From contig JAUHXR010000005.1 in the NCBI GenBank assembly GCA_030426845.1, positions 1 through 64,000 on the forward strand: a DNA stretch of 64,000 nt, in the 5' to 3' direction. The stretch comes from Polyangia bacterium (GTDB lineage Bacteria > Myxococcota_A > Polyangia > Polyangiales > Sandaracinaceae). Shown piece after piece: positions 1 to 64,000 of this stretch. The notes under the pieces were generated by a model. That model was not told the origin of the DNA, made no database searches, and saw only the letters and a list, made by a program, of their open reading frames with translations. Each line of letters starts with the position of its first letter. Position 1 is the stretch's first letter. Position numbers and translations under genes: made by a program.

Positions 1-152
1 GGGAGCTCGGGGGCAACGACCTGCGCAACATCGGGGTCGTGATCGGCGCGGTGATCGGCGGCGCCGCGATCTACCTCGGGGCGGCCAAGGCGCTCGGCTC
101 GCCCGACCTCGAGAGCCTCCTCGACGGGGTCCGCCGCCGCGTGCGGCGCTGA
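1..152 (+). CDS. C-terminal end of a membrane protein, probably MurJ-like lipid II flippase (5' end outside window)
   Basis: The reading frame is open from the window start and stops with TGA at 150-152, giving about 49 residues. It holds one hydrophobic segment rich in Gly, Ala, Val and Ile, then a basic tail ending RRRVRR. A final transmembrane helix followed by a short leucine/arginine tail is typical of the C-terminus of MurJ, which flips lipid II across the inner membrane during peptidoglycan synthesis. That identity is an inference from this pattern and from the envelope genes that follow; too little is present to exclude another polytopic protein. engB begins 23 nt downstream on the same strand. 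Confidence 0.45.
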   Translation, partial: ELGGNDLRNIGVVIGAVIGGAAIYLGAAKALGSPDLESLLDGVRRRVRR

Positions 153-175
153 GGGTTCCGAGCTAACAGTGGCTC

Positions 176-829
176 GTGGCCGCCGCTCCGCCGCCGAAGG
201 TCCTCGACGCGACGTTCCTCGCGAGCGCGACGCGCCAGGCCGCGCTGCCGCCGCCGTCGTTCGCCGAGATCGCCTTCGCGGGCCGGTCCAACGTCGGCAA
301 GTCGAGCCTCATCAACCGGCTCGTGAACCGGCGCAAGCTCGTGCGCACCAGCTCGACCCCCGGCTGCACGCGCGGGCTGTCGCTGTTCCGGGCGACGCTG
401 CGCTTCGGCGAGGACGACGCGATCATGGATCTCGTCGATCTCCCCGGGTACGGCTACGCCAAGCGGAGCAAGGTCGAGCGGCGCTCGTGGGGCCCGATGA
501 TCGAGGGCTTCCTCGAGGAGCGGGTGGGCCTGCGCGCGGTCGTGCTGATCATCGACATCCGGCGCGGGCCGGAGGACGACGACGGGCAGCTCCTCGAGTT
601 CCTCGACCACCTCGGCATCGCGTCGGTGCTCGTGGCGACCAAGCTCGACAAGCTCCCCGCCAACAAGCGCAAGCCCGCCCTCCACGCGCTGACCCCGCAG
701 CTCGGGCGCCGCGCGATCGGGTTCTCTTCGGTCACCGGCGAGGGCGTGGCCCCGCTGTGGCGCCGGCTCGCCAAGCTCGCGCACCTGCTGCCGGATCGAG
801 AAGCGCGCGGTCCGTCGGCCGACGCCTGA
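176..829 (+). CDS. engB: Ribosome biogenesis GTP-binding protein EngB/YihA/YsxC
   Basis: A small P-loop GTPase of 217 aa, close to the usual family length of about 200, which assists assembly of the large ribosomal subunit. All G motifs are readable: G1 GRSNVGKSS (residues 36-44), G3 DLPGYGYA (88-95) and G4 TKLDK (155-159), with a G5-like SSVTGEG near 184-190. The Thr-rich switch I region TSSTPGCTR lies between G1 and G3, as in EngB. The GTG at 176 is chosen because it puts the conserved core at the normal distance from the N-terminus; a GTG at 170 is in another frame. It lies 23 nt after the preceding membrane gene and ends 5 nt before the convergent gene at 835. Confidence 0.93.
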   Translation: MAAAPPPKVLDATFLASATRQAALPPPSFAEIAFAGRSNVGKSSLINRLVNRRKLVRTSSTPGCTRGLSLFRATLRFGEDDAIMDLVDLPGYGYAKRSKVERRSWGPMIEGFLEERVGLRAVVLIIDIRRGPEDDDGQLLEFLDHLGIASVLVATKLDKLPANKRKPALHALTPQLGRRAIGFSSVTGEGVAPLWRRLAKLAHLLPDREARGPSADA

Positions 830-834
830 CCCGC

Positions 835-1503
835 TCAGCGGTAGCGGTCGCGACCGGAGCCGTGCAGGTAGGCGCGGACGGTCTCGGGGACCCGGAGGAG
901 CCAGTCGTGCAGCTCGCCGCGCACGAGCCCACCGAGCACGCCGCCGCCGACGTCGGCCATCACGCCGTAGCTGATGAGCGAGCGCTCGTCCTCGTCTTCG
1001 AAGGGCGTCACGTTGAGGAAGCCCCACGCCGCGCGCAGATCGTTGGGGCGCTGGCGATCGAGCCGGAACGCGATGTCGCGGCGATCGTGGTCGTAGGTCA
1101 TCCGCAGGTGGTAGCTCGCGCGGACGAAGCCGACCGCGTGCCGGATGCGCACCACGCGGCTGCCCGGCGAGTGGGCGACCACGCGCGCCTCCTCGGTGGC
1201 GGGCAGCATGCGCGAGTAGCGGGCCGAGTCGGTGAGCGCGCGCCACGTGACCTCGGCCGGCTGATCGACGACCTGCCAGGCGCTGCCGCCGATCAGCTGG
1301 CGCTGGCCGCGGTGGCGAGAGACCCGGCGGGCGACGAGCTCGCCGGCCTCGAGCTGGCGGCGCTCGGCCGCGCTGAAGCCGTCGGGGCCGGTGGCGTCCT
1401 GCTGCGCGCTGACCGGGGTCAGCCACGCGCTCGTCGCGAGCAGCAGCGAGGCCGCGAGCGCGCCGAGGATGAGCCCTCGCGCCTTCGTGTCCCTCATCGC
1501 CAC
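835..1503 (-). CDS. Exported SRPBCC/START-like protein
   Basis: A 222-residue protein with an N-terminal signal peptide (basic start, Leu/Ala core, cleavage probably after VSAQ near residue 34). The rest has features of the START/polyketide-cyclase (SRPBCC) fold: a WQVVDQPAEVTWRALTD opening strand-helix, a central VVRIRHAVGFVRASYHLRM strand pair, and a C-terminal amphipathic helix (LHDWLLRVPETVRAYL). Such folds bind lipids or other hydrophobic ligands; the ligand here is unknown. The gene is downstream of mepA on the same strand with a 55-nt gap, so the two may be cotranscribed and act in the periplasm. It converges on engB with 5 nt between stops. Confidence 0.7.
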   Translation of the reverse strand: MAMRDTKARGLILGALAASLLLATSAWLTPVSAQQDATGPDGFSAAERRQLEAGELVARRVSRHRGQRQLIGGSAWQVVDQPAEVTWRALTDSARYSRMLPATEEARVVAHSPGSRVVRIRHAVGFVRASYHLRMTYDHDRRDIAFRLDRQRPNDLRAAWGFLNVTPFEDEDERSLISYGVMADVGGGVLGGLVRGELHDWLLRVPETVRAYLHGSGRDRYR

Positions 1504-1558
1504 CCCCGCATCATGTCACCAAGACCGACGGACCGCACGGCCCGCGCATTTCAGCGGC

Positions 1559-2362
1559 TCACCGGGGCGGGTCGCCGGGGTACCACGGATGGAACGGCGC
1601 GCGGTCCTCGCAGCGCGGCCGCTCGTGCGGGTTGCAGTAGATCCGCACGTGAAAGTGGTTGTCGTGCGGGTGGTGCGCGGGCTGGCTCATCACGCGGGCC
1701 GCGCGGGCGAGGACCCGGCCCGGCGCGCCGCGGCGACGCCCCTCCCGGAGGAGCCGGGCCGCGATGGCGCGTGACACGAAGATGTGCTGCACGCGCGCGT
1801 CACCATCGGCGACCAGCTTGCCGACGAGCTCCCAGTTGCGGGCGTCGTCGAAGCGGAGCATCCGGTTGGGCCCGCGCCCCTCGCCGTCGCGTCCGAACGA
1901 AGCGAAGGCGAAGGCGTCGAACGGCCGCTCGCGGGCGTCGGTCATGTAGAAGCCGAGGTCGACGTCCCGGCCGCTCTGGTGCGAGCGGTGACCGTCGAGG
2001 CGGCCGCCGCTCCGCCCCGACATCTCGCCCACCGAGAGGCGCGCGCCGGGCAGGCGGCGCGAGACCCGGGCCGCCGCTCGCTCGACGAGCTGCACGAGCT
2101 GCCAGGTGCCGTAGCGGCTGCCGCGCTCCGCGTACTCTCCCACGAAGCGGATGTCGTCCGACTCGCGCAGCTCGGCCGCGTTCTCGAGGCGACCACGCCA
2201 CGGGAGGCCGATCGAGCGCGAGCGCGGGGCGCGGCGGCGGGCCTGGCGACCGGCCCGATCGCGACCGCTGCAGGCCCGGGCGGGCGCGCCGGGCGAGGCC
2301 GAGGCGACCGGCGCGAGGGTGAGCGCGCTGAGCGCGAGCAGGACCGCGGAGAGTCGGCGCAT
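1559..2362 (-). CDS. mepA: Penicillin-insensitive murein endopeptidase, M74 family
   Basis: A zinc peptidase that cleaves D-alanyl-meso-DAP cross-links in peptidoglycan; periplasmic. The start is the ATG at 2362, preceded by a purine-rich GGAGAGG and followed by a signal peptide (MRRLSAVLLALSALTLAPVA). The mature protein carries the LAS-type signature HRSHQSGRDVDLG (residues 125-137). His128 and Asp135 have the seven-residue spacing of the E. coli MepA zinc ligands H113/D120. The C-terminal HDNHFHVRI (233-241) supplies the third ligand and catalytic His. The 267 aa length fits the family. It diverges from a second peptidoglycan peptidase at 2571, and the 208-nt gap holds several palindromes. 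Confidence 0.9.
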   Translation of the reverse strand: MRRLSAVLLALSALTLAPVASASPGAPARACSGRDRAGRQARRRAPRSRSIGLPWRGRLENAAELRESDDIRFVGEYAERGSRYGTWQLVQLVERAAARVSRRLPGARLSVGEMSGRSGGRLDGHRSHQSGRDVDLGFYMTDARERPFDAFAFASFGRDGEGRGPNRMLRFDDARNWELVGKLVADGDARVQHIFVSRAIAARLLREGRRRGAPGRVLARAARVMSQPAHHPHDNHFHVRIYCNPHERPRCEDRAPFHPWYPGDPPR

Positions 2363-2462
2363 GGCCCCCACCTCTCCGGAACCGGCCGAGGAACGCAAGA
2401 AATCGGCCCCTTCGGCCGCCGCGATCGCGAGTCCGCACCTGTCCTGAGTCTGGACAGCCGCC

Positions 2463-2476
2463 CGCCCGATCGGGCG
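2463..2476. promoter_or_regulatory. 14-bp perfect palindrome in the mepA / VanY-like divergent promoter region
   Basis: CGCCCGATCGGGCG is a perfect inverted repeat midway between two divergent peptidoglycan peptidase genes. A dimeric regulator site is plausible; no regulator is identified, and GC-rich palindromes also occur by chance at this base composition. Confidence 0.35.
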
Positions 2477-2514
2477 CCCCACGCCGCGGGGTGAACGCCG
2501 CACGGGCTAGCCGG

Positions 2515-2538
2515 ACAGCGCTGTACAGAGTGTGCACA
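2515..2538. promoter_or_regulatory. Cluster of three short palindromes upstream of the VanY-like gene
   Basis: ACAGCGCTGT (2515-2524), CTGTACAG (2521-2528, sharing four bases with the first) and TGTGCACA (2531-2538) lie 33-56 nt before the ATG at 2571, close to where the promoter should be. They could be operator half-sites; this is positional inference only. Confidence 0.35.
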
Positions 2539-2570
2539 GTCCTTGCTCAGACCCCGGGGTGGAGGTCCTC

Positions 2571-3860
<1,290 letters not shown>

Positions 3861-3897
3861 AGCGGCGCCTGAAGAGGCGCGGCACCTGACACGCGAA

Positions 3898-3924
3898 CGC
3901 CCGACCCTCTCGGAGGGCCGGGCG
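3898..3924. terminator. Bidirectional hairpin terminator
   Basis: CGCCCG (3898-3903) pairs with CGGGCG (3919-3924), and after one mismatch CCCTC (3905-3909) pairs with GAGGG (3913-3917) around a 3-nt loop. It lies between the convergent VanY-like and OmpA-like genes. No strong T tract follows on either strand. Confidence 0.6.
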
Positions 3925-3945
3925 TCCAGTGCGATCGGCGCGAGC

Positions 3946-4461
3946 TCACTCCGCGACGATGATGAACTCCACCCGGCGGTTGCGCGCGTGGCACTCGTCG
4001 GTGTCCTCCTCACAGAGCGGCTCGGTCTCGCCGGCGCCCGCGTGATCGAGCGTCGCGGTCACGCCGCGCTCCTGGAGGGCCGCCGCCACCGCCGCCGCGC
4101 GACGCTCGGACAGGTCCTGGTTGTGGTCGTGGCCACCCGCCGCGTCGGTGTGGCCGACGATGCGGAGGTGGGCGATGTCACCGCTGTGCTGCGAGAGGAG
4201 CAGCGCGATGTGGTCGAGCAGCTCGCCGCTGTCGCCCAGGATGACGTCGCTGTCCGACTCGAAGTTGATGTGACGGTCGATCACGATGTGGTCACCCTCG
4301 ATGTGGACGTCTTCGGGGTCCTCCGCCTCGACCACCGGCTCCGGCTCCGGATCGTCCTGGACGGCGACGGGGGTGGTGTCGGTCTCGGTCTCGGCGGCGG
4401 CGCCACCGCACGCGGCGAGGGCGAGGCCGAGGAGGATCATCAAGCTACGGGCAATCTTCAT
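3946..4461 (-). CDS. OmpA-family peptidoglycan-associated lipoprotein
   Basis: 171 aa with a clear lipoprotein signal peptide (lipobox LAAC, Cys18). A strong ribosome site, AAAGGAGA, stands upstream of the ATG. An acidic, Pro/Glu-rich linker leads to a C-terminal OmpA domain (from about residue 58). This contains HINFESDSDVI, LRIVGHTDAAG, the QDLSERRAAAV motif and NRRVEF, the classic peptidoglycan (DAP)-binding signature. It should tether the outer membrane to the wall, much like Pal. A pair of cysteines (CEEDTDEC) sits near the ligand loop. It is not next to tol genes, so calling it Pal would go too far. It converges on the VanY-like gene, with a hairpin between them. Confidence 0.88.
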   Translation of the reverse strand: MKIARSLMILLGLALAACGGAAAETETDTTPVAVQDDPEPEPVVEAEDPEDVHIEGDHIVIDRHINFESDSDVILGDSGELLDHIALLLSQHSGDIAHLRIVGHTDAAGGHDHNQDLSERRAAAVAAALQERGVTATLDHAGAGETEPLCEEDTDECHARNRRVEFIIVAE

Positions 4462-4529
4462 GGGGGTATCTCCTTTTGCGAGCCGCTCATTGCAGCTCCC
4501 GGCGCGGGAGGCAAGCGCCCCAGGTGGGC

Positions 4530-4564
4530 GCGGCGGCGCGGACCGCGACGATCCGCGCCGCCGC
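4530..4564 (-). terminator. 13-bp perfect hairpin downstream of the MATE gene
   Basis: The arms at 4530-4542 and 4552-4564 are perfectly complementary over 13 bp, with a 9-nt loop. The structure begins 6 nt past the MATE stop (minus strand). It lacks a U tract, so it may be a non-canonical terminator or an mRNA 3' stabiliser. Confidence 0.6.
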
Positions 4565-4569
4565 TCGAT

Positions 4570-5922
4570 TCACGCGATCGCGAGCTGAGCCCGGGCGCGG
4601 CGGGCGTGGCCGAGCCAGCCGAGCCGCTCGAGGCGCCACCAGAAGGCGATCGCGGCCAGCGTGATCTCCACGCTCAGCCCGATCCACCCGCCGAGCGCGC
4701 CGAGCCCCGCGACGTGGCCGAGGAGCCACGCGGTCGGCGGCGTGCAGACCCAGGCCACGAGGATCCCCATGACGGCCGGGAACTTCACGTCGCCCACCCC
4801 GCGGAGCACGCCCCGCCCGGTGATCGCCGCGCCGTCCGCGATCTGGAAGAGCGCGGCCACCCGCAGGAGGGACACCGTGGTGGCGTAGAGCTCCGGCTCG
4901 TCGGTGAACGCGCTCGCGATGAGCCCGCCGCCGACCACCAGCGCCAGCGTGCAGAGCCCCGTGTAGGCCACCGCACCCCAGAGCGCGTAGCGGGCCACCC
5001 GCCGGACCAGCCGCAGCCGCCCCGCTCCCACCGCCTGGCCCGCGAGCATGCCCCCCGCCTCCGCGAGGGCCACCGTGGGCAGGAAGGAGAAGTGGAGCAC
5101 CTGCAGCGCGATCTGATGCGCCGCGAGCTGCACGTCGCCCATCGCCGCGATGATCGCGGTGAGCATCGCGAACGACCCCAGCTCGAGCTGGAACTGCACC
5201 CCGGTGGGCCACCCGACCCGCCAGAGCTCGGCGACCTGCGCGCGCGTGGGCCACGCGAGGCCGAGATCACGACGCCCGAGGGCGAAGAGGATCGTCAGCT
5301 CGATCGTCTGCGCCACGACCGTGGACGCCGCGGCCCCCGCGACGCCCCACTCGAGGCCAATGATCAGCGTCGCATCGAGCGCGATGTTGACGACGTTGGC
5401 GACGAGCGAGGCCACCATCGGCGAGCGGGTGTCGGAGAGGCCGTAGCGATGCTCGCGCAGGAGCACGTACCCCATCCCGATCGGAGCCGCGAGGATGCGG
5501 ATCGAGAGGTACACGGCCCCCGCCTCGGCCGAGGCGGCCGAGTCCGCGACCCGGTGGAGCTGCGAGGCCACCACCAGACCCAGACCCAGCGAGCCGAGGC
5601 CGAACACCACCGCGAGGCCGAGGCCCGCGGTGAGCCAGGTGCGCGCCAGCTCGCGCCGGCCCGCGCCGAGGGCCTGGCTGGTCAGCACCTTCACCCCCCG
5701 CAGCGCGCCGAAGCCGAAGCAGAGGACGAAGAAGGCGGAGACCCCGCCGAGGCCGACGCCCGCGAGGGCGGGCGCGCCGAGCCGGCCGACGAACAGCGTG
5801 TCGACCAGGGTCATGACGCCGTAGCTCAGCATCGAGACCGCGATCGGCCAGGCGGCGCGGACCAGCTCGGGGAAGGGCTTGTGTCTCCAGGGTAAGGGCT
5901 CGGATTCGGTTCGAGAGGACAC
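4570..5922 (-). CDS. MATE family multidrug / cation-coupled efflux transporter
   Basis: A 450-residue polytopic inner-membrane protein with the two-fold repeat of about six helices each that defines MATE exporters. Characteristic segments are the N-terminal AAWPIAVSMLSYGVMTLVDTLFVGRLG, the LTSQALGAG loop, and in the second half AAHQIALQVLHFSFLPTVALAEAGGMLAGQAVGAG. It uses a Na+ or H+ gradient to export drugs or metabolites; the substrate cannot be read from sequence. The GTG at 5922 has a GGAG ribosome site 6 nt upstream. The leader contains a hairpin and an intrinsic terminator about 35 nt before the start codon, suggesting attenuation control. A long hairpin follows the stop. Confidence 0.9.
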   Translation of the reverse strand: MSSRTESEPLPWRHKPFPELVRAAWPIAVSMLSYGVMTLVDTLFVGRLGAPALAGVGLGGVSAFFVLCFGFGALRGVKVLTSQALGAGRRELARTWLTAGLGLAVVFGLGSLGLGLVVASQLHRVADSAASAEAGAVYLSIRILAAPIGMGYVLLREHRYGLSDTRSPMVASLVANVVNIALDATLIIGLEWGVAGAAASTVVAQTIELTILFALGRRDLGLAWPTRAQVAELWRVGWPTGVQFQLELGSFAMLTAIIAAMGDVQLAAHQIALQVLHFSFLPTVALAEAGGMLAGQAVGAGRLRLVRRVARYALWGAVAYTGLCTLALVVGGGLIASAFTDEPELYATTVSLLRVAALFQIADGAAITGRGVLRGVGDVKFPAVMGILVAWVCTPPTAWLLGHVAGLGALGGWIGLSVEITLAAIAFWWRLERLGWLGHARRARAQLAIA

Positions 5923-5956
5923 GGGAGGCTCCAGGGCGACGGGGAAGCGAAGGACG

Positions 5957-5996
5957 GAAAACGAGAAAAGGCCGCGGGCGAGATGCCGGCGGCCTT
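5957..5996 (-). terminator. Intrinsic terminator in the leader of the MATE gene (possible attenuator)
   Basis: On the minus strand AAGGCCGC (5996-5989) pairs with GCGGCCTT (5975-5968) around a 13-nt loop, followed by a T-rich tail TTCTCGTTTT (5967-5958). This is the only hairpin in the window with a real U tract. It sits about 35 nt before the MATE start, on the same strand, so it either ends the small upstream transcript or acts as an attenuator. Confidence 0.72.
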
Positions 5997-6005
5997 CGAA
6001 GCACG

Positions 6006-6045
6006 TGGAGAGCTGGACGAATCAGATCGTCAACAGAGCTCTCCA
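6006..6045 (-). ncRNA. Candidate structured leader RNA: 9-bp stem just upstream of the terminator
   Basis: TGGAGAGCT (6045-6037 on the minus strand) is perfectly complementary to AGCTCTCCA (6014-6006) across a 22-nt loop, and the terminator hairpin starts 9 nt further downstream. A stem in this position resembles the aptamer or anti-anti-terminator part of a cis-regulatory RNA. I do not recognise a known riboswitch class. Confidence 0.4.
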
Positions 6046-6281
6046 GGTCGAAGGACCGCAGCGGGGCGATCGGCGTCAGGTCGGTCGGCGTCGACGATCA
6101 GCCCGAGGACGACGCCGCCGTACGGGAAGCCGACGTGACCCGAGTTGCCCGTGCGCGGCCAAGTGGTGCTCGAACAAGCCGTGCTCGAACAAGCCATGCT
6201 CGAACAGGCCATGCGCCGACGCGCGGCGAGCGCGTTCCAGGTGGCCGTCGTCGGCCGGGCGATGGTGGTCGGGCGATTCAT
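6030..6281 (-). CDS. Small hypothetical ORF, possibly a leader peptide for the MATE gene
   Basis: 83 codons starting at the ATG at 6281 with a weak AAGG upstream. The first half includes an imperfect repeat, three copies of about five residues around A-C-S-S/T, encoded by 15-bp DNA repeats. The second half reads like ordinary coding sequence (GHVGFPYGGVVLGLIVDADRP). It uses TGT cysteine codons four times, unusual at this GC content. Its stop lies inside the loop of the 9-bp stem at 6006-6045, just ahead of the terminator, the geometry of a translated leader. No homologue is recognised, and it may not be translated at all. Confidence 0.3.
   Translation of the reverse strand: MNRPTTIARPTTATWNALAARRRMACSSMACSSTACSSTTWPRTGNSGHVGFPYGGVVLGLIVDADRPDADRPAAVLRPGELC
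6166..6210. repeat. Three tandem 15-bp repeats
   Basis: Three back-to-back copies of RTGCTCGAACARGCC (6166-6180, 6181-6195, 6196-6210), the last with two substitutions. They lie inside the small ORF 6030-6281, in the 460-nt stretch between the YkgJ and MATE genes. They may be a coding repeat or tandem protein-binding sites. Confidence 0.85.
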
Positions 6282-6382
6282 AGGCCTTGCCTCGGTCTCT
6301 TGCGCTTGCCCGATGCAGGCAGGCGGGTCAAGCGAGAACGTCTCTCAGCGTCGAGCGCGCTCGAGGGCACGCGCCGCGGCGG

Positions 6383-6724
6383 TCAAGCGGGGTCGATCCC
6401 GAAGTCGCGCCGGAACTCGCGGCACTGGGGCGAGCCGCGCTCGAACTCGCGGCAGGTCGTCCCGCGGATGGGGTAGATGCGGCAGGCGTTGTCGCTCTCG
6501 GGCGTGCCGAGGTGCACGCAGGCGCCGTCCGGCCGCGTCGCGAAGGCCTGCTCCCCGAAGTGGCCGGGCTGAAGCTGTCGCGTGAGGTCCTCGCGGCCGA
6601 TCCTCCGCCAGTAGACGAGGTCGTCGGCGGGGACGAGGATTCGCCCATCGTGGCCCGTCCGGCAGCACGCCCCGCAGGTCAGGCAGTCGAGGTCGTCGGA
6701 GGGGTCTTCGGAGAGCGAGGTCAT
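6383..6724 (-). CDS. YkgJ-family cysteine cluster protein
   Basis: 113 aa with the family's metal-binding pattern: an N-terminal CLTCGACC (CxxCxxCC), then isolated cysteines in ACVHL, NACRIYP, TTCREF and SPQCREF. The arrangement CxxCxxCC...C...CxxYxxRP/T...C matches UPF0153/YkgJ proteins, thought to bind Zn or an Fe-S cluster. Their cellular role is poorly defined. The ATG at 6724 (MTSLSED) is preferred; an in-frame ATG at 6739 would add five residues. Neither has an obvious ribosome site. It diverges from the zinc-ribbon/TPR gene at 6775. Confidence 0.85.
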   Translation of the reverse strand: MTSLSEDPSDDLDCLTCGACCRTGHDGRILVPADDLVYWRRIGREDLTRQLQPGHFGEQAFATRPDGACVHLGTPESDNACRIYPIRGTTCREFERGSPQCREFRRDFGIDPA

Positions 6725-6774
6725 CGTCGCGGCTTGCAAGGGCGGGCGGGAGGTCTTAGCCCCCTCGGGAACCG

Positions 6775-8535
6775 ATGACCAAGTACCTCTGCGTCCACTG
6801 CGACAAGACCTTCACTCATGAGGGCAGCAAGAAGCCCCGCTGCCCCGAGTGCATGCGGGTCAACGGCCTGGAGGAGGTCGCCGCCCGCAAGGCCGAGGCG
6901 GAGCGCCAGCGCCCGCCCTGGATGATGTGGGCGATCGCCGGCGGGGTCCTCGCCGCCGCGGGCGTCGGCTACGCGATCTGGGCCGACGGGACGCCGGACA
7001 CGGTGGAGGGGGACGCGCCCCTCGCCCCGCTGGACCAGGCGGCGGTGGTCGGGCACCTCCGTCACGAGGGGGTCCAGGCGCGCCAGCTCGAGAGCATGCT
7101 CGTGCCGACCGACGAGATCGAGACCTGGGCCGAAGGCGCCGCGCGCTCCGGCTCGGCGACCGAGAAGGCGGCGGCGATCCTGACCGCGATCCGCGAGCGG
7201 GCGTCGGAGGGGGCGTTCGTGCGGTGGTCGTTCGGGATCCCGCGGGAGACGCCGCCGGCGACCCCGACCCAGGTGCTCGCGTGGATGGAGGAGGACGGCG
7301 GCCGCCACCACCTCTACCCGCTGGAGGTCGCCTCGCTGATGGCGGTGGCGCTCCGCGCCGTCGACGTCCCCGCGATGGTCGCCGAGGCGATCGCGTTCGA
7401 GGGCGAGCGCCGCCCGCCCGATCCGTCGGGCCAGCTCGGCTACTACGTGGTCGCGGTCTACCCGGGCGAGGCCGGGGTCGGCGATCCGACCTATTTCGAC
7501 CCCTACGAGGGGCGCGAGGTGCAGCCGAGCGAGACGCGGGTCCTCACCGACCCCGAGGCGATCGGCGCGGCGCTCGCGACGCGGGCCCTCCACCTGCTCA
7601 GCCGCGAGTCGGACCCGGAGCGCGCGGTCGAGGCGTCGAGCCAGTCGATCCGCCTCGACGGGAGCTCGCCGTCGAACCGAGCGGTGCGCGGGGCGATCCT
7701 GCTCGCGGCCGGCCAGACCAACGAGGGGCTCGACGAGCTCTCGAGCGCCAAGCAGCTCCGGCCGGACGCGCCGCGCCGCAACTTGCTCGCCAGCGTCCAC
7801 CTCGCGCAGCGCGATCTCGACTCGGCCTCCCGCGAGCTGTCGGCCGCGCTCGAGCAGTACCCGGACTTCGCGCCCGGGCGCGCGACCCTCGCCGCGGTTC
7901 ACCTCACGCGGCAGGAGACCGATCTGGCGCGGAGCGAGCTCGAGGAGGCGGAGCGCATCGACCCCGACCTCCACCTCCTGCCCCAGCTCTGGGCGCAGTT
8001 CTACGCGTCGACCGGCGACATGGTGCGCGCGGTCCAGCGGGCGCAGCAGGCGGTCGAGCGCAACGGGGACATCCAGACGCGGCTGATGGCCGCGCGCATC
8101 TACCGGTCGGCCGCGCGCTACGACATGATGCGCCGCGAGGCCCACGCGGTGCTCGACCGCACTCCGGCCAACCGCCAGACGGAGACGCGGGAGCTCATCC
8201 GCCAGCTCCTCGGCCCGACGGCGCTCGAGCCGATCGAGGACGAGCCGGTCGCGGCGGCGGGCGACGACGACGACTGGGGCGACGAGGGCGGCGAGGACGA
8301 CGGAGAGCTCGGCCTCGGCGACCCGGACTCGCTGCAGCTCGACTCGGATCTGCTCGGCACGGGCGGCGGCGGCGGCGGCGGCGGACCGAGCCTCCTCGGG
8401 GACGACGAGCGGCTCGGAGGCGGGCTCGGCGGCGACGGGCTCGGCGGCGGGCTCGGCGGCGGCGGCATGGGCGGCGGCGGGCTCCAGCTCGGCGGCGGCG
8501 GCGGCGGCGGGCCGCGCCTGAACCTGGGCGAGTGA
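6775..8535 (+). CDS. Membrane-anchored zinc-ribbon / transglutaminase-like / TPR protein with Gly-rich tail
   Basis: 586 aa in a modular order. An N-terminal zinc ribbon (CVHC at 6-9, CPEC at 23-26) comes first, then a basic linker and one transmembrane helix (about 49-68, WMMWAIAGGVLAAAGVGYAI). A domain at about 80-260 resembles SirB1/transglutaminase-like folds (LYPLEVASLMAVALRAVDVPAM, GDPTYFDPYEG), but I see no catalytic cysteine. TPR-like helical pairs follow (about 270-470), then an acidic and very Gly-rich, low-complexity tail. The function is unknown; the topology puts the zinc ribbon in the cytoplasm and the TPR region outside. It is followed 40 nt later by another single-pass protein with a Gly/Pro-rich N-terminus, likely in the same operon. 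Confidence 0.75.
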   Translation: MTKYLCVHCDKTFTHEGSKKPRCPECMRVNGLEEVAARKAEAERQRPPWMMWAIAGGVLAAAGVGYAIWADGTPDTVEGDAPLAPLDQAAVVGHLRHEGVQARQLESMLVPTDEIETWAEGAARSGSATEKAAAILTAIRERASEGAFVRWSFGIPRETPPATPTQVLAWMEEDGGRHHLYPLEVASLMAVALRAVDVPAMVAEAIAFEGERRPPDPSGQLGYYVVAVYPGEAGVGDPTYFDPYEGREVQPSETRVLTDPEAIGAALATRALHLLSRESDPERAVEASSQSIRLDGSSPSNRAVRGAILLAAGQTNEGLDELSSAKQLRPDAPRRNLLASVHLAQRDLDSASRELSAALEQYPDFAPGRATLAAVHLTRQETDLARSELEEAERIDPDLHLLPQLWAQFYASTGDMVRAVQRAQQAVERNGDIQTRLMAARIYRSAARYDMMRREAHAVLDRTPANRQTETRELIRQLLGPTALEPIEDEPVAAAGDDDDWGDEGGEDDGELGLGDPDSLQLDSDLLGTGGGGGGGGPSLLGDDERLGGGLGGDGLGGGLGGGGMGGGGLQLGGGGGGGPRLNLGE

Positions 8536-8575
8536 CGCCCCGCTTGGTGGTACATTCGCGCGTCTTGGAGGCGCG

Positions 8576-9235
8576 ATGAGCGACGATCCGAACCTGAACC
8601 AGGGAGTCGGCGGGGGCGCTCCCCCACCCCTCGGCGGCGGACCCTCCCTCGCGGAGGAGGAGAAGGCCCTCAAGAAGGGCAACACCGGCGTGCTCGTCGC
8701 GGGGATCGTCGCCGCGGTCGCGGTGACCGCGGGGCTCGGCTACGTGCTGCTGCAGTCGGGCGGCGACGAGACAGAGGCCTACGGCGCGATCGGCCGGCGC
8801 ATCAACGGCATGAAGCAGGAGCACTTCGACGGCTTCTGGTCGTGCGCCCTCCCCGGCCAGCAGCTCGACCGCCTCAGCTCCGATCAGGACCTGCGCCGCG
8901 CGATCAACGAGCGCGCCGCGCGCTCACCCACCGCCTACGCGACGCTCGTCCGCGACCAGTGCATCGTGAAGCTCAACGAGCACGAGCCCGGGCTGCGCGA
9001 GCTGATCCCCCCGGCCGATCTCGGCGAGCAGCTCGCGGACCTCACCGGCGCGCTCGTCGACCTGCGCACCGCGTGGAACGACTACATCCGCGCGCTCGAG
9101 CAGGGCAACCACGACGAGGGCTACGACGAGGAGGCGTACCGGCAGCAGATCACGAAGATCGCCAAGGGCTGGTACGACTACAAGCACGCCTACAACGAGG
9201 TCAACGACACGATCCGCGGGCACCTCACCGAGTAG
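8576..9235 (+). CDS. Hypothetical single-pass membrane protein
   Basis: 219 aa with a GGAGG ribosome site four nt before the ATG. The N-terminal 36 residues are Gly/Pro-rich and acidic and presumably cytoplasmic. One transmembrane helix follows (about 38-60, TGVLVAGIVAAVAVTAGLGYVLL). The rest is an all-helical extracytoplasmic domain with two cysteines (WSCALPGQQ and DQCIVKL) and a C-terminal amphipathic region rich in Tyr and Lys. I recognise no named family. It is 40 nt after the zinc-ribbon/TPR gene, which shares the Gly-rich low-complexity style, so the two may act together in the envelope. A strong hairpin follows the stop. Confidence 0.7.
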   Translation: MSDDPNLNQGVGGGAPPPLGGGPSLAEEEKALKKGNTGVLVAGIVAAVAVTAGLGYVLLQSGGDETEAYGAIGRRINGMKQEHFDGFWSCALPGQQLDRLSSDQDLRRAINERAARSPTAYATLVRDQCIVKLNEHEPGLRELIPPADLGEQLADLTGALVDLRTAWNDYIRALEQGNHDEGYDEEAYRQQITKIAKGWYDYKHAYNEVNDTIRGHLTE

Positions 9236-9300
9236 CTGGGCTTGGGCGATCCGTAGAGACGCCGCGAGCCGAGGAGGCCGGGAGGTAGAGGAGCGTGCGC

Positions 9301-9336
9301 GGCGCGCGACCGTGGAGATCGAGCGGTCGTCGCGCC
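9301..9336. terminator. Bidirectional 12-bp hairpin terminator
   Basis: GGCGCG and CGACCG (9301-9312) pair with CGGTCG (9324-9329) and CGCGCC (9331-9336), with a single bulged T at 9330 and an 11-nt loop. It stands between convergent genes ending at 9235 and 9344. Confidence 0.65.
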
Positions 9337-9343
9337 TCAGCAA

Positions 9344-10447
9344 TCAATCGCAGAGCGGGCGCTGGCGCTGCGAGTCGAGCGGGGCCAGCACGAGCGGCAG
9401 CGCGACGTCGACCGCGCCCGGCGGATCGGGCTCGGGGAACATCGTGGCCCGCGCCGCACGGAGCAGACACGCGCGCAGGGTCGGGTCGGGCGCGGCCTCC
9501 TCGGTGACGCAGGCCTCGATGAGCTGCCCGTCGGGGCCGATGCGCATCGCGAGACCGACCCGGCCGCCAGCCGCGCCCGGGCCGTCGGTCGCGCCGACGC
9601 AGATCTCGGCCCCTTGACGCAACGGGCCGAGGCTCGAGACGATCCGGTCGGGGCGCAAGGAACCTTCCGACATCCCCTCGCCGAGCGGCGGCAGGCCGTT
9701 CGGGCAGAGGCCCTCGGTGTCGGCCGCGTCGGCCGCGGCCGGCGCGCCGGGCAGGCGCGTCCCGGCGGCGAGCGTGACCGCGAGGCCGACCCGACCGGAG
9801 AGCGCGTCGGGGAGGCTCGACAGCGCCTCGGCGAGGGTCGCGAGCGGCACGCCGGCCTCCGCGGTGACGAAGAGCGCGCCGACGTCGGTCGGCAGCGCGG
9901 CGGTGGCGTCGGCCCAGGGCATCGGGCCGGGTCGGGCCGCGTCCGCGCCGCTGTTCCGGACCCACACGCCGCGATCGGTCACGAACCAGACCGTCGCCGG
10001 CTCGACGCGCGGCGGCAGGGTCGTCGTGACCGCGCTGAGCGCGACGCGGCCGGCGTCGAGCTGGCCGTAGGCGCCCCAGCGGCTGAGCACCACCACCGGG
10101 CCGGCGTCCGCCTCGAGGCGCGCGTCGAGGTCCGCCTCGGGGACCGCGAGCGGGCGCACCGCGACCGCGAGATCCGCCTCGAGCCTCCAGCCGCGCCGCA
10201 GCAGGCAGCCCGCGGTGGAGTCCTGATCGCGCCGCTGGTCGAGGAGCCGCGCGGCCTCCGCGAGCTGGGCGAAGGTCGCGTCCGGCCCGAGCGCCCGCGC
10301 GTCCTCGGGGTCGGGCGTGACGGTCTCGCCCCCGCCGCCCGGTGCGCGCTCGGGGGGCGGCGTCGGCGCGGGATCGCCGCACGCGAGCGCGGCGAGCGCG
10401 AGGCCCGCGACGAGGCCGATCCGAAGGACGCGGCGCGCCGTGGCCAT
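9344..10447 (-). CDS. Lipoprotein with AgmX/PglI-type C-terminal domain
   Basis: 367 aa. The ATG at 10447 shares one base with the stop of the SNF2 gene (TGATG), so translation is coupled. A signal peptide ends in a lipobox LAAC (about Cys23), followed by a Pro/Gly-rich linker. Two paired-cysteine modules come next: CLLRRGWRLEADLAVAV (near residue 85) and the C-terminal region with GAEICVG, GRVGLAMRIGPDGQLIEACV, LRACLLRAARATMFPEP and VDVALPLVLAP. This last pattern matches the myxobacterial AgmX/PglI C-terminal domain, a TonB-C-like fold found in gliding and envelope proteins. Function beyond that is unknown; why it follows a SNF2 ATPase is unclear. Confidence 0.75.
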   Translation of the reverse strand: MATARRVLRIGLVAGLALAALACGDPAPTPPPERAPGGGGETVTPDPEDARALGPDATFAQLAEAARLLDQRRDQDSTAGCLLRRGWRLEADLAVAVRPLAVPEADLDARLEADAGPVVVLSRWGAYGQLDAGRVALSAVTTTLPPRVEPATVWFVTDRGVWVRNSGADAARPGPMPWADATAALPTDVGALFVTAEAGVPLATLAEALSSLPDALSGRVGLAVTLAAGTRLPGAPAAADAADTEGLCPNGLPPLGEGMSEGSLRPDRIVSSLGPLRQGAEICVGATDGPGAAGGRVGLAMRIGPDGQLIEACVTEEAAPDPTLRACLLRAARATMFPEPDPPGAVDVALPLVLAPLDSQRQRPLCD

Positions 10448-13400
10448 CAGCTGAAGAGGTCGTCGATGTCGGCCTTGGTGAGGCCCTTGAGCGGCGTGCT
10501 CTCGGTGGTGAGCACGTTGCTGACGAGCGTGCGCTTCTTCTCGCTGAGCTTGAGGATCTTCTCCTCGACCGTGTCGCGCGCGATGAGCCGGTAGACCGTC
10601 ACGACCTTGGTCTGGCCGATGCGGTGCGCCCGATCCGTCGCCTGGTCCTCGACCGCCGGGTTCCACCAGGGATCGAAGTGCACGACCGTGTCGGCGCCGG
10701 TGAGGTTGAGGCCGGTGCCGCCCGCCTTCAGCGAGATGAGGAAGGCGTGGATGCTCTCGTCGCGGTTGAACCGATCGACGCGCTCCTGGCGGTCCTTGGT
10801 CGAGCCGTCGAGGTACTCGTAGACCACACCGGCCTCGTCGAGCATCTCGCGGATGTGGCCGAGCATCGTCACGAACTGGCTGAAGATCAGCAGCCGGTGG
10901 CCGCCCTCGACCGCCTCCTCGACGATCTCCTTGAGGGCCACGAGCTTGCCGCTCGACTCGTCGCTCCAGTCGCCCGCCAGCTGGGTGAGCCGCGGGTCGC
11001 AGGCCACCTGGCGCATACGCGTGAGCGCGGCGAGGATCTGGATCTGGCTCTTCGCGACGCCGGCCTTCTCGACCTCGCTCATCACGCTGTCGCGGACCTG
11101 CTTGAGCATCTGCTGGTAGAGCTTGCTCTGCTCGTCGGCCATCGGGACGACGATCTCCTGCTGGATCTTCTCCGGCAGCTCCGGCGCGACCTCGGCCTTG
11201 GTGCGGCGCATGATCAGCGGCTGGATGATGGTGCGCAGCTTGGTCGCGGTGGCCTCGTCGCCCCGGTCGATCGGCCGCGAGTACCGCTCCTCGAACGTCT
11301 TCAGCGTGCCGAGCAGGCCCGGCGCGACGAAGTCGAAGATCGACCAGATCTCGCTGAGGCGGTTCTCGATCGGCGTGCCGGTGAGCGCGAGGCGCCGCTC
11401 GCTCTTGAGCTGCTTGGCCGCGCGCGCGGTGGCGCTGTGCGGGTTCTTGATGTGCTGCGCCTCGTCGAGCACGACGTAGCGGAGCGAGAGCGCGTTGAGG
11501 AGCTCCTCGTCCCGGCGGAGCAGCGCGTAGGACGTGATCATCACGTCCGCGTCGTCGAGCTCGACCCGCTGCGACTGCCGGTCGGCGCCCTGCCAGACCA
11601 CCGTCTTGAGCGCGGGCGCGAACTTCTCGATCTCGCGCTGCCAGTTCGGCACGACCGAGGTCGGCGCGACGACGAGGTTGAGCTTGCGCTTGTGCTTGTT
11701 CTTGGCCCAGAGCAAGAGCGCGATCGTCTGCAGCGTCTTGCCGAGGCCCATGTCGTCGGCGAGGATGCCGCCCGTCCCGAGGTCGTGGAGGAAGACCATC
11801 CACGAGTAGCCGCGCTTCTGGTAGTCGCGGAACGTCTTCACCTTGAGGTTGCGCGGCTTGGGGACCTGCGGGATCTCCTCGACGCTGCCGAGCTTGGTGA
11901 ACAGCTCCTTGGCCGCGGGGCTCACCTTGGCGTCGCCCACGAGGCGCAGCAGGTCTTGCACGCGACCCGCCTGCGAGAGCGGGAGCTTGTCGCCCGCGGT
12001 GACGCCCGCGTAGATCTCGGCCATGCGCTCGAGGATCTCGCCGACGTCGCCCTGACGGACCGGCGCGTAGCTGCCGTCTTCGAGCTTCACGAGGTGGCGT
12101 CCGTGCTCGAGGCACATCCGCAGCTCGTCCGCGTCGACCGCGACGCCGTCCGAGAGGAACGCCATCTGGAGGTCGAGCCAGTCCACCCCGCTCGAGACGC
12201 GCATCTGCGGGGTGACGGGAGTGTTGCGGACCTCCACCTTGGCGAGGTCGCTGGGGACGCGCTTCTCCCACTCGTCGGGCAGCTCGGTGATCCCGTCGGT
12301 CCAGAAGTCGACCGCCGCGTCGCCCTTCGCCTCGAGGCCGTCGCCCGACTCGTCGGCCGCGAAGCCGAGGTTCATGAGCTGCTGCACCGCGGCCATCTCG
12401 GCCCCGACGTCGCGGCGCACCACGCCCGGCCGCTCGGAGTCGTCCGCGGGGGGAAGGAACTCGAGGGGCGAGGGGAAGCCGCGGGCGGGGACGGGGAACT
12501 CGTGGTCCGCGTAGTAGACGGTGAGCTTCGCGGTCGCGCCGATGATGTCGCCGCCGGTGTCGAGGCGGAACTCGGGCTGCGCATCCACGAGGTCGGCGAC
12601 GGTGTCCAGGTCCGGCAGATCCGCGCCGAGCGAGGCCGCGACTCGCGGGATGAAGTCGGTGAGCAGGCGCGGCAGGTCAGCCGCCGGGTGCACGAGCGCG
12701 GGCGAGCGGTAGAGGCGCTGGAGCCACGCCGGGGTGACCGCGTCCGACACCGGGCGGGCCACGCCCTCGGTGGTGTCGATGTGCCAGCCGGGGGTGCCCT
12801 CGAACCAGTTGCCGTTGGAGAGCGAGAAGCGGCGGCTGCCGCCCTCGAAGACGACCCGCAGGCGGACCGCCTTGGCGTTCGCGCGGTCGAGCTCGAGCTT
12901 CGGGCGCAGCGGCTCGTCGGCGAAGCGCAGCTCCATCGACGCCGGCTCGAGGAGCACGCGCCACTCGCGGAGCATGCTCAGCGCCTCGGCCGCGTCCTCG
13001 CCCCGCAGCTCGGCGGTGGCCGGGGTGCTGCGCGAGGTGTGGCGCGCCAGCGAACGGAGCACCGGGCGCATCGCGTTGGACACCGCGTTGAAGCCCGCGA
13101 GCACCTCCGCGATCGGCACCGCGGAGCGGGTCCCCGCGAGGACCGGGGTGATCGCGAGGGAGGCCGAGCGGACCTGCATGCGGAACTCGAGGTCGTGGGC
13201 GCGCGCCTGATCGGTCGGCGGCATCCACGCGTCGAGCGAGCCGCGCCCGTCCTGGCTGCCGAGCCCGAGGTCGCGGGCGCTCAGCACCTCGACGTCGGTC
13301 GCGCCCCCGTTGGCGCCACGGCGGCGTCGGCGCCGGCGGCTGCGCTTGCCCCCGACCGAGACGGTCTGCGGGCTGTGCGCCTTGACCTCCTGCTTGCCGT

Positions 13401-14418
13401 TGGTCGCGGGCTTCGGCGGCTTCTTCTCGGCCGGCTTGCCCTTGGGCGGGCGCTCGCGATCGCGCAGCGCGACCATGAGCGCGGCGACGTGCTTGCAGTG
13501 ACCGGTGGGCCCGCGGAACCCGGGGCAGTTGCAGTCGCTGACCCACTGCTCCTCGTCGGTGAGGGTCAGCTTGGGCTCGTAGAACGTGTCCTGCTTGACC
13601 TGCACGCGGCACTTCGTGTTGCTGCCGTGGGTCCAGATGTCGTGCACGTGCTCGCGGCGGGCGTAGAGCCGGCCGCGGAGGAAGGCGTTGCCGCCGGTCA
13701 CCCGCTGGATGGCGCGATCCGAGAACCGCGCGAGGTGTTGGGAGACCCGCGCCGGATCGGGCTTGCGCGTCTCGACCACGAGCGAGCCGGGGGGCGCGTC
13801 CGAGACCCGGGTGGGCTCGTCGTCGTCGTCGTCGTCCTCGTCCTCGTCCGCGGCCCCGTCCTGCGCGGCGGCCTCCGCGCGCCCGCTCCGCCGACCGCGG
13901 CGACGACGGCTGCGGCCGTTTCGGCCCCGGTCCTCGTCGCGATCCTCGCGGTCCCGGTCGTCGCCCTGGTCGTCGCCCTGGTCGTCGCCCTGGTCGTCGC
14001 TGCGGTCGTCTTCGCCCGCGTCGTCGTCCCGGGCGCGCGCGTCGGCCGACCGGTCCTCGTCGCTCCGGCGGCGCCGCGCCCTGGCGCGCCCCTTGTCAGA
14101 GGACCGATCGTCCTCGGCCCCGTTCGACGCGCGGCCCGACGCGTCGTCGGCCCCCTCGTCAGTCGAGCGGTCAGTCGAGCGGTCAGCCGAGTCGTCGAAC
14201 GCGCGAGCCTCGTCGCCGTCCTCGTCGGACGGGCGGCGGCGCTTCTTCGTCGTCGCCTTCTTGGTCGTCGCCTTCTTCGTCGACCGCTTCTTGGCGGTGC
14301 GCCGGGCCTTGGGGGCCGGCTCGACTTCGGTGCGGGTGCGTCGCCGGCGCTTGGGCGCAGCGTCGTCGTCTTCTTCGCGCGGGGATTCGTTCGCGTCTAC
14401 GAGCGAGCTCTCGGGCAT
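10447..14418 (-). CDS. SWIM zinc-finger SNF2-family DEAD/DEAH ATPase
   Basis: 1323 aa from the ATG at 14418 (GGAG ribosome site about 10 nt upstream). Residues 1-240 are low complexity: Lys/Arg/Thr-rich blocks such as KKATTKKATTKKRR, then Asp/Arg/Gly repeats. A SWIM zinc finger (CNCPGFRGPTGHCKH) lies near 285-310. The SNF2 core has Walker A DDMGLGKT (about 885-893), Walker B DEAQHIKN (about 985), and helicase-C motifs SLKAGGTGLNLT, HFDPWWNPAVEDQATDRAHRIGQ (about 1245-1268). Bacterial homologues (RapA-like and SWIM-SNF2) remodel RNA polymerase-DNA or nucleoprotein complexes. The histone-H1-like tail suggests DNA binding. It overlaps the downstream lipoprotein start by one base; the kinase gene is 237 nt upstream. 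Confidence 0.92.
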   Translation of the reverse strand: MPESSLVDANESPREEDDDAAPKRRRRTRTEVEPAPKARRTAKKRSTKKATTKKATTKKRRRPSDEDGDEARAFDDSADRSTDRSTDEGADDASGRASNGAEDDRSSDKGRARARRRRSDEDRSADARARDDDAGEDDRSDDQGDDQGDDQGDDRDREDRDEDRGRNGRSRRRRGRRSGRAEAAAQDGAADEDEDDDDDDEPTRVSDAPPGSLVVETRKPDPARVSQHLARFSDRAIQRVTGGNAFLRGRLYARREHVHDIWTHGSNTKCRVQVKQDTFYEPKLTLTDEEQWVSDCNCPGFRGPTGHCKHVAALMVALRDRERPPKGKPAEKKPPKPATNGKQEVKAHSPQTVSVGGKRSRRRRRRRGANGGATDVEVLSARDLGLGSQDGRGSLDAWMPPTDQARAHDLEFRMQVRSASLAITPVLAGTRSAVPIAEVLAGFNAVSNAMRPVLRSLARHTSRSTPATAELRGEDAAEALSMLREWRVLLEPASMELRFADEPLRPKLELDRANAKAVRLRVVFEGGSRRFSLSNGNWFEGTPGWHIDTTEGVARPVSDAVTPAWLQRLYRSPALVHPAADLPRLLTDFIPRVAASLGADLPDLDTVADLVDAQPEFRLDTGGDIIGATAKLTVYYADHEFPVPARGFPSPLEFLPPADDSERPGVVRRDVGAEMAAVQQLMNLGFAADESGDGLEAKGDAAVDFWTDGITELPDEWEKRVPSDLAKVEVRNTPVTPQMRVSSGVDWLDLQMAFLSDGVAVDADELRMCLEHGRHLVKLEDGSYAPVRQGDVGEILERMAEIYAGVTAGDKLPLSQAGRVQDLLRLVGDAKVSPAAKELFTKLGSVEEIPQVPKPRNLKVKTFRDYQKRGYSWMVFLHDLGTGGILADDMGLGKTLQTIALLLWAKNKHKRKLNLVVAPTSVVPNWQREIEKFAPALKTVVWQGADRQSQRVELDDADVMITSYALLRRDEELLNALSLRYVVLDEAQHIKNPHSATARAAKQLKSERRLALTGTPIENRLSEIWSIFDFVAPGLLGTLKTFEERYSRPIDRGDEATATKLRTIIQPLIMRRTKAEVAPELPEKIQQEIVVPMADEQSKLYQQMLKQVRDSVMSEVEKAGVAKSQIQILAALTRMRQVACDPRLTQLAGDWSDESSGKLVALKEIVEEAVEGGHRLLIFSQFVTMLGHIREMLDEAGVVYEYLDGSTKDRQERVDRFNRDESIHAFLISLKAGGTGLNLTGADTVVHFDPWWNPAVEDQATDRAHRIGQTKVVTVYRLIARDTVEEKILKLSEKKRTLVSNVLTTESTPLKGLTKADIDDLFS

Positions 14419-14492
14419 GCGGGTCAGCTCCGGGAGAACGGGTCGGCCGCTCGGGCCGGTCGCCGCGAGGACGGGCCCTGCGCCGGACGATC

Positions 14493-14508
14493 GTGAGACT
14501 TCTCTCAC
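14493..14508. promoter_or_regulatory. Operator-like inverted repeat upstream of the SNF2 gene
   Basis: GTGAGA-CTTC-TCTCAC is a perfect 6-bp inverted repeat with a 4-nt spacer, 75-90 nt before the SNF2 start codon, in a 237-nt non-coding gap. It is less GC-rich than its surroundings. It may be a regulator site or small hairpin; no regulator is known. Confidence 0.35.
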
Positions 14509-14655
14509 AAATCGACCCCGAGTGGCGTCGTCCCCCGACGGGCGCGCTCGAGCTACGGGCGCGCGACTCGACTGAAGGTGGACCGGAGTCCGAGGGCGAT
14601 GATACACGACGGCCGTCGGCGCGCAAGCCACCACGCGCGACGCAGCCCCCTGGGC

Positions 14656-16281
14656 TCAGCGGCCCACGAAGTCGACCGCGAGGGTCGGGGCCCAGCCGCT
14701 CACCGGCTCCTCGCCCCGCTGCGCGCGTCGCACCGCCTCGCCGTGCTCCTCCCACCACGCGCGCGCCTGAGCGACCGACCAGGCCCCCACCTCCTCCTGG
14801 GCCGCGTCGAGCAGCTCGCGCAGGGCGAGCGCGCTCTCTGGCCGGTCGGCGGGGTCCTTGGCGAGGCACCTGAGGAGGATCTCCTCGAGCATCTCGGGCA
14901 CGGGCCCGCCGCGTCGCTCGGACGGCGGGACCGGGGCCTCGTGCAGGTGCTTGGCGCAGATCTCGACCACCGTACGGCCCTCGAAGACCGGCTCCCCGGT
15001 GAGGAGGAAGTAGCCGACCGCGCCGAGCGCGTAGAGATCGGCGCGGGCGTCGATCCCCCGGGGATCGGCGATCGACTCGGGGGCCATGTAGAGCGGCGTC
15101 CCCATCACGGCGTTGGCCTGGGTGAGGCCCGGATCGGTCACCGCCCCGGTCTCGCGCACGAGCCCGAAGTCGACGAGCTTGGCGAGGTCCGCGACCGGCC
15201 CGTCGCCCGCCACGAGGATGTTCGCGGGCTTGATGTCGCGGTGGATGAGGCCGATCTCGTGGGCCTCCGCGAGCCCGGACGCGACCTGGGCGAGGAGGTG
15301 GACGACGCGGGCGGGCGGCAGCGGGCCGTCGGCGCGGACGACCGTCTCGAGGTCCCCGCCGTCGAGGTACTCCATCACGTAGTAGAAGACGCCGTCCGGC
15401 GTGCGCCCGTAGTCGTAGATCGTGACCGTGTTCGGGTGCTGGAGGCTCGCGGTGAGCTGCACCTCGCGCTCGAACCGGGTGACCGCGGCCGCGCCGGCCC
15501 GGTCGGGCGCGAGGAGCTTCACCGCGGTAGGCCGCCGAAGCAGCGCGTGGCGCGCGCGGTAGACGACCCCCATCCCGCCCTCGCCGATCTTCTCCGACAG
15601 GATGTACTGTCCGAGCCGCCGGGCCTCGGAGATCTGGGTCCGCAGCCCGAACAGGATCCACGACGCGAGGGTGGAGACGGTCACGATGACCGCCATCCAC
15701 ATGATGAGGTTGAGCGTCAGGTGGACGAGGTCCTGGTCGCCCATGTTCTCGGGGTGGGTGGCATAGACCGCCGACCCGATCGCCACCGAGAGCGCCCCCG
15801 CGACCACGCTGATGCCGAACGTCCGGCGCGCGTCCGACGGGACCATCAGCGCGCGCGTCTGCAGGACGAGCATCGCGGTCAACGCGGTGAGGAAGACCCC
15901 GCCCTGCCCTACCTGGCCGAGCACCGCCATCAGCGTGTAGGGGACGACCGCGGCGACCGTGCCCGACGCGTCGATCATCAGGAGCTGGCGCGGGCTCCGG
16001 GTGCCGCGCCGCGCGAGGAGCCACACGAGGAGGCTCACCGCGGCGCCGCCGAGGTTCAGGAAGCGCTGCGGCGAGCGCAGGTGCGTGAGCACCGAGTCGA
16101 CCCCGTCGAGGGCCAGCTCCGCCGTCACCGCGACCCCGAAGTAGACCGAGCTGAGCGAGAGCGTGACGAGGCCGAGCAGCGCGAGCCGCTGCTGCATCAG
16201 GTGCCGCACCTCCTCGGAGGAGTGCGGGTCGGGCGTCGCGGTGATCGACGGGACCTGGCCAGGCATGCCGGGTGGCAGCAT
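14656..16281 (-). CDS. Membrane Ser/Thr protein kinase with N-terminal transmembrane domain
   Basis: 541 aa. Residues about 30-212 contain six hydrophobic helices, and the Hanks-type kinase domain follows at the C-terminus (about 222-500). This is the reverse of the common PknB layout, in which a kinase precedes one helix and an external sensor. Kinase motifs are intact: GEGGMGVVYRA (P-loop), AVKLL (Lys), HRDIKPANI (about 346-354), DFGLV (about 370), the activation loop with GTPLYMAPE and CLAKDPADRPES. The membrane portion probably senses a signal in or near the bilayer; there is no obvious external domain. The ATG at 16281 is 45 nt from the divergent DAHP synthase start. The downstream gene is the SNF2 ATPase. 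Confidence 0.92.
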   Translation of the reverse strand: MLPPGMPGQVPSITATPDPHSSEEVRHLMQQRLALLGLVTLSLSSVYFGVAVTAELALDGVDSVLTHLRSPQRFLNLGGAAVSLLVWLLARRGTRSPRQLLMIDASGTVAAVVPYTLMAVLGQVGQGGVFLTALTAMLVLQTRALMVPSDARRTFGISVVAGALSVAIGSAVYATHPENMGDQDLVHLTLNLIMWMAVIVTVSTLASWILFGLRTQISEARRLGQYILSEKIGEGGMGVVYRARHALLRRPTAVKLLAPDRAGAAAVTRFEREVQLTASLQHPNTVTIYDYGRTPDGVFYYVMEYLDGGDLETVVRADGPLPPARVVHLLAQVASGLAEAHEIGLIHRDIKPANILVAGDGPVADLAKLVDFGLVRETGAVTDPGLTQANAVMGTPLYMAPESIADPRGIDARADLYALGAVGYFLLTGEPVFEGRTVVEICAKHLHEAPVPPSERRGGPVPEMLEEILLRCLAKDPADRPESALALRELLDAAQEEVGAWSVAQARAWWEEHGEAVRRAQRGEEPVSGWAPTLAVDFVGR

Positions 16282-16326
16282 ATCCGGTAAGGTCCCGCGT
16301 CACCCCCTCCGAGAGCCGACGTCACC

Positions 16327-17724
16327 GTGTCCCCCGAACCCTGGAGCCCCGAGTCGTGGCGGCAGCGCGAGGCTGCCCAGGCGATCCACTACGCCGACCC
16401 GCGCGGGCTCGAGGCCGCGGTGCAGAAGCTCCGCTCGCTGCCGCCGCTCGTCACCTCCTGGGAGATCGAGCGCCTCCGCCAGGCGCTCGCGGAGGCGGAG
16501 CGCGGCGAGCGGCTCGTCCTGCAGGGCGGCGACTGCGCGGAGACCCTCGACGACTGCCGGCCCGACCAGATCACGGGCAAGCTCAAGATCCTGCTCCAGA
16601 TGTCGCTCGTGCTGGTGCACGGCGCGATGAAGCCCGTGGTCCGCGTCGGTCGCTTCGCGGGGCAGTACGCCAAGCCGCGCAGCCGCCGGATGGAGACGCG
16701 GACGAGCGCGCTCGGCGAGGAGGTCTCTCTCCCGAGCTACTTCGGCGACCTGGTCAACCGGATGGACTTCAGCCCGAGCGCGCGCACCCCGGACCCGGCG
16801 CACCTCGTGACCGCCTACCAGCACGCCGCGATGAGCCTGAACTTCATCCGGTCGCTGTCGGCCGGCGGCTTCGCGGACCTGCACCACCCCGAGCAGTGGG
16901 ATCTGTCGTTCGTGGCCCAGGCGGGGCTCAGCCCGGAGCTGCGGGCCGAGTACGAGCGCACCGCGGAGCAGCTCTCGGAGGCGCTGCGCTTCATGCAGGC
17001 CCTCGGCGAGACGAGCATCGACGAGCTGTCGCGGGTCACCTTCTACACGAGCCACGAGGGGCTCAACCTCCACTACGAGAGCGCGCAGACCCGCCGCGTG
17101 CCGCGCCGCGACGGCTACTACGACCTGACCACGCACCTGCCGTGGATCGGCGAGCGCACCCGGCAGCTCGAGGGCGCCCACGTCGAGTTCTTCCGCGGGG
17201 TCCGCAACCCCGTCGGGGTCAAGGTCGGCCCCACCTGCGGGCCGGACGAGCTGCGGCGCCTGCACGACGCCCTCAACCCCGCCAACGAGGCGGGCAAGCT
17301 CGTGCTCATCTCGCGGATGGGCGCCGAGCGGGTGCGCGACGCCCTCCCCCCGCTCGCGCGGGCGATGAAGGCGGACGGCCGCCGCGCGCTCTGGATCTGC
17401 GACCCGATGCACGGCAACACCGAGACGACCGAGGGCGGGGTGAAGACCCGCAGCTTCGACGCGATCCTCGCCGAGGTGGAGGGCGCGATGGAGGCGCACC
17501 GCGCCGAGGGCACGGTGTTCGGTGGCCTGCACTTCGAGCTGACGGGCGAGGACGTCACCGAGTGCGTCGGCGGCGCCGCCGGAGTGACCGAGGCGGACCT
17601 CACCACCAACTACGCGAGCGCGTGCGACCCCCGGCTCAACTACCGCCAGGCGCTCGAGATGGCCTTCATGGTCACGCGGCGGCTGCGCTCCGAACGCGCC
17701 AGCGCCGGGCGGGCCGGCGCGTGA
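16327..17724 (+). CDS. 3-deoxy-7-phosphoheptulonate synthase, class II
   Basis: 465 aa cytoplasmic enzyme that condenses phosphoenolpyruvate with erythrose 4-phosphate in the first step of the shikimate pathway to aromatic amino acids. It is the plant/mycobacterial class II type. Visible signatures are WSPESWRQREAAQ at the N-terminus, LQGGDCAE (metal-site Cys, about 65-72), RVGRFAGQYAKPRS, FYTSHEGLNLHYE, TRQLEGAHVEFFRGVRNPVGVKVGP and CDPMHGNT. The GTG at 16327 fits the family N-terminus. It diverges from the kinase gene with a 45-nt gap. The next gene on the strand starts about 100 nt downstream and is functionally unrelated. I see no trp/aro partner nearby and no sign of a fused regulatory domain. 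Confidence 0.95.
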   Translation: MSPEPWSPESWRQREAAQAIHYADPRGLEAAVQKLRSLPPLVTSWEIERLRQALAEAERGERLVLQGGDCAETLDDCRPDQITGKLKILLQMSLVLVHGAMKPVVRVGRFAGQYAKPRSRRMETRTSALGEEVSLPSYFGDLVNRMDFSPSARTPDPAHLVTAYQHAAMSLNFIRSLSAGGFADLHHPEQWDLSFVAQAGLSPELRAEYERTAEQLSEALRFMQALGETSIDELSRVTFYTSHEGLNLHYESAQTRRVPRRDGYYDLTTHLPWIGERTRQLEGAHVEFFRGVRNPVGVKVGPTCGPDELRRLHDALNPANEAGKLVLISRMGAERVRDALPPLARAMKADGRRALWICDPMHGNTETTEGGVKTRSFDAILAEVEGAMEAHRAEGTVFGGLHFELTGEDVTECVGGAAGVTEADLTTNYASACDPRLNYRQALEMAFMVTRRLRSERASAGRAGA

Positions 17725-17826
17725 CCGTCGGGCGCCCCCGCGCGCTCGCGCGTGGGTGACGTCGAGGCAACCCCGGAGGCCCGACGCTGGCTCGCCCTCC
17801 GAAGCGTGCTACCCCCAACGGTTCGC

Positions 17827-18294
17827 ATGACCGAGGGTCCCGGGAGCGTCGCGGCGCGCTACGCGCGCGTGAAGGAGTTTTTCGAGAAGCGCATCCCGTT
17901 CCACCTCGTCCTCGGCCTCCAGGTCCACGAGCTCCGCGAAGGTTTCGCTTTGTTCTCCATCCCTTACCGACCCGAGCTGATCGGCGACCCCGATCGCCCC
18001 GCGCTCCACGGCGGGGTGATCAGCGCGGTGGCGGACGCCTGCGGAGGGGGCGCGGTCTGGACCGCGATCGGCCCGACCGACCGCGTCTCGACCATCGACC
18101 TGCGGGTGGACTACCTCCGGCCCGGCCGCCCCGAGGAGCTGCGCTGCGCCGGCGAAGTGCTGCGGCTGGGCAACCGCGTGGGCGTCGCGAAGATCACGGT
18201 GTTCCACCCCAAGGACGCGGCGCGGCCGATCGCCGAGGCCAAGGGCGTCTACAGCGTCAAGCGCGGCCCCGAGCCGTCGGCGGCGCGCCCGTGA
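17827..18294 (+). CDS. PaaI-type hotdog thioesterase
   Basis: 155 aa from the ATG at 17827; an upstream in-frame GTG at 17752 would add 25 residues that do not look like the family. The hotdog fold signature is visible: HLVLGLQVHELREGFALFSIP, then HGGVISAVADACGGGAVWTA, where the HGG motif opens the central helix, then TIDLRVDYLRPG and GVAKITVFHP. Members hydrolyse acyl-CoA thioesters, often to rescue stalled CoA intermediates; the substrate is unknown. Its stop overlaps the HelD-like gene start by four bases (GTGA), and that gene overlaps the RluA fusion in the same way, so the three form one operon. Confidence 0.88.
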   Translation: MTEGPGSVAARYARVKEFFEKRIPFHLVLGLQVHELREGFALFSIPYRPELIGDPDRPALHGGVISAVADACGGGAVWTAIGPTDRVSTIDLRVDYLRPGRPEELRCAGEVLRLGNRVGVAKITVFHPKDAARPIAEAKGVYSVKRGPEPSAARP

Positions 18295-20843
18295 GCGGCG
18301 CGAACGCAAATGGATCAGCGAGCGGATCAGTGACCGGATTGACCGAAGAGCCCCCGAGCGCGTCCGACGAGGAGCTGCTCCGCATCTCCGCGGAGGAGGA
18401 GCGGGTCCTCGCCCGGGTGCAGAAGCACGTCGCTACGCGCAAGATGCGCGAGACCAACGAGGGCCTCGACGTCGACGCCGAGCTGCTCTCGCTGCGCGAT
18501 CAGATCAACGAGGCGCGCCTCGAGGACATCCCGCCGCTCATCGAGGAGATGGAGCGCCTGACGGAGGTCGCGGCCCGCCGCGCCAAGGTCTCCGAGGGCG
18601 TGGTCGACACGCGCTCGCCCTACTTCGGCCGGATGGTCCTCGAGGAGGACCTCGGCAAGGAGCAGCGCAAGCGCGAGGTGCTCATCGGGCGCTCGACCTA
18701 CCTGGACGCCAAGACGGGCATCCGCATCGTCGACTGGCGCGACGCGCCGGTGAGCCGCCTCTACTACCGCTACCAGGAGGGCGACGAGTACGAGGAGGAG
18801 TTCGGCGGCCGCGAGGTCTTCGGCGAGATCGTCACCCGCCGCACCGTCGCGATCAACGAGGGCGAGCTCCGCCGGATCGGCGCGCCGCAGGGCACGTTCA
18901 TCCGCCGCCGCGACGGCACCTGGCTACGCGCCGGCGAGTCGGCGCGCCGCCTCGCGGGCGGCCAAGGCGCGGCGATGAGGGCCGAGGAGCACCACCGCCC
19001 GGGCAAGCTCGGGGTGGGCCGCGACGGCGACGGGCGCGACGACCGCTTCCTGCCCGAGATCACCGCGCTCATCGACCCGCGCCAGTTCGAGCTGATCACC
19101 GCCGCCGACAGCGGCCTCGTGGTGATCCAGGGCGGCGCCGGCTCCGGCAAGACGACGATCGGTCTGCACCGCCTCGCGTACCTGAACTACCAGGACAAGC
19201 GGCGGTTCCGGCCGGACCAGATGCTCGTGATGGTCTTCAACGAGGCCCTCAAGCGCTACATCTCGCGCGTGCTCCCGGCCCTCGGGGTCCAGGGCGTGCC
19301 GGTCACGACCTACGAGCAGTGGGCGTCGCGCCTGCGCGACAAGCACCTGCGCGGGCTCCCGCGCGAGTACGACGAGGAGACGCCCTCGTCGGTGACCCGC
19401 CTCAAGAAGCACCCGCGGATGCTCGAGCTGATCGAGCGTCACGTGGCCACGATCGCGGAGAAGGTCGAGGGGATGCTCGCGCGCTCGCTCGACGGGGTGG
19501 AGGGCGCGCCGGACGCGCTCGCGCGCTGGCGACGGAGCCGGGGCGCGGCGTTGGCGCAGCGGCTCGACGACCTCGCGCGCTGGGCCCGCCCGCCCAAGGA
19601 CGAGGCGACCGGCGAGGTGCGCCGCGAGCTCGGCCGCCCGATGGCCCTACGGCACGCGATCGACCGCGTCGCCGACCGAGGCAAGTCGCTCTGCCGGGAC
19701 ATCCCGACCGCGTGGGCCGAGATGCTCACCGACCGGGGCGCGCTCGAGGCGGTCTTCCTCTCGGGGGACGGCGGCGGGCTCAGCCGCGCGGAGATCGAGA
19801 GCGCGCACCGCTGGTGCTCGCACCGCTGCCCGCTGGTCGTGGCGAGCGTGGAGGAGCGCGAGGCCTCGCACCGCGAGGGCGGCGAGGGACGGGGCCGCGA
19901 TGGACGGGGCCGCGACCGTCGGGACCGCGATCGTCGCGATCGCCGGCCGAAGGAGCCCCGCCCCTACGACGCGCGCGCCCGCGAGGACGACCGCAGCATG
20001 GGCATCGACGGCCGCGAGGAGGAGCAGCCGATCACCCTCGACCGCGAGGACGACACGATCCTCCTGCGGCTCTGGCAGCGCATGTGGGGCCCGCTCGTGC
20101 GCGGCCGCGAGCGCCTCGCCTACGAGCACATCCTGATCGACGAGGCGCAGGACCTGAGCCCGGTGGAGCTCGCGGTGGTCGTCGACACGGCGAGCAAGCA
20201 GCAGAGCATCACCCTGTCGGGCGACGTCGCGCAGCGGCTCCTGATGGACAACGGCTTCACCGGCTGGAACGACGTCCTCGGCCAGCTCGGGCTCGACCAC
20301 GTGGCGGTGGAGCCGCTCCGCATCACCTACCGGTCGACCTCGCAGATCATCGAGCTCGCCAACGACGTGCTCGGCCCGCTCTACCAGCCGGACGGATCGC
20401 ACGCGCCGCGCTCGGGCGCGCCGGTCGAGCTCTTCGAGTTCGGGCACAGCGGCGAGGCGGTCGCGTTCCTCGGCGAGGCGCTGCGCGCGCTGATGCTGGG
20501 CGAGCCGCGCGCCTCCGTCGCGGTCATCGCGCGCTACCCGGAGCAAGCGGACCTCTACTTCCACGGTCTCGCCAACGCCGAGGTCCCGTTCCTGCGGCGC
20601 ATCGCGCGGCAGGACTTCCCGTTCAAATCGGGGATCGACGTGACCGACGTGCGCCAGGTGAAGGGCCTCGAGTTCGACTACGTCGTGCTCCTCGAGGTCT
20701 CGGCCGCGTCGTACCCTGCGGACGACGAGGCGCGGCACCTGCTGCACATCGCGGCGACCCGCGCGGCCCACCAGCTCTGGGTGACCGCGGCCGGCAAGCT
20801 CTCGCCGATCCTGCCGCAGAGCCTCGTCGACCACGTCTCGTGA
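18291..20843 (+). CDS. HelD-like superfamily 1 ATPase (RNA polymerase recycling)
   Basis: 850 aa. The N-terminus (about 22-110) is charged and helical, consistent with the coiled coil HelD inserts into the RNA polymerase secondary channel. It is followed by the family hallmark SPYFGRMVLEE, VLIGRSTYLD and IRIVDWRDAPVSRLYYRY. The SF1 ATPase core has Walker A QGGAGSGKTT (about 280-289), Walker B IDEAQDLSP (about 616-624), LSGDVAQRL, ITYRSTSQI and VTDVRQVKGLEFDYV. HelD proteins strip nucleic acids from stalled polymerase using ATP. Unusually, an Arg/Asp/Gly repeat (about 525-560, GRGRDGRGRDRRDRDRRDRR) is inserted in the core. The GTG start overlaps the preceding stop by four bases. Confidence 0.88.
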   Translation: MSGANANGSASGSVTGLTEEPPSASDEELLRISAEEERVLARVQKHVATRKMRETNEGLDVDAELLSLRDQINEARLEDIPPLIEEMERLTEVAARRAKVSEGVVDTRSPYFGRMVLEEDLGKEQRKREVLIGRSTYLDAKTGIRIVDWRDAPVSRLYYRYQEGDEYEEEFGGREVFGEIVTRRTVAINEGELRRIGAPQGTFIRRRDGTWLRAGESARRLAGGQGAAMRAEEHHRPGKLGVGRDGDGRDDRFLPEITALIDPRQFELITAADSGLVVIQGGAGSGKTTIGLHRLAYLNYQDKRRFRPDQMLVMVFNEALKRYISRVLPALGVQGVPVTTYEQWASRLRDKHLRGLPREYDEETPSSVTRLKKHPRMLELIERHVATIAEKVEGMLARSLDGVEGAPDALARWRRSRGAALAQRLDDLARWARPPKDEATGEVRRELGRPMALRHAIDRVADRGKSLCRDIPTAWAEMLTDRGALEAVFLSGDGGGLSRAEIESAHRWCSHRCPLVVASVEEREASHREGGEGRGRDGRGRDRRDRDRRDRRPKEPRPYDARAREDDRSMGIDGREEEQPITLDREDDTILLRLWQRMWGPLVRGRERLAYEHILIDEAQDLSPVELAVVVDTASKQQSITLSGDVAQRLLMDNGFTGWNDVLGQLGLDHVAVEPLRITYRSTSQIIELANDVLGPLYQPDGSHAPRSGAPVELFEFGHSGEAVAFLGEALRALMLGEPRASVAVIARYPEQADLYFHGLANAEVPFLRRIARQDFPFKSGIDVTDVRQVKGLEFDYVVLLEVSAASYPADDEARHLLHIAATRAAHQLWVTAAGKLSPILPQSLVDHVS

Positions 20844-22510
20844 GCGCTCCTGAGAGCCCGCCCCCCACGCTCCGGCTGGATGACGCGGCGCGCGGGCGGC
20901 TGTGGCCCGCGTTCGACGAGGCCTGGATCGTCTTCGAAGACGACGACCTGCTCGCGATCGACAAGCCCGAGGGCGTGAGCTGCCAGGCCGCCGATCCCGC
21001 GCACCCGGACGACCTCGTCCACCGCCTCGGCCTCCACCGACCGGGCGCCTACGTCGGCGTCCACCAGCGGCTCGATCAGGACACCTCGGGCGTGCTCGTC
21101 TACACGAAGCGCCGCGAGGTGAACCGCCCGCTCGCGCAGCAGCTCGAGGGCCGCCAGGTCGAGAAGCGCTACGTCGCGGTGGTGCGCGGCTGGCGCGGCG
21201 GGCCGCGGCGGCTCGAGCACGGGCTGGTCAAGGGCGAAGGCGGGCGCGTGGTCGTCGCGCGACCTCGCGACCGGCGCGCGAAGATCGCGATCACCCACGC
21301 GCGGCCGATCGAGTCGGCGGGCGACCTCACCCTCCTCGAGCTGCGGCTCGAGACGGGGCGCACCCACCAGATCCGCGCGCAGCTCGCGGCGGTCGGCGCG
21401 CCGATCGAGGGCGACCCGCGCTACGGAGGCAGCCCGGCGCCGCGCCTGATGCTCCACGCGGCGAGCCTGAGCCTGCGTCACCCGGGCACCGGCGCCCCGC
21501 TCCGCGTCGAGGCGCCGATCCCCGCCGCGCTCACCCGCCACCTGCGCGCGCAGCCCGAGCCGCTCGAGGACCGGCTCGAGCGCGCCCTCGCCGCGCGCTG
21601 GGGCCTCGCGCACCGCGGCGTCGACGCGCTCCGCGTCGTTCACCGCGACGGGGACGCGCTCGACGCCTTCGCGGTCGACCTCTACGGGCCCTTCGCGGTG
21701 CTGCACGTGTACGACGAAGACGCGCCGATCGAGGCCGCGCTCGACTGGCTCGGCGCGCGGCTCGAGGGCGTCTACGTCAAGCGCCGCCCGCGTCAAGGAA
21801 ACGTGATCGTGGACGGCCGCGACGACGACTACGCGCCGGGCGCCCCGGCCCGAGGGCGCGCCGCCCCCGAGGTCGCGCTGGTGCTCGAGCACGGCCTGCC
21901 GTTCCACGTGCGCCTCGGCGAGGGCCTGAGCACGGGGCTCTTCCTCGACCAGCGCGACGCCCGCGGCTGGGTCCTCGGCCACGCCGGCGGCGCGCGCGTG
22001 CTCAACCTGTTCTGCTACACCGGCGCGTTCACCGTGGCCGCGGCGGCGGGCGGCGCCCGCGCAACGGTGAGCGTCGACGCGTCGGGGCGGCTCCTCGACT
22101 GGGCGCGCGAGAACCTCGACGGGGCCAGCCTGCTCGGGCCCGCCCACCGCCTCGAGCAGGCCGACTGCTTCGTCGCGCTGGACGCCCTCGCCCGCGGCGG
22201 CGAGCGCTTCGACCTGGTGATCGTCGACCCGCCGACCTACTCGTCGACCCGTACGACGCGCTGGACGAGCGGCAAGGCGTGGCGCGATCTGGCGGCGCGC
22301 TGCCTCCGCGTTCTCGCGCCGGGCGGCCGGCTCCTCGCGAGCAGCAACGACCACCGGATGACGCAGGCGCGGTTCCGCCGTCACCTCCACGACGCGGCGC
22401 GCGACGCCGAGGCGGAGCTCGCGCAGCTCAAGGATCTTCGGCCGCCGAGGGACTTCCCACCGGGGCCCGCGGGCCCGCACCTCAAGGCCGCGCTCGCGAC
22501 CCGCGCCTGA
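20840..22510 (+). CDS. Fusion of RluA-type pseudouridine synthase and RlmI-type SAM methyltransferase
   Basis: 556 aa from GTG 20840, which overlaps the HelD-like stop by four bases. Residues about 25-245 are an RluA-family pseudouridine synthase: IVFEDDDLLAIDKPEGV, HQRLDQDTSGVLVYTK (catalytic Asp79, with one extra residue between His and Arg) and ETGRTHQIRAQLA. Residues about 250-556 match the RlmI-type class I methyltransferase: VVHRDGDALDAFAVDLYG, HVRLGEGLSTGLFLDQRDAR (about 355-375), motif I VLNLFCYTGAFTVA (about 386-399) and IVDPPTYSS (about 459-467). RlmI methylates a cytosine in 23S rRNA. The fusion could isomerise and methylate the same or neighbouring rRNA bases. Both active sites look intact. 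Confidence 0.92.
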   Translation: MSAPESPPPTLRLDDAARGRLWPAFDEAWIVFEDDDLLAIDKPEGVSCQAADPAHPDDLVHRLGLHRPGAYVGVHQRLDQDTSGVLVYTKRREVNRPLAQQLEGRQVEKRYVAVVRGWRGGPRRLEHGLVKGEGGRVVVARPRDRRAKIAITHARPIESAGDLTLLELRLETGRTHQIRAQLAAVGAPIEGDPRYGGSPAPRLMLHAASLSLRHPGTGAPLRVEAPIPAALTRHLRAQPEPLEDRLERALAARWGLAHRGVDALRVVHRDGDALDAFAVDLYGPFAVLHVYDEDAPIEAALDWLGARLEGVYVKRRPRQGNVIVDGRDDDYAPGAPARGRAAPEVALVLEHGLPFHVRLGEGLSTGLFLDQRDARGWVLGHAGGARVLNLFCYTGAFTVAAAAGGARATVSVDASGRLLDWARENLDGASLLGPAHRLEQADCFVALDALARGGERFDLVIVDPPTYSSTRTTRWTSGKAWRDLAARCLRVLAPGGRLLASSNDHRMTQARFRRHLHDAARDAEAELAQLKDLRPPRDFPPGPAGPHLKAALATRA

Positions 22511-22530
22511 GCGCGCGCCGTTGGCGCTCA
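22508..22530. terminator. Hairpin whose arms contain both convergent stop codons
   Basis: TGAGCGC (22508-22514) pairs perfectly with GCGCTCA (22524-22530) around a 9-nt loop. The left arm begins with the stop of the plus-strand fusion gene and the right arm ends with the stop of the minus-strand gene. Confidence 0.55.
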
Positions 22531-22860
22531 GTTGGGCAGCGCCTTGCCCGGCCGCTTGCCTCGGAAGAGGCGGCTCCAGCCCTTGCGGTAGCGATCGCTG
22601 GCGACCTGGGCCGGCCCGCTCTGGGTCGCCGCGCGCGAAGGCCCCTCGTGCAGCGTCTCGACGTCGCAGAGCGGCGAGCCCTCGCGCGGACGCAGCCGCA
22701 CCAGGTCGCCGTGGACCGGCTGCCCCTCGCGGGCCTTGCGCAGGAGCGCCGCGTCCACCCGCTCGCCTCGCTTGCGGAGCACCGCGAGAGACTCGGCGTC
22801 CTCGCTCGCCCCGACCACGAGGGCCACGTCCTCCTCGGCCGGCTTGGCCTTCTTCGCCAC
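22528..22860 (-). CDS. Small hypothetical basic protein
   Basis: 110 aa starting MAKKAKPAEEDVALVVG. The sequence has a helical N-terminal half (SLAVLRKRGERVDAALLRKAREGQ), a central strand-rich piece (HGDLVRLRPREGSPLCDVETLHE) and a basic tail (RYRKGWSRLFRGKRPGKALPN). There is no signal peptide or membrane segment. I do not recognise a named family; the basic charge suggests nucleic-acid or ribosome contact, but that is a guess. Codon use is that of the neighbours. It ends head-on against the RluA fusion, with the stops embedded in one hairpin, and is divergent from the large regulator at 22966. Confidence 0.65.
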   Translation of the reverse strand: MAKKAKPAEEDVALVVGASEDAESLAVLRKRGERVDAALLRKAREGQPVHGDLVRLRPREGSPLCDVETLHEGPSRAATQSGPAQVASDRYRKGWSRLFRGKRPGKALPN

Positions 22861-22965
22861 GCCCCCATCCTAGGCACCCGCATCGGCGCACGCCAACCCC
22901 GCCGCAGCGCGCTCGACGAGATCGATGACGACCGGCGGACGCGACGACTGGTATCGTGCCGGCCC

Positions 22966-25900
22966 GTGACGCGGGATCGGCAGTCGGCGGGCGGCCCGCC
23001 AGAGCAGGCCAAGCCGACGGGGTCGGGCGCTTGCCTCCGCGCCCGGCTCGTCGGGGGCGCCCGTTTCACGTGGGAGGGCGAGGACGTCACCCCCCGCGCG
23101 GCGAAGGGCTCCGCGCTGCTCGCCTACCTCGCGGTCGAGCCCCAGCCGGTCTCGCGCGAGGAGCTCACCCTGCTGCTGTGGGGTCCCGGCCGCGCGCGGA
23201 ACCTCCGGCAGGCGCTCCACGCGCTGCGTCAGCTCGAGGGCGCCGACCGCTGGCTCGACGCGGGCGATCCGTTGGACGTGAGCGCCGACTGCGACGTCCG
23301 AACCATCGAGCGACTCGTCCGCGCCGAGCGCTGGGAGGAGGCGCTCGCGCAGCTCGGCGGGCCGTTCCTCGGTGACCTCCAGGTCCCCGGCGACCTGCCC
23401 TTTCACGAGTGGCGGGCGGGCGTTCAAGGGCGCGTCGAGGCCTTCGAGCTGGCCGCGCGGATCGGGAGGGCGCGGGAGCTGGTCCGAGATGACGACGTCG
23501 AGGCAGCCCTGGCGCAGCTCGCACTCGCGGCCGCGATCGACCCGCTCGACGAGACGCCGGTCCAGCTCGAGCTGGAGCTTCTGCGCAGGCAGGGCCGACG
23601 GGCCGACGCGGAGGCCCGCTACGCGAGCTTCCGGCGTCACTACTGGACGGAGCTCGGCATGGAGCCGAGCGCGGCTCTCGCGGCCGCCGCGGCCGCCGCG
23701 ACGGCCCGACGCCGCCCTCCCTCGGTCAAGGTCAACCCCGAGCTCGCGCCCGGCCGCGAGCGAGAGCTCGAGACCCTCTCGAGCGCGGCGCGCGCGCAGC
23801 GCCCGATGGTCCTGCGTGGCCCGCCCGGCGTGGGGAAGAGCCACCTGGCGCGAGCGTTCGCGCGCTCTCGCGGACGCACGCTCGAGGTGTCGATCGCGGG
23901 GTCGTCAGGGAGTCCCTTCGGGGCCTTCGAGCGGCTCCTCGCGGGTGCGCTGGACGACGCGCTCGTCGAGGAGCTGCCGGGGTGGGCGCTCGCGGAGCTA
24001 GCGCGCGTCGCGCCGAACACCCTGCCCGCCGTCACGCCCACGACCGCGCCGCCGGGCGCGAAGACCGCGACGGCCCAGGACCTGGTCTACGAGAAGGCCT
24101 GCCGCCGCTTCGACGCGATCGTGCTCGACGGGTTGGAGTCCGCGGACATCGAGAGCCTGGCCGCGTTCCTCCGGATGCTGGGCCGCCCGCCGGTCGAGCG
24201 CCGGGCCGCCGTCCTGGTCACCGCGGGCCCTCGCCTCGACGACGCGACGAGCCGAGCGCTCGACGCGCTGGTCGCGGCGCGGCGCTGCGACGCGCTGACG
24301 GTCGAGCCGCTCACCGCCCGGGGCGCGCGCGAGATGCTCCAGGCGCTGGGTCTGAGCGGCGACCGCGAACAGGCACGGGCGGTCCATGCCCTGAGCGGGG
24401 GCAGCCCGTATGCGATCGCGCAGCTCGCCCAGACGCTCTCGGAGCACCCGGCGAGGCTGGATCCGGACCAGCCCGCGGAGCTCTTGTCGCGACCGCTCCA
24501 GGCCCACCTGCTGGGCCGGCTCGCCGACCTCGAGCGGCCGGCGCGGTTCGCGCTCGAGGCGTTGGCGGTCTGCGACGAGCCGCCAGCGACCGACGTGCTC
24601 GCAGCGGCGCTGGAGCTCGACGAGCTCGCGCTCCTGGACGCGCTCGCCGAGGCGGAAGCGGCGGGTCTGGTCCGCGACGGTTGGATCGAGGGCGACCTCC
24701 TCCAGGAGGTGGTCAGGCTCGGCACCAGCCCGCCGCGGGCCCACGCGCTGCACCGGAGGCTGGCCGCGGCGTTCGAGGCGGCGGGCGATCCGATGCGCGC
24801 CGCGTCTCATTGGTCGGCCGCAGGCGCGCCCGACCGCGCGGCGCCACGGTTTCTGGAGGCGGCCGACCAGGCGCTCCTCGAGGGCGACTACGCGACGGCC
24901 GCGCCGCTCCTCCGGCGAGCGCTCGACGAGGGCCCCAAGCCCGCCGATCGGGGCCGCGCGTGGCTGGGTCTTGCGGACATCGCGCGCGCGCGCGCCGCGC
25001 CCGAGGAGGAGGCTGCCGCCCTCGAGCACGCGGAGCGCGACGCCAGGCGCACCCAGGACGATCACGCGCTGTTCGCCGTCACGGTTCGCCTGGCCGAGCA
25101 CGCGCTCGCGCAGCGGAGCATCACGGCGGCCGAGCCGCGGGCGTCGGAGGCGCTCGAGATCGCCGAGCGGCTCGGAGACGCTCGCATGCTCGCGCGCGCC
25201 CACGCGGCCCGCGGGACCCAGCGCCTTCGGGCCGGTCAGCTCGGCGAGGCGGAGGACGACTTCGCGATCGCGGCCGCAGGGGAGGAGCCGGAGCACCGCA
25301 TCGCCGGGCTCTGGGGGCTGGGAGCGTGCGCCGGGTGCCGGGCCGACCTCGCGCGCGCGAAGGAGGCGCACCGCGAGGCGCTGACGCTCGCGCGAGCCGA
25401 GGGCCGCGTCGACTGGGCCATCCGCCTCCTCAACGGCCTGGGTGCGACGGCCGAGCGAGCCGGCGACTACGTGGAGTCGGCCGAGCGCTTCTCCCAGGCC
25501 CTCGAGCTCACGCGCGACCTCGACGACCACTTCGGCGAAGGCTCCGTCCTGCTCAACCTGGCGGAGGTCCGTCGCAAGGCCGGCGACCTCGGGCCTGCCT
25601 ATCGCGCGCTCCTCGATGCCGACCACATCCTCGAGCGGCTGGGCTCGCCTCGCCTCCGCGCGGTGTCGTCGGAGATCTGGGGCCTGCTCGAGCTCTCGTT
25701 GGGCAACCTCGACGAGGCCCAGCGACGCACCGAGGAGACACTGCGGCTCGCAGCCCAGCTCGAGGACCAGCGCCGCATCGACATGGCTCGCTTCAACCGC
25801 GCCCTCGTGGACGTCGCCCGCTCGCCAGCCCGCTTCGACGACGCGCTGGATGCCGCGCTCGCGCTGCGGCCGCGCGCGCTCGAGGTCTGCGCGTGGGCGC

Positions 25901-26196
25901 TCGTCGAGCTCGCGCTGTGGGCCCCCGACGCGCGGGCACGAGACCGGGCCCTCTCCGAGCTGGGGCCCGTCGAGAACCCGCACCTGAGCTACCTGCTGAG
26001 CGCGCTGCGCGGCCGCCCGACCCCGCCAGGTGACGGCCGCCGCTTCCTGGAGGCCACCTGGCTGCACGAGCAGCCCGCCGACCTCGACGGGCTCGACGAG
26101 GCGCGGCGGGCTTGCTTCGCGGAGGCCATCGCGCGACGCCGCGCCGCGGCGCGCGCGTGGGCCACGTCGGTTCCGGCTCAGAAGTCGTCCAGGTAG
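22966..26196 (+). CDS. Large BTAD/SARP-like regulator with AAA ATPase and TPR domains
   Basis: 1076 aa, started at GTG 22966 since homology-like sequence begins soon after. Residues about 25-95 resemble the winged-helix N-terminus of SARP regulators (ARLVGGARFTWEGEDVTPRAAKGSALLAYL, REELTLLLWG). The bacterial transcriptional activation domain follows to about 240 (PFHEWRAGVQGRVEAFELAARI, DPLDETPVQLELELLRRQG, FRRHYWTELGMEPS). A P-loop ATPase comes next (Walker A GPPGVGKSH, about 285-293; IVLDGLES, about 385) and then helical TPR-type repeats to the end. Such STAND-like activators couple ligand or partner sensing to transcription. Target genes are unknown. Its last 19 nt overlap the convergent lipoprotein gene. 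Confidence 0.85.
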   Translation: MTRDRQSAGGPPEQAKPTGSGACLRARLVGGARFTWEGEDVTPRAAKGSALLAYLAVEPQPVSREELTLLLWGPGRARNLRQALHALRQLEGADRWLDAGDPLDVSADCDVRTIERLVRAERWEEALAQLGGPFLGDLQVPGDLPFHEWRAGVQGRVEAFELAARIGRARELVRDDDVEAALAQLALAAAIDPLDETPVQLELELLRRQGRRADAEARYASFRRHYWTELGMEPSAALAAAAAAATARRRPPSVKVNPELAPGRERELETLSSAARAQRPMVLRGPPGVGKSHLARAFARSRGRTLEVSIAGSSGSPFGAFERLLAGALDDALVEELPGWALAELARVAPNTLPAVTPTTAPPGAKTATAQDLVYEKACRRFDAIVLDGLESADIESLAAFLRMLGRPPVERRAAVLVTAGPRLDDATSRALDALVAARRCDALTVEPLTARGAREMLQALGLSGDREQARAVHALSGGSPYAIAQLAQTLSEHPARLDPDQPAELLSRPLQAHLLGRLADLERPARFALEALAVCDEPPATDVLAAALELDELALLDALAEAEAAGLVRDGWIEGDLLQEVVRLGTSPPRAHALHRRLAAAFEAAGDPMRAASHWSAAGAPDRAAPRFLEAADQALLEGDYATAAPLLRRALDEGPKPADRGRAWLGLADIARARAAPEEEAAALEHAERDARRTQDDHALFAVTVRLAEHALAQRSITAAEPRASEALEIAERLGDARMLARAHAARGTQRLRAGQLGEAEDDFAIAAAGEEPEHRIAGLWGLGACAGCRADLARAKEAHREALTLARAEGRVDWAIRLLNGLGATAERAGDYVESAERFSQALELTRDLDDHFGEGSVLLNLAEVRRKAGDLGPAYRALLDADHILERLGSPRLRAVSSEIWGLLELSLGNLDEAQRRTEETLRLAAQLEDQRRIDMARFNRALVDVARSPARFDDALDAALALRPRALEVCAWALVELALWAPDARARDRALSELGPVENPHLSYLLSALRGRPTPPGDGRRFLEATWLHEQPADLDGLDEARRACFAEAIARRRAAARAWATSVPAQKSSR

Positions 26197-27467
26197 AGGG
26201 GCCCAGCCGCGTTGCCGGTGAGCGTGTTCCCCGCCGCGTCGAGCGCGGCCGCGATCGTCGCGTCGCCGTTGATCGTGACGCCGTTGACGGTGGGCCGGCT
26301 GACGTAGATCCCGTAGCCCGCCGACTCGGTGAAGGTCGAGTCCCGCAGCGCCAGGTTCCCAGCCAGCGCGACGTAGAGATTCGCGCAATCCCCGTTGCCC
26401 ACGCAGGTGTCGTCGCCGCCCGGCGCGCGGCCGCCGAAGCGGAAGACCGCGTGCTCGATGACGCTGTCCGTCCGCGCGCCGCACTCGAGGTTGACGCCTC
26501 GCCAGTCGCCCGGCGCCGCGCCGTCGCCGTCGCGATGCGAGGTGAACACCACCGGCGCGTCAGCCGTCCCGCGGACCTCCAGCGTGACCTCGTCGCAGCC
26601 GAGCCCGACCGAGAGGAAGGCGTCCTGCGCGAAGCGGTACTCGACGCCGGCCTCGAAGGTGACCACGCCCGCGCTCAGGACCTCGCGATCCCGGGTCTGG
26701 AGGTACGGCACCCCACGGTCGTGGACGGTGAAGCCGCCCGTCAGCTCCGAGACCTCCACCAGGTCACGCTCGTTGCCCGTGTAGCTGCCCGCGGGGAACC
26801 GGTCGATCGCCTGATCGCCGACGAGCTGCGCCGCCAGGGTCGTGCCGTCCACCACGAAGTCGTCCGAGCCCTCGCCGAGCGCCTCGACGCGGACGCCGAC
26901 CGCGGTCGCGTCGTGGATCTGCAGATGCTGCACGACCACCTCACGCTGGATGGTGAGCGCGGCCGGGTGCCCCGCGCCGCCCGCGTGCTCGATCACGACG
27001 TGGCTCAGCGACGAGCCGGGCTGGACGCCCGTGGCCAGCTCGACGCCCTTCCAGCTTCCGGCCGTGGGGTCCACTCCGCAGAAGAGGATCGGCGCCTCGG
27101 CGGTGCCGTTCATGTGGATCGTCGACGGGTCGCCGCGCCAGCCGAAGATCACGTGCGCGTCGGTGTCCATCAGGAACACGGTGCCGGGCGCGATCTCGGT
27201 GGTCTGTCCGGCGTCGAAGACCACCCGACCGGTCACCCGGTAGACCCCGCTGAGGGTCGAGTCGCCGGTCGTAGCCTCGAGCGGGACAGCATCGGCGCCG
27301 GCCGTCACCTCGTCGCAGCGCAGCGGCGGCGCGCCCGCGTCGACCGGGGTCGGGCCCGCGTCGGTGAGGGGCGGGCCGGCGTCCCCCGCCGGGCTCCCGT
27401 CGTCGCACCCCGTGAGGGCGAGCATCAGGCAGAGGATCGAAGCACCGAGCAGCTGGGTTCGCGGCAT
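26178..27467 (-). CDS. Lipoprotein with right-handed beta-helix-like repeats
   Basis: 429 aa. The ATG at 27467 has a GGAG ribosome site 7 nt upstream and a lipobox LTGC (about Cys20). An Asp/Ala/Gly-rich spacer (about 22-48), common in myxobacterial surface lipoproteins, follows. The mature domain is built of short beta segments with recurring G-[TN]-x-x-x-P-[IV]-x-F patterns, for example NGTAEAPILFCG and RGTADAPVVFTSH. These are two copies of a parallel beta-helix element, each preceded by WKGVELATG or WRGVNLECG-like strands. This looks like a pectate-lyase-type helix without recognisable catalytic residues, so a surface-exposed binding protein is likely. It overlaps the end of the convergent regulator gene by 19 nt. 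Confidence 0.78.
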   Translation of the reverse strand: MPRTQLLGASILCLMLALTGCDDGSPAGDAGPPLTDAGPTPVDAGAPPLRCDEVTAGADAVPLEATTGDSTLSGVYRVTGRVVFDAGQTTEIAPGTVFLMDTDAHVIFGWRGDPSTIHMNGTAEAPILFCGVDPTAGSWKGVELATGVQPGSSLSHVVIEHAGGAGHPAALTIQREVVVQHLQIHDATAVGVRVEALGEGSDDFVVDGTTLAAQLVGDQAIDRFPAGSYTGNERDLVEVSELTGGFTVHDRGVPYLQTRDREVLSAGVVTFEAGVEYRFAQDAFLSVGLGCDEVTLEVRGTADAPVVFTSHRDGDGAAPGDWRGVNLECGARTDSVIEHAVFRFGGRAPGGDDTCVGNGDCANLYVALAGNLALRDSTFTESAGYGIYVSRPTVNGVTINGDATIAAALDAAGNTLTGNAAGPLYLDDF

Positions 27468-27505
27468 GTGTGTTCTCCTTTCGGAGAGCACTGTGGGGGG
27501 GCCCC

Positions 27506-27522
27506 GTTAATCCCGCGTTAAT
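27506..27522. promoter_or_regulatory. 11-bp-phased direct repeat ATTAAC upstream of the lipoprotein gene
   Basis: GTTAAT occurs at 27506-27511 and 27517-27522 (ATTAAC on the minus strand), 39-55 nt before the start codon at 27467. AT-rich hexamers one helical turn apart in 70% GC DNA resemble tandem response-regulator half-sites, or may include a -10 element. Confidence 0.4.
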
Positions 27523-27544
27523 GGGCAGAATCCCCCACCCGAGG

Positions 27545-28324
27545 TCACCCGGCGGCTGGAGGCTCGGCGCCCGCGCCCACCAGGAACACGCTGCTCGGGA
27601 AGCGCGCCGCGGCGGAGCGATCCGCGAGCTGCCTGGCCACCGCCGTGCTGCGCGGTACGAGCAGCAGCCCGCCCGGGCTCGCGGCGACCACGTGCCGGAG
27701 GGTCGCGGCCGAGGGATCATGAATTGGCGCGACGCGCAGCCGACCGGCGAGCGCCGAGAGCCGCGCGCGGAGCCCGGATTCGATCGGCGCCAGCGCCTCC
27801 TCGGAGTCCACCAGCGCCCAGATCGCGAGGACGCCGTCGTCACCCACCAGCTCGGTCGCCAGGTCGAGCGCGTGCTCGGACGCCTCGCTCCCGTCGTAGA
27901 GGACCCGCACCGGCGCGCGGTGCGCCGCCGACGGCGCCCAGCCGCCCCACCCGACCAGCACCACGTCGCCCGCGTCGAGGCGCTCCCGCACCGTCGTCCG
28001 CGCGGCGGCCCGGCGGACCTCGAAGCGCGCCGGTACCGCCTCGCGCGCCGCCTCGCGCTCGAGCGTCTCGGCCACGTAGCGGGACTGGCTGCGCCACTCG
28101 AGCTCGAGGTCCTCGGGGGTCAACGAGCGCCGCTCGGCGCCCGAGCTGATGCGCGACGCGAAGCGGTGGCCGGCGAGCGCGACGAGCGCCTCGTCCTCGA
28201 GGAACAAGCCCTCGAGCTCCGCCCCGAGCCGCGCCGCTACCCGCGCCGCCTCCCGCACCAGGATCGCGGTCCGCTCGTCCGAGTCGACCACGATGACCAC
28301 CCGGCGGATCGGCCTACGCGTCAT
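27545..28324 (-). CDS. Universal stress-like (UspA-fold) protein
   Basis: 259 aa from the ATG at 28324, inside the last codons of the Lon-like gene, which it overlaps by 11 nt. The N-terminus RRVVIVVDSDERTAILVREAARVAARLGAELEGLFLEDEALV is typical of a Usp/nucleotide-binding domain. A second half begins near PVRVLYDGSEASEHALDLATELV and ends with GGLLLVPRSTAVARQL. The second half has the G-x-x-x-ASEHAL arrangement of UspA, though the usual ATP-binding loop G-2x-G-9x-G(S/T) is not evident. It probably acts in the cytosol in stress physiology. Coupling to a protease gene fits a stress operon. An upstream in-frame start would run further into the Lon-like gene. Confidence 0.7.
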   Translation of the reverse strand: MTRRPIRRVVIVVDSDERTAILVREAARVAARLGAELEGLFLEDEALVALAGHRFASRISSGAERRSLTPEDLELEWRSQSRYVAETLEREAAREAVPARFEVRRAAARTTVRERLDAGDVVLVGWGGWAPSAAHRAPVRVLYDGSEASEHALDLATELVGDDGVLAIWALVDSEEALAPIESGLRARLSALAGRLRVAPIHDPSAATLRHVVAASPGGLLLVPRSTAVARQLADRSAAARFPSSVFLVGAGAEPPAAG

Positions 28325-30737
28325 CGTGGCGCCTCCGGAGGAACGCGGCCGCACGCTCTGCCAGCTCCACCAGGCGGCGCTCGACCCGGCCATGCACCGA
28401 GCCCTCGGGGTAGTGACCGTCCGCGCCGCGCTCCCCGGGGTCCTCACCCGTCAGCCGCGCGATCGCGTCGTCGACGCAGGTCATCGGGTAGATCGCGAAC
28501 TGTCCTGCCTCGATCGCGGCGACCACGTCCTCGCGCAGCATCAGGTGGGGCACGTTGGCGGCGGGGATGAGCACGCCCTGCTCGCCGGTGAGCCCGCGCT
28601 CGCGGCACACCTCGAAGAAGCCCTCGATCTTCTCGTTCACCCCGCCGATCACCTGCGCCTGGCCGCGCTGGTTCACCGAGCCGGTGATCGCGAAGGACTG
28701 CTTGATCGGCACGCGGGCGATCGCGCTCAGCAGCGCGCAGAGCTCGGCCATCGAGGCGCTGTCGCCGTCGACTCCGCCGTAGGACTGCTCGAACACGAGG
28801 CTCGCCGTGAGGCTCACCGGGGTGTCCTCGGCGTAGCTCGCCTTGAGGTAGCTCGAGAGGATCAGCATGCCCTTGGAGTGGATGGAGCCGCCGAGCTCGG
28901 ACTCGCGCTCGATGTCGACGATCTCGCCCTTGCCGAGGCGGACCAGGCAGGTGATGCGGTTGGGCTGGCCGAAGCGCGTGTGGCCCACGCTCATGACGCT
29001 CAGGCCGTTCACCTGCCCAACCACCGCGCCCTCGGTGTCGACCATCACCGTGCCGTCGCGAAAGCGCTCGAGCGTGGCCTCGACGAGCCGGCCGTCGCGC
29101 TCGCGCTGCGCGTCGACCGCGCGGCGCACGTGCTCGCGCAGGACCACCGGCGCGTCGACGCTCGCGGCCTGCCAGTCGGCCTCGCGCATCAGGTCGCACA
29201 CCCGCGCCAGCCAGGTCGAGAGCTTGCGCTGGTCCCCCGCGAGGCGCGACGCGTGCTCGATGATCCGGCTCGTCGCGCAGCGCCGGAAGGGGCGCAGGTC
29301 CTCGCTCCGCGCGATCCCCGCGAGGAGGCGCGCGAACTGGAGCTCCAGCTCGGCGTTCCACGGCACGTCGTCGGAGAAGTCGGCCGCGACCTTGAACAGC
29401 CCGTCGAAGTCCGGGTCGACCCCGCTGAGCGCGTAGTAGAGCTGCCGCGCCCCGATGAGCACCACCTTGACGTCGAGCGGGATCGGGTCGGGCTCGAGGC
29501 TCCCCGCGCTGATCCCCATCGAGCGGCCGAGCGACTCGATCTCGATCGCGCGGTGGGTGAGCGCGCGCTTGAGCGAGTCCCAGGCCGCGGGCGAGGTCAG
29601 CAGGCGCCGCGCGTCGAGCACGAGCGTGCCACCGTTGGCGCGGTGGATCGCGCCGGGCCGGATCATCGTGAAGTCGCTCACCAGGGCGCCGAGCCGCGCC
29701 TTCTGCTCGACGCGACCGAACAGCCGCTCGAGCGTGGGGTGGTCCTCCTCGACCACCGGCTCGCCGTCCTGGCCGCGCCGGTCGATGAAGAGGTTCACGC
29801 GATAGCGGATGACCGGGTCACCGGCCGCCGCGAGGACTCGCTCGAGCGCACGATCCGCGTCGTCGTCGTCGCCCGAGGGCTCGGCGAGGAGCGCGGGCGC
29901 GTGCTGCGCGATGTCGTGCTCCGCCTCCTCGAGCCAGGCGGAGACCGCCTCGATGTCGGCGAAGGCCTCGCGCGCGTCGGACAGCAGGGCGTGGGCCGAG
30001 CGCTGGGCCGCGCCTCGGTGAATCTCGCGGAGCTCCTCGCGCGCCTCACGCTGCCACCGGGGGGCGCTCGCCATCGCCTCCTGGAGCTGCTCCTCGAGCT
30101 CGCCGAGCGCGTCCTTGAGCTGCTTCTGCTCCTCCTCGGGCAGGGCCTTGAAGCGCTCGGGGTCGAGCACCTCGCCCTCCTTCATCGGCGCGAAGGCGAG
30201 GCCCTGGGGCGTGCGCATCATGCGGAGGCTCCGCGCCTCGGCCGCGTCGCCGATCTTGGAGAGCACCTCCTCCTGGCGGCCCTCGATGCGCTGCTGGATC
30301 ACGCGCACCTCGTTGCGGAGCTCCTCCGACTCGAAGGACGCGCGCAGCGTGGCCACCAGCTCGTCGGCGACGCGCCCCATCCGCGCCTCGAGGTCCGCGC
30401 CGCGGCCCACGGGGAGCGCGATCGCGCGGGGCTTCTCGGGCGCGCTGAAGTTGTGGACGTAGACCCAGTCCTCGACCGGCGCGCCCCGGGGGTCGGCCGC
30501 GCGCAGCACCTCGCGCACGAGGCGGTGCTTGCCCATCCCGGCCGGCCCGAGGACGAAGAGGTTGAAGCCCTTTTGCTTCATCGAGAGGCCGAAGCGCAGC
30601 GCCTGCTCGGCGCGTTCCTGGCCGAGCATCCCCGGGAGCGGCTCGAGGTCGTCGGTCGTCTCGAAGCTCAGCGCGCTCTCGTCGCAGCTGCGGCGCGCGC
30701 GCGCGGCCTCGATCGGCGCGGTCTCGGATCGGGTCAT
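28314..30737 (-). CDS. Lon-like ATP-dependent protease (LonB/YcbZ type)
   Basis: 807 aa. The N-terminal AAA part has a P-loop GPAGMGKHRL (64-73), in which His replaces the Ser/Thr after Lys, then a long helical insertion (about 120-270). It is followed by HRANGGTLVLDARRLL and LIGARQLYYAL motifs. The C-terminal Lon protease domain has Ser660 in DGDSASMAEL and Lys703 in GGVNEKIEGFFE, exactly the 43-residue spacing of E. coli Lon S679/K722, so the catalytic dyad is intact. There is no N-terminal Lon substrate domain, which fits the YcbZ/LonB-like class. It would degrade damaged or regulatory cytosolic proteins. A Usp-like gene overlaps its end; a divergent NADH dehydrogenase starts 99 nt away. 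Confidence 0.9.
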   Translation of the reverse strand: MTRSETAPIEAARARRSCDESALSFETTDDLEPLPGMLGQERAEQALRFGLSMKQKGFNLFVLGPAGMGKHRLVREVLRAADPRGAPVEDWVYVHNFSAPEKPRAIALPVGRGADLEARMGRVADELVATLRASFESEELRNEVRVIQQRIEGRQEEVLSKIGDAAEARSLRMMRTPQGLAFAPMKEGEVLDPERFKALPEEEQKQLKDALGELEEQLQEAMASAPRWQREAREELREIHRGAAQRSAHALLSDAREAFADIEAVSAWLEEAEHDIAQHAPALLAEPSGDDDDADRALERVLAAAGDPVIRYRVNLFIDRRGQDGEPVVEEDHPTLERLFGRVEQKARLGALVSDFTMIRPGAIHRANGGTLVLDARRLLTSPAAWDSLKRALTHRAIEIESLGRSMGISAGSLEPDPIPLDVKVVLIGARQLYYALSGVDPDFDGLFKVAADFSDDVPWNAELELQFARLLAGIARSEDLRPFRRCATSRIIEHASRLAGDQRKLSTWLARVCDLMREADWQAASVDAPVVLREHVRRAVDAQRERDGRLVEATLERFRDGTVMVDTEGAVVGQVNGLSVMSVGHTRFGQPNRITCLVRLGKGEIVDIERESELGGSIHSKGMLILSSYLKASYAEDTPVSLTASLVFEQSYGGVDGDSASMAELCALLSAIARVPIKQSFAITGSVNQRGQAQVIGGVNEKIEGFFEVCRERGLTGEQGVLIPAANVPHLMLREDVVAAIEAGQFAIYPMTCVDDAIARLTGEDPGERGADGHYPEGSVHGRVERRLVELAERAAAFLRRRHDDA

Positions 30738-30836
30738 AGGCCCGCGAAGCTACCAGAGTTGGCTCGCGGGCGGCTCGCCCTCGGCTTGCTCGGAGGCCCG
30801 GTTCGGCCCCACAACCTCCCCCGTGAAGGAGCCCTC

Positions 30837-32210
30837 ATGAGCGCGAGCGACCGGCCCCACGTGGTGATCCTCGGCGGCGGCTTCGGCGGCCTCGCGGCCG
30901 CGCGGCACCTACGCGGCGCGCCAGTGCGCGTCACCCTCGTCGACCGGAGCAACCACCACCTGTTCCAGCCGCTGCTCTACCAGGTCGCGACCGCGGCGCT
31001 GTCGGCACCGGACATCGCGGCGCCCCTGCGCAAGCTGCTGCGCGGCCAGGAGAACGCGCGCGTCCTGATGGGCGAGGTGGTGGGCGTCGATCCGGAGGCG
31101 CGAACGGTCGCGCTCGATCGCGAGACGCTCTCATACGACCACCTCGTGGTCGCGACCGGCATGGTCCACAACTACTTCGGCCACCCCGAGTGGGAGGCGC
31201 ACGCGCCGGGCCTCAAGACGCTGCGGGAGGCGCTCGACATCCGCGCGCGGGTGCTGCGCGCCTACGAGGCGGCGGAGCGCGAGCCGGACGCAGCGCGGCG
31301 GCGCGCGCTGCTGACCTTCGTTGTCATCGGCGGTGGCCCGACCGGCGTCGAGATGGCGGGCGCGCTCGCCGAGATCGCGCAGCGCACGCTCGCCGCGGAC
31401 TTCGACGGCTTCGACCCGGCGCGCGACGCGCGGGTGATCCTCCTCGAGGGCGGGCCGCGGGTGCTCGCGGCGATGAGCCCCGAGTCCTCGCGCGAGGCGC
31501 GCGCGTCGCTCGAGGAGCTGGGCGTCGAGGTCCGCGTCAACACGCTCGCCAAGGACGTGGGCCCGCGCGGGGTGACGCTCTCGGACGGCAACACGATCGC
31601 GGCGGAGACGACGATCTGGGCGGCCGGCCTCAAGGGGAGCCCGCTGAGCGCGCAGCTCGGGGCGGAGCTCGACCGCGCCGGCCGCGTGAAGGTCACCCCT
31701 ACGCTGCGCGTCCAGGCGCACCCCGAGATCTTCGTGATCGGCGACCTGATGCACCTCGAGCAGGACGGCGAGCCGCTGCCGGGCGTCGCGCAGACCGCGC
31801 TCCAGGGCGGGCGCTTCGTGGCCGAGCAGATCGAGAACGAGATCCTCGGCTACCCGCTCGCGTCGCGCTTCGTCTACCGGGACAAGGGCTCGATGGCCAC
31901 CGTCGGCCGCGCCAAGGCGGTCGCCGAGGTCGGCGGCTCGCAGATCGGCGGCTTCTTCGCGTGGATGCTCTGGCTCGTCATCCACCTCCTCTTCCTGGTG
32001 GACTTCCGCAACCGCGTCGCCGTGCTCCTCGAGTGGGCCTGGGCCTACGTGACGTGGCGCCGCAGCGCCCGCGTGATCCTCGACGCCCCGCCGCGACGAC
32101 GCCCGGCCGAGGAGCGACGCGCGCTCATCCACCAGGCCCTCGAGCTGGGCCCGCCGGCCCCGGGAGCCCCAGAATCCGGGGACGAGGAGAGTTCACTCAT
32201 ACCTGAGTGA
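30837..32210 (+). CDS. Type II NADH dehydrogenase (NDH-2) / FAD-dependent oxidoreductase
   Basis: 457 aa with an AAGGAG ribosome site before ATG 30837. Two Rossmann motifs are present: FAD-binding VVILGGGFGGLAAARHL (about 9-25) and NADH-binding FVVIGGGPTGVEMAGAL (about 161-177). The signatures LVDRSNHHLFQPLLYQVATAALS and the FAD C-terminal IFVIGDLMHLEQDG also fit. The C-terminus carries hydrophobic or amphipathic helices (FFAWMLWLVIHLLFLVDFRNRVAVLLEWAWAYVTW) that dock on the inner membrane. NDH-2 passes electrons from NADH to quinone without pumping protons. The stop overlaps a possible GTG start of the porin gene (32207), but I place that gene's start at 32243. The Lon-like gene is divergent. 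Confidence 0.92.
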   Translation: MSASDRPHVVILGGGFGGLAAARHLRGAPVRVTLVDRSNHHLFQPLLYQVATAALSAPDIAAPLRKLLRGQENARVLMGEVVGVDPEARTVALDRETLSYDHLVVATGMVHNYFGHPEWEAHAPGLKTLREALDIRARVLRAYEAAEREPDAARRRALLTFVVIGGGPTGVEMAGALAEIAQRTLAADFDGFDPARDARVILLEGGPRVLAAMSPESSREARASLEELGVEVRVNTLAKDVGPRGVTLSDGNTIAAETTIWAAGLKGSPLSAQLGAELDRAGRVKVTPTLRVQAHPEIFVIGDLMHLEQDGEPLPGVAQTALQGGRFVAEQIENEILGYPLASRFVYRDKGSMATVGRAKAVAEVGGSQIGGFFAWMLWLVIHLLFLVDFRNRVAVLLEWAWAYVTWRRSARVILDAPPRRRPAEERRALIHQALELGPPAPGAPESGDEESSLIPE

Positions 32211-32242
32211 CGCCCGGCGATTCTCTGCTAAGGTGGCCCGCC

Positions 32243-33919
32243 GTGGAAGCCTCGACCCGCGCGCCCACCTCTCCGCTCCGCGCGTTCGCGGCGCTCTTCG
32301 CGCTCCTCGCGCTCGACGCGATCGGCGCGACATCCGCCGCCGCGCAGGACGACGAGCCCCCGCCGGCCGACCCGGTGGAGGTCGAGGCCGACCCCGAGCC
32401 GGAGGCTCCCCCCGACGACGGCGGGGCCGAAGGTGACGCGGACACCCCGTGGTACCGGCGCGCAACCCCCGACGCGGAGCCCACGCCGCCCGAGCCGCCG
32501 CCCGAGCCGCCGCCCGAGCCGCCGCCCGAGGCCCCCGCGCCCGCCCCGGCTGCGGAGGACGACCGCGCAGATCACAGCGCGGATGAGGAGGACGGCGACG
32601 ACGAGCCAGACGTGGAGGCCCACCGGGGCGACTTCTACTTCGGCAGCTACGGTCGGATCGTCGCGGCGTCGGATCTCGACGGCCGCAGCGGCCGGCAGAA
32701 CCTGATCACCGCGTGGGGTCCGCGCGTCGACGAGTCCGACACCTACGCCGAGCTCGAGCTGCGCCGCGAGGACCACTTCGCGGGCATGCACACCCAGATC
32801 GTCGCGACCGTCGCCTACGGCGGGCCGCTGTTCCACTACGACGGCGACTTCAGCGAGCGGATCGCGATCCGCAACCTCTTCGCCGAGACGCAAGACCTGT
32901 TGACCCCCGGCTTCAGCATCTGGGCCGGCTCGCGCATGTGGCGAGGGGACGACGTCTACCTCTTCAACATGTGGCCGCTCGACAACCTCAACCTGATCGG
33001 CGGCGGCCTCGGCTACGCGCTCGAGGACATCGGCGAGCTCCGCGTCGCGGCCGGGCTCGCGCAGCCCAACGACCCGTTCCAGCGCCAGGAGGTCCTCACC
33101 CCCGCGCGGGTCGGCTTCTCGCCGGAGTCGGTCGTGTTCCTGGATCGGCCGCGCCTCGTGGTCGCCGGGCGGCTCACCTGGTGGCCCTTCGGCCGCAACG
33201 AGCGCACGGGGATGAAGGCCATCCTGTACGGCGAGGGCCACTACCTCCCGTCGGGCGATCGCCGCGACGAGGAGGGCTTCACCGAGCGCCTCCCCGACGA
33301 CGTCGGCTGGGTCGCGGGCGCGCAGGTCGGCGGCTACATCAGCGATCTGCGGACCTTCGCGAACCTCTTCGTCCGCTACGGGGTCGGCCTCGGCGCCTAC
33401 GACCCGCTCGGCGTCCCGTTCCGCGAGGGCTCGGTCATCCAGACCGGGCGCGCGCAGGAGTTTCGCGTCGCGCTCAGCGCCAACTGGGAGCACGAGATCT
33501 TCGGCCTCCAGGTCGGCGCCTACTACCGCTACTTCCGCGACGCCGACCCCAACGTCTTCGGACGCGGCTCGCTGAGCGAAGGCGCGATCGACCTGCGCCC
33601 GATGGTCTGGCTCGACCGCTTCGTCGGGGTCGCGCTCGACGTGAGCTACAGCGGCATGGCCGCCTCATCGCTCAACGAGCTCACCGGCGCGCCCGAGGGC
33701 GGCAACATCTTCAAGCTCGGCGTCATCCCCTTCGTGTCGCCGTTCGGCCGCGGCACCTACACGCGCCCGCACATCCGCCTGATCTACTCGCTCACCGTCC
33801 GCGACGACGGCGCGCGCGCCCTCTACCCCATCCTGGATCCCCGCAGCGCGAACAACGTCGAGCACTTCCTCGGCGTCGGCGTCGAGTGGTGGTTCGCCAG
33901 CAGCAGCTACGGGAGCTGA
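32243..33919 (+). CDS. LamB-like carbohydrate porin (putative maltoporin)
   Basis: 558 aa from GTG 32243, chosen because it gives a compact signal peptide (ending ATSAAAQ). A GTG at 32207, overlapping the preceding stop, would lengthen it by 12 residues. A Pro/Glu/Asp-rich linker (about 38-125) precedes a beta-barrel domain: GDFYFGSYGRIVAASDLDGRSG, DTYAELELR, FSIWAGSRMWRGDDVYLFNMWPLDNLNLIGGGLGYA, many aromatic-alternating strands, and a C-terminal strand ending in VEWWF before SSSYGS. The WAG-R-aromatic and D-x-Y motifs resemble maltoporin LamB. It should transport maltodextrins across the outer membrane; the next gene, 3 nt downstream, is a secreted alpha-amylase, which supports this. Confidence 0.78.
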   Translation: MEASTRAPTSPLRAFAALFALLALDAIGATSAAAQDDEPPPADPVEVEADPEPEAPPDDGGAEGDADTPWYRRATPDAEPTPPEPPPEPPPEPPPEAPAPAPAAEDDRADHSADEEDGDDEPDVEAHRGDFYFGSYGRIVAASDLDGRSGRQNLITAWGPRVDESDTYAELELRREDHFAGMHTQIVATVAYGGPLFHYDGDFSERIAIRNLFAETQDLLTPGFSIWAGSRMWRGDDVYLFNMWPLDNLNLIGGGLGYALEDIGELRVAAGLAQPNDPFQRQEVLTPARVGFSPESVVFLDRPRLVVAGRLTWWPFGRNERTGMKAILYGEGHYLPSGDRRDEEGFTERLPDDVGWVAGAQVGGYISDLRTFANLFVRYGVGLGAYDPLGVPFREGSVIQTGRAQEFRVALSANWEHEIFGLQVGAYYRYFRDADPNVFGRGSLSEGAIDLRPMVWLDRFVGVALDVSYSGMAASSLNELTGAPEGGNIFKLGVIPFVSPFGRGTYTRPHIRLIYSLTVRDDGARALYPILDPRSANNVEHFLGVGVEWWFASSSYGS

Positions 33920-33922
33920 CCG

Positions 33923-35740
33923 ATGCGCACGATCTTCCCCCGCCACGCCCTGCTCGCCCTCCTCGCCCTGACCGCGGGCTGCGCCCACGACGTCCTCGGC
34001 GAGCAGAAGGACGTCGAGATCGCGACCCACGTCGAGGACTGGCGCGACCAGGTCGTCTACCAGCTCCTCGTCGACCGATTCGCCAACGGCGACGCCCGCA
34101 ACGATCACCGCGTCGACCCGACCGCGCTCGCCCGCTACCAGGGCGGCGACTGGCAGGGGGTCATCGATCGGATGGACTACCTGCAGGAGCTCGGCGTCAC
34201 CGCGCTCTGGATCAGCCCCATCGTGCTGAACGTCGACACCGACGCGGGGATCGACGGCTACCACGGCTACTGGGCGGTCGACTTCACCCGGCTCAACCCG
34301 CACTTCGGGGACCTCGCGACGCTGCGCGCGCTCGTCGACGAGGCTCACGCGCGCGGGATGCTGGTGATCCTCGACATCGTCACCAACCACCTGGGGCAGG
34401 TCTTCTACTACGACGTGAACCAGAACGGGCAGCCCGACGAGTCGGTCCAGGGCTCGGGCGCGGTCGCCCCGGGCGGCAGCCCGTCGCAGATGACGAGCCC
34501 GCTCGCGCGCATCAACGAGTTCGACCCCGACTTCGACCCGCGCGGCGTGCAGTCCTTCACCTCGCTCGGCTCGGCCGGCCCGGCGCCGATCGTGTTCTTC
34601 GACGAGCCGGCGATCTTCCGCGTACCGCCCCAGCCGCCGATCTTCCAGCTCCCGAGCTCGTACAGCCGGCGCGGTCGCACGCTGAACTTCGACGATCCGC
34701 AGCAGCTCCTCTGGGGCGACTTCCCGGGCGGGCTCAAGGACGTCAACACGCTCGACCCGGACGTGCGCGAGGCGATGACCCAGGTCTACGTCGACTGGGT
34801 GCTCGCGACCGACCTCGACGGCTTCCGCATCGACACGATCAAGCACGTCGACTACGGGTTCTGGGAGTTCTTCGCCCCCGAGGTGCGCCGCCGCCTCGCG
34901 GACGCCGGCAAGACGAATTTCTTCATGTTCGGCGAGGCGTTCGACGGCCGCGACGACCTGATCGGCAGCTACACCCAGCGCGGCGACGGCGGCGCGGCCC
35001 GCCTCGACTCGGTGTTCTACTTCTCGCAGAAGTTCCGGGTGTTCGACTCGATCTTCGGCGCCGACAACCCGACCACCGGGGCGCAGGTGCTGTTCGACGA
35101 GCGCGCGGTGAACTACGGCCACGAGCCCGCGCCCGGCGGCATCGGCGTGCCGCCCGACCAGGCGCTCGTGAACTTCATCGACAACCACGACGTGCCCCGC
35201 TTCCTCTTCGGGCGCGACGACGAGCAGGGGCGCGCGCGGCTGCGCAACGCGCTCACCTACCTGATGACCGAGGACGGCATCCCCTGCCTCTACTACGGGA
35301 CCGAGCAGGAGCTCGCCGGCGGCAACGACCCGACCAACCGCGAGCCGCTCTGGCTGACCGACTTCGACACGACCAACGCGACGTTCCAGCACTTCGCGCG
35401 CCTCGCGCGGATCCGCGCGCGCTACCCCGCGCTGCGCCGCGGCAGCTTCGAGCTGGTCTGGACGACCGACCGGGTGGGCGACGAGGAGGACGCGGGGATG
35501 CTCGCGTTCGAGCGCCGCGCCGGCGACGACTACGCGCTCGTCGTCTTCAACACCATCGCGAGCCACCCGAGCCACACGCAGTTCGAGGGCACGCCGATGA
35601 CCGTGTCGGCCCGAGGGGCGCTCCGCGACGTGCTGACCGGCGACACCTTCGACGTCCCCGCGGACGGCGGGCTGCGCGTCGCGGTCCCGGCGATGAGCGC
35701 GCGGATCCTCGTCCCGGCCGCCGACTACGAAGCGCTCTAA
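33923..35740 (+). CDS. Secreted alpha-amylase lipoprotein, GH13 family
   Basis: 605 aa that hydrolyses alpha-1,4 glucans. The N-terminus is a lipoprotein signal (lipobox LTAGC, about Cys20), so it is probably anchored in the envelope. The (beta/alpha)8 catalytic barrel shows the conserved regions: DIVTNH (region I), GFRIDTIKH with nucleophile Asp304, GEAFDG with acid/base Glu338, and FIDNHD with Asp423. WISPIV and DGYHGYWAVDFTRLNPHFG fix the early barrel, and a beta-domain C terminates the protein. It starts 3 nt after the LamB-like porin. The two form a starch-use pair: cut polymer outside, import oligomers. No regulator of the maltose type is adjacent. Confidence 0.93.
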   Translation: MRTIFPRHALLALLALTAGCAHDVLGEQKDVEIATHVEDWRDQVVYQLLVDRFANGDARNDHRVDPTALARYQGGDWQGVIDRMDYLQELGVTALWISPIVLNVDTDAGIDGYHGYWAVDFTRLNPHFGDLATLRALVDEAHARGMLVILDIVTNHLGQVFYYDVNQNGQPDESVQGSGAVAPGGSPSQMTSPLARINEFDPDFDPRGVQSFTSLGSAGPAPIVFFDEPAIFRVPPQPPIFQLPSSYSRRGRTLNFDDPQQLLWGDFPGGLKDVNTLDPDVREAMTQVYVDWVLATDLDGFRIDTIKHVDYGFWEFFAPEVRRRLADAGKTNFFMFGEAFDGRDDLIGSYTQRGDGGAARLDSVFYFSQKFRVFDSIFGADNPTTGAQVLFDERAVNYGHEPAPGGIGVPPDQALVNFIDNHDVPRFLFGRDDEQGRARLRNALTYLMTEDGIPCLYYGTEQELAGGNDPTNREPLWLTDFDTTNATFQHFARLARIRARYPALRRGSFELVWTTDRVGDEEDAGMLAFERRAGDDYALVVFNTIASHPSHTQFEGTPMTVSARGALRDVLTGDTFDVPADGGLRVAVPAMSARILVPAADYEAL

Positions 35741-35781
35741 GCCGCGCCCGCGAGTCGCCGCGAGGCTGGTAGCCTCGAGGC

Positions 35782-36972
35782 GTGGAGATCCTGATCCTCC
35801 TCGTCCTCGGCGCGGGCTTCGTCGCGATGCTCGCCCTGATCGTCGTCCTGACGATCTACCGTGGGCGCCAGCGCGGGCGCGACTGGGCGGCCGCCGCCGG
35901 GCAGCTCGGCTTGACCCTCGGCCCCGCGACCCACCGCGCGCCGTTCGCGGGGGACCGCCCCACCATCCACATGCCGATGCGTGGGGCCCGCGCCGGGCTG
36001 CCAGTGGAGATCGGGATCAAGGTCGTGATCCGACACGGCGCCAACAACCGCCGCTACCGTGAGCTGTGGACCTACGTGCGCGTCAGCTTCCCGCGGTCGC
36101 TCGACCTCGGGCTCGCCGCCCACACCACCGGCTTCGTCGGCCGCGCGTTCCAGGCGCTCGCCGGTCAAACCGACGTCCAGGTCGGCGACCCGGAGCTCGA
36201 CGCGGCGTACGAGATCAAGGCGGCCGACCCCGGGCTCGTCGCGCGCCTCTTCCAGGTGCCGTACCTGCGCGAGGCGCTGATGTGGCACGCGCACCACGCG
36301 CCGATGAAGCCGTGGGTCGGCGACGGCCAGGTCTACGCCTCGGTGAAGCGCGTCGTGACCGACCCCGGCGCCCTCGCCACCACCCTCGACAACCTGGTCG
36401 ACCTCGCCCGGCGTGTGCTCGCCGCGCGGGCGCAGATCGGCCCGTCCGAGGGCGAGCGCGCGGTGCAGGAGCAGTGGCGCCAGGTGGCCGAGCGGCGCGG
36501 GCTCGCCCTCGACGTCGAGGGCACGCGCATGAGCGGGCGCACCGAGGGCGTCTACGTCGAGGTCGACGCTCAGCTCGTGAAGCAGCAGCGCTGGACGGTC
36601 TTCACCGTGCGCTTCGATCGCCCGCTCGGCGCGAGCCTCAAGATGACCCGGCAGAGCAGCCTGCACTCGATCGGCAAGCTCCTCGGGATGCAGGACATCG
36701 AGGTCGGCGACCCGGCGTTCGACGCGCGCTTCCTGATCAAGGGCAGCCCGCCCGACCGCGTGCGGGCCCTGCTGACGCCGGAGGTGCGGGCGCGCCTCGC
36801 CGAGCTGTCGGACCGCGCGAGCGCGCTCGAGGTGCACGACGACCGCCTCGAGGCGCGGGTGGGCTGGCTCGTCGCGCAGGCGGCCGACGTCGACTCGGGC
36901 CTCGCGATGGTAGCGCGCGCGGGCGCGGCGCTGAGCGGCCAGGGCGCGGCCGAGGCGGGCCCGTTCCGCTGA
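35782..36972 (+). CDS. Hypothetical membrane-anchored protein with duplicated domain
   Basis: 396 aa from GTG 35782. One N-terminal transmembrane helix (about 3-26) is followed by a cytosolic or periplasmic region made of two similar halves. The duplicated signature is DVQVGDPELDAAYEIKAADP (about residues 133-152) and DIEVGDPAFDARFLIKGSPP (about 308-327). Each is preceded by strands such as VRVSFPRSLDLGLAAHT or FTVRFDRPLGASLKMT and followed by helices (VARLFQVPYLREAL and VRALLTPEVRARL). I do not recognise a catalytic motif. Similar proteins are usually annotated as hypothetical. It follows the amylase by 41 nt and precedes a methyltransferase-like lipoprotein by 40 nt, but is functionally unassigned. 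Confidence 0.7.
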   Translation: MEILILLVLGAGFVAMLALIVVLTIYRGRQRGRDWAAAAGQLGLTLGPATHRAPFAGDRPTIHMPMRGARAGLPVEIGIKVVIRHGANNRRYRELWTYVRVSFPRSLDLGLAAHTTGFVGRAFQALAGQTDVQVGDPELDAAYEIKAADPGLVARLFQVPYLREALMWHAHHAPMKPWVGDGQVYASVKRVVTDPGALATTLDNLVDLARRVLAARAQIGPSEGERAVQEQWRQVAERRGLALDVEGTRMSGRTEGVYVEVDAQLVKQQRWTVFTVRFDRPLGASLKMTRQSSLHSIGKLLGMQDIEVGDPAFDARFLIKGSPPDRVRALLTPEVRARLAELSDRASALEVHDDRLEARVGWLVAQAADVDSGLAMVARAGAALSGQGAAEAGPFR

Positions 36973-37012
36973 CCGGTTGACACGCCCTCACCGGGGCCGC
37001 ACAGCCCCCGCC

Positions 37013-37906
37013 ATGACTCAACGCGCTTGCACCTTCGCCCTCTCGCTCTGCCTCGCCGCGTGCGGCGGCGCCTCCGCCTCCGGCGAGCAGACCACCGCCG
37101 CCGAGGAGGCCCGCGTCCCCGTCCAGGTGGAGACCGGCTCCCTCACCGCCGCGATCGCCGGGGCCCACCGCTCGGACGAGAACCGGGCCCGCGACCGCTA
37201 CCGCCACCCGCAAGAGACGCTGACCTTCTTCGGGCTCGAGCCCGAGATGAACGTCGTGGAGATGGCGCCGGGCGGCGGCTGGTACACCGAGGTCCTCGCG
37301 CCCGTCCTGCGTGACCACGGCCACCTCTCGGTCGCGATCGCCGACCCGGAGTCGAGCGAGTACTCCCAGCGCCTCCTCGCGCGCCTCGCCCGGAACCCCG
37401 AGATCTTCGACCAGGTCGAGCAGGTGATCTTCGAGCTCCCCGAGAGCCCGAGCCTCGGCCCCGACGGCTCGGCCGACATGGTCGTCACCTTCCGCTCCAC
37501 CCACGGCTGGATCAACCGGGGTCAGGCCCAGGAGGTCTACAACGCGATGTTCCGCGTGCTCCGCCCGGGCGGCGTGCTCGGGGTCGTGCAGCACCGCGCG
37601 GCCGACGACGCGGACCCGGCCGAGAGCGCCCAGACGGGCTACGTGCCCGAGCCCACCGTGATCGAGCTCGCGACCAACGCGGGCTTCGTCCTTGAGGAGT
37701 CGTCGGAGCTCAACCGCAACCCGGCCGACGACCACGATCACCCCGAGGGCGTCTGGACGCTCCCCCCGAGCCTTCGGCTGGGCGACACGGACCGCGCGCA
37801 GTACGAGGCGATCGGCGAGAGCGACCGGATGACCCTCCGCTTCCGCCGGCCCGCGGCCGCGGCGGCGGAGCGCGCGACGGAAGAGGCCGAGGAGCTCATC
37901 GAGTAG
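37013..37906 (+). CDS. Predicted methyltransferase (COG4798 type) with lipoprotein signal
   Basis: 297 aa from ATG 37013. The N-terminus is a lipoprotein signal peptide (lipobox LAAC, Cys18). The mature protein matches the predicted-methyltransferase family seen in exported proteins: DENRARDRYRHPQETLTFFGL, NVVEMAPGGGWYTEVLAPVL (motif I, GGGW), SADMVVTFRSTHGWI, and FRVLRPGGVLGVVQHR. The fold is class I SAM-dependent methyltransferase, but SAM is not known to be available in the periplasm, so the function of exported members is unclear; it may have lost catalysis or use another ligand. C-terminal residues are Ala/Glu-rich. It lies 40 nt downstream of the duplicated-domain gene in the same direction. 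Confidence 0.82.
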   Translation: MTQRACTFALSLCLAACGGASASGEQTTAAEEARVPVQVETGSLTAAIAGAHRSDENRARDRYRHPQETLTFFGLEPEMNVVEMAPGGGWYTEVLAPVLRDHGHLSVAIADPESSEYSQRLLARLARNPEIFDQVEQVIFELPESPSLGPDGSADMVVTFRSTHGWINRGQAQEVYNAMFRVLRPGGVLGVVQHRAADDADPAESAQTGYVPEPTVIELATNAGFVLEESSELNRNPADDHDHPEGVWTLPPSLRLGDTDRAQYEAIGESDRMTLRFRRPAAAAAERATEEAEELIE

Positions 37907-37948
37907 CCCACCCAAGCGAGCCCGCCGGCGGTGGGTCAGAGTGTCCTC

Positions 37949-38428
37949 ATGCGCTCGTCTGCCGCCCTGCCCGCCGGCGCCCTCGCGCTCGGCCTGCTGC
38001 TGTTGACCCCCTTAGCGCGCGCCGATGTCGCGCCCCGAGGGCCCTACCGCCCACCCACGCGCATGCGGCTCCGGCTGACCACCGTGCGAGTGGAGTCCGG
38101 TGACGCTCCGCGCGAGGACCAGCAGCGCGCCGAGCGGGAGGTCCGGTCCGCGCTCCATCGGGCCCAGGGGCGCCTCGACACGTGCCTCCAGAACCACGTC
38201 CTGCGCGACGACGCGCTGCGGTCGCGCCGCCGCACCCTCGAGGGGCGGCTCGCCTTCGATCGGTCCGCCCGCCCCACCGGCCAGGGGATCATCGCCGCGC
38301 AGGGCATCCCGCAGCCCGCCCGGGCCTGCGTGGCCGAGGTGACGCGGGGGCTCGGGCTCTCGAGCGCACCCCGCGGCTTCGTCGAGCTGCGCTACCGCTA
38401 CACGCTGATCGCCGTACGCGGCCGCTGA
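37949..38428 (+). CDS. Small exported protein with AgmX/PglI-like domain
   Basis: 159 aa from ATG 37949 (an in-frame GTG at 37931 would add six). The signal peptide MRSSAALPAGALALGLLLL... ends after ARAD near residue 26. The mature part has paired-cysteine strands: RGRLDTCLQNHVL (helix-Cys), a strand pair EGRLAFDRSARPTGQG, RACVAEVTRGLGL, and a final FVELRYRYTLIAV strand. This I/L-x-x-C...G-x-x-G...C pattern recalls the AgmX/PglI C-terminal domain also present in the 9344-10447 lipoprotein, so it may be an envelope adaptor. Function is unknown. Its stop lies in the loop of a perfect 8-bp hairpin. Confidence 0.65.
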   Translation: MRSSAALPAGALALGLLLLTPLARADVAPRGPYRPPTRMRLRLTTVRVESGDAPREDQQRAEREVRSALHRAQGRLDTCLQNHVLRDDALRSRRRTLEGRLAFDRSARPTGQGIIAAQGIPQPARACVAEVTRGLGLSSAPRGFVELRYRYTLIAVRGR

Positions 38429-38438
38429 GCGCGGCCGC
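38418..38438. terminator. Perfect 8-bp hairpin formed by two GCGGCCGC copies
   Basis: GCGGCCGC at 38418-38425 and 38431-38438 (each self-complementary) flank a 5-nt loop, TGAGC, which contains the plus-strand stop codon. It is between convergent genes, so likely a shared terminator without U tract. Confidence 0.55.
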
Positions 38439-38447
38439 CTGAGCGCG

Positions 38448-39413
38448 TCAGCCCCGCCGCCTCGGACCGCTCGCGAGCCAGGCCCGCAGCTTCGCGACGC
38501 GCGCGGGCCCCAGCGCGGCCGGGTAGAGCGCGAGCGAGGCCCAGCTGAACGCGCCCACCTCCATCGTGAGCTCGATCCCGAGGTGGAGCGCGAGCCCGAA
38601 CAGGAGGTAGCCCTCGACGAAGCGGATCCGGGCGAAGAACGCCTTGATCCGCTGCAGGCGCGGGCTCACCGGCTCGCTCTCGCCGATCAGGAGCGCGAAG
38701 AGGAAGACGAGCCCCGAGACCTCGAAGATCCAGGTCGTCGTCGTCGCGATCTGGGTGAGCGGATAGGCCCAGAGCGGCAGGCCGGGGAAGCGGGCCCAGG
38801 TCGGCTGCTGGAGGATGAACCAGAGCGCCGACGCGGGGCCGCCGGGGACCCAGGTGGACGAGGCCTTGCCGATGCCGCTCCCGAAGTAGAGGAGGCCCAT
38901 CTGGACCATCATCAGAAAGCGCGGCCAGCGCGCGGTGAGCCCGCCCTTGCCGCGGTAGCGCGCGTCGATCGAGAGCGCGCGGCCGGCGCCGGAGAGGACG
39001 AGCAAGAACAGGATATCGACGAGCAGGTTGTCGTAGCTGCCGCGCGCGCTCGGGTTGAGCTCGGAGACGGCGCGGTAGCCGAGGTAGGTCACGAGCAGCG
39101 CGGGGCGGCTGAAGAGCCCGAGCGCGGAGAAGACCGCCGCGACGATCACCCCGACGAGGAGCAGGTGCACGCCCTCGACGGAGAGGCCGCCGTCGAACCA
39201 CCCGTAGGAGAAGCTCAGGCCGCCGAGCTCGCGGTGGACGAGCGCGACGTCGGCCGCCCCGCTGAGGAGGAAGCTGCCGAGGTGGAGCACCACGGTGGTC
39301 GCGCAGGCGATGCGCACGAGCGCGAGCGGCGTCGCGTCCTCTTCCGCGGTGAGGTACGCGAGGAAGCGCGCCCATCGCCCCTGGGTGGCCGAGCGGTTGA
39401 GGGGCCGGTTCAC
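38448..39413 (-). CDS. HTTM-domain (SdpB-like, vitamin K-carboxylase-related) membrane protein
   Basis: 321 aa from GTG 39413, which overlaps the stop of the preceding gene by four bases. It is polytopic with HTTM hallmarks: an N-terminal amphipathic segment, ALVRIACATTVVLHLGSFLL, then RFLMMVQMGLLYFGSGIGKASSTWVPGGPASALWFILQQPTWAR (the Q-x-x-x-L-Y-x-x-x-x-G-x-x-K-x-x-x-x-W pattern) and several further helices. HTTM proteins are distant relatives of gamma-carboxylase and include SdpB, which with SdpA matures the SDP toxin in Bacillus. The partner at 39410 is a single-pass protein of SdpA-like layout, so an SdpAB-type module is inferred. No SdpC-like substrate is seen nearby. Confidence 0.8.
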   Translation of the reverse strand: MNRPLNRSATQGRWARFLAYLTAEEDATPLALVRIACATTVVLHLGSFLLSGAADVALVHRELGGLSFSYGWFDGGLSVEGVHLLLVGVIVAAVFSALGLFSRPALLVTYLGYRAVSELNPSARGSYDNLLVDILFLLVLSGAGRALSIDARYRGKGGLTARWPRFLMMVQMGLLYFGSGIGKASSTWVPGGPASALWFILQQPTWARFPGLPLWAYPLTQIATTTTWIFEVSGLVFLFALLIGESEPVSPRLQRIKAFFARIRFVEGYLLFGLALHLGIELTMEVGAFSWASLALYPAALGPARVAKLRAWLASGPRRRG

Positions 39414-40213
39414 GGCGCAGGCCTCCGCACGACCACCGTGCGCCCCCACTCCGGCGGCGGCGGATCGGGGAGATCGGGCGAGTGCAGGGTCGTGCGCGAG
39501 AAGCCGCACTCCACGTATTGGGTGTCCGGGTCGTCCAGGAAGGCGAGGTTGGCGATCGCCCGGCAGCCCGCGTCGTAGCGCTCCGCATAGCTCGGCCAGC
39601 CCCAGCGGAAGATCATCGAGCGCACGCGCGGGTGGCCGAGCTGATGCGCGCGCCAGGCGTGGGCCGGATCGGCGTGGAGGTAGATCGTCTCCCACGGGCA
39701 CGACGCGCAGTCGCGCGCGCGCACGCCGAAGCGGTCGCTCGATTGGGTGCCGGCGTTGAACATCAGCCAGCTCTGCCGCTGCCCGGTCCACCGCATGTAG
39801 GGCTCGAACGGGGTGAGCGCGCGGTCGCGCACCGTCTGGTAGGTGACGACCACCTCGTAGAGCTCGTCCTCGAACGCGCGCTGCTCCATCCCGAAGCGCG
39901 CCGACCAGACCCGCATCTCGCGCTGGGCCCGCTCGTCGGCCCACGCGCGGCGGTCGAGCGCGCGAGAGAGGCTCGGGATCATCGACAGCGAGCTGGCCGC
40001 GACGTGGAAGACCACGAAGGCGCCGATGAGGTGAGGGAGCCAGCGGGCGAGGCCCGATCGACGCGCGGCAGGCTCGGGCCCGCGCGCCCGGTCGGCGGTG
40101 GCGGCAGCGGTCGACTCGACGGTCGACCCCGCGCGCGGCCCCGAGGGCACCTGGTCGGCCGCCTTCGCCGTCGTAGGCGGCCTCTTGCCGCGCCGCTTGC
40201 GTCGTTTGGCCAT
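39410..40213 (-). CDS. Single-pass membrane protein, SdpA-like partner of the HTTM protein
   Basis: 267 aa. The N-terminus is basic (MAKRRKRRGKRP) and cytoplasmic, followed by a linker and one transmembrane helix (about 58-80, WLPHLIGAFVVFHVAASSLSMI). The external domain holds SWLMFNAGTQSSDRFGVRARD, two cysteines in DCASCPW, another in DAGCRAI and ECGFSRT, and ends with VVVRRPAP. A W-x-M-F core after one helix is the layout of partners paired with HTTM proteins, such as SdpA. The gene starts 6 nt after argA and overlaps the HTTM start by four bases, so it is translated with it. The activity is unknown; disulfides in the external domain seem likely. Confidence 0.68.
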   Translation of the reverse strand: MAKRRKRRGKRPPTTAKAADQVPSGPRAGSTVESTAAATADRARGPEPAARRSGLARWLPHLIGAFVVFHVAASSLSMIPSLSRALDRRAWADERAQREMRVWSARFGMEQRAFEDELYEVVVTYQTVRDRALTPFEPYMRWTGQRQSWLMFNAGTQSSDRFGVRARDCASCPWETIYLHADPAHAWRAHQLGHPRVRSMIFRWGWPSYAERYDAGCRAIANLAFLDDPDTQYVECGFSRTTLHSPDLPDPPPPEWGRTVVVRRPAP

Positions 40214-40219
40214 CGACGC

Positions 40220-41533
40220 TCAGAGCTCCTTCATCAAGACGCGTGAGCGCCGGCGCCGATCGTAGCTCGCGCGGCGCGCGGGGGGCAGCGCGCGCACCGA
40301 GCTCGGCGCGAAGCCGCGCTCCTGGAAGAAGTGCGCGGAGCGGGTGGTGAGCACGAAGATCCGCTCGAGCCCCACCGAGCGCGCGCGCTCCTCCATCGCG
40401 TGGAGGAGCGACTCGCCGCGCCCCGTCTGCCGGTAGCTCGGGTGCATCGCGACGCAGTAGAGCTCGCCCATCCGCTCCTCGGGCATCGGCTCGAGCGCCG
40501 CGCAGCCGATGACGAGCCCGTCGCGCTCGACGACCATGAAGCGGTCGAGCTCCATCTCGAGCCGCTCGCGCCCGCGACGGATCAGGACGCCCTCCTCCTC
40601 GAGCGGGCGCAGGAGCGCGGCGAGCGGGCCTACGTCCGCGAAGGCGGCGGGCCGCAGCGTCTCGTAGTCCTCCGCGGTCACGAGCGTCCCCGCGCCCTCG
40701 CGGGTGTAGAGCTCCTCGAGCAGCGCGCCCTCGCGACGCCGCCCCACGAGGTGCGCGCGCCGGACCCCGCCTCGCACCGCCTGGGCCGCGGCGATGAGGT
40801 GGCGCTGGACGTCCTTGCCTCCGCGCCGGCGCGCGTGCGCCTCCGCCTCGTCGGGCGAGAGCTGGTTGATCCGGCGCCGCCGGCCGTCGACCACCCCGCG
40901 CCCCTCGAGCAAGCCGATCAGCTTGTCGGCGTGGAGCGCGATCGCGACGTCGCGGGCCACCGCGTGGGCCGCGAGGTTGAACGACTCGCCGGTGGGCGAG
41001 ACGCCGAGCGGGCTGATGAGGACGACCGCGTTCATGTCGAGCAGCCCGCGGATCGCGTCGGCGTCGACCCGGCGCACCTCGCCGGAGTAGAGGTAGTCCA
41101 CCCCGTCCCGAACCCCGATCGGGCGCGCGGTGACGAAGTTGCCGCTGACCGTCCGCAGGCGTGCGCCCTCCATCGGGGTGTTCGCGATGCCGGCCGAGAG
41201 CGCTCGCTCGAGCCGGGCCCGCACCGCGCCGACCGCCTCGTGCGTGCATTCGAGCGCCGCGCGGTCGGTGACCCGGATCCCGGCCACGATGCGCGAGCGC
41301 TGGCCGGCCGCGCGGAGGCGCCGCTCGATCTGCGGGCGGCTGCCGTGCACCAGGACGAGCCGGACGCCAAAGGCGCGCAGGAGCGCCACGTCGGACGCCA
41401 GGCCCTCGATCGCCGCGCCCTGGACTGCCTCGCCGCCGACGAGGACCACGAAGGTGCGCCCCCGGTGCGCGTGGATGTACGGCGCGGCGACGCGGAGGCT
41501 CTCGATGAAGCTGGACGGTGCGGGCGCGGTCAC
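40220..41533 (-). CDS. argA: Amino-acid N-acetyltransferase (N-acetylglutamate synthase)
   Basis: 437 aa, GTG start at 41533. The N-terminal two thirds form an amino acid kinase-type domain (FVVLVGGEAVQGAAIEGLASDVALLRAFGVRLVLVHGSRPQI and the QRSRIVAGIRVTD ligand region). The C-terminus is a GNAT acetyltransferase (EMELDRFMVVERDGLVIGCAAL, GELYCVAMHPSYRQTGRGESLLHAMEERA with the acetyl-CoA loop Q-T-G-R-G-E). This ArgA layout makes N-acetylglutamate from acetyl-CoA and glutamate at the start of arginine synthesis, and the kinase-like domain gives arginine feedback. No other arg gene is adjacent; instead the SdpA/HTTM pair follows 6 nt later. It diverges from an alpha/beta hydrolase with a 53-nt gap. 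Confidence 0.93.
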   Translation of the reverse strand: MTAPAPSSFIESLRVAAPYIHAHRGRTFVVLVGGEAVQGAAIEGLASDVALLRAFGVRLVLVHGSRPQIERRLRAAGQRSRIVAGIRVTDRAALECTHEAVGAVRARLERALSAGIANTPMEGARLRTVSGNFVTARPIGVRDGVDYLYSGEVRRVDADAIRGLLDMNAVVLISPLGVSPTGESFNLAAHAVARDVAIALHADKLIGLLEGRGVVDGRRRRINQLSPDEAEAHARRRGGKDVQRHLIAAAQAVRGGVRRAHLVGRRREGALLEELYTREGAGTLVTAEDYETLRPAAFADVGPLAALLRPLEEEGVLIRRGRERLEMELDRFMVVERDGLVIGCAALEPMPEERMGELYCVAMHPSYRQTGRGESLLHAMEERARSVGLERIFVLTTRSAHFFQERGFAPSSVRALPPARRASYDRRRRSRVLMKEL

Positions 41534-41586
41534 GGCGCCTGGTGTACACGCCCGCCGGCCCCTTGAAAATCGCGGGCGCGAGAACC

Positions 41587-42423
41587 ATGACCCCGGCGAT
41601 GGGTTCCGAGCTCGCGGTCCAGGCCCTCACCTCCGGCGATGCGCCCCCCGCGCGGTGGCTGATGTTCCTGCACGGGATCCTCGGCCGGGGCGGCAATTGG
41701 CGCGGGATCGCGCGCCGCACGATCGCCCGCGCGCCGACCTGGGGCGCGCTCCTCGTCGACCTGCGCGCCCACGGCGACTCGCGCGGCCTCACGCCGCCGG
41801 ACACCGTCGCGCGGTGCGCCGCCGACCTCGCCGGCTACGCGGCGACCCTCGAGGCGCCGGTCGAGGGCGTCCTGGGGCACAGCTTCGGCGGCAAGGTCGC
41901 GCTCGCCTACGCCGAGGACGCGCCCGCGCTGCGCAAGCTCTTCGTCGTCGACTCCTACCCCGGCCCGCGGCCGGGCGGGCGCGGCAGCGAGTCGGTCCTG
42001 CGCGTGCTCGGGATGCTCGGGGCCCTGCCGCCTCGGTTCGCCGAGCGCGACGACTTCGTCGCCCACGTCACCGGCGCGGGGTTCTCGGAGGGCCTCGCGC
42101 GCTGGCTCGCCCAGAGCCTCGACCGCGGCGACGACGGCACCTACGCGTTCGGCCTCGACCTCGCGCGCATCAAGGCGCTCCTCGACGACTACTTCGCGCG
42201 CGACCTCACGCCCGTGATCGACCCGCCCCGCGCGGGGCTCGAGGCCTGCCTCGTCGTGGGCGAGCGCTCGGAGGTCTTCGGCGAGGAGGAGCGCGCCCAC
42301 GCCGAAGAGCTCGCCGCGCGCCACGCCGGGGTGGAGGTCGCGGTCGTGCCGGACGCGGGTCACTGGATCCACGCGGACGCGCCCGAGCGCCTCGTCGCGC
42401 TGCTCGCGGAGCGGCTGGCGTGA
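41587..42423 (+). CDS. Alpha/beta hydrolase (YbfF-like esterase)
   Basis: 278 aa from ATG 41587; an ATG at 41599 is a close alternative. The fold is visible in order: oxyanion region MFLHGILGRGGNW, strand VDLRAHGDS, nucleophile elbow GHSFGGKVALAYA with Ser99, and the catalytic His in DAGHWIHADAPERL near the end. The HGILG and DLRAHGDS motifs resemble the YbfF/acyl-esterase branch. The substrate is unknown. Its stop overlaps the start of the following flavoprotein gene by four bases (GTGA), so the two are expressed together. Confidence 0.88.
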   Translation: MTPAMGSELAVQALTSGDAPPARWLMFLHGILGRGGNWRGIARRTIARAPTWGALLVDLRAHGDSRGLTPPDTVARCAADLAGYAATLEAPVEGVLGHSFGGKVALAYAEDAPALRKLFVVDSYPGPRPGGRGSESVLRVLGMLGALPPRFAERDDFVAHVTGAGFSEGLARWLAQSLDRGDDGTYAFGLDLARIKALLDDYFARDLTPVIDPPRAGLEACLVVGERSEVFGEEERAHAEELAARHAGVEVAVVPDAGHWIHADAPERLVALLAERLA

Positions 42424-43718
42424 GCGCGATCGACGTCGACGTGCTCGTGCTCGGGGGCGGCGTCGCCGGGCTGGCCGCCGCGACCTCGGCCGCGAAGACG
42501 GGGGCGGGCGTGCTCCTCGTCGAGCCCGAGGCGCTCGGAGGCCGGGCCGCCGCCTCGACCCTCGTCCCCTGGCGGGCGCTCGAGCGCGCGGTCGACGCGG
42601 GGGGCGACCGCGGCGCGATCTGGGAGCGGGCACAGGCCGCGGCCGCGCGGGTCACCGAGGAGTGGCGCGAGCGGAGCGCGCTCCGCCTCGAGGATCACGG
42701 CGTCGAACGGGTCCGCGGAGCGGCGCGCCTGCGAGGCCCCCGCGAGGCCGCGATCGAGGGCGGCCCGGTCGTACGCTTCGAGGGCGTCGTGATCGCGACC
42801 GGCGGGGCGCCGCGCGCGATCGGCGAGGGGCCGCGGGTCCTCCGGCCGGGTCAGCTGCTGTCGGTGGCCGCGCCCCCGCCCTCGATCCTCGTGGTGGGCG
42901 GCGGGGTGGCGGGCGCCGAGCTCGCGAGCGCGCTGAGCCGCGTCCCGGGCACCGAGGTCAGCTGGCTGATGGACGAGCTCGGGCTGCTGCCGGACTTCGA
43001 CCGCGAGCTCGCGGAGACCCTCGGCGACGTGCTGATGGGCCGAGGCGTCAAGCTGGTCCACGGCAAGCGCGTGCTCGGGGTCGAGGGCGACGAGCGGGAG
43101 GCGCGCGCCGCGCTCGACGGCGGCCGCACCTACGCGGCGTCCTGCGCGCTCGTCGCGGTCGGCACCCGGCCGCGGACCGACGACCTCGGCCTCGACACGA
43201 TCGGGCTCGAGGGGCTGTCGGTCGACGCGCGCTGCGAGACCGCGGTGGAGGGCGTCTTCGCGGCCGGAGACTGCACGCCTCGCTGTCGCAGCGCGGGCGC
43301 GGCGGAGGCGATGGGCCGGATCGCCGGTCGGCGCGCCGCCGGCGAGGACGCCCCGGCCTGGGATCCGGCGCGGGTGCCCGAGACGGTCTGCGCCCGGCCG
43401 GCCCTCGCGCAGATCGGCCTGACCCCCGAGCGCGCCGCCGGTCGCGAGGTCGCGCTCTACACCCTCCGCGCCGAGGAGACCCTCGACGGGGCCCTGTCCG
43501 GGGTAGGCGCGTCGCTCGACGACAAGGGCTTCACGCGGATCGTGTGCGACGCGGACACCGGCCATGTCCTCGGCGCGAGCGCCGCGGGGCCCGGGGCGCT
43601 CGCCGCGATCGACGCGATCGGGCTCGCGATGGAGCTCGGGGCGCGCGACGTCGATCTGCGCCGCCTCACGGGACGCAGCCCGGGGCCGCTCGAGGCGATC
43701 CGCCGGGCGGTCGACTGA
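42420..43718 (+). CDS. Pyridine nucleotide-disulfide oxidoreductase homologue lacking the redox disulfide
   Basis: 432 aa from GTG 42420, overlapping the hydrolase stop by four bases. It has the dihydrolipoyl dehydrogenase fold: FAD motif VLGGGVAGLAAATSAAKTG, NAD motif ILVVGGGVAGAELASAL, GVFAAGDCTPRC (FAD end motif) and the dimerisation domain. But where lipoamide dehydrogenases have GGTCLNVGCIPSK, this reads LGGRAAASTLVPWRAL, so both active-site cysteines are gone. The C-terminal His-Pro-x-x-x-E motif is replaced by RSPGPLEAIRRAVD. It may be a simple NAD(P)H oxidoreductase acting on another acceptor. Its coupling to an esterase gene suggests a joint pathway that I cannot name. Confidence 0.8.
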   Translation: MSAIDVDVLVLGGGVAGLAAATSAAKTGAGVLLVEPEALGGRAAASTLVPWRALERAVDAGGDRGAIWERAQAAAARVTEEWRERSALRLEDHGVERVRGAARLRGPREAAIEGGPVVRFEGVVIATGGAPRAIGEGPRVLRPGQLLSVAAPPPSILVVGGGVAGAELASALSRVPGTEVSWLMDELGLLPDFDRELAETLGDVLMGRGVKLVHGKRVLGVEGDEREARAALDGGRTYAASCALVAVGTRPRTDDLGLDTIGLEGLSVDARCETAVEGVFAAGDCTPRCRSAGAAEAMGRIAGRRAAGEDAPAWDPARVPETVCARPALAQIGLTPERAAGREVALYTLRAEETLDGALSGVGASLDDKGFTRIVCDADTGHVLGASAAGPGALAAIDAIGLAMELGARDVDLRRLTGRSPGPLEAIRRAVD

Positions 43719-43810
43719 GCCCTCGAGGCAGCCGTCGGGGCGGCGCGGGAGCCGAGCCGCCTTCGAACGCAGCAAGCTCCGATCGCGGGGACGACCGCGC
43801 CCCCGGGCCA

Positions 43811-43827
43811 GCTCGCGGGGAGCGAGC
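43811..43827. terminator. Weak hairpin between convergent genes
   Basis: GCTCGC (43811-43816) pairs with GCGAGC (43822-43827) around a 5-nt loop, in the 138-nt gap between the flavoprotein gene and the small minus-strand gene. The stem is short and has no U tract, so this is a weak call. Confidence 0.35.
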
Positions 43828-43856
43828 GGCCACGCGGGGGCGCCGAGCGCGCACCC

Positions 43857-44132
43857 TCAGCAGTAGGCGTCGTACTCGGGCGACGCGTCCCAGAGCGCGT
43901 CGGCGAGCGTGCCCTGCCCGATGCGTTCGAGGACCCCGGCGAGGAGGCGCTCGTGCACCGCGAGCTGGGCGCGGAGCCGGAGCGCCTCGCGGCCCTCCGC
44001 GTGGTGGAGCGCGGAGAGCAGGCGCTCCATCTCGGACAGGACGCGAGCCTCGTCGGTGAGGGGACCGGCGAACGCCCCCCGCGCGCGAGCCTCGGCGATC
44101 TTGGCGCGGACCAGGTGGTGAGGGATACTCAT
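43857..44132 (-). CDS. Small hypothetical helical protein
   Basis: 91 aa with a strong AGGAGGT ribosome site 7 nt before the ATG at 44132. It is all alpha-helical in appearance (LVRAKIAEARARGAFAGPL, ARVLSEMERLLSALHHAEGREALRLRAQLAVHERLLAGVLERI), with no signal peptide or membrane segment. It ends DASPEYDAYC. The good ribosome site and matching codon use support a real gene. I recognise no family. It lies alone between the convergent flavoprotein gene and the divergent VWA lipoprotein gene, sharing a 301-nt promoter region with the latter. Confidence 0.65.
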   Translation of the reverse strand: MSIPHHLVRAKIAEARARGAFAGPLTDEARVLSEMERLLSALHHAEGREALRLRAQLAVHERLLAGVLERIGQGTLADALWDASPEYDAYC

Positions 44133-44228
44133 GGCTTGACCTCCTGTGGCCGCGTACGGGCGCGGCTGAGGAAACCGTAGACATGCGGATCGCGGCTGAT
44201 TCGGACATCCCCGAGCAGCCGCGTTTCC

Positions 44229-44246
44229 GTCACACGTCTGTCACAC
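44229..44246. promoter_or_regulatory. Phased direct repeat GTCACAC
   Basis: GTCACAC at 44229-44235 and 44240-44246 has an 11-bp period, about one turn of B-DNA, inside the 301-nt divergent region between the small gene and the VWA lipoprotein. Such spacing suits tandem binding of a response regulator. Confidence 0.4.
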
Positions 44247-44271
44247 AAGGGGCGACGATCGCCACGGACGA

Positions 44272-44289
44272 GCGATCGAAAAGCGATCG
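44272..44289. promoter_or_regulatory. Phased direct repeat GCGATCG
   Basis: GCGATCG at 44272-44278 and 44283-44289 is another pair with 11-bp period, separated by AAAA. The same bases can form a CGATCG hairpin. It lies 26 nt downstream of the GTCACAC pair, in the same promoter region. Confidence 0.35.
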
Positions 44290-44297
44290 CGGCGCGG

Positions 44298-44354
44298 CCT
44301 GGAGCGGCTTCCGCCCCCCGACTTACACGGCCCTTTCCGTGAGGGGGCTCCAGG
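44298..44354 (+). promoter_or_regulatory. Nested inverted repeats in the leader of the VWA lipoprotein gene
   Basis: CCTGGAGC (44298-44305) pairs with GCTCCAGG (44347-44354). Inside it CCCC (44316-44319) can pair with GGGG (44343-44346), and CACGG (44326-44330) with CCGTG (44337-44341) around a 6-nt loop, leaving a bulge on the left side. The element ends 79 nt before the start codon and may be an RNA structure or a cruciform operator. Confidence 0.4.
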
Positions 44355-44433
44355 TCGGGAGGGTGACGCCGGCGCGGGCCGCCGGTAGGGTGTGCCGGCT
44401 CGCGGGCGAGGCGCCGCGGCGGAGGGAACGCGA

Positions 44434-46116
44434 ATGAACGGGACTCGGCTACTCCGGAGGCTCGCGCTGGGCCTGGTGCTCTGCGGCTGCATCGCCGGCT
44501 CCATCCCCGGCTGTACCGCGGGGGAGTCGCCCGACGACGCCGGCCCCGGCGGCTCGGACGCGGGCGATCCGCTCTCGGGCTGCGACCCCAGCGTGGACAC
44601 CGACGGCGACGGCATCGCCGACGGCGCGGAGGGCACCGCCGACTCGGACGCAGACGGGATCCCGAACCACCAGGACGACGACTCCGACGGCGACGGCATC
44701 AGCGATCGCGACGAGCACCAGGACAACGTCCCGTGCTCACGCCCCGACGCGGACGGCGACGGCACGCCGAACTGGATCGACGCCGACAGCGACAACGACG
44801 GCCTCCCGGACGCGGACGAGGTCGGCACCTACTCCACCGATCCCTACAACACCGACACCGACGGCGACGGCGTGACCGACCTCGGCGAGGTGCTCGGGAC
44901 CCGCACCGACCCGCGCGATCCGTCGAGCACGATCGCGGGCGGCGACTTCTTCGTGGTCCTCCCCTACAACGGCGTCCCCGAGAACCGCGAGCTGCGCTTC
45001 GACACGAACCTCCAGCTCGCCGACGTCTACTTCCTCATCGACACCACCGGCTCGATGAGCGAGGCGATCAGCAACGTCTCGTCGTCGCTCAGCCGGATCG
45101 CCACCGAGATCCGCACGCGCATCCCGAACGTGCAGCTCGGGGTGGGCCAGTACCGCGACTTCCCGAACGCCCAGGGGCTCAGCTTCGACGGCTACGGCAA
45201 CGCGGGCGACATGCCCTACGCCCACGAGCAGGACATCACCGATGACACCGCGCTGGTCCAGGCCGCCCTCGGCCGGCTGAGCGCGGGCGGCGGGGCCGAC
45301 ACCCCCGAGTCCGCGACCGAGGCGCTCTACCAGACGGCGACCGGCGAGGGTGGCAACTGGAGCTTCACCTCCGGCGCGCCGTCGTTCAGCCTGGCCCGCA
45401 AGGCGTGCCCGGCGATCCCGGACGAGCTCGGCCGGCGCCGCGGCTACCCGTGCTTCCGCCCGGAGTCGCTCCCGATCGTGGTGCTCGTCACCGACGCCCC
45501 GTTCCACAACGGCCCGGGCGGCTCGAACGGCTACACCGGCATCAACCCGATGCCGCACTTCCTCGACCAGTCGGTGATCGCGCTCAACAACATCGGCGCG
45601 CGCTTCATCGGCGTGGCCGTCGGCAGCGGGCCCCAGAGCGACGAGGAGCACGTCGCCCAGATGACCGGCACGGTCGACCTGGCCGGCGCCCCGCTGGTCT
45701 ACCCGGCGGCCGGCGGCACGGTCTCGGACGCGATCATCGAGGGCATCGAGACCCTCGCCGGCCGGACGCCCCAGGACGTCGACGCGATCAGCGAGAACGT
45801 CATCGGCAACCCGGACAACTTCGACGCGACCCAGTTCATCACCGCGATCACCCCGGTCGAAGGCTACAACGGGGCGGCCAGCGGCCCGATGCCTGGCGTG
45901 ACCTACCGGGCCAAGGACGACGACTTCTTCTACGACCTGGTGCCCGGCACGGTGGCCGAGTTCGACGTCCGCTTCGCCAACTCCGTGCGGCCCCCGGCCA
46001 CGACCGCGCAGATCTTCCGGGCCACGATCATCGTCCGGGGCAACCGGGTCGCGCGGCTCGACAGCCGCAACGTCTACGTCGTCGTCCCCCCCGACGGCGC
46101 GATCATCATCATCTGA
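44434..46116 (+). CDS. Lipoprotein with calcium-binding thrombospondin type-3 repeats and a VWA domain
   Basis: 560 aa from ATG 44434, with a GGAGGG ribosome site near 44421. The signal peptide (LRRLALGLVLCGCIAGSIPGC) has two possible lipid cysteines. An Asp/Gly-rich spacer leads to several thrombospondin type-3 repeats (about 50-155, with many DxDGDG motifs such as DTDGDGIAD, DSDGDGISD and DTDGDGVTD) that bind Ca2+. A von Willebrand A domain follows (about 195-430) with the MIDAS motif DTTGSMSE (Asp204 region) and TDAPFHNG. The C-terminal part is beta-rich. Such proteins act as surface adhesins or Ca-dependent scaffolds. A hybrid kinase gene follows 66 nt later, with a hairpin between. Confidence 0.88.
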   Translation: MNGTRLLRRLALGLVLCGCIAGSIPGCTAGESPDDAGPGGSDAGDPLSGCDPSVDTDGDGIADGAEGTADSDADGIPNHQDDDSDGDGISDRDEHQDNVPCSRPDADGDGTPNWIDADSDNDGLPDADEVGTYSTDPYNTDTDGDGVTDLGEVLGTRTDPRDPSSTIAGGDFFVVLPYNGVPENRELRFDTNLQLADVYFLIDTTGSMSEAISNVSSSLSRIATEIRTRIPNVQLGVGQYRDFPNAQGLSFDGYGNAGDMPYAHEQDITDDTALVQAALGRLSAGGGADTPESATEALYQTATGEGGNWSFTSGAPSFSLARKACPAIPDELGRRRGYPCFRPESLPIVVLVTDAPFHNGPGGSNGYTGINPMPHFLDQSVIALNNIGARFIGVAVGSGPQSDEEHVAQMTGTVDLAGAPLVYPAAGGTVSDAIIEGIETLAGRTPQDVDAISENVIGNPDNFDATQFITAITPVEGYNGAASGPMPGVTYRAKDDDFFYDLVPGTVAEFDVRFANSVRPPATTAQIFRATIIVRGNRVARLDSRNVYVVVPPDGAIIII

Positions 46117-46146
46117 CGCATCATCTGAGGATGGTATCCTGTCGGC

Positions 46147-46170
46147 GTCGGCCTCCCTCCTGGAGCCGAC
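46147..46170. terminator. Hairpin between the VWA lipoprotein and hybrid kinase genes
   Basis: GTCGG-C-CTCC (46147-46156) pairs with GGAGCCGAC (46162-46170) allowing one bulged C, with a 5-nt loop. It is 31 nt after the VWA stop and 13 nt before the kinase start. It may terminate the first gene or influence initiation of the next. Confidence 0.45.
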
Positions 46171-46182
46171 CCGTCGGACCAG

Positions 46183-47757
46183 ATGTCGAAGACCAGCAGC
46201 GGCGAGCTCACGAGCCGGATGGGGCTCCCGGGCTCGAAGATCGGGGCCGCCCAGGGCGGGCCGCCGCGCCTCGTCGTGCTCATGGGGAGCGAGCCGGGCC
46301 GGCGCTTCACCCTCGACTCCGAGACGCTGCTCCTCGGCCGCTCCGAGGAGGCCGACGTCCAGCTCGACGACACGAAGGTCAGCCGCCGCCACGCCCGGCT
46401 GACCCTCCTCGACGGATCCTGGACCCTCGAGGACCTCGGGAGCCGCAACGGCACCCTGGTCAACGGCGAGCAGATCACGGTGCGCGCGCTCGAGGTGGGC
46501 GACCGCATCCAGCTCTCGGGCGAGACGCTGCTCCTGTTCACGCGTCAGGACCCCCTCGAGGATCTCCTGCTCCATCGGCAGCAGATGGCCGTGATCGGCC
46601 AGCTCGCGGCGGGGATCGCCCACGACTTCAACAACCTCCTCAACGTCATCAGCGCGAGCACGTCGCACGTGATGGCGCTCGACGGCGCGACCGAGCTCTC
46701 GACGCCCGAGGTCCGCGAGTGCCACGAGGACATCGCGGCCGCGGCCAAGCGTGCGGCCGAGCTCACCGCCCGCCTGCTGACGATCGCCCGCCGCCGCGAG
46801 CGCCAGCCCCAGCGCGCCGGCGAGGCGGTCGACATCTCGGGCCTCTGCGAGGACGCCCTGCAGCTCCTGCGGCGCACCTTCGATCAGTCGATCTCGGTGA
46901 CGGCCGAGATCGCCCCCGACCTCCGGGTCGACGGGGACCACGCCGCGCTCCACCAGCTCCTGATGAACCTCTGCATCAACGCCCGCGACGCGATGCCTCG
47001 CGGCGGCACGCTCAAGGTGCGCGCGTTCGAGCAGGAGGAGGTCGAGGCGAACGCGGCCGCGCTCTGGTCCACCGGGCCCCACGTCGTGGTCGAGGTCTCG
47101 GACACCGGCATGGGGATGGACGAGAAGACCCGCGCCCGGGTCTTCGAGCCCTTCTTCACCACCAAGGAGCGGGGCGCGGGCAGCGGCCTCGGCCTCGCGA
47201 CGGTCTACGAGGTGGCGACGACCCACGGCGGCAGCGTCGAGGTCGAGAGCGTCCTCGGCGAAGGCTCCACCTTCCGCGTGCGGCTCCCTGCGCGGCTGCG
47301 CCGGCCGGCCGACGGCAAGGCGGTCAGCAAGCGGCGCGCGAGCACCTGGGACGGGAGCGGCCAGCCGGCGACGACGCATGGGCTCATCCTCGTGGTGGAC
47401 GACCAGGAGCTCGTCCGCCGGAGCCTCGGCCGGCTCCTCAAGGCGGCCGGTCACCGCGTGGTCTTCGCCGCGGACGGCCAGGAGGCGCTCGAGCGCTACA
47501 CCAGCATCGAGCCGCGCCCCGACGTGGTCCTCATGGACCTCGACATGCCGCGGCTCTCGGGCTCCGAGACGCTCGGGCGGCTGCGAGGGATCAACCCGCA
47601 GGCGCGGGTCGTGCTGATCAGCGGCTACTACGACGAGACCCGCAAGCGCCGCCTCCTCCAGGACGGCGCGGCCGACTTCCTCGCGAAGCCAGTGGACGCC
47701 AAGGCGCTCCGCGACGCGATCCGCCTCGCGCTCTCGACTCCGCAAGTCGACTTCTGA
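46183..47757 (+). CDS. Hybrid histidine kinase with N-terminal FHA domain and C-terminal receiver
   Basis: 524 aa, cytosolic, with no membrane helix. An FHA domain (about 29-118: LLLGRSEEADVQL, KVSRRHARL, DLGSRNGTLVNG) would bind phosphothreonine. Next is a HisKA domain with His147 (LAAGIAHDFNNLLN). An HATPase domain follows (N-box NLCINARDAM, G1 VSDTGMGMD, PFFTTKERGAGSGLGLA). A receiver completes it, with phospho-acceptor Asp452 in VVLMDLDMPRLSG and KP in FLAKPVD. The FHA domain can link it to Ser/Thr kinase signalling, such as the kinase at 14656. The output is unknown, as no response regulator with a DNA-binding domain is adjacent. The receiver may pass phosphate to another Hpt. Confidence 0.92.
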   Translation: MSKTSSGELTSRMGLPGSKIGAAQGGPPRLVVLMGSEPGRRFTLDSETLLLGRSEEADVQLDDTKVSRRHARLTLLDGSWTLEDLGSRNGTLVNGEQITVRALEVGDRIQLSGETLLLFTRQDPLEDLLLHRQQMAVIGQLAAGIAHDFNNLLNVISASTSHVMALDGATELSTPEVRECHEDIAAAAKRAAELTARLLTIARRRERQPQRAGEAVDISGLCEDALQLLRRTFDQSISVTAEIAPDLRVDGDHAALHQLLMNLCINARDAMPRGGTLKVRAFEQEEVEANAAALWSTGPHVVVEVSDTGMGMDEKTRARVFEPFFTTKERGAGSGLGLATVYEVATTHGGSVEVESVLGEGSTFRVRLPARLRRPADGKAVSKRRASTWDGSGQPATTHGLILVVDDQELVRRSLGRLLKAAGHRVVFAADGQEALERYTSIEPRPDVVLMDLDMPRLSGSETLGRLRGINPQARVVLISGYYDETRKRRLLQDGAADFLAKPVDAKALRDAIRLALSTPQVDF

Positions 47758-47830
47758 GCCCCGACGCGCGCTCGAGCCGGGCCGCGAGACGCTTCGGGCG
47801 CTTCCGGCGACTGCGGCTATGGTTGCGCCC

Positions 47831-50365
47831 ATGGACGCCCTCCCCGAGCTCGCCCCGCTCGAGCGCCGCCTGCCCGACGAGGTCGACGCGGACCACTTGC
47901 TCGAGGCGTTCCTCGACTTCGCGATCGACCGCGGCCTCGAGCTCTACCCCGCCCAGGAGGAGGCGATCCTCGAGCTGCTCTCTGGCCGGAGCGTGATCCT
48001 CAACACGCCCACCGGCTCGGGCAAGTCGCTCGTGGCGAGCGCGATGCTGTTCAAGGCGCTCGCGGAGGGGCGCCGCGCCTTCTACACCGCGCCGATCAAG
48101 GCGCTCGTCAACGAGAAGTTCTTCGCCGCGTGCCGCGATCTGGGCGCGAGCAACGTCGGGCTGATGACCGGGGACGCGTCGGTGAACCGCGACGCGCCGA
48201 TCATCTGCTGCACCGCGGAGATCCTCGCCAACATCGCGCTGCGCGACATGGAGGAGGCGCGCGTCGACTACGTGGTGATGGACGAGTTCCACTACTACGC
48301 CGACCGCGACCGCGGCTGGGCGTGGCAGGTCCCGCTCCTCGTGCTTCCGCGCCACACGCGCTTCCTCTTGATGAGCGCGACCTTCGGCGACCTCACGCCG
48401 TTCGTCGACGCCGTCGAGACGCTGACCGACGAGGCGCCCGCGATCGTGCAGAGCGATCAGCGCCCGGTGCCGCTCGACTTCGACTACCGGATGACCCCCG
48501 TCTCCGAGACGGTCCAGGAGCTGCTCGAGGAGGGCAAGGCCCCGATCTACCTCGTGCACTTCACCCAGCGGAGCGCGGCCGAGCAGGCCCAGGCCCTGAC
48601 GAGCATCGACTTCCTCACCAAGGAGCAGAAGCAGGCGATCGTCGAGGAGCTGCGCGGCACGCGCTTCGACACCCCGTTCGGCAAGGACCTGCGGCGCTGG
48701 CTGCGCCACGGCATCGGGGTGCATCACGCGGGGCTTCTCCCGAAGTATCGGCTCCTGGTGGAGAAGCTCGCGCAGGGTGGACACCTCAAGATCATCTGCG
48801 GGACGGACACCCTCGGCGTCGGGGTCAACATCCCGATCCGCTCGGTCGTGTTCACCAAGCTCTGCAAGTTCGACGGCCAGAAGACCGGCATCCTCAGCGT
48901 CCGCGACTTCAAGCAGATCGCGGGGCGCGCCGGGCGCAAGGGCTTCGACGACGCCGGCAGCGTGGTGTGCCAGGCGCCGGAGCACGAGGTGGAGAACGCC
49001 AAGCTCCGGATGAAGATGGCCGCCGACCCGAAGAAGGCGAAGAAGATCCGCATGCGCAAGCCGCCCGAGCGGGGCTACGCGCACTGGGACGAGCGCACCT
49101 TCCAGCGCCTCATCGAGAGCCCGCCCGAGCGCCTCGAGTCGAGCTTCGACGTGTCGCACGCGATGATGCTCCAGGTCATGGACCGCCCCGACGGTGACGG
49201 CTGCCGCCGGATGAAGCGGCTCCTGCGCGCGACCCACGAGCCGCGCGGGCGCCAGTTCGCGCACGGCCGCACCGCGATCGGGATGCTCCGCTCGCTCATC
49301 GAGGCGGGGGTCGTCGAGGTCACCACGCAGGGCGGCCGCGGCTACGTCGACGTCAAGACCGAGCTGCAGGAGGACTTCTCGCTCAACCACAGCCTCTCGC
49401 TCTACGTCGTGGAGGCGGTGCGGGCGCTCGACCCGGAGTCCGACGACTACGCCTTCGACGCGATCAGCTTCGTCGAGGCGACCCTCGAGAGCCCGAAGGT
49501 CCTGCTCCTCGCGCAGCTCGACAAGCGCAAGGGCGAGCTCGTCGCGAAGCTCAAGGCCGAGGGCGTCGAGTACGAGGAGCGGATGGCCGAGCTCGAGAAG
49601 GTCGACATCGACAAGCCCAACCTCGAGGTGATCGTCGAGGCCTACGAGCTGTTCAGCGCGCGCCACCCGTGGCTCTCCGCCGACTACGTGCGCCCCAAGT
49701 CGATCGCCCGTGAGCTCCTCGAGAAGGGCATGGGCTTCAACGACTACGTCAAGGAGTACGGCCTCTCGCGCGCCGAGGGCGTGCTGATGCGCTACCTCTC
49801 GAGCGCGTACAAGGCGCTCGTCCAGAACATCCCCGAGGACGCGAAGACCGACCACCTCTACGACCTCACCGACGACCTCGGCGCGGTGGTGCGGAGCGTC
49901 GACTCGAGCCTCATCGACGAGTGGGAGCGCCTCGCGAACCCCGGCGCGGCGCAGGACGCCCCGGCGGAGGAGGCGCCGGCCCCGGAGGGCCCGGCGGACA
50001 TCACGCGCGATCGGCGCGCGTTCACCGCGATGGTGCGCAACCTCGCGGCCCGGATGCTCCGCTGGCTCGCGCTCGAGCGCTGGGAGGAGGCGGCGGAGCT
50101 CGCGGGCGAGGGCTGGACCTTCAAGCGCCTCGAGGAGGCGATGGCGCCGTACCGCGAGGAGCACGAGGCGCTGCGCTTCGACCCCGCCGCCCGCGCGCCC
50201 AAGAACACGATGATCGAGGAAGAGGACGAGCTCTGGCGGGTGCGCCAGCTCATGACCGACCCCGACGGCCACGACGACTGGTCCTTCACGTTCACCGTCG
50301 ACCTGGCCGACGCCCGCGCGGAGGGGCGGCCCGCGATGCAGCTCGAGGCGATCGGCCCCAGCTGA
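47831..50365 (+). CDS. DUF3516-type DEAD/DEAH-box RNA helicase (Ski2-like)
   Basis: 844 aa from ATG 47831; the upstream in-frame ATG at 47819 would add four residues, and neither has a strong ribosome site. Helicase core: TPTGSGKSLVA (Walker A, about 60-70), PIKALVNEKF, DEFHYY (DEFH replaces DEAD/DEAH), LMSATF, YLVHFTQRSAAEQA, GTDTLGVGVNIPIRSVVFTKL and QIAGRAGRKGF. Long C-terminal helical and DUF3516 regions carry ERGYAHWDERTFQRLI and SLSLYVVEAVRAL. It likely unwinds structured RNA during decay or ribosome maturation. It follows the hybrid kinase by 73 nt, and a tail-anchored protein gene follows it by 52 nt. Confidence 0.88.
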   Translation: MDALPELAPLERRLPDEVDADHLLEAFLDFAIDRGLELYPAQEEAILELLSGRSVILNTPTGSGKSLVASAMLFKALAEGRRAFYTAPIKALVNEKFFAACRDLGASNVGLMTGDASVNRDAPIICCTAEILANIALRDMEEARVDYVVMDEFHYYADRDRGWAWQVPLLVLPRHTRFLLMSATFGDLTPFVDAVETLTDEAPAIVQSDQRPVPLDFDYRMTPVSETVQELLEEGKAPIYLVHFTQRSAAEQAQALTSIDFLTKEQKQAIVEELRGTRFDTPFGKDLRRWLRHGIGVHHAGLLPKYRLLVEKLAQGGHLKIICGTDTLGVGVNIPIRSVVFTKLCKFDGQKTGILSVRDFKQIAGRAGRKGFDDAGSVVCQAPEHEVENAKLRMKMAADPKKAKKIRMRKPPERGYAHWDERTFQRLIESPPERLESSFDVSHAMMLQVMDRPDGDGCRRMKRLLRATHEPRGRQFAHGRTAIGMLRSLIEAGVVEVTTQGGRGYVDVKTELQEDFSLNHSLSLYVVEAVRALDPESDDYAFDAISFVEATLESPKVLLLAQLDKRKGELVAKLKAEGVEYEERMAELEKVDIDKPNLEVIVEAYELFSARHPWLSADYVRPKSIARELLEKGMGFNDYVKEYGLSRAEGVLMRYLSSAYKALVQNIPEDAKTDHLYDLTDDLGAVVRSVDSSLIDEWERLANPGAAQDAPAEEAPAPEGPADITRDRRAFTAMVRNLAARMLRWLALERWEEAAELAGEGWTFKRLEEAMAPYREEHEALRFDPAARAPKNTMIEEEDELWRVRQLMTDPDGHDDWSFTFTVDLADARAEGRPAMQLEAIGPS

Positions 50366-50417
50366 CTCGCCCGCGCGCTGAGTTGCTGGCGCGACCGGTC
50401 CGGGGTATCGGGCGGCG

Positions 50418-51074
50418 ATGGGCACGTGGATCGGGGCGTTCGTGGAGGTCGGCGACCGGGACCCGCTCGCCGAGGCGCTCGCGGGTCACGGCATCACGCT
50501 CGAGCGGCCGCCCGGGGGCGACTGGCTCTACCTCCAGGCCGAGCCGAGCCTGGCCAGCCTCGTCCCCCCCGACATCGCGCGCGCGCTCTCGCGCCAGCTC
50601 GGCGGCCGGGTCATCGCGTTCCTCCTCCAGTCGACCGCGAGCGTCGAGGAGCTCGTCTGCTTCGAGGCGGGCGAGGAGGTCCGCCGGCTGAGCTACTCCG
50701 CCGACGAGGGTGGATGGCTCGCGCAGGACGGCGCGCCTCAGGGCTGGGAGCGGGTCTACTTCTTCGAGGACGACCACGGGACCGGCGCCGACGAGGAGTG
50801 GCCGCTCGAGCTCAACGACGAGATCGAGGAGGAGGACATCGCCCGCTACGAGGCGGCGCGCGCCGAGGGCGACGGCGCCGCGGTCCTCGATCTGCTGCAC
50901 GTCGGCTCGGGCTGGGGGCTCTACCGGCTGGCCGCGCACCTCGGGCTCGACCCCGCCGCGCCGCACGCGATCTATCGACCGCCAGCGAACCGGCGTCTCC
51001 GCTGGAAGGTCTACGCGCTCGGCGCCGCCGCCCTCGCCTTCTTCGCGCTGATGTTCCTCCTCGGGCGCGCCTGA
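50418..51074 (+). CDS. Hypothetical tail-anchored membrane protein
   Basis: 218 aa. The soluble part (1-about 195) has a mixed alpha/beta appearance, starting MGTWIGAFVEVGDRDPLAEALAGHGITLERPPGGDWLYL, with an acidic segment (EEWPLELNDEIEEEDIARYEAARAEGDG). A C-terminal transmembrane helix follows (about 199-216, VYALGAAALAFFALMFLLG) with a two-residue tail (RA). That is a tail-anchor topology, with the soluble domain in the cytoplasm. The family is not recognised. It may share an operon with the helicase gene 52 nt upstream. It ends convergently with the RND operon, with both stops inside one hairpin. Confidence 0.65.
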   Translation: MGTWIGAFVEVGDRDPLAEALAGHGITLERPPGGDWLYLQAEPSLASLVPPDIARALSRQLGGRVIAFLLQSTASVEELVCFEAGEEVRRLSYSADEGGWLAQDGAPQGWERVYFFEDDHGTGADEEWPLELNDEIEEEDIARYEAARAEGDGAAVLDLLHVGSGWGLYRLAAHLGLDPAAPHAIYRPPANRRLRWKVYALGAAALAFFALMFLLGRA

Positions 51075-51088
51075 GGGCTACAGGCGCG
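51066..51088. terminator. Perfect 8-bp hairpin containing both convergent stop codons
   Basis: CGCGCCTG (51066-51073) pairs with CAGGCGCG (51081-51088) around the 7-nt loop AGGGCTA. The plus-strand TGA (51072-51074) crosses the arm-loop edge and the minus-strand TAG (51080-51078) is in the loop. It is probably a shared terminator without a U tract. Confidence 0.58.
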
Positions 51089-52775
51089 TGACGAGGATCG
51101 CGACCGCCACGCCGAGGCAGCCGAGGATCGGCAGGGCGAGCCACGAGGCGCGCTTGGCGGCGCGGGCGAGGAGCGCGCGGGCGGCGTCGGCGCCGCGGCC
51201 GAGCGTGATCACCGCGTCGTCCGGCCAGGGGACCGACGACGTGCGGAGCGAGGCGCTCGCGAGGCCCGCGAAGCGCGACAGGACGACGACGTGGACGCCC
51301 TCCCAGTCGCTCGCCACGCCCTCGAGGACGCGCACCGGCCGCTCGGGGAGACGCAAGCGAAACTGCCCCCCGTCCGCCTCGAGCCACGCCTCACCCTCGA
51401 CGACGAGGCGCCCCGCGGCCGCGTGATCGAAGAGGCGCGCGAGCGCCGACCGCCGGCCGTAGAACACCCGCGCGCCGTCGCCGAGCCGCAGGGTCCCCCC
51501 GAGCGCGCGCAGGCCCCCGCCGCCCGCAGGGCCCTCGGGGCGCGGCGCGAGCAGGTCCGGCACGTCGAGCGCGCGCGCGGTGCCGAGCTCGGAGCCGACC
51601 GAGAACACGAGCCACAGCAGCACCAGGAGCCCCGCCGCGAGCAGCGCCGTCCCGACCCGACCGAGGCGCACGAAGACCCGCCGCGCGAGCGTGTCGTCGA
51701 GGCGCACCCCGTCCGCGTCGACCACGGTGGCCACCCATTCGGCGCCGTCGGTGGCCGCGACCACGAACGTCCCGGCCGGCTCGGCGCGCTCGACGACCAT
51801 CACCCCGACGACCTCGCCCTCGAGCGGGAGCTCGACCTCTCCGGCGCCCCCGCCGTCGTCGGCCTCGATGCGCAGGCCGTGCGGGCGTGCGCTCACCTGC
51901 ACGGTGGTGCCGGGCAGGCGCTGCGGGACCAGCTGCACATCGGTCCGCAAGCCGCGCTGCGGGGCGTCGATGTCGCTGGCCCACGGCGCGAGCGGGAGCG
52001 GCGTGGCCGCGGCGACCAGGACCGCGGCGCCGACACCCGCAAGCCCGGGGGCGAGCAGCCGGAAGATGCCCCGCAGCCCGGCGGGCACGTCCGGCGGGGC
52101 GGCCGTGTCCTCCGCGCGCTGATCGAGCGTCTGTGCCTCGGCGATCGCGTCGGCGAGGAGCGCGATGGCGAGCGGGGCGCCGAGCGCGATCGCGAAGGGC
52201 GCGACGATCACCGTCGCGGCGGGGCTCGCGTGGGCCACCGCGGCGGCGGGCAGCAGCCCGAGCGCGAGCGCGCCGCCCACCTGGGCCCCGAGCCGCGCGC
52301 TGGCCCGCGCGCCGAGCCGCGCCGCGACCTGGAACGAGAGGGAGAAGGCCTCGAAGAGCTTCGCGCCGTCCGCCGCGAGGAGCGGAGCGAAGAGGAGCGG
52401 GGACGCGGCCGCGCCGAGGCCCACGTAGACCGCGACCCCGAGCAGGATCGAGGGGACGTCGCCCAGCGCGCCGCCGACCAGGTGCTCGAGCGCGCCGACC
52501 GCGAGGAGCGCGCCGACCCCGAAGCCCGCGAGGAGGAGCGTGGCGAGCGCGCCGCCCCAGCTCCGCCCGTGGCGCTCGGGCGCGGGATGGCCCGCCCGCG
52601 CGCGCGCCGCCTGGAGGAGCTGACGCATGAGCGACGTCAGCGCGCCGCTCACCAGCGGGAGGCCGATCACCACCAAGCTCAGCAGCACCCCGACCGGGAG
52701 CAGGACGATCCCCGCGCCGACCGTGAGGCCCGGGTGCGCGCGGAGCAGGCCCGCGGCCCGGGGGAGCCGGCTCAC
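51078..52775 (-). CDS. Polytopic membrane protein of unknown function, last gene of the RND operon
   Basis: 565 aa from GTG 52775, which overlaps the RND permease stop by four bases. The N-terminal half (about 1-265) has roughly five to seven hydrophobic helices, including LTVGAGIVLLPVGVLLSLVVIGLPLVSGALTSLM and blocks rich in Ala, Leu and Gly. A large soluble stretch follows, divided by one more hydrophobic segment (about 375-395, GTALLAAGLLVLLWLVFSVGSEL), and the protein ends in a helix (LALPILGCLGVAVAILV). The soluble parts are beta-rich and lack recognisable motifs. It is not an outer-membrane channel. The tight coupling implies a role with the pump, perhaps stabilising or regulating it. 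Confidence 0.72.
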   Translation of the reverse strand: MSRLPRAAGLLRAHPGLTVGAGIVLLPVGVLLSLVVIGLPLVSGALTSLMRQLLQAARARAGHPAPERHGRSWGGALATLLLAGFGVGALLAVGALEHLVGGALGDVPSILLGVAVYVGLGAAASPLLFAPLLAADGAKLFEAFSLSFQVAARLGARASARLGAQVGGALALGLLPAAAVAHASPAATVIVAPFAIALGAPLAIALLADAIAEAQTLDQRAEDTAAPPDVPAGLRGIFRLLAPGLAGVGAAVLVAAATPLPLAPWASDIDAPQRGLRTDVQLVPQRLPGTTVQVSARPHGLRIEADDGGGAGEVELPLEGEVVGVMVVERAEPAGTFVVAATDGAEWVATVVDADGVRLDDTLARRVFVRLGRVGTALLAAGLLVLLWLVFSVGSELGTARALDVPDLLAPRPEGPAGGGGLRALGGTLRLGDGARVFYGRRSALARLFDHAAAGRLVVEGEAWLEADGGQFRLRLPERPVRVLEGVASDWEGVHVVVLSRFAGLASASLRTSSVPWPDDAVITLGRGADAARALLARAAKRASWLALPILGCLGVAVAILVTRL

Positions 52776-55700
52776 GCGGCCTCCCGCGCCGCGGCCGTCG
52801 CGACCTCGGCTGCTCGCGCCTCGCGCCGCTGCGCGCGCCGGTCCCGCCAGCTCGCTACGATCACGTAGAGCACCGGGATCACGAACAGCGTCAGCCCCGT
52901 CCCGACGACCATCCCGCCGACCACCGCCCGCGCCATCGGCGCCCAGGTCTCCGCGCCGTCGCCCACCCCGACCGAGAGCGGCAGCATGCCGAGGATCGTG
53001 GTGAGCGCGGTCATCAGGATCGGCCGCATCCGCGTCCGTCCGGCCTCGAGCGCGGCCTCGGTCAGGCCCGCGCCCTCGCGCCGGCGCCGCTTGATCTGGT
53101 CGATCAGCACGATGCCGTTGTTCACGACTACGCCCCCGAGGAGGATGACGCCGACGAGCGCGGTCACCTGCACCGACGTGCCGGTGATCGCGAGCGCGAG
53201 GACGACGCCGATGATCGCGAGCGGCACGGTGAACATGATGATGAACGGCTCGATCAGCGACTCGAACTGCGAGGCCATCACCATGTACACGAGCGCGAGC
53301 GCGGCGAGCAGCGCCATCGCGAGCTTGAAGAACGCGTCGCGCAGGTCCTCCGCGCTCCCGCCGATCTCGTGGACCATCCCCTCCGGGACGCCGACCTCGT
53401 CGATCCGCGCCTCCACCTCGCGCACCACCGTGCCGAGGTCCGAGCCCGGCATCCGCGACAGGCTGATCGTCGCGAGGCGCCGCTGGTTCTCGCGCTCGAT
53501 GTCGACCGGCCCGAGCTGATCGCCGACCCGCGCGATCGAGCCGAGCGGCACCGTCCCTCCCGCGGGCAGCGGGATGGGCAGGTAGCGCAGATCCTCGAGG
53601 CGACGGCGGGCCTCGCGTGGGGCGCGCACCCGAACCGCGAACTCGTCGCCACCCTCGCGGAACGTCGTCGCGGGGATCCCCTGGTAGTAGGCCGCCACCG
53701 TGGAGGCGACGACGGTCGGCGTGATGCCGAGCAGGCGCATCCGCTCGCGGTCGTAGTCGAGCGACAGCTCGGGGCTGCCGTGGAGCATCGAGAAGCGCGC
53801 GTCGCGCACGCCCTCGACCTGGTCGAGCTCGCCGCGCAGCCGCTCGCCGAACACCCGCAGCTCGTCGAGGTCCTCGCCGAAGAGCTTCACCTCGATGTCG
53901 CCGCCGCCCCCCATCGAGAAGCCCTGCAGCTCGATCTCGAGGCCCGGGATGTCGCGGAAGCGCTCGTCGAGGACCGCCTCGATCTCCTGCTGGGTCCGGT
54001 CGCGCTCGGCGGGGGTCGTCAGGCGCGCGCGGAGCGTGCCCTTGTTGGCGGTGCCGCCGAAGATCGCGGCGAAGCCCTCCGCGGTGCCGTAGTCGGCGGT
54101 GATCACCCGCGCCTCCGGCACCTCCTCCCGGATCGTCGCCTCGACCTCGCCGATCAGCGCGCGCATCTCGTCGAGCGAGGTCCCCGGCGCGGCCGTCACC
54201 TCGACGCGGATCTCCGAGACGTCGGACTTCGGCAAGAAGTCTTGCCCGAGAAACGGCGCCGCGGCGAGGCTCGCGACGAACGCGAGGCCCGTCAGGCCGA
54301 GGACCCAGCGGCGGTGACGCAGGGCCCAGCCGAGGCGGCGCTCGTAGCCCGGCCCGAGCCGATCGAGGAACGCGGTCGCGCGGGCCAGCCAGCGCTCGAG
54401 CGCGTTCCGCTTGCCGCTCCCGAGCATCCGCGAGGCCATGAGCGGCACCAGGCTGAGCGCGACGAAGAGCGAGCTGAGCAGCGTGACGGTGATCGTCAGG
54501 ACCATGTCGCGGAAGAGCTCCCCCGCGATCCCCTCGACGAGCATGATCGGGAGGAACACCACCACCGTGGTCAGCGTCGAGGCGACCAGCGGCATCCCCA
54601 TCTCGCGCGCCCCGAGGAGCGCGGCCTCGGGCGGCGTAGCCCCGCGCTCGAGGTGCTGGAACGACGCCTCGAGCACGACGATCCCGTTGTCGACCAGCAT
54701 CCCGATCGCGAGGGCCAGCCCGGCCATCGAGATCAGGTTCAGGGTCACGTCGAGCATGTCCATCACGACGAAGGCGACGACGATGGAGGCCGGGATCGCC
54801 ACGACGGTGATCAGGCTCGTCCGCCAGCTCCGGAGGAACATCAGGAGCACGAGGCCGGTGAGGAGGAACGCCTGGAGCGCGGTCTGGCCGAGGTTGCCGA
54901 TCGAGCGGAGGATCGGCTGCGACTCGTCGAAGAGCGGCACCAGGGTGACGCCGTCGGGGAGGCGCTCACCGATCGACGGCAGCGCCGCCTGGACCGCGCG
55001 CGCGACCTGCACGGTGTTCGCGTCCGACTGCTTGCGCACCGCGATCATCACCGCCGGCTCGCCGTCCGCGGTGACCACGTGGGTCTCCTCCTCGAAGGTG
55101 TCGACCACCTCGGCGACCTCGCGCAGCCGCACCGGACGCCCGCCGCGCTGGCCGACGATCACGTCGCGGATCTGCTCGACGCTGGTGAAGAGGCTCGTCG
55201 GCTGGATCGCGAGGCGCTGGGTCCCGTCGTCGAGCGCCCCGCTCGGCACGACCAGGTTCGCCCCGCGCAGCGCGTCCGCCACGTGGGTCGGCGTGACGCC
55301 GTTCGCCTCGAGCCACGCCGGCCGCAGCCGCACCTGGACCTCGCGGTCGAGCCCGCCCATCACCTCGGCCGCCGCCACCCCCTCGACCCGCCCGAGGTAG
55401 GGCTGCACCTGCTCGGTCGCGATGCGGCGGAGCTGGTGGCCGTCGAGCGGCCCGTCGAGCGCCATGAACATCACCGGCGCGAGGCTCGGATCGAACGCGA
55501 AGGTGAGCGGGCGCGAGGCCTCGTCGGGGAGGAAGTCGTCGGCGAAGAGCTCGAGGTTCTTGCGCACCTCGACCTCGGCCCAGTTCATGTCCGTGCCCCA
55601 GGTGAAGCTGATGAGCACGATCGAGGTGCCCTGGCGCGACGTGGAGCGAACGGTCTCGACGTTCTCGACGCTGGAGACCGCGCGCTCGATCGGCTCGCTC

Positions 55701-56020
55701 AGGAGCGTCTCGGTGTCCTCCGGGCTCGCGCCGACGTAGGTCGTGATCACCGCGATGACCGGCAGGTCCACCTCGGGCAGCCGGTTGAGCGGCAGGCCGT
55801 AGAGCGAGAACAGCCCGAAGCCGATGAGGCAGAGGTAGACCATCGACGTGGTCACCCCGCGGCGGATCGACAGCTCGCCGAGCGACGGAAGCCCGCTCCT
55901 CGCCTCGCTCAGGAGGCGCCCGAGGCCACGGCGCCGCCCGGTGTCCTCCTCGGAGGGCGCGTCGACGACCGGCGCATGCTCCCCGTCGTCCGAGCCCCCG
56001 GGCGCGCGCGGGTCGCTCAC
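52772..56020 (-). CDS. RND family efflux permease (HAE1-like)
   Basis: 1082 aa inner-membrane proton-driven pump with the two-fold RND repeat. After a cytoplasmic N-terminus (about 45 residues, acidic and basic), the core begins SIRRGVTTSMVYLCLIGFGLFSLYGL. It has typical periplasmic strands (VITTYVGASPEDTETLLSEPIERAVSSVENV) and the TM4 motif GMLVDNGIVVLE. This has a single Asp-Asn rather than the Asp-Asp of AcrB; the VPLM...GSGK junction follows. The C-half includes ALALAITGTSVQVTALVGVILLGGVVVNNGIVLID. It exports drugs or metabolites together with the adaptor, whose gene end overlaps its start by four bases. No outer-membrane factor is encoded here. Confidence 0.92.
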   Translation of the reverse strand: MSDPRAPGGSDDGEHAPVVDAPSEEDTGRRRGLGRLLSEARSGLPSLGELSIRRGVTTSMVYLCLIGFGLFSLYGLPLNRLPEVDLPVIAVITTYVGASPEDTETLLSEPIERAVSSVENVETVRSTSRQGTSIVLISFTWGTDMNWAEVEVRKNLELFADDFLPDEASRPLTFAFDPSLAPVMFMALDGPLDGHQLRRIATEQVQPYLGRVEGVAAAEVMGGLDREVQVRLRPAWLEANGVTPTHVADALRGANLVVPSGALDDGTQRLAIQPTSLFTSVEQIRDVIVGQRGGRPVRLREVAEVVDTFEEETHVVTADGEPAVMIAVRKQSDANTVQVARAVQAALPSIGERLPDGVTLVPLFDESQPILRSIGNLGQTALQAFLLTGLVLLMFLRSWRTSLITVVAIPASIVVAFVVMDMLDVTLNLISMAGLALAIGMLVDNGIVVLEASFQHLERGATPPEAALLGAREMGMPLVASTLTTVVVFLPIMLVEGIAGELFRDMVLTITVTLLSSLFVALSLVPLMASRMLGSGKRNALERWLARATAFLDRLGPGYERRLGWALRHRRWVLGLTGLAFVASLAAAPFLGQDFLPKSDVSEIRVEVTAAPGTSLDEMRALIGEVEATIREEVPEARVITADYGTAEGFAAIFGGTANKGTLRARLTTPAERDRTQQEIEAVLDERFRDIPGLEIELQGFSMGGGGDIEVKLFGEDLDELRVFGERLRGELDQVEGVRDARFSMLHGSPELSLDYDRERMRLLGITPTVVASTVAAYYQGIPATTFREGGDEFAVRVRAPREARRRLEDLRYLPIPLPAGGTVPLGSIARVGDQLGPVDIERENQRRLATISLSRMPGSDLGTVVREVEARIDEVGVPEGMVHEIGGSAEDLRDAFFKLAMALLAALALVYMVMASQFESLIEPFIIMFTVPLAIIGVVLALAITGTSVQVTALVGVILLGGVVVNNGIVLIDQIKRRRREGAGLTEAALEAGRTRMRPILMTALTTILGMLPLSVGVGDGAETWAPMARAVVGGMVVGTGLTLFVIPVLYVIVASWRDRRAQRREARAAEVATAAAREAA

Positions 56021-57129
56021 GAGGTCTCCGAGGCGGGATCGCCCTCGCGGGTCCGGATCGGCGCTCCATCTCGCAAGAGGTGCTGCCCCTGCACGACGAG
56101 CTCTTCGCCGCCCGAGAGCCCGTCCTCGATCGCGACGCCGGAGTCGTAGCGGCGCCCGAGCCGGACCTGGCGCCGGCGCGCGACCCCCGCCTCGCGGTCG
56201 AACACGAACACGCTGGCCTCGCGCTCGGTGTCGGTGCGCGAGCTGAGCACGAGCGCGCGCGAGGGCGCGATGACCGTCCCGGCGTGGGTCTCGAGGATGA
56301 TCGTCGCCTCGGCGACCATCCCCGGGCGCAGCCGCGGGTCGGGCGCGGGTACGAGCAGCTCCACCTGGGCGGTGCGGGTGAGCGGGTCGAGCACGGGGGA
56401 GATGCGGTCCACGGTCGCGTCGAGCGTCAGACCCTCGAGCGCGGGCGGCCGGAGCGTCGCGGCCATGCCCGGGCGCAGGCGCACGTAGTCCTGCTCGGTC
56501 ACGCGGAGGTGCACCCGCAGCCGCTCCGCCTGGACGACCGAGCAGATCGGGACGCTCGGCGCGACCATGTCGCCCTGCTGCACCGACAGCAGCGCCACCG
56601 TGCCGGAGACGGGCGCGGTCACCACCGTCAGATCGCGCTGCTGCCCGGCGCTCCGCCGCGCGGCCCGGCTCTGGGCGAGCTGGGCCTCGCTCGTTCGGAG
56701 CTGCGCCTCGAGGGTCTCGAGCTGGCTGCGCGGCGCGGCCCCGCGGGCGACGAGGCCCCGCAGGCGCTCGACGTCGACGCGGAGCTGATCGCGCGCGGCG
56801 GCGGCCACGTCCACCGCCGCCGAGGCCTGCGACACCCCCGCCGACTGGATGCCCGAGCGCAGGGTGGCCAGCCGGTCGCCCTCCTCGACCGAGTCGCCCT
56901 CCTGGACGTGCAGCACCTCGATGCGCTCCGCCGCCTGGGCGAAGACACGCACCTCGCGCTCACCGTGCACATCGCCGAGGAGCGTGATCTGATCGACCGC
57001 GTCGTCCACCACCACCGGCTCGGTCACCACCAGGCGGGGGGGCTCGGGCGCTGGCTCCTCCTCGCCCATCAGCCGCTCGCAGCCGAGCAGCGCGAGCAGT
57101 GACGCGAGGGCGATGGAGGGGGCGCGCAT
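56017..57129 (-). CDS. RND efflux periplasmic adaptor (membrane-fusion lipoprotein)
   Basis: 370 aa. The signal ends in a lipobox LLGC (about Cys16), so it is membrane-anchored. Domains in order: an N-terminal beta-barrel piece (VTEPVVVDDAVDQITLLGDVHGEREVRV); a lipoyl half (VQEGDSVEEGDRLATL); an alpha-helical hairpin (about 98-165) with few and short helices; the second lipoyl half (VTAPVSGTVALLSVQQGDMV); beta-barrel and membrane-proximal domains (RLRPGMAATLRPPALEGLTLD, LRPGMVAEATIILE, APSRALVL). It bridges the RND permease to an outer-membrane channel. Its end overlaps the permease start by four bases. It diverges from the potassium operon with a 240-nt gap. Confidence 0.92.
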   Translation of the reverse strand: MRAPSIALASLLALLGCERLMGEEEPAPEPPRLVVTEPVVVDDAVDQITLLGDVHGEREVRVFAQAAERIEVLHVQEGDSVEEGDRLATLRSGIQSAGVSQASAAVDVAAAARDQLRVDVERLRGLVARGAAPRSQLETLEAQLRTSEAQLAQSRAARRSAGQQRDLTVVTAPVSGTVALLSVQQGDMVAPSVPICSVVQAERLRVHLRVTEQDYVRLRPGMAATLRPPALEGLTLDATVDRISPVLDPLTRTAQVELLVPAPDPRLRPGMVAEATIILETHAGTVIAPSRALVLSSRTDTEREASVFVFDREAGVARRRQVRLGRRYDSGVAIEDGLSGGEELVVQGQHLLRDGAPIRTREGDPASETS

Positions 57130-57369
57130 GACGGGCGGGGCGCGGACAGCGGCCCTGCGCGAAAACTAGGGCGCCCGACCCTGGCCGTCGAGACGGGCTG
57201 CATTACTTAACGTCCCTCGTGGGTCTCGAAGCCCGACGTCACCGATCGCTGTCGTGCACACCTGTTCAGAGCACGAAGGTCGCGAACGTGACAGAATCGG
57301 CGACCCCCAGGTTCAATTGCGACTCCGCGCCCCCTGTCCTTTGCACGCTCTTCTGCACGAGCCCCCCGG

Positions 57370-58704
57370 ATGAAGCCCTCCTCCCGCCTGGCGCTCGCGG
57401 CCTTCGCCGCGGTGGCGCTGTTTCCCTCGCTCGCCTACGCGGCGGGCGGCGGCGGCGGCAGCGACTCCACCGTCGTGGTGGTCGCGCTGGTCGGCCTGGT
57501 GGCGGGGGCCTATCTGCTCGCGCGCTTCGTGGTCGGCCGGCTGCAGAAGGCCTTCCTCGTGATGGCCGGGGTCGAGTCGATCCTCCTCGGCCTGCTCCTC
57601 GGGCCGGAGATGCCCTACTACTCACTGCCCGCGTTCAGCGACCTGAGCGGGCTGCTGCCGATCGTGGCGCTCGCGGTGGGCTGGGTCGGGCTCGTGCGCG
57701 GCATGGAGCTGTCCTTCTCGCGCTACCGCGGGCACACGCCGACCGGCGCGACCCGGGTGGTGGTCGTCCAGGCGCTCGTGGCCGGCGGCCTCACCTGCGG
57801 CGCGGCCTACGTCGCGTTCACCGGCGGCTACCTCTTCCCCGTCGCGACCCACGCGGACGCGCAGATCGAGGCCTGGATGGCCGCCGGGACGATGGGGTGC
57901 GCGGCCGCGGCCGGCTCGTTCGAGCCGATCAAGCTCCTCGAGAAGCGCTACCGCCTCGAGGGCGACGTCGCCGGGCGCATCCGCCGGATGGCCGCGATGA
58001 GCGACCTGCTCGCGATCGTCGTGTTCGGCCTCCTCTTCGCGATCTTCCACACCACCGAGGAGGAGGCGCTCTACGACCTGCGCCCGGTCGAGTGGGCGGT
58101 GGTCAGCGTCGGGGTCGGCGTGATGCTCGGCATCCTGTTCCGCCCGTTCCTCGGCGACGACGACTCCGAGAACGGCCGCTTCCTCGCGATGGTCGGCATC
58201 ATCGTCCTCGCCTCGGGCGCGGCCTACTTCCTCGACCTGTCGCCGCTGCTGGTGAACCTCTGCCTCGGCGTGGTGCTCGTGAACACCGCCAAGGCGGGCC
58301 CGCAGATCCGCGACACCCTCGACAACACACGCCGCCCGATGGCGCTGGTGCTGCTCGTGTTCGCGGGCGCGCTCGTGCGCCCGGTCGATCCGCTCGACGC
58401 GACGATCGTCTGCATCGCCTATCTCGCGCTCCGCCTCACCGGCAAGGCGGTGGGCACCTCGCTCGCGAGCTGGCGCACGCCGCTCCGCGGCGACTACTTC
58501 CGCGGGCTCCTCGCGCACGGCGAGGTCTCGGTCGCGATGGCGGTCTCGCTCCGGCTGGTCTACGAGGGCCCGGCCGTGGACCTGGCCTATCTCGCGATCC
58601 TCGTGTCGGTCGTCGTGAACGACCTCATCGCGCCCCGCGTGCTGCGCGGCCTCCTCGTCGACACCGGCGACCTGCGCGGCGAACGGAAGGAACAGGCGGC
58701 CTGA
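57370..58704 (+). CDS. Cation/proton antiporter-like membrane protein (first gene of K+ operon)
   Basis: 444 aa, ATG at 57370. The signal-like N-terminus ends in a Gly-rich patch (AAGGGGGSD), and about 11-12 hydrophobic helices follow. Features resembling CPA2-type antiporters are the pair of conserved segments MAAMSDLLAIVVFGLLF, which carries an Asp in a helix, and GEVSVAMAVSLRLV near the end. It is more divergent than the second antiporter at 61656 and lacks an RCK domain. It probably exchanges K+ or Na+ for H+. Its stop overlaps trkA by one base, so it belongs to the Trk operon, perhaps as the export counterpart. Confidence 0.8.
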   Translation: MKPSSRLALAAFAAVALFPSLAYAAGGGGGSDSTVVVVALVGLVAGAYLLARFVVGRLQKAFLVMAGVESILLGLLLGPEMPYYSLPAFSDLSGLLPIVALAVGWVGLVRGMELSFSRYRGHTPTGATRVVVVQALVAGGLTCGAAYVAFTGGYLFPVATHADAQIEAWMAAGTMGCAAAAGSFEPIKLLEKRYRLEGDVAGRIRRMAAMSDLLAIVVFGLLFAIFHTTEEEALYDLRPVEWAVVSVGVGVMLGILFRPFLGDDDSENGRFLAMVGIIVLASGAAYFLDLSPLLVNLCLGVVLVNTAKAGPQIRDTLDNTRRPMALVLLVFAGALVRPVDPLDATIVCIAYLALRLTGKAVGTSLASWRTPLRGDYFRGLLAHGEVSVAMAVSLRLVYEGPAVDLAYLAILVSVVVNDLIAPRVLRGLLVDTGDLRGERKEQAA

Positions 58705-60050
58705 TGTACATCGTGGTGATCGGGATGGGGGAGGTGGGCCGCCACCTCGTGCGGATGCTCGAGCACGATGGGCACGACCTCGTCGTCGTCGACTCGAGCC
58801 ACGACGCGATCCGCCTGGTGGAGGACCACCACGACGTCATGAGCATCACGGGCTACGGGGCGAGCCACGACATCCTCGAGGCGGCCCAGGTCGAGCGCGC
58901 CGATCTCGTCGTCGCGGTGACGGACCACGACGAGGTGAACCTCATCGCCGCGCTCGCGGCCAAGCAGCTCGGCGCACGCCGCGTGATCGCGCGCGCGCAG
59001 GGCAACGCCTGGACCTCGCAGCAGGAGGGCGTGCGCTACGGCCTGCTCGGGGTCGACGTCGTGATCAACCCGCGCGTGCTCGTCGCGCAGGAGCTCGCGC
59101 GCATCGCGCGCAGCCACGGCGCGGTCGACGTCATCGACCTGGCGCAGGACCGCATCGAGCTGGTGCAGGTCAACCTCACCGAGGAGACGCGGCACGTGGG
59201 CAAGCCGCTGATGAAGCTCAACATGCCCAAGGACACCCTCGTCGCCGCGCTCGTGCGCGAGGAGAAGCTCGTCATCCCGGGCGGCGCCGACGTGCTGATG
59301 CCGGGCGACCGCATCTACCTCATCGGCAAGGCCGAGGCGCTGCACAAGGCCGAGGAGCTGTTCACGAGCCGCCGCGAGGCGCGCCGGATCTGCATCGTCG
59401 GCGGCGGGGTGGTGGGGCGCGCGCTCTCGACGAGCCTCGTCGCGGACGGCGCCGACGTCCTCGTGATCGAGCAGAACCGCGAGGTCGCCGAGAAGCTCAG
59501 CATCGACGTGCCCGAGGCGACGATCGTCCATGGCGACGGCACCGATCGCCAGCTCCTCGCGGAGGAGGAGGTCGGCACCTACGACCTGCTCTGCGCGGTC
59601 ACGTCGGAGGACGAGGTCAACCTGATGGCCGCGCTCCTCGCCCAGCGCGTCGGCGTCGGGCGCACCGCCGCGCTCGTCCAGCGGGGCGACCACATGCCGA
59701 TCTATCAGCAGCTCGGGGTGGACATCGTCTTGACGCCGCGCGCCGTCGCCTCCGACCAGATCCTCCGCTACTGCAGGGGCGGCGGGGTGCAGAGCCTCAC
59801 GTCGCTCGAGGGCGGCCAGGCGGAGGTCGCGGAGCTGCGCGTGCCCCGGGGCGCGCGCGTGATCGGCGTGCCGCTGCGCCGGATGGGCCTGCCGCGCGGC
59901 GCGCTCCTCGGCGGCATCGTGCACCAGGACCAGGTCTCGATCCCGCGCGGCGACGACGTCGTCGAGGCGGGCGACACCGTGATCCTCCTCCTGACCGAGA
60001 CCGCCCGGCCGATCGTCGAGCGCATGTTCCGCTCGGGGAAGCGCGGGTAG
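58704..60050 (+). CDS. trkA: Trk K+ transport system NAD-binding subunit TrkA
   Basis: 448 aa cytoplasmic regulatory subunit of the Trk potassium channel/transporter. It has two RCK repeats. Each has a Rossmann NAD(H) fold: GMGEVGRHLV...LVVVDSS (about 7-35) and GGGVVGRALSTSLVADGADVLVIEQN (about 233-258), each followed by an RCK-C-like lobe (LAARRVEEL-type; VNLTEETRHVGKPLMKLNMPKDTL and VAELRVPRGARVIGVPLRRM). The two-repeat layout and length match TrkA. ATG 58704 shares one base with the antiporter stop. It gates TrkH in response to NAD(H) or ATP. The next gene, trkH, begins 1 nt after its stop. Confidence 0.93.
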   Translation: MYIVVIGMGEVGRHLVRMLEHDGHDLVVVDSSHDAIRLVEDHHDVMSITGYGASHDILEAAQVERADLVVAVTDHDEVNLIAALAAKQLGARRVIARAQGNAWTSQQEGVRYGLLGVDVVINPRVLVAQELARIARSHGAVDVIDLAQDRIELVQVNLTEETRHVGKPLMKLNMPKDTLVAALVREEKLVIPGGADVLMPGDRIYLIGKAEALHKAEELFTSRREARRICIVGGGVVGRALSTSLVADGADVLVIEQNREVAEKLSIDVPEATIVHGDGTDRQLLAEEEVGTYDLLCAVTSEDEVNLMAALLAQRVGVGRTAALVQRGDHMPIYQQLGVDIVLTPRAVASDQILRYCRGGGVQSLTSLEGGQAEVAELRVPRGARVIGVPLRRMGLPRGALLGGIVHQDQVSIPRGDDVVEAGDTVILLLTETARPIVERMFRSGKRG

Positions 60051-60051
60051 C

Positions 60052-61659
60052 TTGGCGCGGAGCCGACGCATCGTCCGGGCGCGGGGCCGCTGGCGGGACT
60101 TCCGCGGGACGCTGAGGCCGCTGGGCGCGGTCCTCATCGGGCTCGCGATCGCGCAGGCGGTCTGCGCGGCCGCCGGCTACGCGTGGGAGTTCTGGCTCGT
60201 CTCCGAGGCAGAACAGCAGCTCTCGGACGCCTTCGTGCTGCTCATCATCGCGGGCCTCACCGCCGGCGCGGGCGTCGCCTCCTACCGCTACGGCCGCCGG
60301 TTCTCCAAGGAGACGGTGACGCGGCGCGAGGCGCTCCTCGCGGTGACCCTGATCTGGCTCGCCGCCGGCGCCTTCGCGGGCCTGCCGTTCTACTTCTGCG
60401 GCGTCGAGCTGTTCGACCTCGCGCCCACCGATCACGTCAACCGGCTCGTCGACGCGTTCTTCGAGTCGGTGAGCGGCATGACGACCACCGGCGCGACGGT
60501 GATCGACGACATCGACGGCGACGTGGTCAAGGGCATGGCCGGCCGCCACGGCGGGCTGTCGCACCCGATCCTCCTCTGGCGCTCGCTGATCCAGTGGCTC
60601 GGCGGGATGGGCATCGTCGTGCTCTTCGTCGCGGTCTTCCCGTCGCTCGGCGCGGGGGCCAAGCACATGTTCAAGGGCGAGGTCCCGGGCACGACCGCCG
60701 AGGGCCTCAAGCCGCGCATCGCCGAGACGTCGTTCACGCTCTGGAAGCTCTACGCGGGGCTGACGCTCGTCGAGACGGTGCTCCTCGTGATGCTCGGCAT
60801 GACCCCGTTCGACGCGGTCTGTCACGCCTTCACCACCATGAGCACGGGCGGCTTCTCCACCTCGGACGCGTCGGTCGCGGGGTGGAACAGCTACTCGATC
60901 GAGATGGTGATCGGCACGTTCATGTTCCTCGGGAGCCTGAACTACGGCCTCTACTACGCGCTCCTGCGCGGGCGCTCGTGGCGCGCGGTGATGCGCAACA
61001 CCGAGCTGCGCGCGTTCCTCGTCCTCTGCGTGATCCTCGTCACCGCGCTGACCCTCGGGATCCTCCCGCAGCACGACCACGACATCGTCCAGGCGTTCCG
61101 CTACGCGTACTTCATGGTCGGCACGACCATGAGCTCGACCGGCTACGGCACCGACGACTACATGGCCTACTCCCAGCCGATGCTCATGGTGGTCATCCTC
61201 ATGATGTTCATCGGCGGCTGCAGCGGATCGACCGCGGGCGGCATCAAGGTCGAGCGTATCGTGCTGATGGCCAAGACCTCGTGGGCCGAGTTCCGCGAGT
61301 CCTTCCGCCCCGCGGTCGTGCAGGTCGTCCGGATGGGCAAGAACGCGGTGCCCAACGAGATCCTCCGCGACGTGGCCGTGTTCGTCGGCGTCTACATGGC
61401 GACGCTCGGCTTCGGCGTGCTCTTCGTCGTCGCGGTCGAGAGCTGGCTCAACGGCTGGGACTGCTCGGTCGGCACCGCCTTCGGCGCGACGCTCTCGGCG
61501 CTCTCCAACATGGGCCCCGGCCCGTGGCACGACGGGCCCGACAACTTCGTCCGCTACCACGCCATCTCGAAGCTCTTCTTCGTCTTCGCGATGCTCCTCG
61601 GCCGCCTCGAGTTCTTCACCCTCTTCGCGCTCCTCGTGCCGGACTTCTGGAGACGATGA
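60052..61659 (+). CDS. trkH: Trk K+ uptake channel subunit TrkH
   Basis: 535 aa integral membrane K+-translocating subunit. The four pore-loop filter repeats are recognisable: SVSGMTTTGATV (about 139-150), TTMSTGGFSTSD (about 261-272), GTTMSSTGYGTDD (about 358-370) and ALSNMGPGP (about 482-490). The start is most likely the TTG at 60052, which gives the basic cytoplasmic N-terminus MARSRRIVRARGR; a rare start codon, and no other good in-frame start with a ribosome site lies upstream of the first helix. It works with TrkA, whose stop is 1 nt before. Its own stop overlaps the next antiporter gene by four bases. Confidence 0.92.
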   Translation: MARSRRIVRARGRWRDFRGTLRPLGAVLIGLAIAQAVCAAAGYAWEFWLVSEAEQQLSDAFVLLIIAGLTAGAGVASYRYGRRFSKETVTRREALLAVTLIWLAAGAFAGLPFYFCGVELFDLAPTDHVNRLVDAFFESVSGMTTTGATVIDDIDGDVVKGMAGRHGGLSHPILLWRSLIQWLGGMGIVVLFVAVFPSLGAGAKHMFKGEVPGTTAEGLKPRIAETSFTLWKLYAGLTLVETVLLVMLGMTPFDAVCHAFTTMSTGGFSTSDASVAGWNSYSIEMVIGTFMFLGSLNYGLYYALLRGRSWRAVMRNTELRAFLVLCVILVTALTLGILPQHDHDIVQAFRYAYFMVGTTMSSTGYGTDDYMAYSQPMLMVVILMMFIGGCSGSTAGGIKVERIVLMAKTSWAEFRESFRPAVVQVVRMGKNAVPNEILRDVAVFVGVYMATLGFGVLFVVAVESWLNGWDCSVGTAFGATLSALSNMGPGPWHDGPDNFVRYHAISKLFFVFAMLLGRLEFFTLFALLVPDFWRR

Positions 61660-64000
61660 GCGGCCACGGCGGCAGCAAGGGCGGAGGCATCCGCAAGATG
61701 GTCATCGTCCTGCTCCTCGTGGGCGGGGTGATGCTCCTGCACCGCTTCAGCGCGCGGCCGGACGAGCTCGACCCGAGCGCCATGCTCGCGCTCGGCTTCG
61801 TCATCCTCGCGAGCTACGCGTTCGGCCAGCTGGTCGAGCAGATCGCCCTGCCCCACATCACCGGCTACCTCGTCGCGGGGATGCTGCTCGGCCCGTCCTT
61901 CGCCTCGATCCTGACGGGGCAGGGCGTCGCGCTCCCGCCGCCGTTCGACGAGGGCGTCCTCAGCGAGAGCGTGCAGACGCAGCTCCAACCGCTGAACACC
62001 CTGGCGGTCGCGCTCATCGCGTTGACCGCCGGCGGCGAGCTGAAGATCGACTCGCTGCGAAAAGGCCTCGCGACGATCCTCGGCGTCCTCGGCGGCCAGC
62101 TGGTCGCGATCATCGGCCTGTGCATCGCGTTCGTGGTCGGCCTCAGCGGGGTGGTACCCGGCATCACCATCCCGGGCCTCGGCGACGTCGATCTCAACAG
62201 CGCGCTCTGGCTCGGCGCGATCCTCGGCAGCATCTCGATCGCGACGAGCCCCGCCGCGACCATCGCGGTCATCAACGACGTGCGGGCGCGCGGCCCGCTC
62301 ACCAGCTCCCTCCTCGCGACGGTCGTCCTCAAGGACGTGATCGTCGTCATCCTCTTCAGCGTCGTGAGCACCTTCGCGGTGCAGGCGCTCGGCCTCGCGG
62401 GCGGCTCCGAGGGCGGCATCGGCTGGTTCCTCCTGCAGCACATCGGCGGCGCGCTCGCGCTCGGCGCGGCGATCGGCTTCGGCGTCGCGATGTACCTCAA
62501 GTACATCAAGGCCGAGCCGCTCCTGTTCGTCGTCGGCGTCGTCTACACCTCCGCCTACGTCGCCCACGCGCTCGACGTCGAGGTCGTCGTGCTCTTCATC
62601 GCGGCCGGCTTCGTGGCCGCGAACTTCTCGACCGAGGGCGACCTCCTCCTCGAGAACGTCGAGAAGCTCTCGCTCCCCGTCTACGTGGTGTTCTTCACCC
62701 TCGCCGGCGCGCACCTGCCGCTCGGCTCGCTCTGGACCCTCGCGCCCTACGCGCTCGGCCTGGTCGCGCTGCGCACCTTCGCGATCTGGCTGGGCACCGC
62801 CGCCGGCGCCAAGCTCACGCGGGCCGAGCCCAAGATCGCGAAGTTCAGCTGGATGGGCTACGTGTCCCAGGCCGGCGTCGCGATCTCGCTCGCGGGGATC
62901 GTCGGCCAGCGGATGGGCGAGCCGGGGCAGAAGCTCTCCACGCTCATCATCGCCGGCATCGCGATCCACGAGCTGATCGGCCCCGTGCTGCTCAAGGTGG
63001 GCCTCAGCGCGGCCAAGGAGACGGCCGATCACGCGGACGACGGCGAGGTCGAGGCGAGCCCCGCGCCGAGCGCCGCGGACGACGACGGCCCGCTCGCCGA
63101 GTGGCCGGTGCCCGACGTGGGGGTCGACGCGTGGGGGGGACCTCTGCGGCTCGACTCGAGCGAGCTCAACGAGGTGGTCCACGACCTCCAGCTCGACCTC
63201 TCGCACATCGCGCGCGACGTGGCCGAGGAGCCGCTGCGGCGCTTCCGCGAGTCGGCGCTCGAGTACGTCCGCGAGCTGCGTCGCGAGTTCCTGCGGCACC
63301 ACCGGCGCATCACCGTCCAGGCGGGCGGCGAGCAGACCGAGCTCAACGCGGCCGAAGCGCTGCGCCTCGAGCAGGCCGAGCTGGCCGAGAAGTGGCGCGT
63401 CGCGGTGCTCTCCCGGGCGGCGCGCGTGCGCCAGGCCCCGGATTGGGAGCCGGGTCCGATCGTCGCCGCGGTCGACGCGATCACCGAGGGGCTCCCCGAG
63501 CAGGTGGCCGCGCCCTTCGAGCCGGAGAGCTTCGGCCCGGTCGACTCGGACTCCTCCTGGCGCGCGCTCGTGCGCTGGTGGCTGCGGACGCGGCGGGGGC
63601 TGCGGCGGCTCTTCGGCGACGAGATGTCGCCCCGCAACGTCGAGGTGCGGGCCCTCGCGCGCTATCACCTCTGGGGCCGGCTCCCCGAGCGCCTCGAGCC
63701 GGTCGCCACCCTCTACGCGGCGGCCGAGTCGCACCTCGTCGCGCGCACGCGGAGCGTCTTCGAGGGGCTCGTGGTGGCGTACGACGACCTCGCGGTGGGC
63801 GTCGAGGCGGCGGGCCGCGAGGGAGAGCCCGCGGTCGACGCCGACGAGCGCCTGCGCGAGATCCGGCAGAACGTCGACGAGGAGCTCGTCCTCGCCGTCC
63901 AGGAGGTCGACCGCATCCGCGAGGACCTCGCGCTGCGCACCAGCCTCGCGCTCGGCGCGTGCCTGCGCGACCTCAAGGCGGACATGCCGCGCATCGCGAC
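61656..64000 (+). CDS. Cation:proton antiporter (CPA2/KefB-like) with long C-terminal cytoplasmic domain, 3' truncated by window end
   Basis: The ATG at 61656 overlaps the trkH stop by four bases and the frame stays open to the window end: 781 codons so far. After a short Gly-rich N-terminus, about 12 transmembrane helices (to about residue 445) include VEQIALPHITGYLVAGMLLGPS, the helical core with IATSPAATIAVIND, and VLKDVIVVILFSVV with the Lys-Asp pair of CPA2 antiporters. The region after residue 450 is hydrophilic, with long charged helices (LNAAEALRLEQAELAEKWRV, VDADERLREIRQNVDEELVLAVQEVDRIREDLAL). No RCK/TrkA-N domain is visible in this tail, unlike KefB/KefC. It probably exchanges K+ or Na+ for H+ and is regulated through the tail. 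Confidence 0.88.
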   Translation, partial: MSGHGGSKGGGIRKMVIVLLLVGGVMLLHRFSARPDELDPSAMLALGFVILASYAFGQLVEQIALPHITGYLVAGMLLGPSFASILTGQGVALPPPFDEGVLSESVQTQLQPLNTLAVALIALTAGGELKIDSLRKGLATILGVLGGQLVAIIGLCIAFVVGLSGVVPGITIPGLGDVDLNSALWLGAILGSISIATSPAATIAVINDVRARGPLTSSLLATVVLKDVIVVILFSVVSTFAVQALGLAGGSEGGIGWFLLQHIGGALALGAAIGFGVAMYLKYIKAEPLLFVVGVVYTSAYVAHALDVEVVVLFIAAGFVAANFSTEGDLLLENVEKLSLPVYVVFFTLAGAHLPLGSLWTLAPYALGLVALRTFAIWLGTAAGAKLTRAEPKIAKFSWMGYVSQAGVAISLAGIVGQRMGEPGQKLSTLIIAGIAIHELIGPVLLKVGLSAAKETADHADDGEVEASPAPSAADDDGPLAEWPVPDVGVDAWGGPLRLDSSELNEVVHDLQLDLSHIARDVAEEPLRRFRESALEYVRELRREFLRHHRRITVQAGGEQTELNAAEALRLEQAELAEKWRVAVLSRAARVRQAPDWEPGPIVAAVDAITEGLPEQVAAPFEPESFGPVDSDSSWRALVRWWLRTRRGLRRLFGDEMSPRNVEVRALARYHLWGRLPERLEPVATLYAAAESHLVARTRSVFEGLVVAYDDLAVGVEAAGREGEPAVDADERLREIRQNVDEELVLAVQEVDRIREDLALRTSLALGACLRDLKADMPRIA

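Follow-up and report, generated by a model that had tools for sequence, protein, structure and literature searches.

A conserved gene cluster of Myxococcota combining two CPA-fold proteins with TrkA, TrkH and an MscS-type channel: a candidate operon for K+, pH and turgor homeostasis

The DNA studied here (the window) consists of bases 1-64000 of contig JAUHXR010000005.1 in assembly GCA_030426845.1, which derives from a Polyangia bacterium of the Sandaracinaceae; the contig itself ends at 74,977. A closely spaced set of genes crosses the end of the window (Table 1). Gene 1 and trkA overlap by 1 base, trkA and trkH are separated by a 1-nt gap, and trkH and gene 4 overlap by 4 bases (ATGA). The initial annotation had these four genes and their junctions correct to the base, and it had rightly called the last of them incomplete: in the downstream contig, gene 4 continues past 64000 and ends at 66158. 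There, gene 5 (mscS) follows with a further 4-base overlap (ATGA), its start lying within the gene-4 stop codon. The genes are presumably read as one transcript. No RNA element, including any riboswitch, was found above threshold upstream of gene 1. Next on the same strand, 26 nt past mscS, comes a cytochrome P450-like gene (67524-68918; L009:10524-11918). On the other side, an RND-type efflux pump and a membrane-fusion protein are encoded on the minus strand (52772-56020 and 56017-57129, with a 4-base overlap), divergent from the operon.

Table 1. Genes of the operon, in contig coordinates
Feature	Description	Position	Strand	Basis
Gene 1	Divergent CPA-superfamily protein, 444 aa, multi-span, N-terminal signal-like helix (predicted)	57370-58704	+	Profile comparison, AlphaFold2, Foldseek
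trkA	TrkA, 448 aa, two RCK halves	58704-60050	+	NCBIfam, Pfam
trkH	TrkH, 535 aa, TTG start	60052-61659	+	NCBIfam, Pfam
Gene 4	Antiporter with long tail, 1,500 aa	61656-66158 (window part 61656-64000)	+	PF00999, AlphaFold2/Foldseek
Gene 5	MscS-type channel, 447 aa	66155-67498 (beyond the window)	+	PF00924

NCBIfam and Pfam confirm the identities first proposed for TrkA and TrkH. TrkA contains two matched stretches each of PF02254 and PF02080 and matches NF007039 at 441 bits (cut-off 293); TrkH matches PF02386 at 168.5 bits (cut-off 27). The nucleotide motifs of TrkA (GxGxxG...D/E) are conserved and intact in both halves, and the P-loop filter glycines of TrkH (Gly147, Gly267, Gly364 and Gly488) are invariant in 28 homologues. 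Judging from these residues, the channel should work. TrkH is opened by TrkA with ATP and closed with ADP (PMC6987127). The operon is not the genome's only route of K+ uptake, since a separate Ktr-like pair, made up of a TrkH/KtrB-like protein (687 aa frame) and a short single-RCK protein, is encoded on contig C8 at ~37.9-40.7 kb (L153:3944-6676). In gene 5, the MscS beta domain (PF00924) is matched at 42.7 bits (cut-off 20.2). Residues 25-120 of this protein (P0006, L009:9155-10498) are low-complexity DAGPPDAG repeats that precede the channel domain.

The product of gene 4 matches PF00999 (Na_H_Exchanger) at 87.7 bits (cut-off 26.2). Its CPA transporter domain spans approximately residues 54-445 (61815-62990), and hydropathy reveals no membrane segments beyond about residue 450. 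The fifth transmembrane segment (TM5) carries the pair Lys226-Asp227, and the Asp is found in 54 of 58 homologues. Asp156 is the primary ion-binding residue of KefC (PMC11150392), and Asp227 is its probable equivalent by alignment. Given the conservation of this residue, transport has probably been retained. A domain scan of all 1,500 residues detected no RCK/TrkA_N domain. The initial annotation had described a KefB-like antiporter with a long charged tail and no RCK domain; the transporter domain and the missing RCK stand, but the tail is better described as a helical rod that ends in an AAA+ domain plus a winged helix.

This soluble part has about 1,050 residues. The rod occupies approximately residues 490-1140 (~650 residues), the AAA+ domain starts near residue 1184 (approx. 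65205), and the winged helix lies at the C-terminus. The profile match to AAA_16 (residues 1184-1244) is weak, at 26 bits against a cut-off of 32.6, and a weak profile match to the EutK C-terminal domain falls within the winged-helix part. The tail was modelled on an orthologue (L081), with its 1,067 C-terminal residues and an alignment with 26 relatives as input. The resulting AlphaFold2 model (pLDDT 84) opens with a low-confidence linker; long helices then take up ~650 residues, and an alpha/beta AAA+ domain and, at the C-terminus, a winged helix complete the chain. In a Foldseek search it matched Orc/Cdc6 and RuvB best and NLR-type STAND proteins (NLR resistosomes) less well; the model thus points to an AAA+ fold at the C-terminus of gene 4. 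Many spurious long open reading frames occur on both strands here, and the tail might be suspected of being another such artefact of high-GC DNA. The conservation of the protein and its fold refute this idea, to which we assign practically no credence: 27 orthologous C-termini align with a mean column identity of 50% and many invariant residues, the modelled fold is confident, and gene 4 is 1.4-1.6 thousand residues long in dozens of genomes. A plasmid tblastn search with gene 4 returned matches to the antiporter domain only and none to the tail.

The nucleotide-binding motifs of the AAA+ domain are in uneven condition. The Walker A motif encoded in the window (GPDGVGKS) is intact, and the Walker B position reads VVVLGV, with no acidic residue. 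Of 66 non-redundant tail sequences, 47 retain the Walker A Lys but only 17 the S/T after it, and 43 have Gly directly after the Walker B acid. The P-loop has been lost from several relatives. Because these relatives have no P-loop and the Walker B of the window's protein has no acid, nucleotide sensing cannot be general in the family. The eroded Walker motifs suggest that the domain is a regulatory sensor or a scaffold rather than a motor.

Gene 1 (P0001) matched no Pfam or NCBIfam model, and PF00999 was matched by only 2 of 31 relatives. Compared by hhalign with the gene-4 transporter domain, the gene-1 family profile gave a probability of 99.9% (E 1e-31, 383 columns), and the acidic TM5 positions of the two families were superposed in the alignment. 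Solved-structure searches with single-sequence queries yielded no matches. Foldseek comparison of an AlphaFold2 model (pLDDT 87) retrieved NHA2 (E 8e-9), SOS1, NhaP and NapA. Judged by profile and model, gene 1 is a CPA-fold protein and a full-length paralogue of the transmembrane domain of gene 4, and the earlier description of a divergent antiporter ahead of trkA holds as to fold despite the failure of the family models. The TM5 acid in the window is Asp212; the position is D/E in 59 of 72 readable homologues and S/Q/A/R in the other 13. The notion that gene 1 is catalytically dead was dropped for the window in light of this retention.

The initial annotation's proposal of a functional unit depended on whether the gene order occurs outside this genome, and the order was found phylum-wide in Myxococcota. 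In a sample of 284 genomes from the phylum, 90 had a gene-1 match, and 81 gene-1 loci were read. A gene-4 homologue lies downstream of gene 1 on the same strand in 77 of these; three loci run off the contig, and one (L186) is without it. The pair is therefore present in 77 of the 78 loci with enough downstream sequence. At L186, the sole exception among loci with room, a 701-residue frame encodes a gene-1-like CPA protein, and gene 4 is missing from the vicinity. Two loci (L093 and L098) have gene 1-trkA-trkH without detectable gene 4 in the ~10 kb that follow; the TrkH frame of L098 is shortened, possibly through an assembly error. L064 and L065 each carry, back to back with gene 1-trkA, another gene 1-gene 4 pair that is short and divergent; two versions can thus coexist in one genome. 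Two MAGs titled Oligoflexia and Rhodobacterales (L124, L126) fall within this phylum sample, and their titles are probably wrong. A gene-1 scan of ~85,000 species genomes, which detects fairly close relatives only, returned only Myxococcota or records with vague or doubtful titles, and gene 4 was present in 39 of the 41 loci with enough contig; this set shares assemblies with the 284 genomes, and the counts are not additive. Recurrence of the order across the phylum implies that the arrangement is not due to chance and lends good support to a functional unit.

The remaining parts of the locus are more variable. The full order gene 1-trkA-trkH-gene 4-mscS occurs in 27 loci. MscS is downstream in 43 loci and only upstream in 8; an MscS-like gene upstream, not downstream, accompanies short gene 1-gene 4 pairs in L077, L078, L182, L183, L185, L191, L194 and L198. 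In at least 19 loci, a short gene 4 lacks both the rod and the AAA+ domain, and the pair persists in genomes that lack trkAH, the tail and MscS. The trkA-trkH genes lie between gene 1 and gene 4 in 34 of the 77 pair loci and are not between them in 43. On a midpoint-rooted tree of the gene-4 transporter domain, the presence of trkAH changes 8 times, at least 6 of them by well-supported branches. The invariant core is accordingly the pair of CPA paralogues, not TrkA, and the earlier suggestion that TrkA regulates more than TrkH is weakened. Because trkAH lies between the same two genes wherever the locus was read through, repeated loss from an ancestral five-gene operon would, on this midpoint-rooted tree, be a simpler account than repeated insertion at a single point. 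Over 30 loci that carry gene 1, TrkA, TrkH and both gene-4 domains, the divergences of these parts and of MscS are correlated (Spearman 0.70-0.90), which mostly reflects shared descent.

We propose that the locus is an operon for K+, pH and turgor homeostasis, in which the products of genes 1 and 4 most likely form a single heteromeric cation(K+)/proton antiporter, with the rod-AAA+ tail as its gate. This is the reading we prefer, with a confidence that falls a little short of even. Two CPA-fold paralogues would assemble as a two-subunit exchanger, to which gene 4 would contribute the cytosolic machinery along with an ion-binding Asp that is conserved; gene 1 would be the partner whose ion site is conserved less well. 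K+ is proposed as the ion through association with the neighbouring genes. The rod, the degenerate AAA+ domain and the winged helix would together form a gate, in a role like that of the RCK/KTN domain of KefC, and gating would probably proceed by nucleotide sensing or scaffolding, not by burning ATP. TrkAH would act as a detachable module for gated K+ uptake, and the MscS-like channel would vent solute on hypo-osmotic shock. The unit would then be the gene 1-gene 4 pair, to which MscS and TrkAH attach. Of the K+/H+ set-point unit first envisaged, the functional unit is upheld by the phylum-wide order, and MscS fits as a third element related to K+ and turgor; the parts would be functionally coupled. 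The initial annotation had also spoken of two different antiporters. Two CPA-fold paralogues are indeed present, but the phrase may be wrong in substance, given that their constant pairing fits a single two-subunit antiporter as well.

The main competitor is a pair of independent homodimeric antiporters that differ in ion preference and are co-expressed with TrkAH for K+/H+ balance, the tail modulating gene 4 only. CPA proteins with structures, such as KefC, are homodimeric (PMC11150392), and both proteins here have full-length CPA folds. Moreover, gene 1 mostly keeps its acidic TM5 residue in the window's clade, and its retention in the window itself counts against a strictly heteromeric scheme, as gene 1 may then transport on its own. 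Nonetheless, the paralogues are almost never separated, even where trkAH, the tail and MscS are missing, and the loss of the TM5 acid from 13 of 72 gene-1 proteins is easier to reconcile with a supporting subunit than with an exchanger that works alone. We consider two homodimers somewhat unlikely and prefer the heteromer because the gene 1-gene 4 pairing survives the loss of every other part.

Two further alternatives give the tail a different task. Gene 4 could be a transceptor whose membrane domain senses K+/H+ and whose AAA+-winged-helix part binds DNA at the membrane and controls transcription, in the manner of ToxR/CadC-type regulators. Its closest Foldseek matches, Orc/Cdc6 and RuvB, are DNA-binding AAA+ proteins with C-terminal winged helices, and the weak EutK match falls in the corresponding part of gene 4. 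However, the winged helices of AAA+/STAND proteins are often purely structural, and the conserved transporter Asp speaks for retained transport; we judge this reading improbable. Gene 4 could also be a STAND-like anti-phage protein that collapses an ion gradient upon infection. Proteins that join a membrane effector at the N-terminus to an AAA+ domain at the C-terminus do occur in defence, and the resistosomes among the Foldseek matches are in keeping with such a role. Against this, no PADLOC model matched any of the four proteins compared (P0001, P0003, P0005 and P0006), the genes are inherited together with TrkAH and MscS over the phylum, and the P-loop is eroded. A defence function is thus highly implausible, and on the PADLOC result we rejected it.

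Each component of the locus resembles a known system and departs from it. KefC, a dimeric CPA2 exchanger, has a conserved Asp in a core helix and is gated by a nucleotide-binding region at its C-terminus (PMC11150392). Gene 4 likewise joins a CPA domain bearing such an Asp to a large C-terminal cytosolic region, as in KefC and KefB, but it differs from them in having no RCK domain, in its TM5 Lys-Asp pair, in its tail of rod, AAA+ domain and winged helix, and in its gene neighbours, which encode another CPA paralogue, TrkAH and MscS. TrkA and TrkH conform to canonical TrkAH in their two RCK halves, four filter motifs and adjacent genes, whereas their insertion between two CPA genes of an operon and their absence from many sister loci set them apart. 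In the model, an AAA+ fold followed by a C-terminal winged helix recalls Orc1/Cdc6, RuvB and STAND proteins; unlike these, the AAA+ domain of gene 4 is fused to an antiporter, has mostly lost the Walker A S/T and the Walker B Glu, and shows no link to replication genes. Gene 5 shares TM3 and the beta domain with MscS channels, but its N-terminus is large and variable, and it is encoded with antiporters, overlapping gene 4. A survey of transport in Myxococcus xanthus placed one 432-residue protein (Q1D5P4) in a novel, distant CPA2 subfamily, TC 2.A.37.6 (PMC3924187). It comes from the same phylum, is short and about the size of gene 1, and lies very far out within CPA2; it is possibly a relative of gene 1.

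A literature search that left most subscription papers outside its reach found no description of this gene order, of paired or heteromeric CPA proteins, or of an antiporter-AAA+ fusion. The locus might represent an undescribed class of heteromeric CPA antiporter. Its catalytic paralogue would be joined by a long helical rod to a sensor of (pseudo)AAA+-winged-helix type and paired with another CPA subunit; a detachable TrkAH channel and an MscS valve would be coupled to it, and one cytosolic switch that binds nucleotide or DNA would set K+ uptake, exchange and release. We regard this fuller scheme as unlikely. If the proposal is right, an antiporter can be gated without an RCK domain, and an AAA+ protein has been turned into a regulatory tail. 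Myxococcota would possess a natural operon that encodes K+ uptake, exchange and emergency release together, and a divergent CPA-like family that family libraries currently miss would gain a context. The coordination of K+, pH and turgor would then become testable as one unit.
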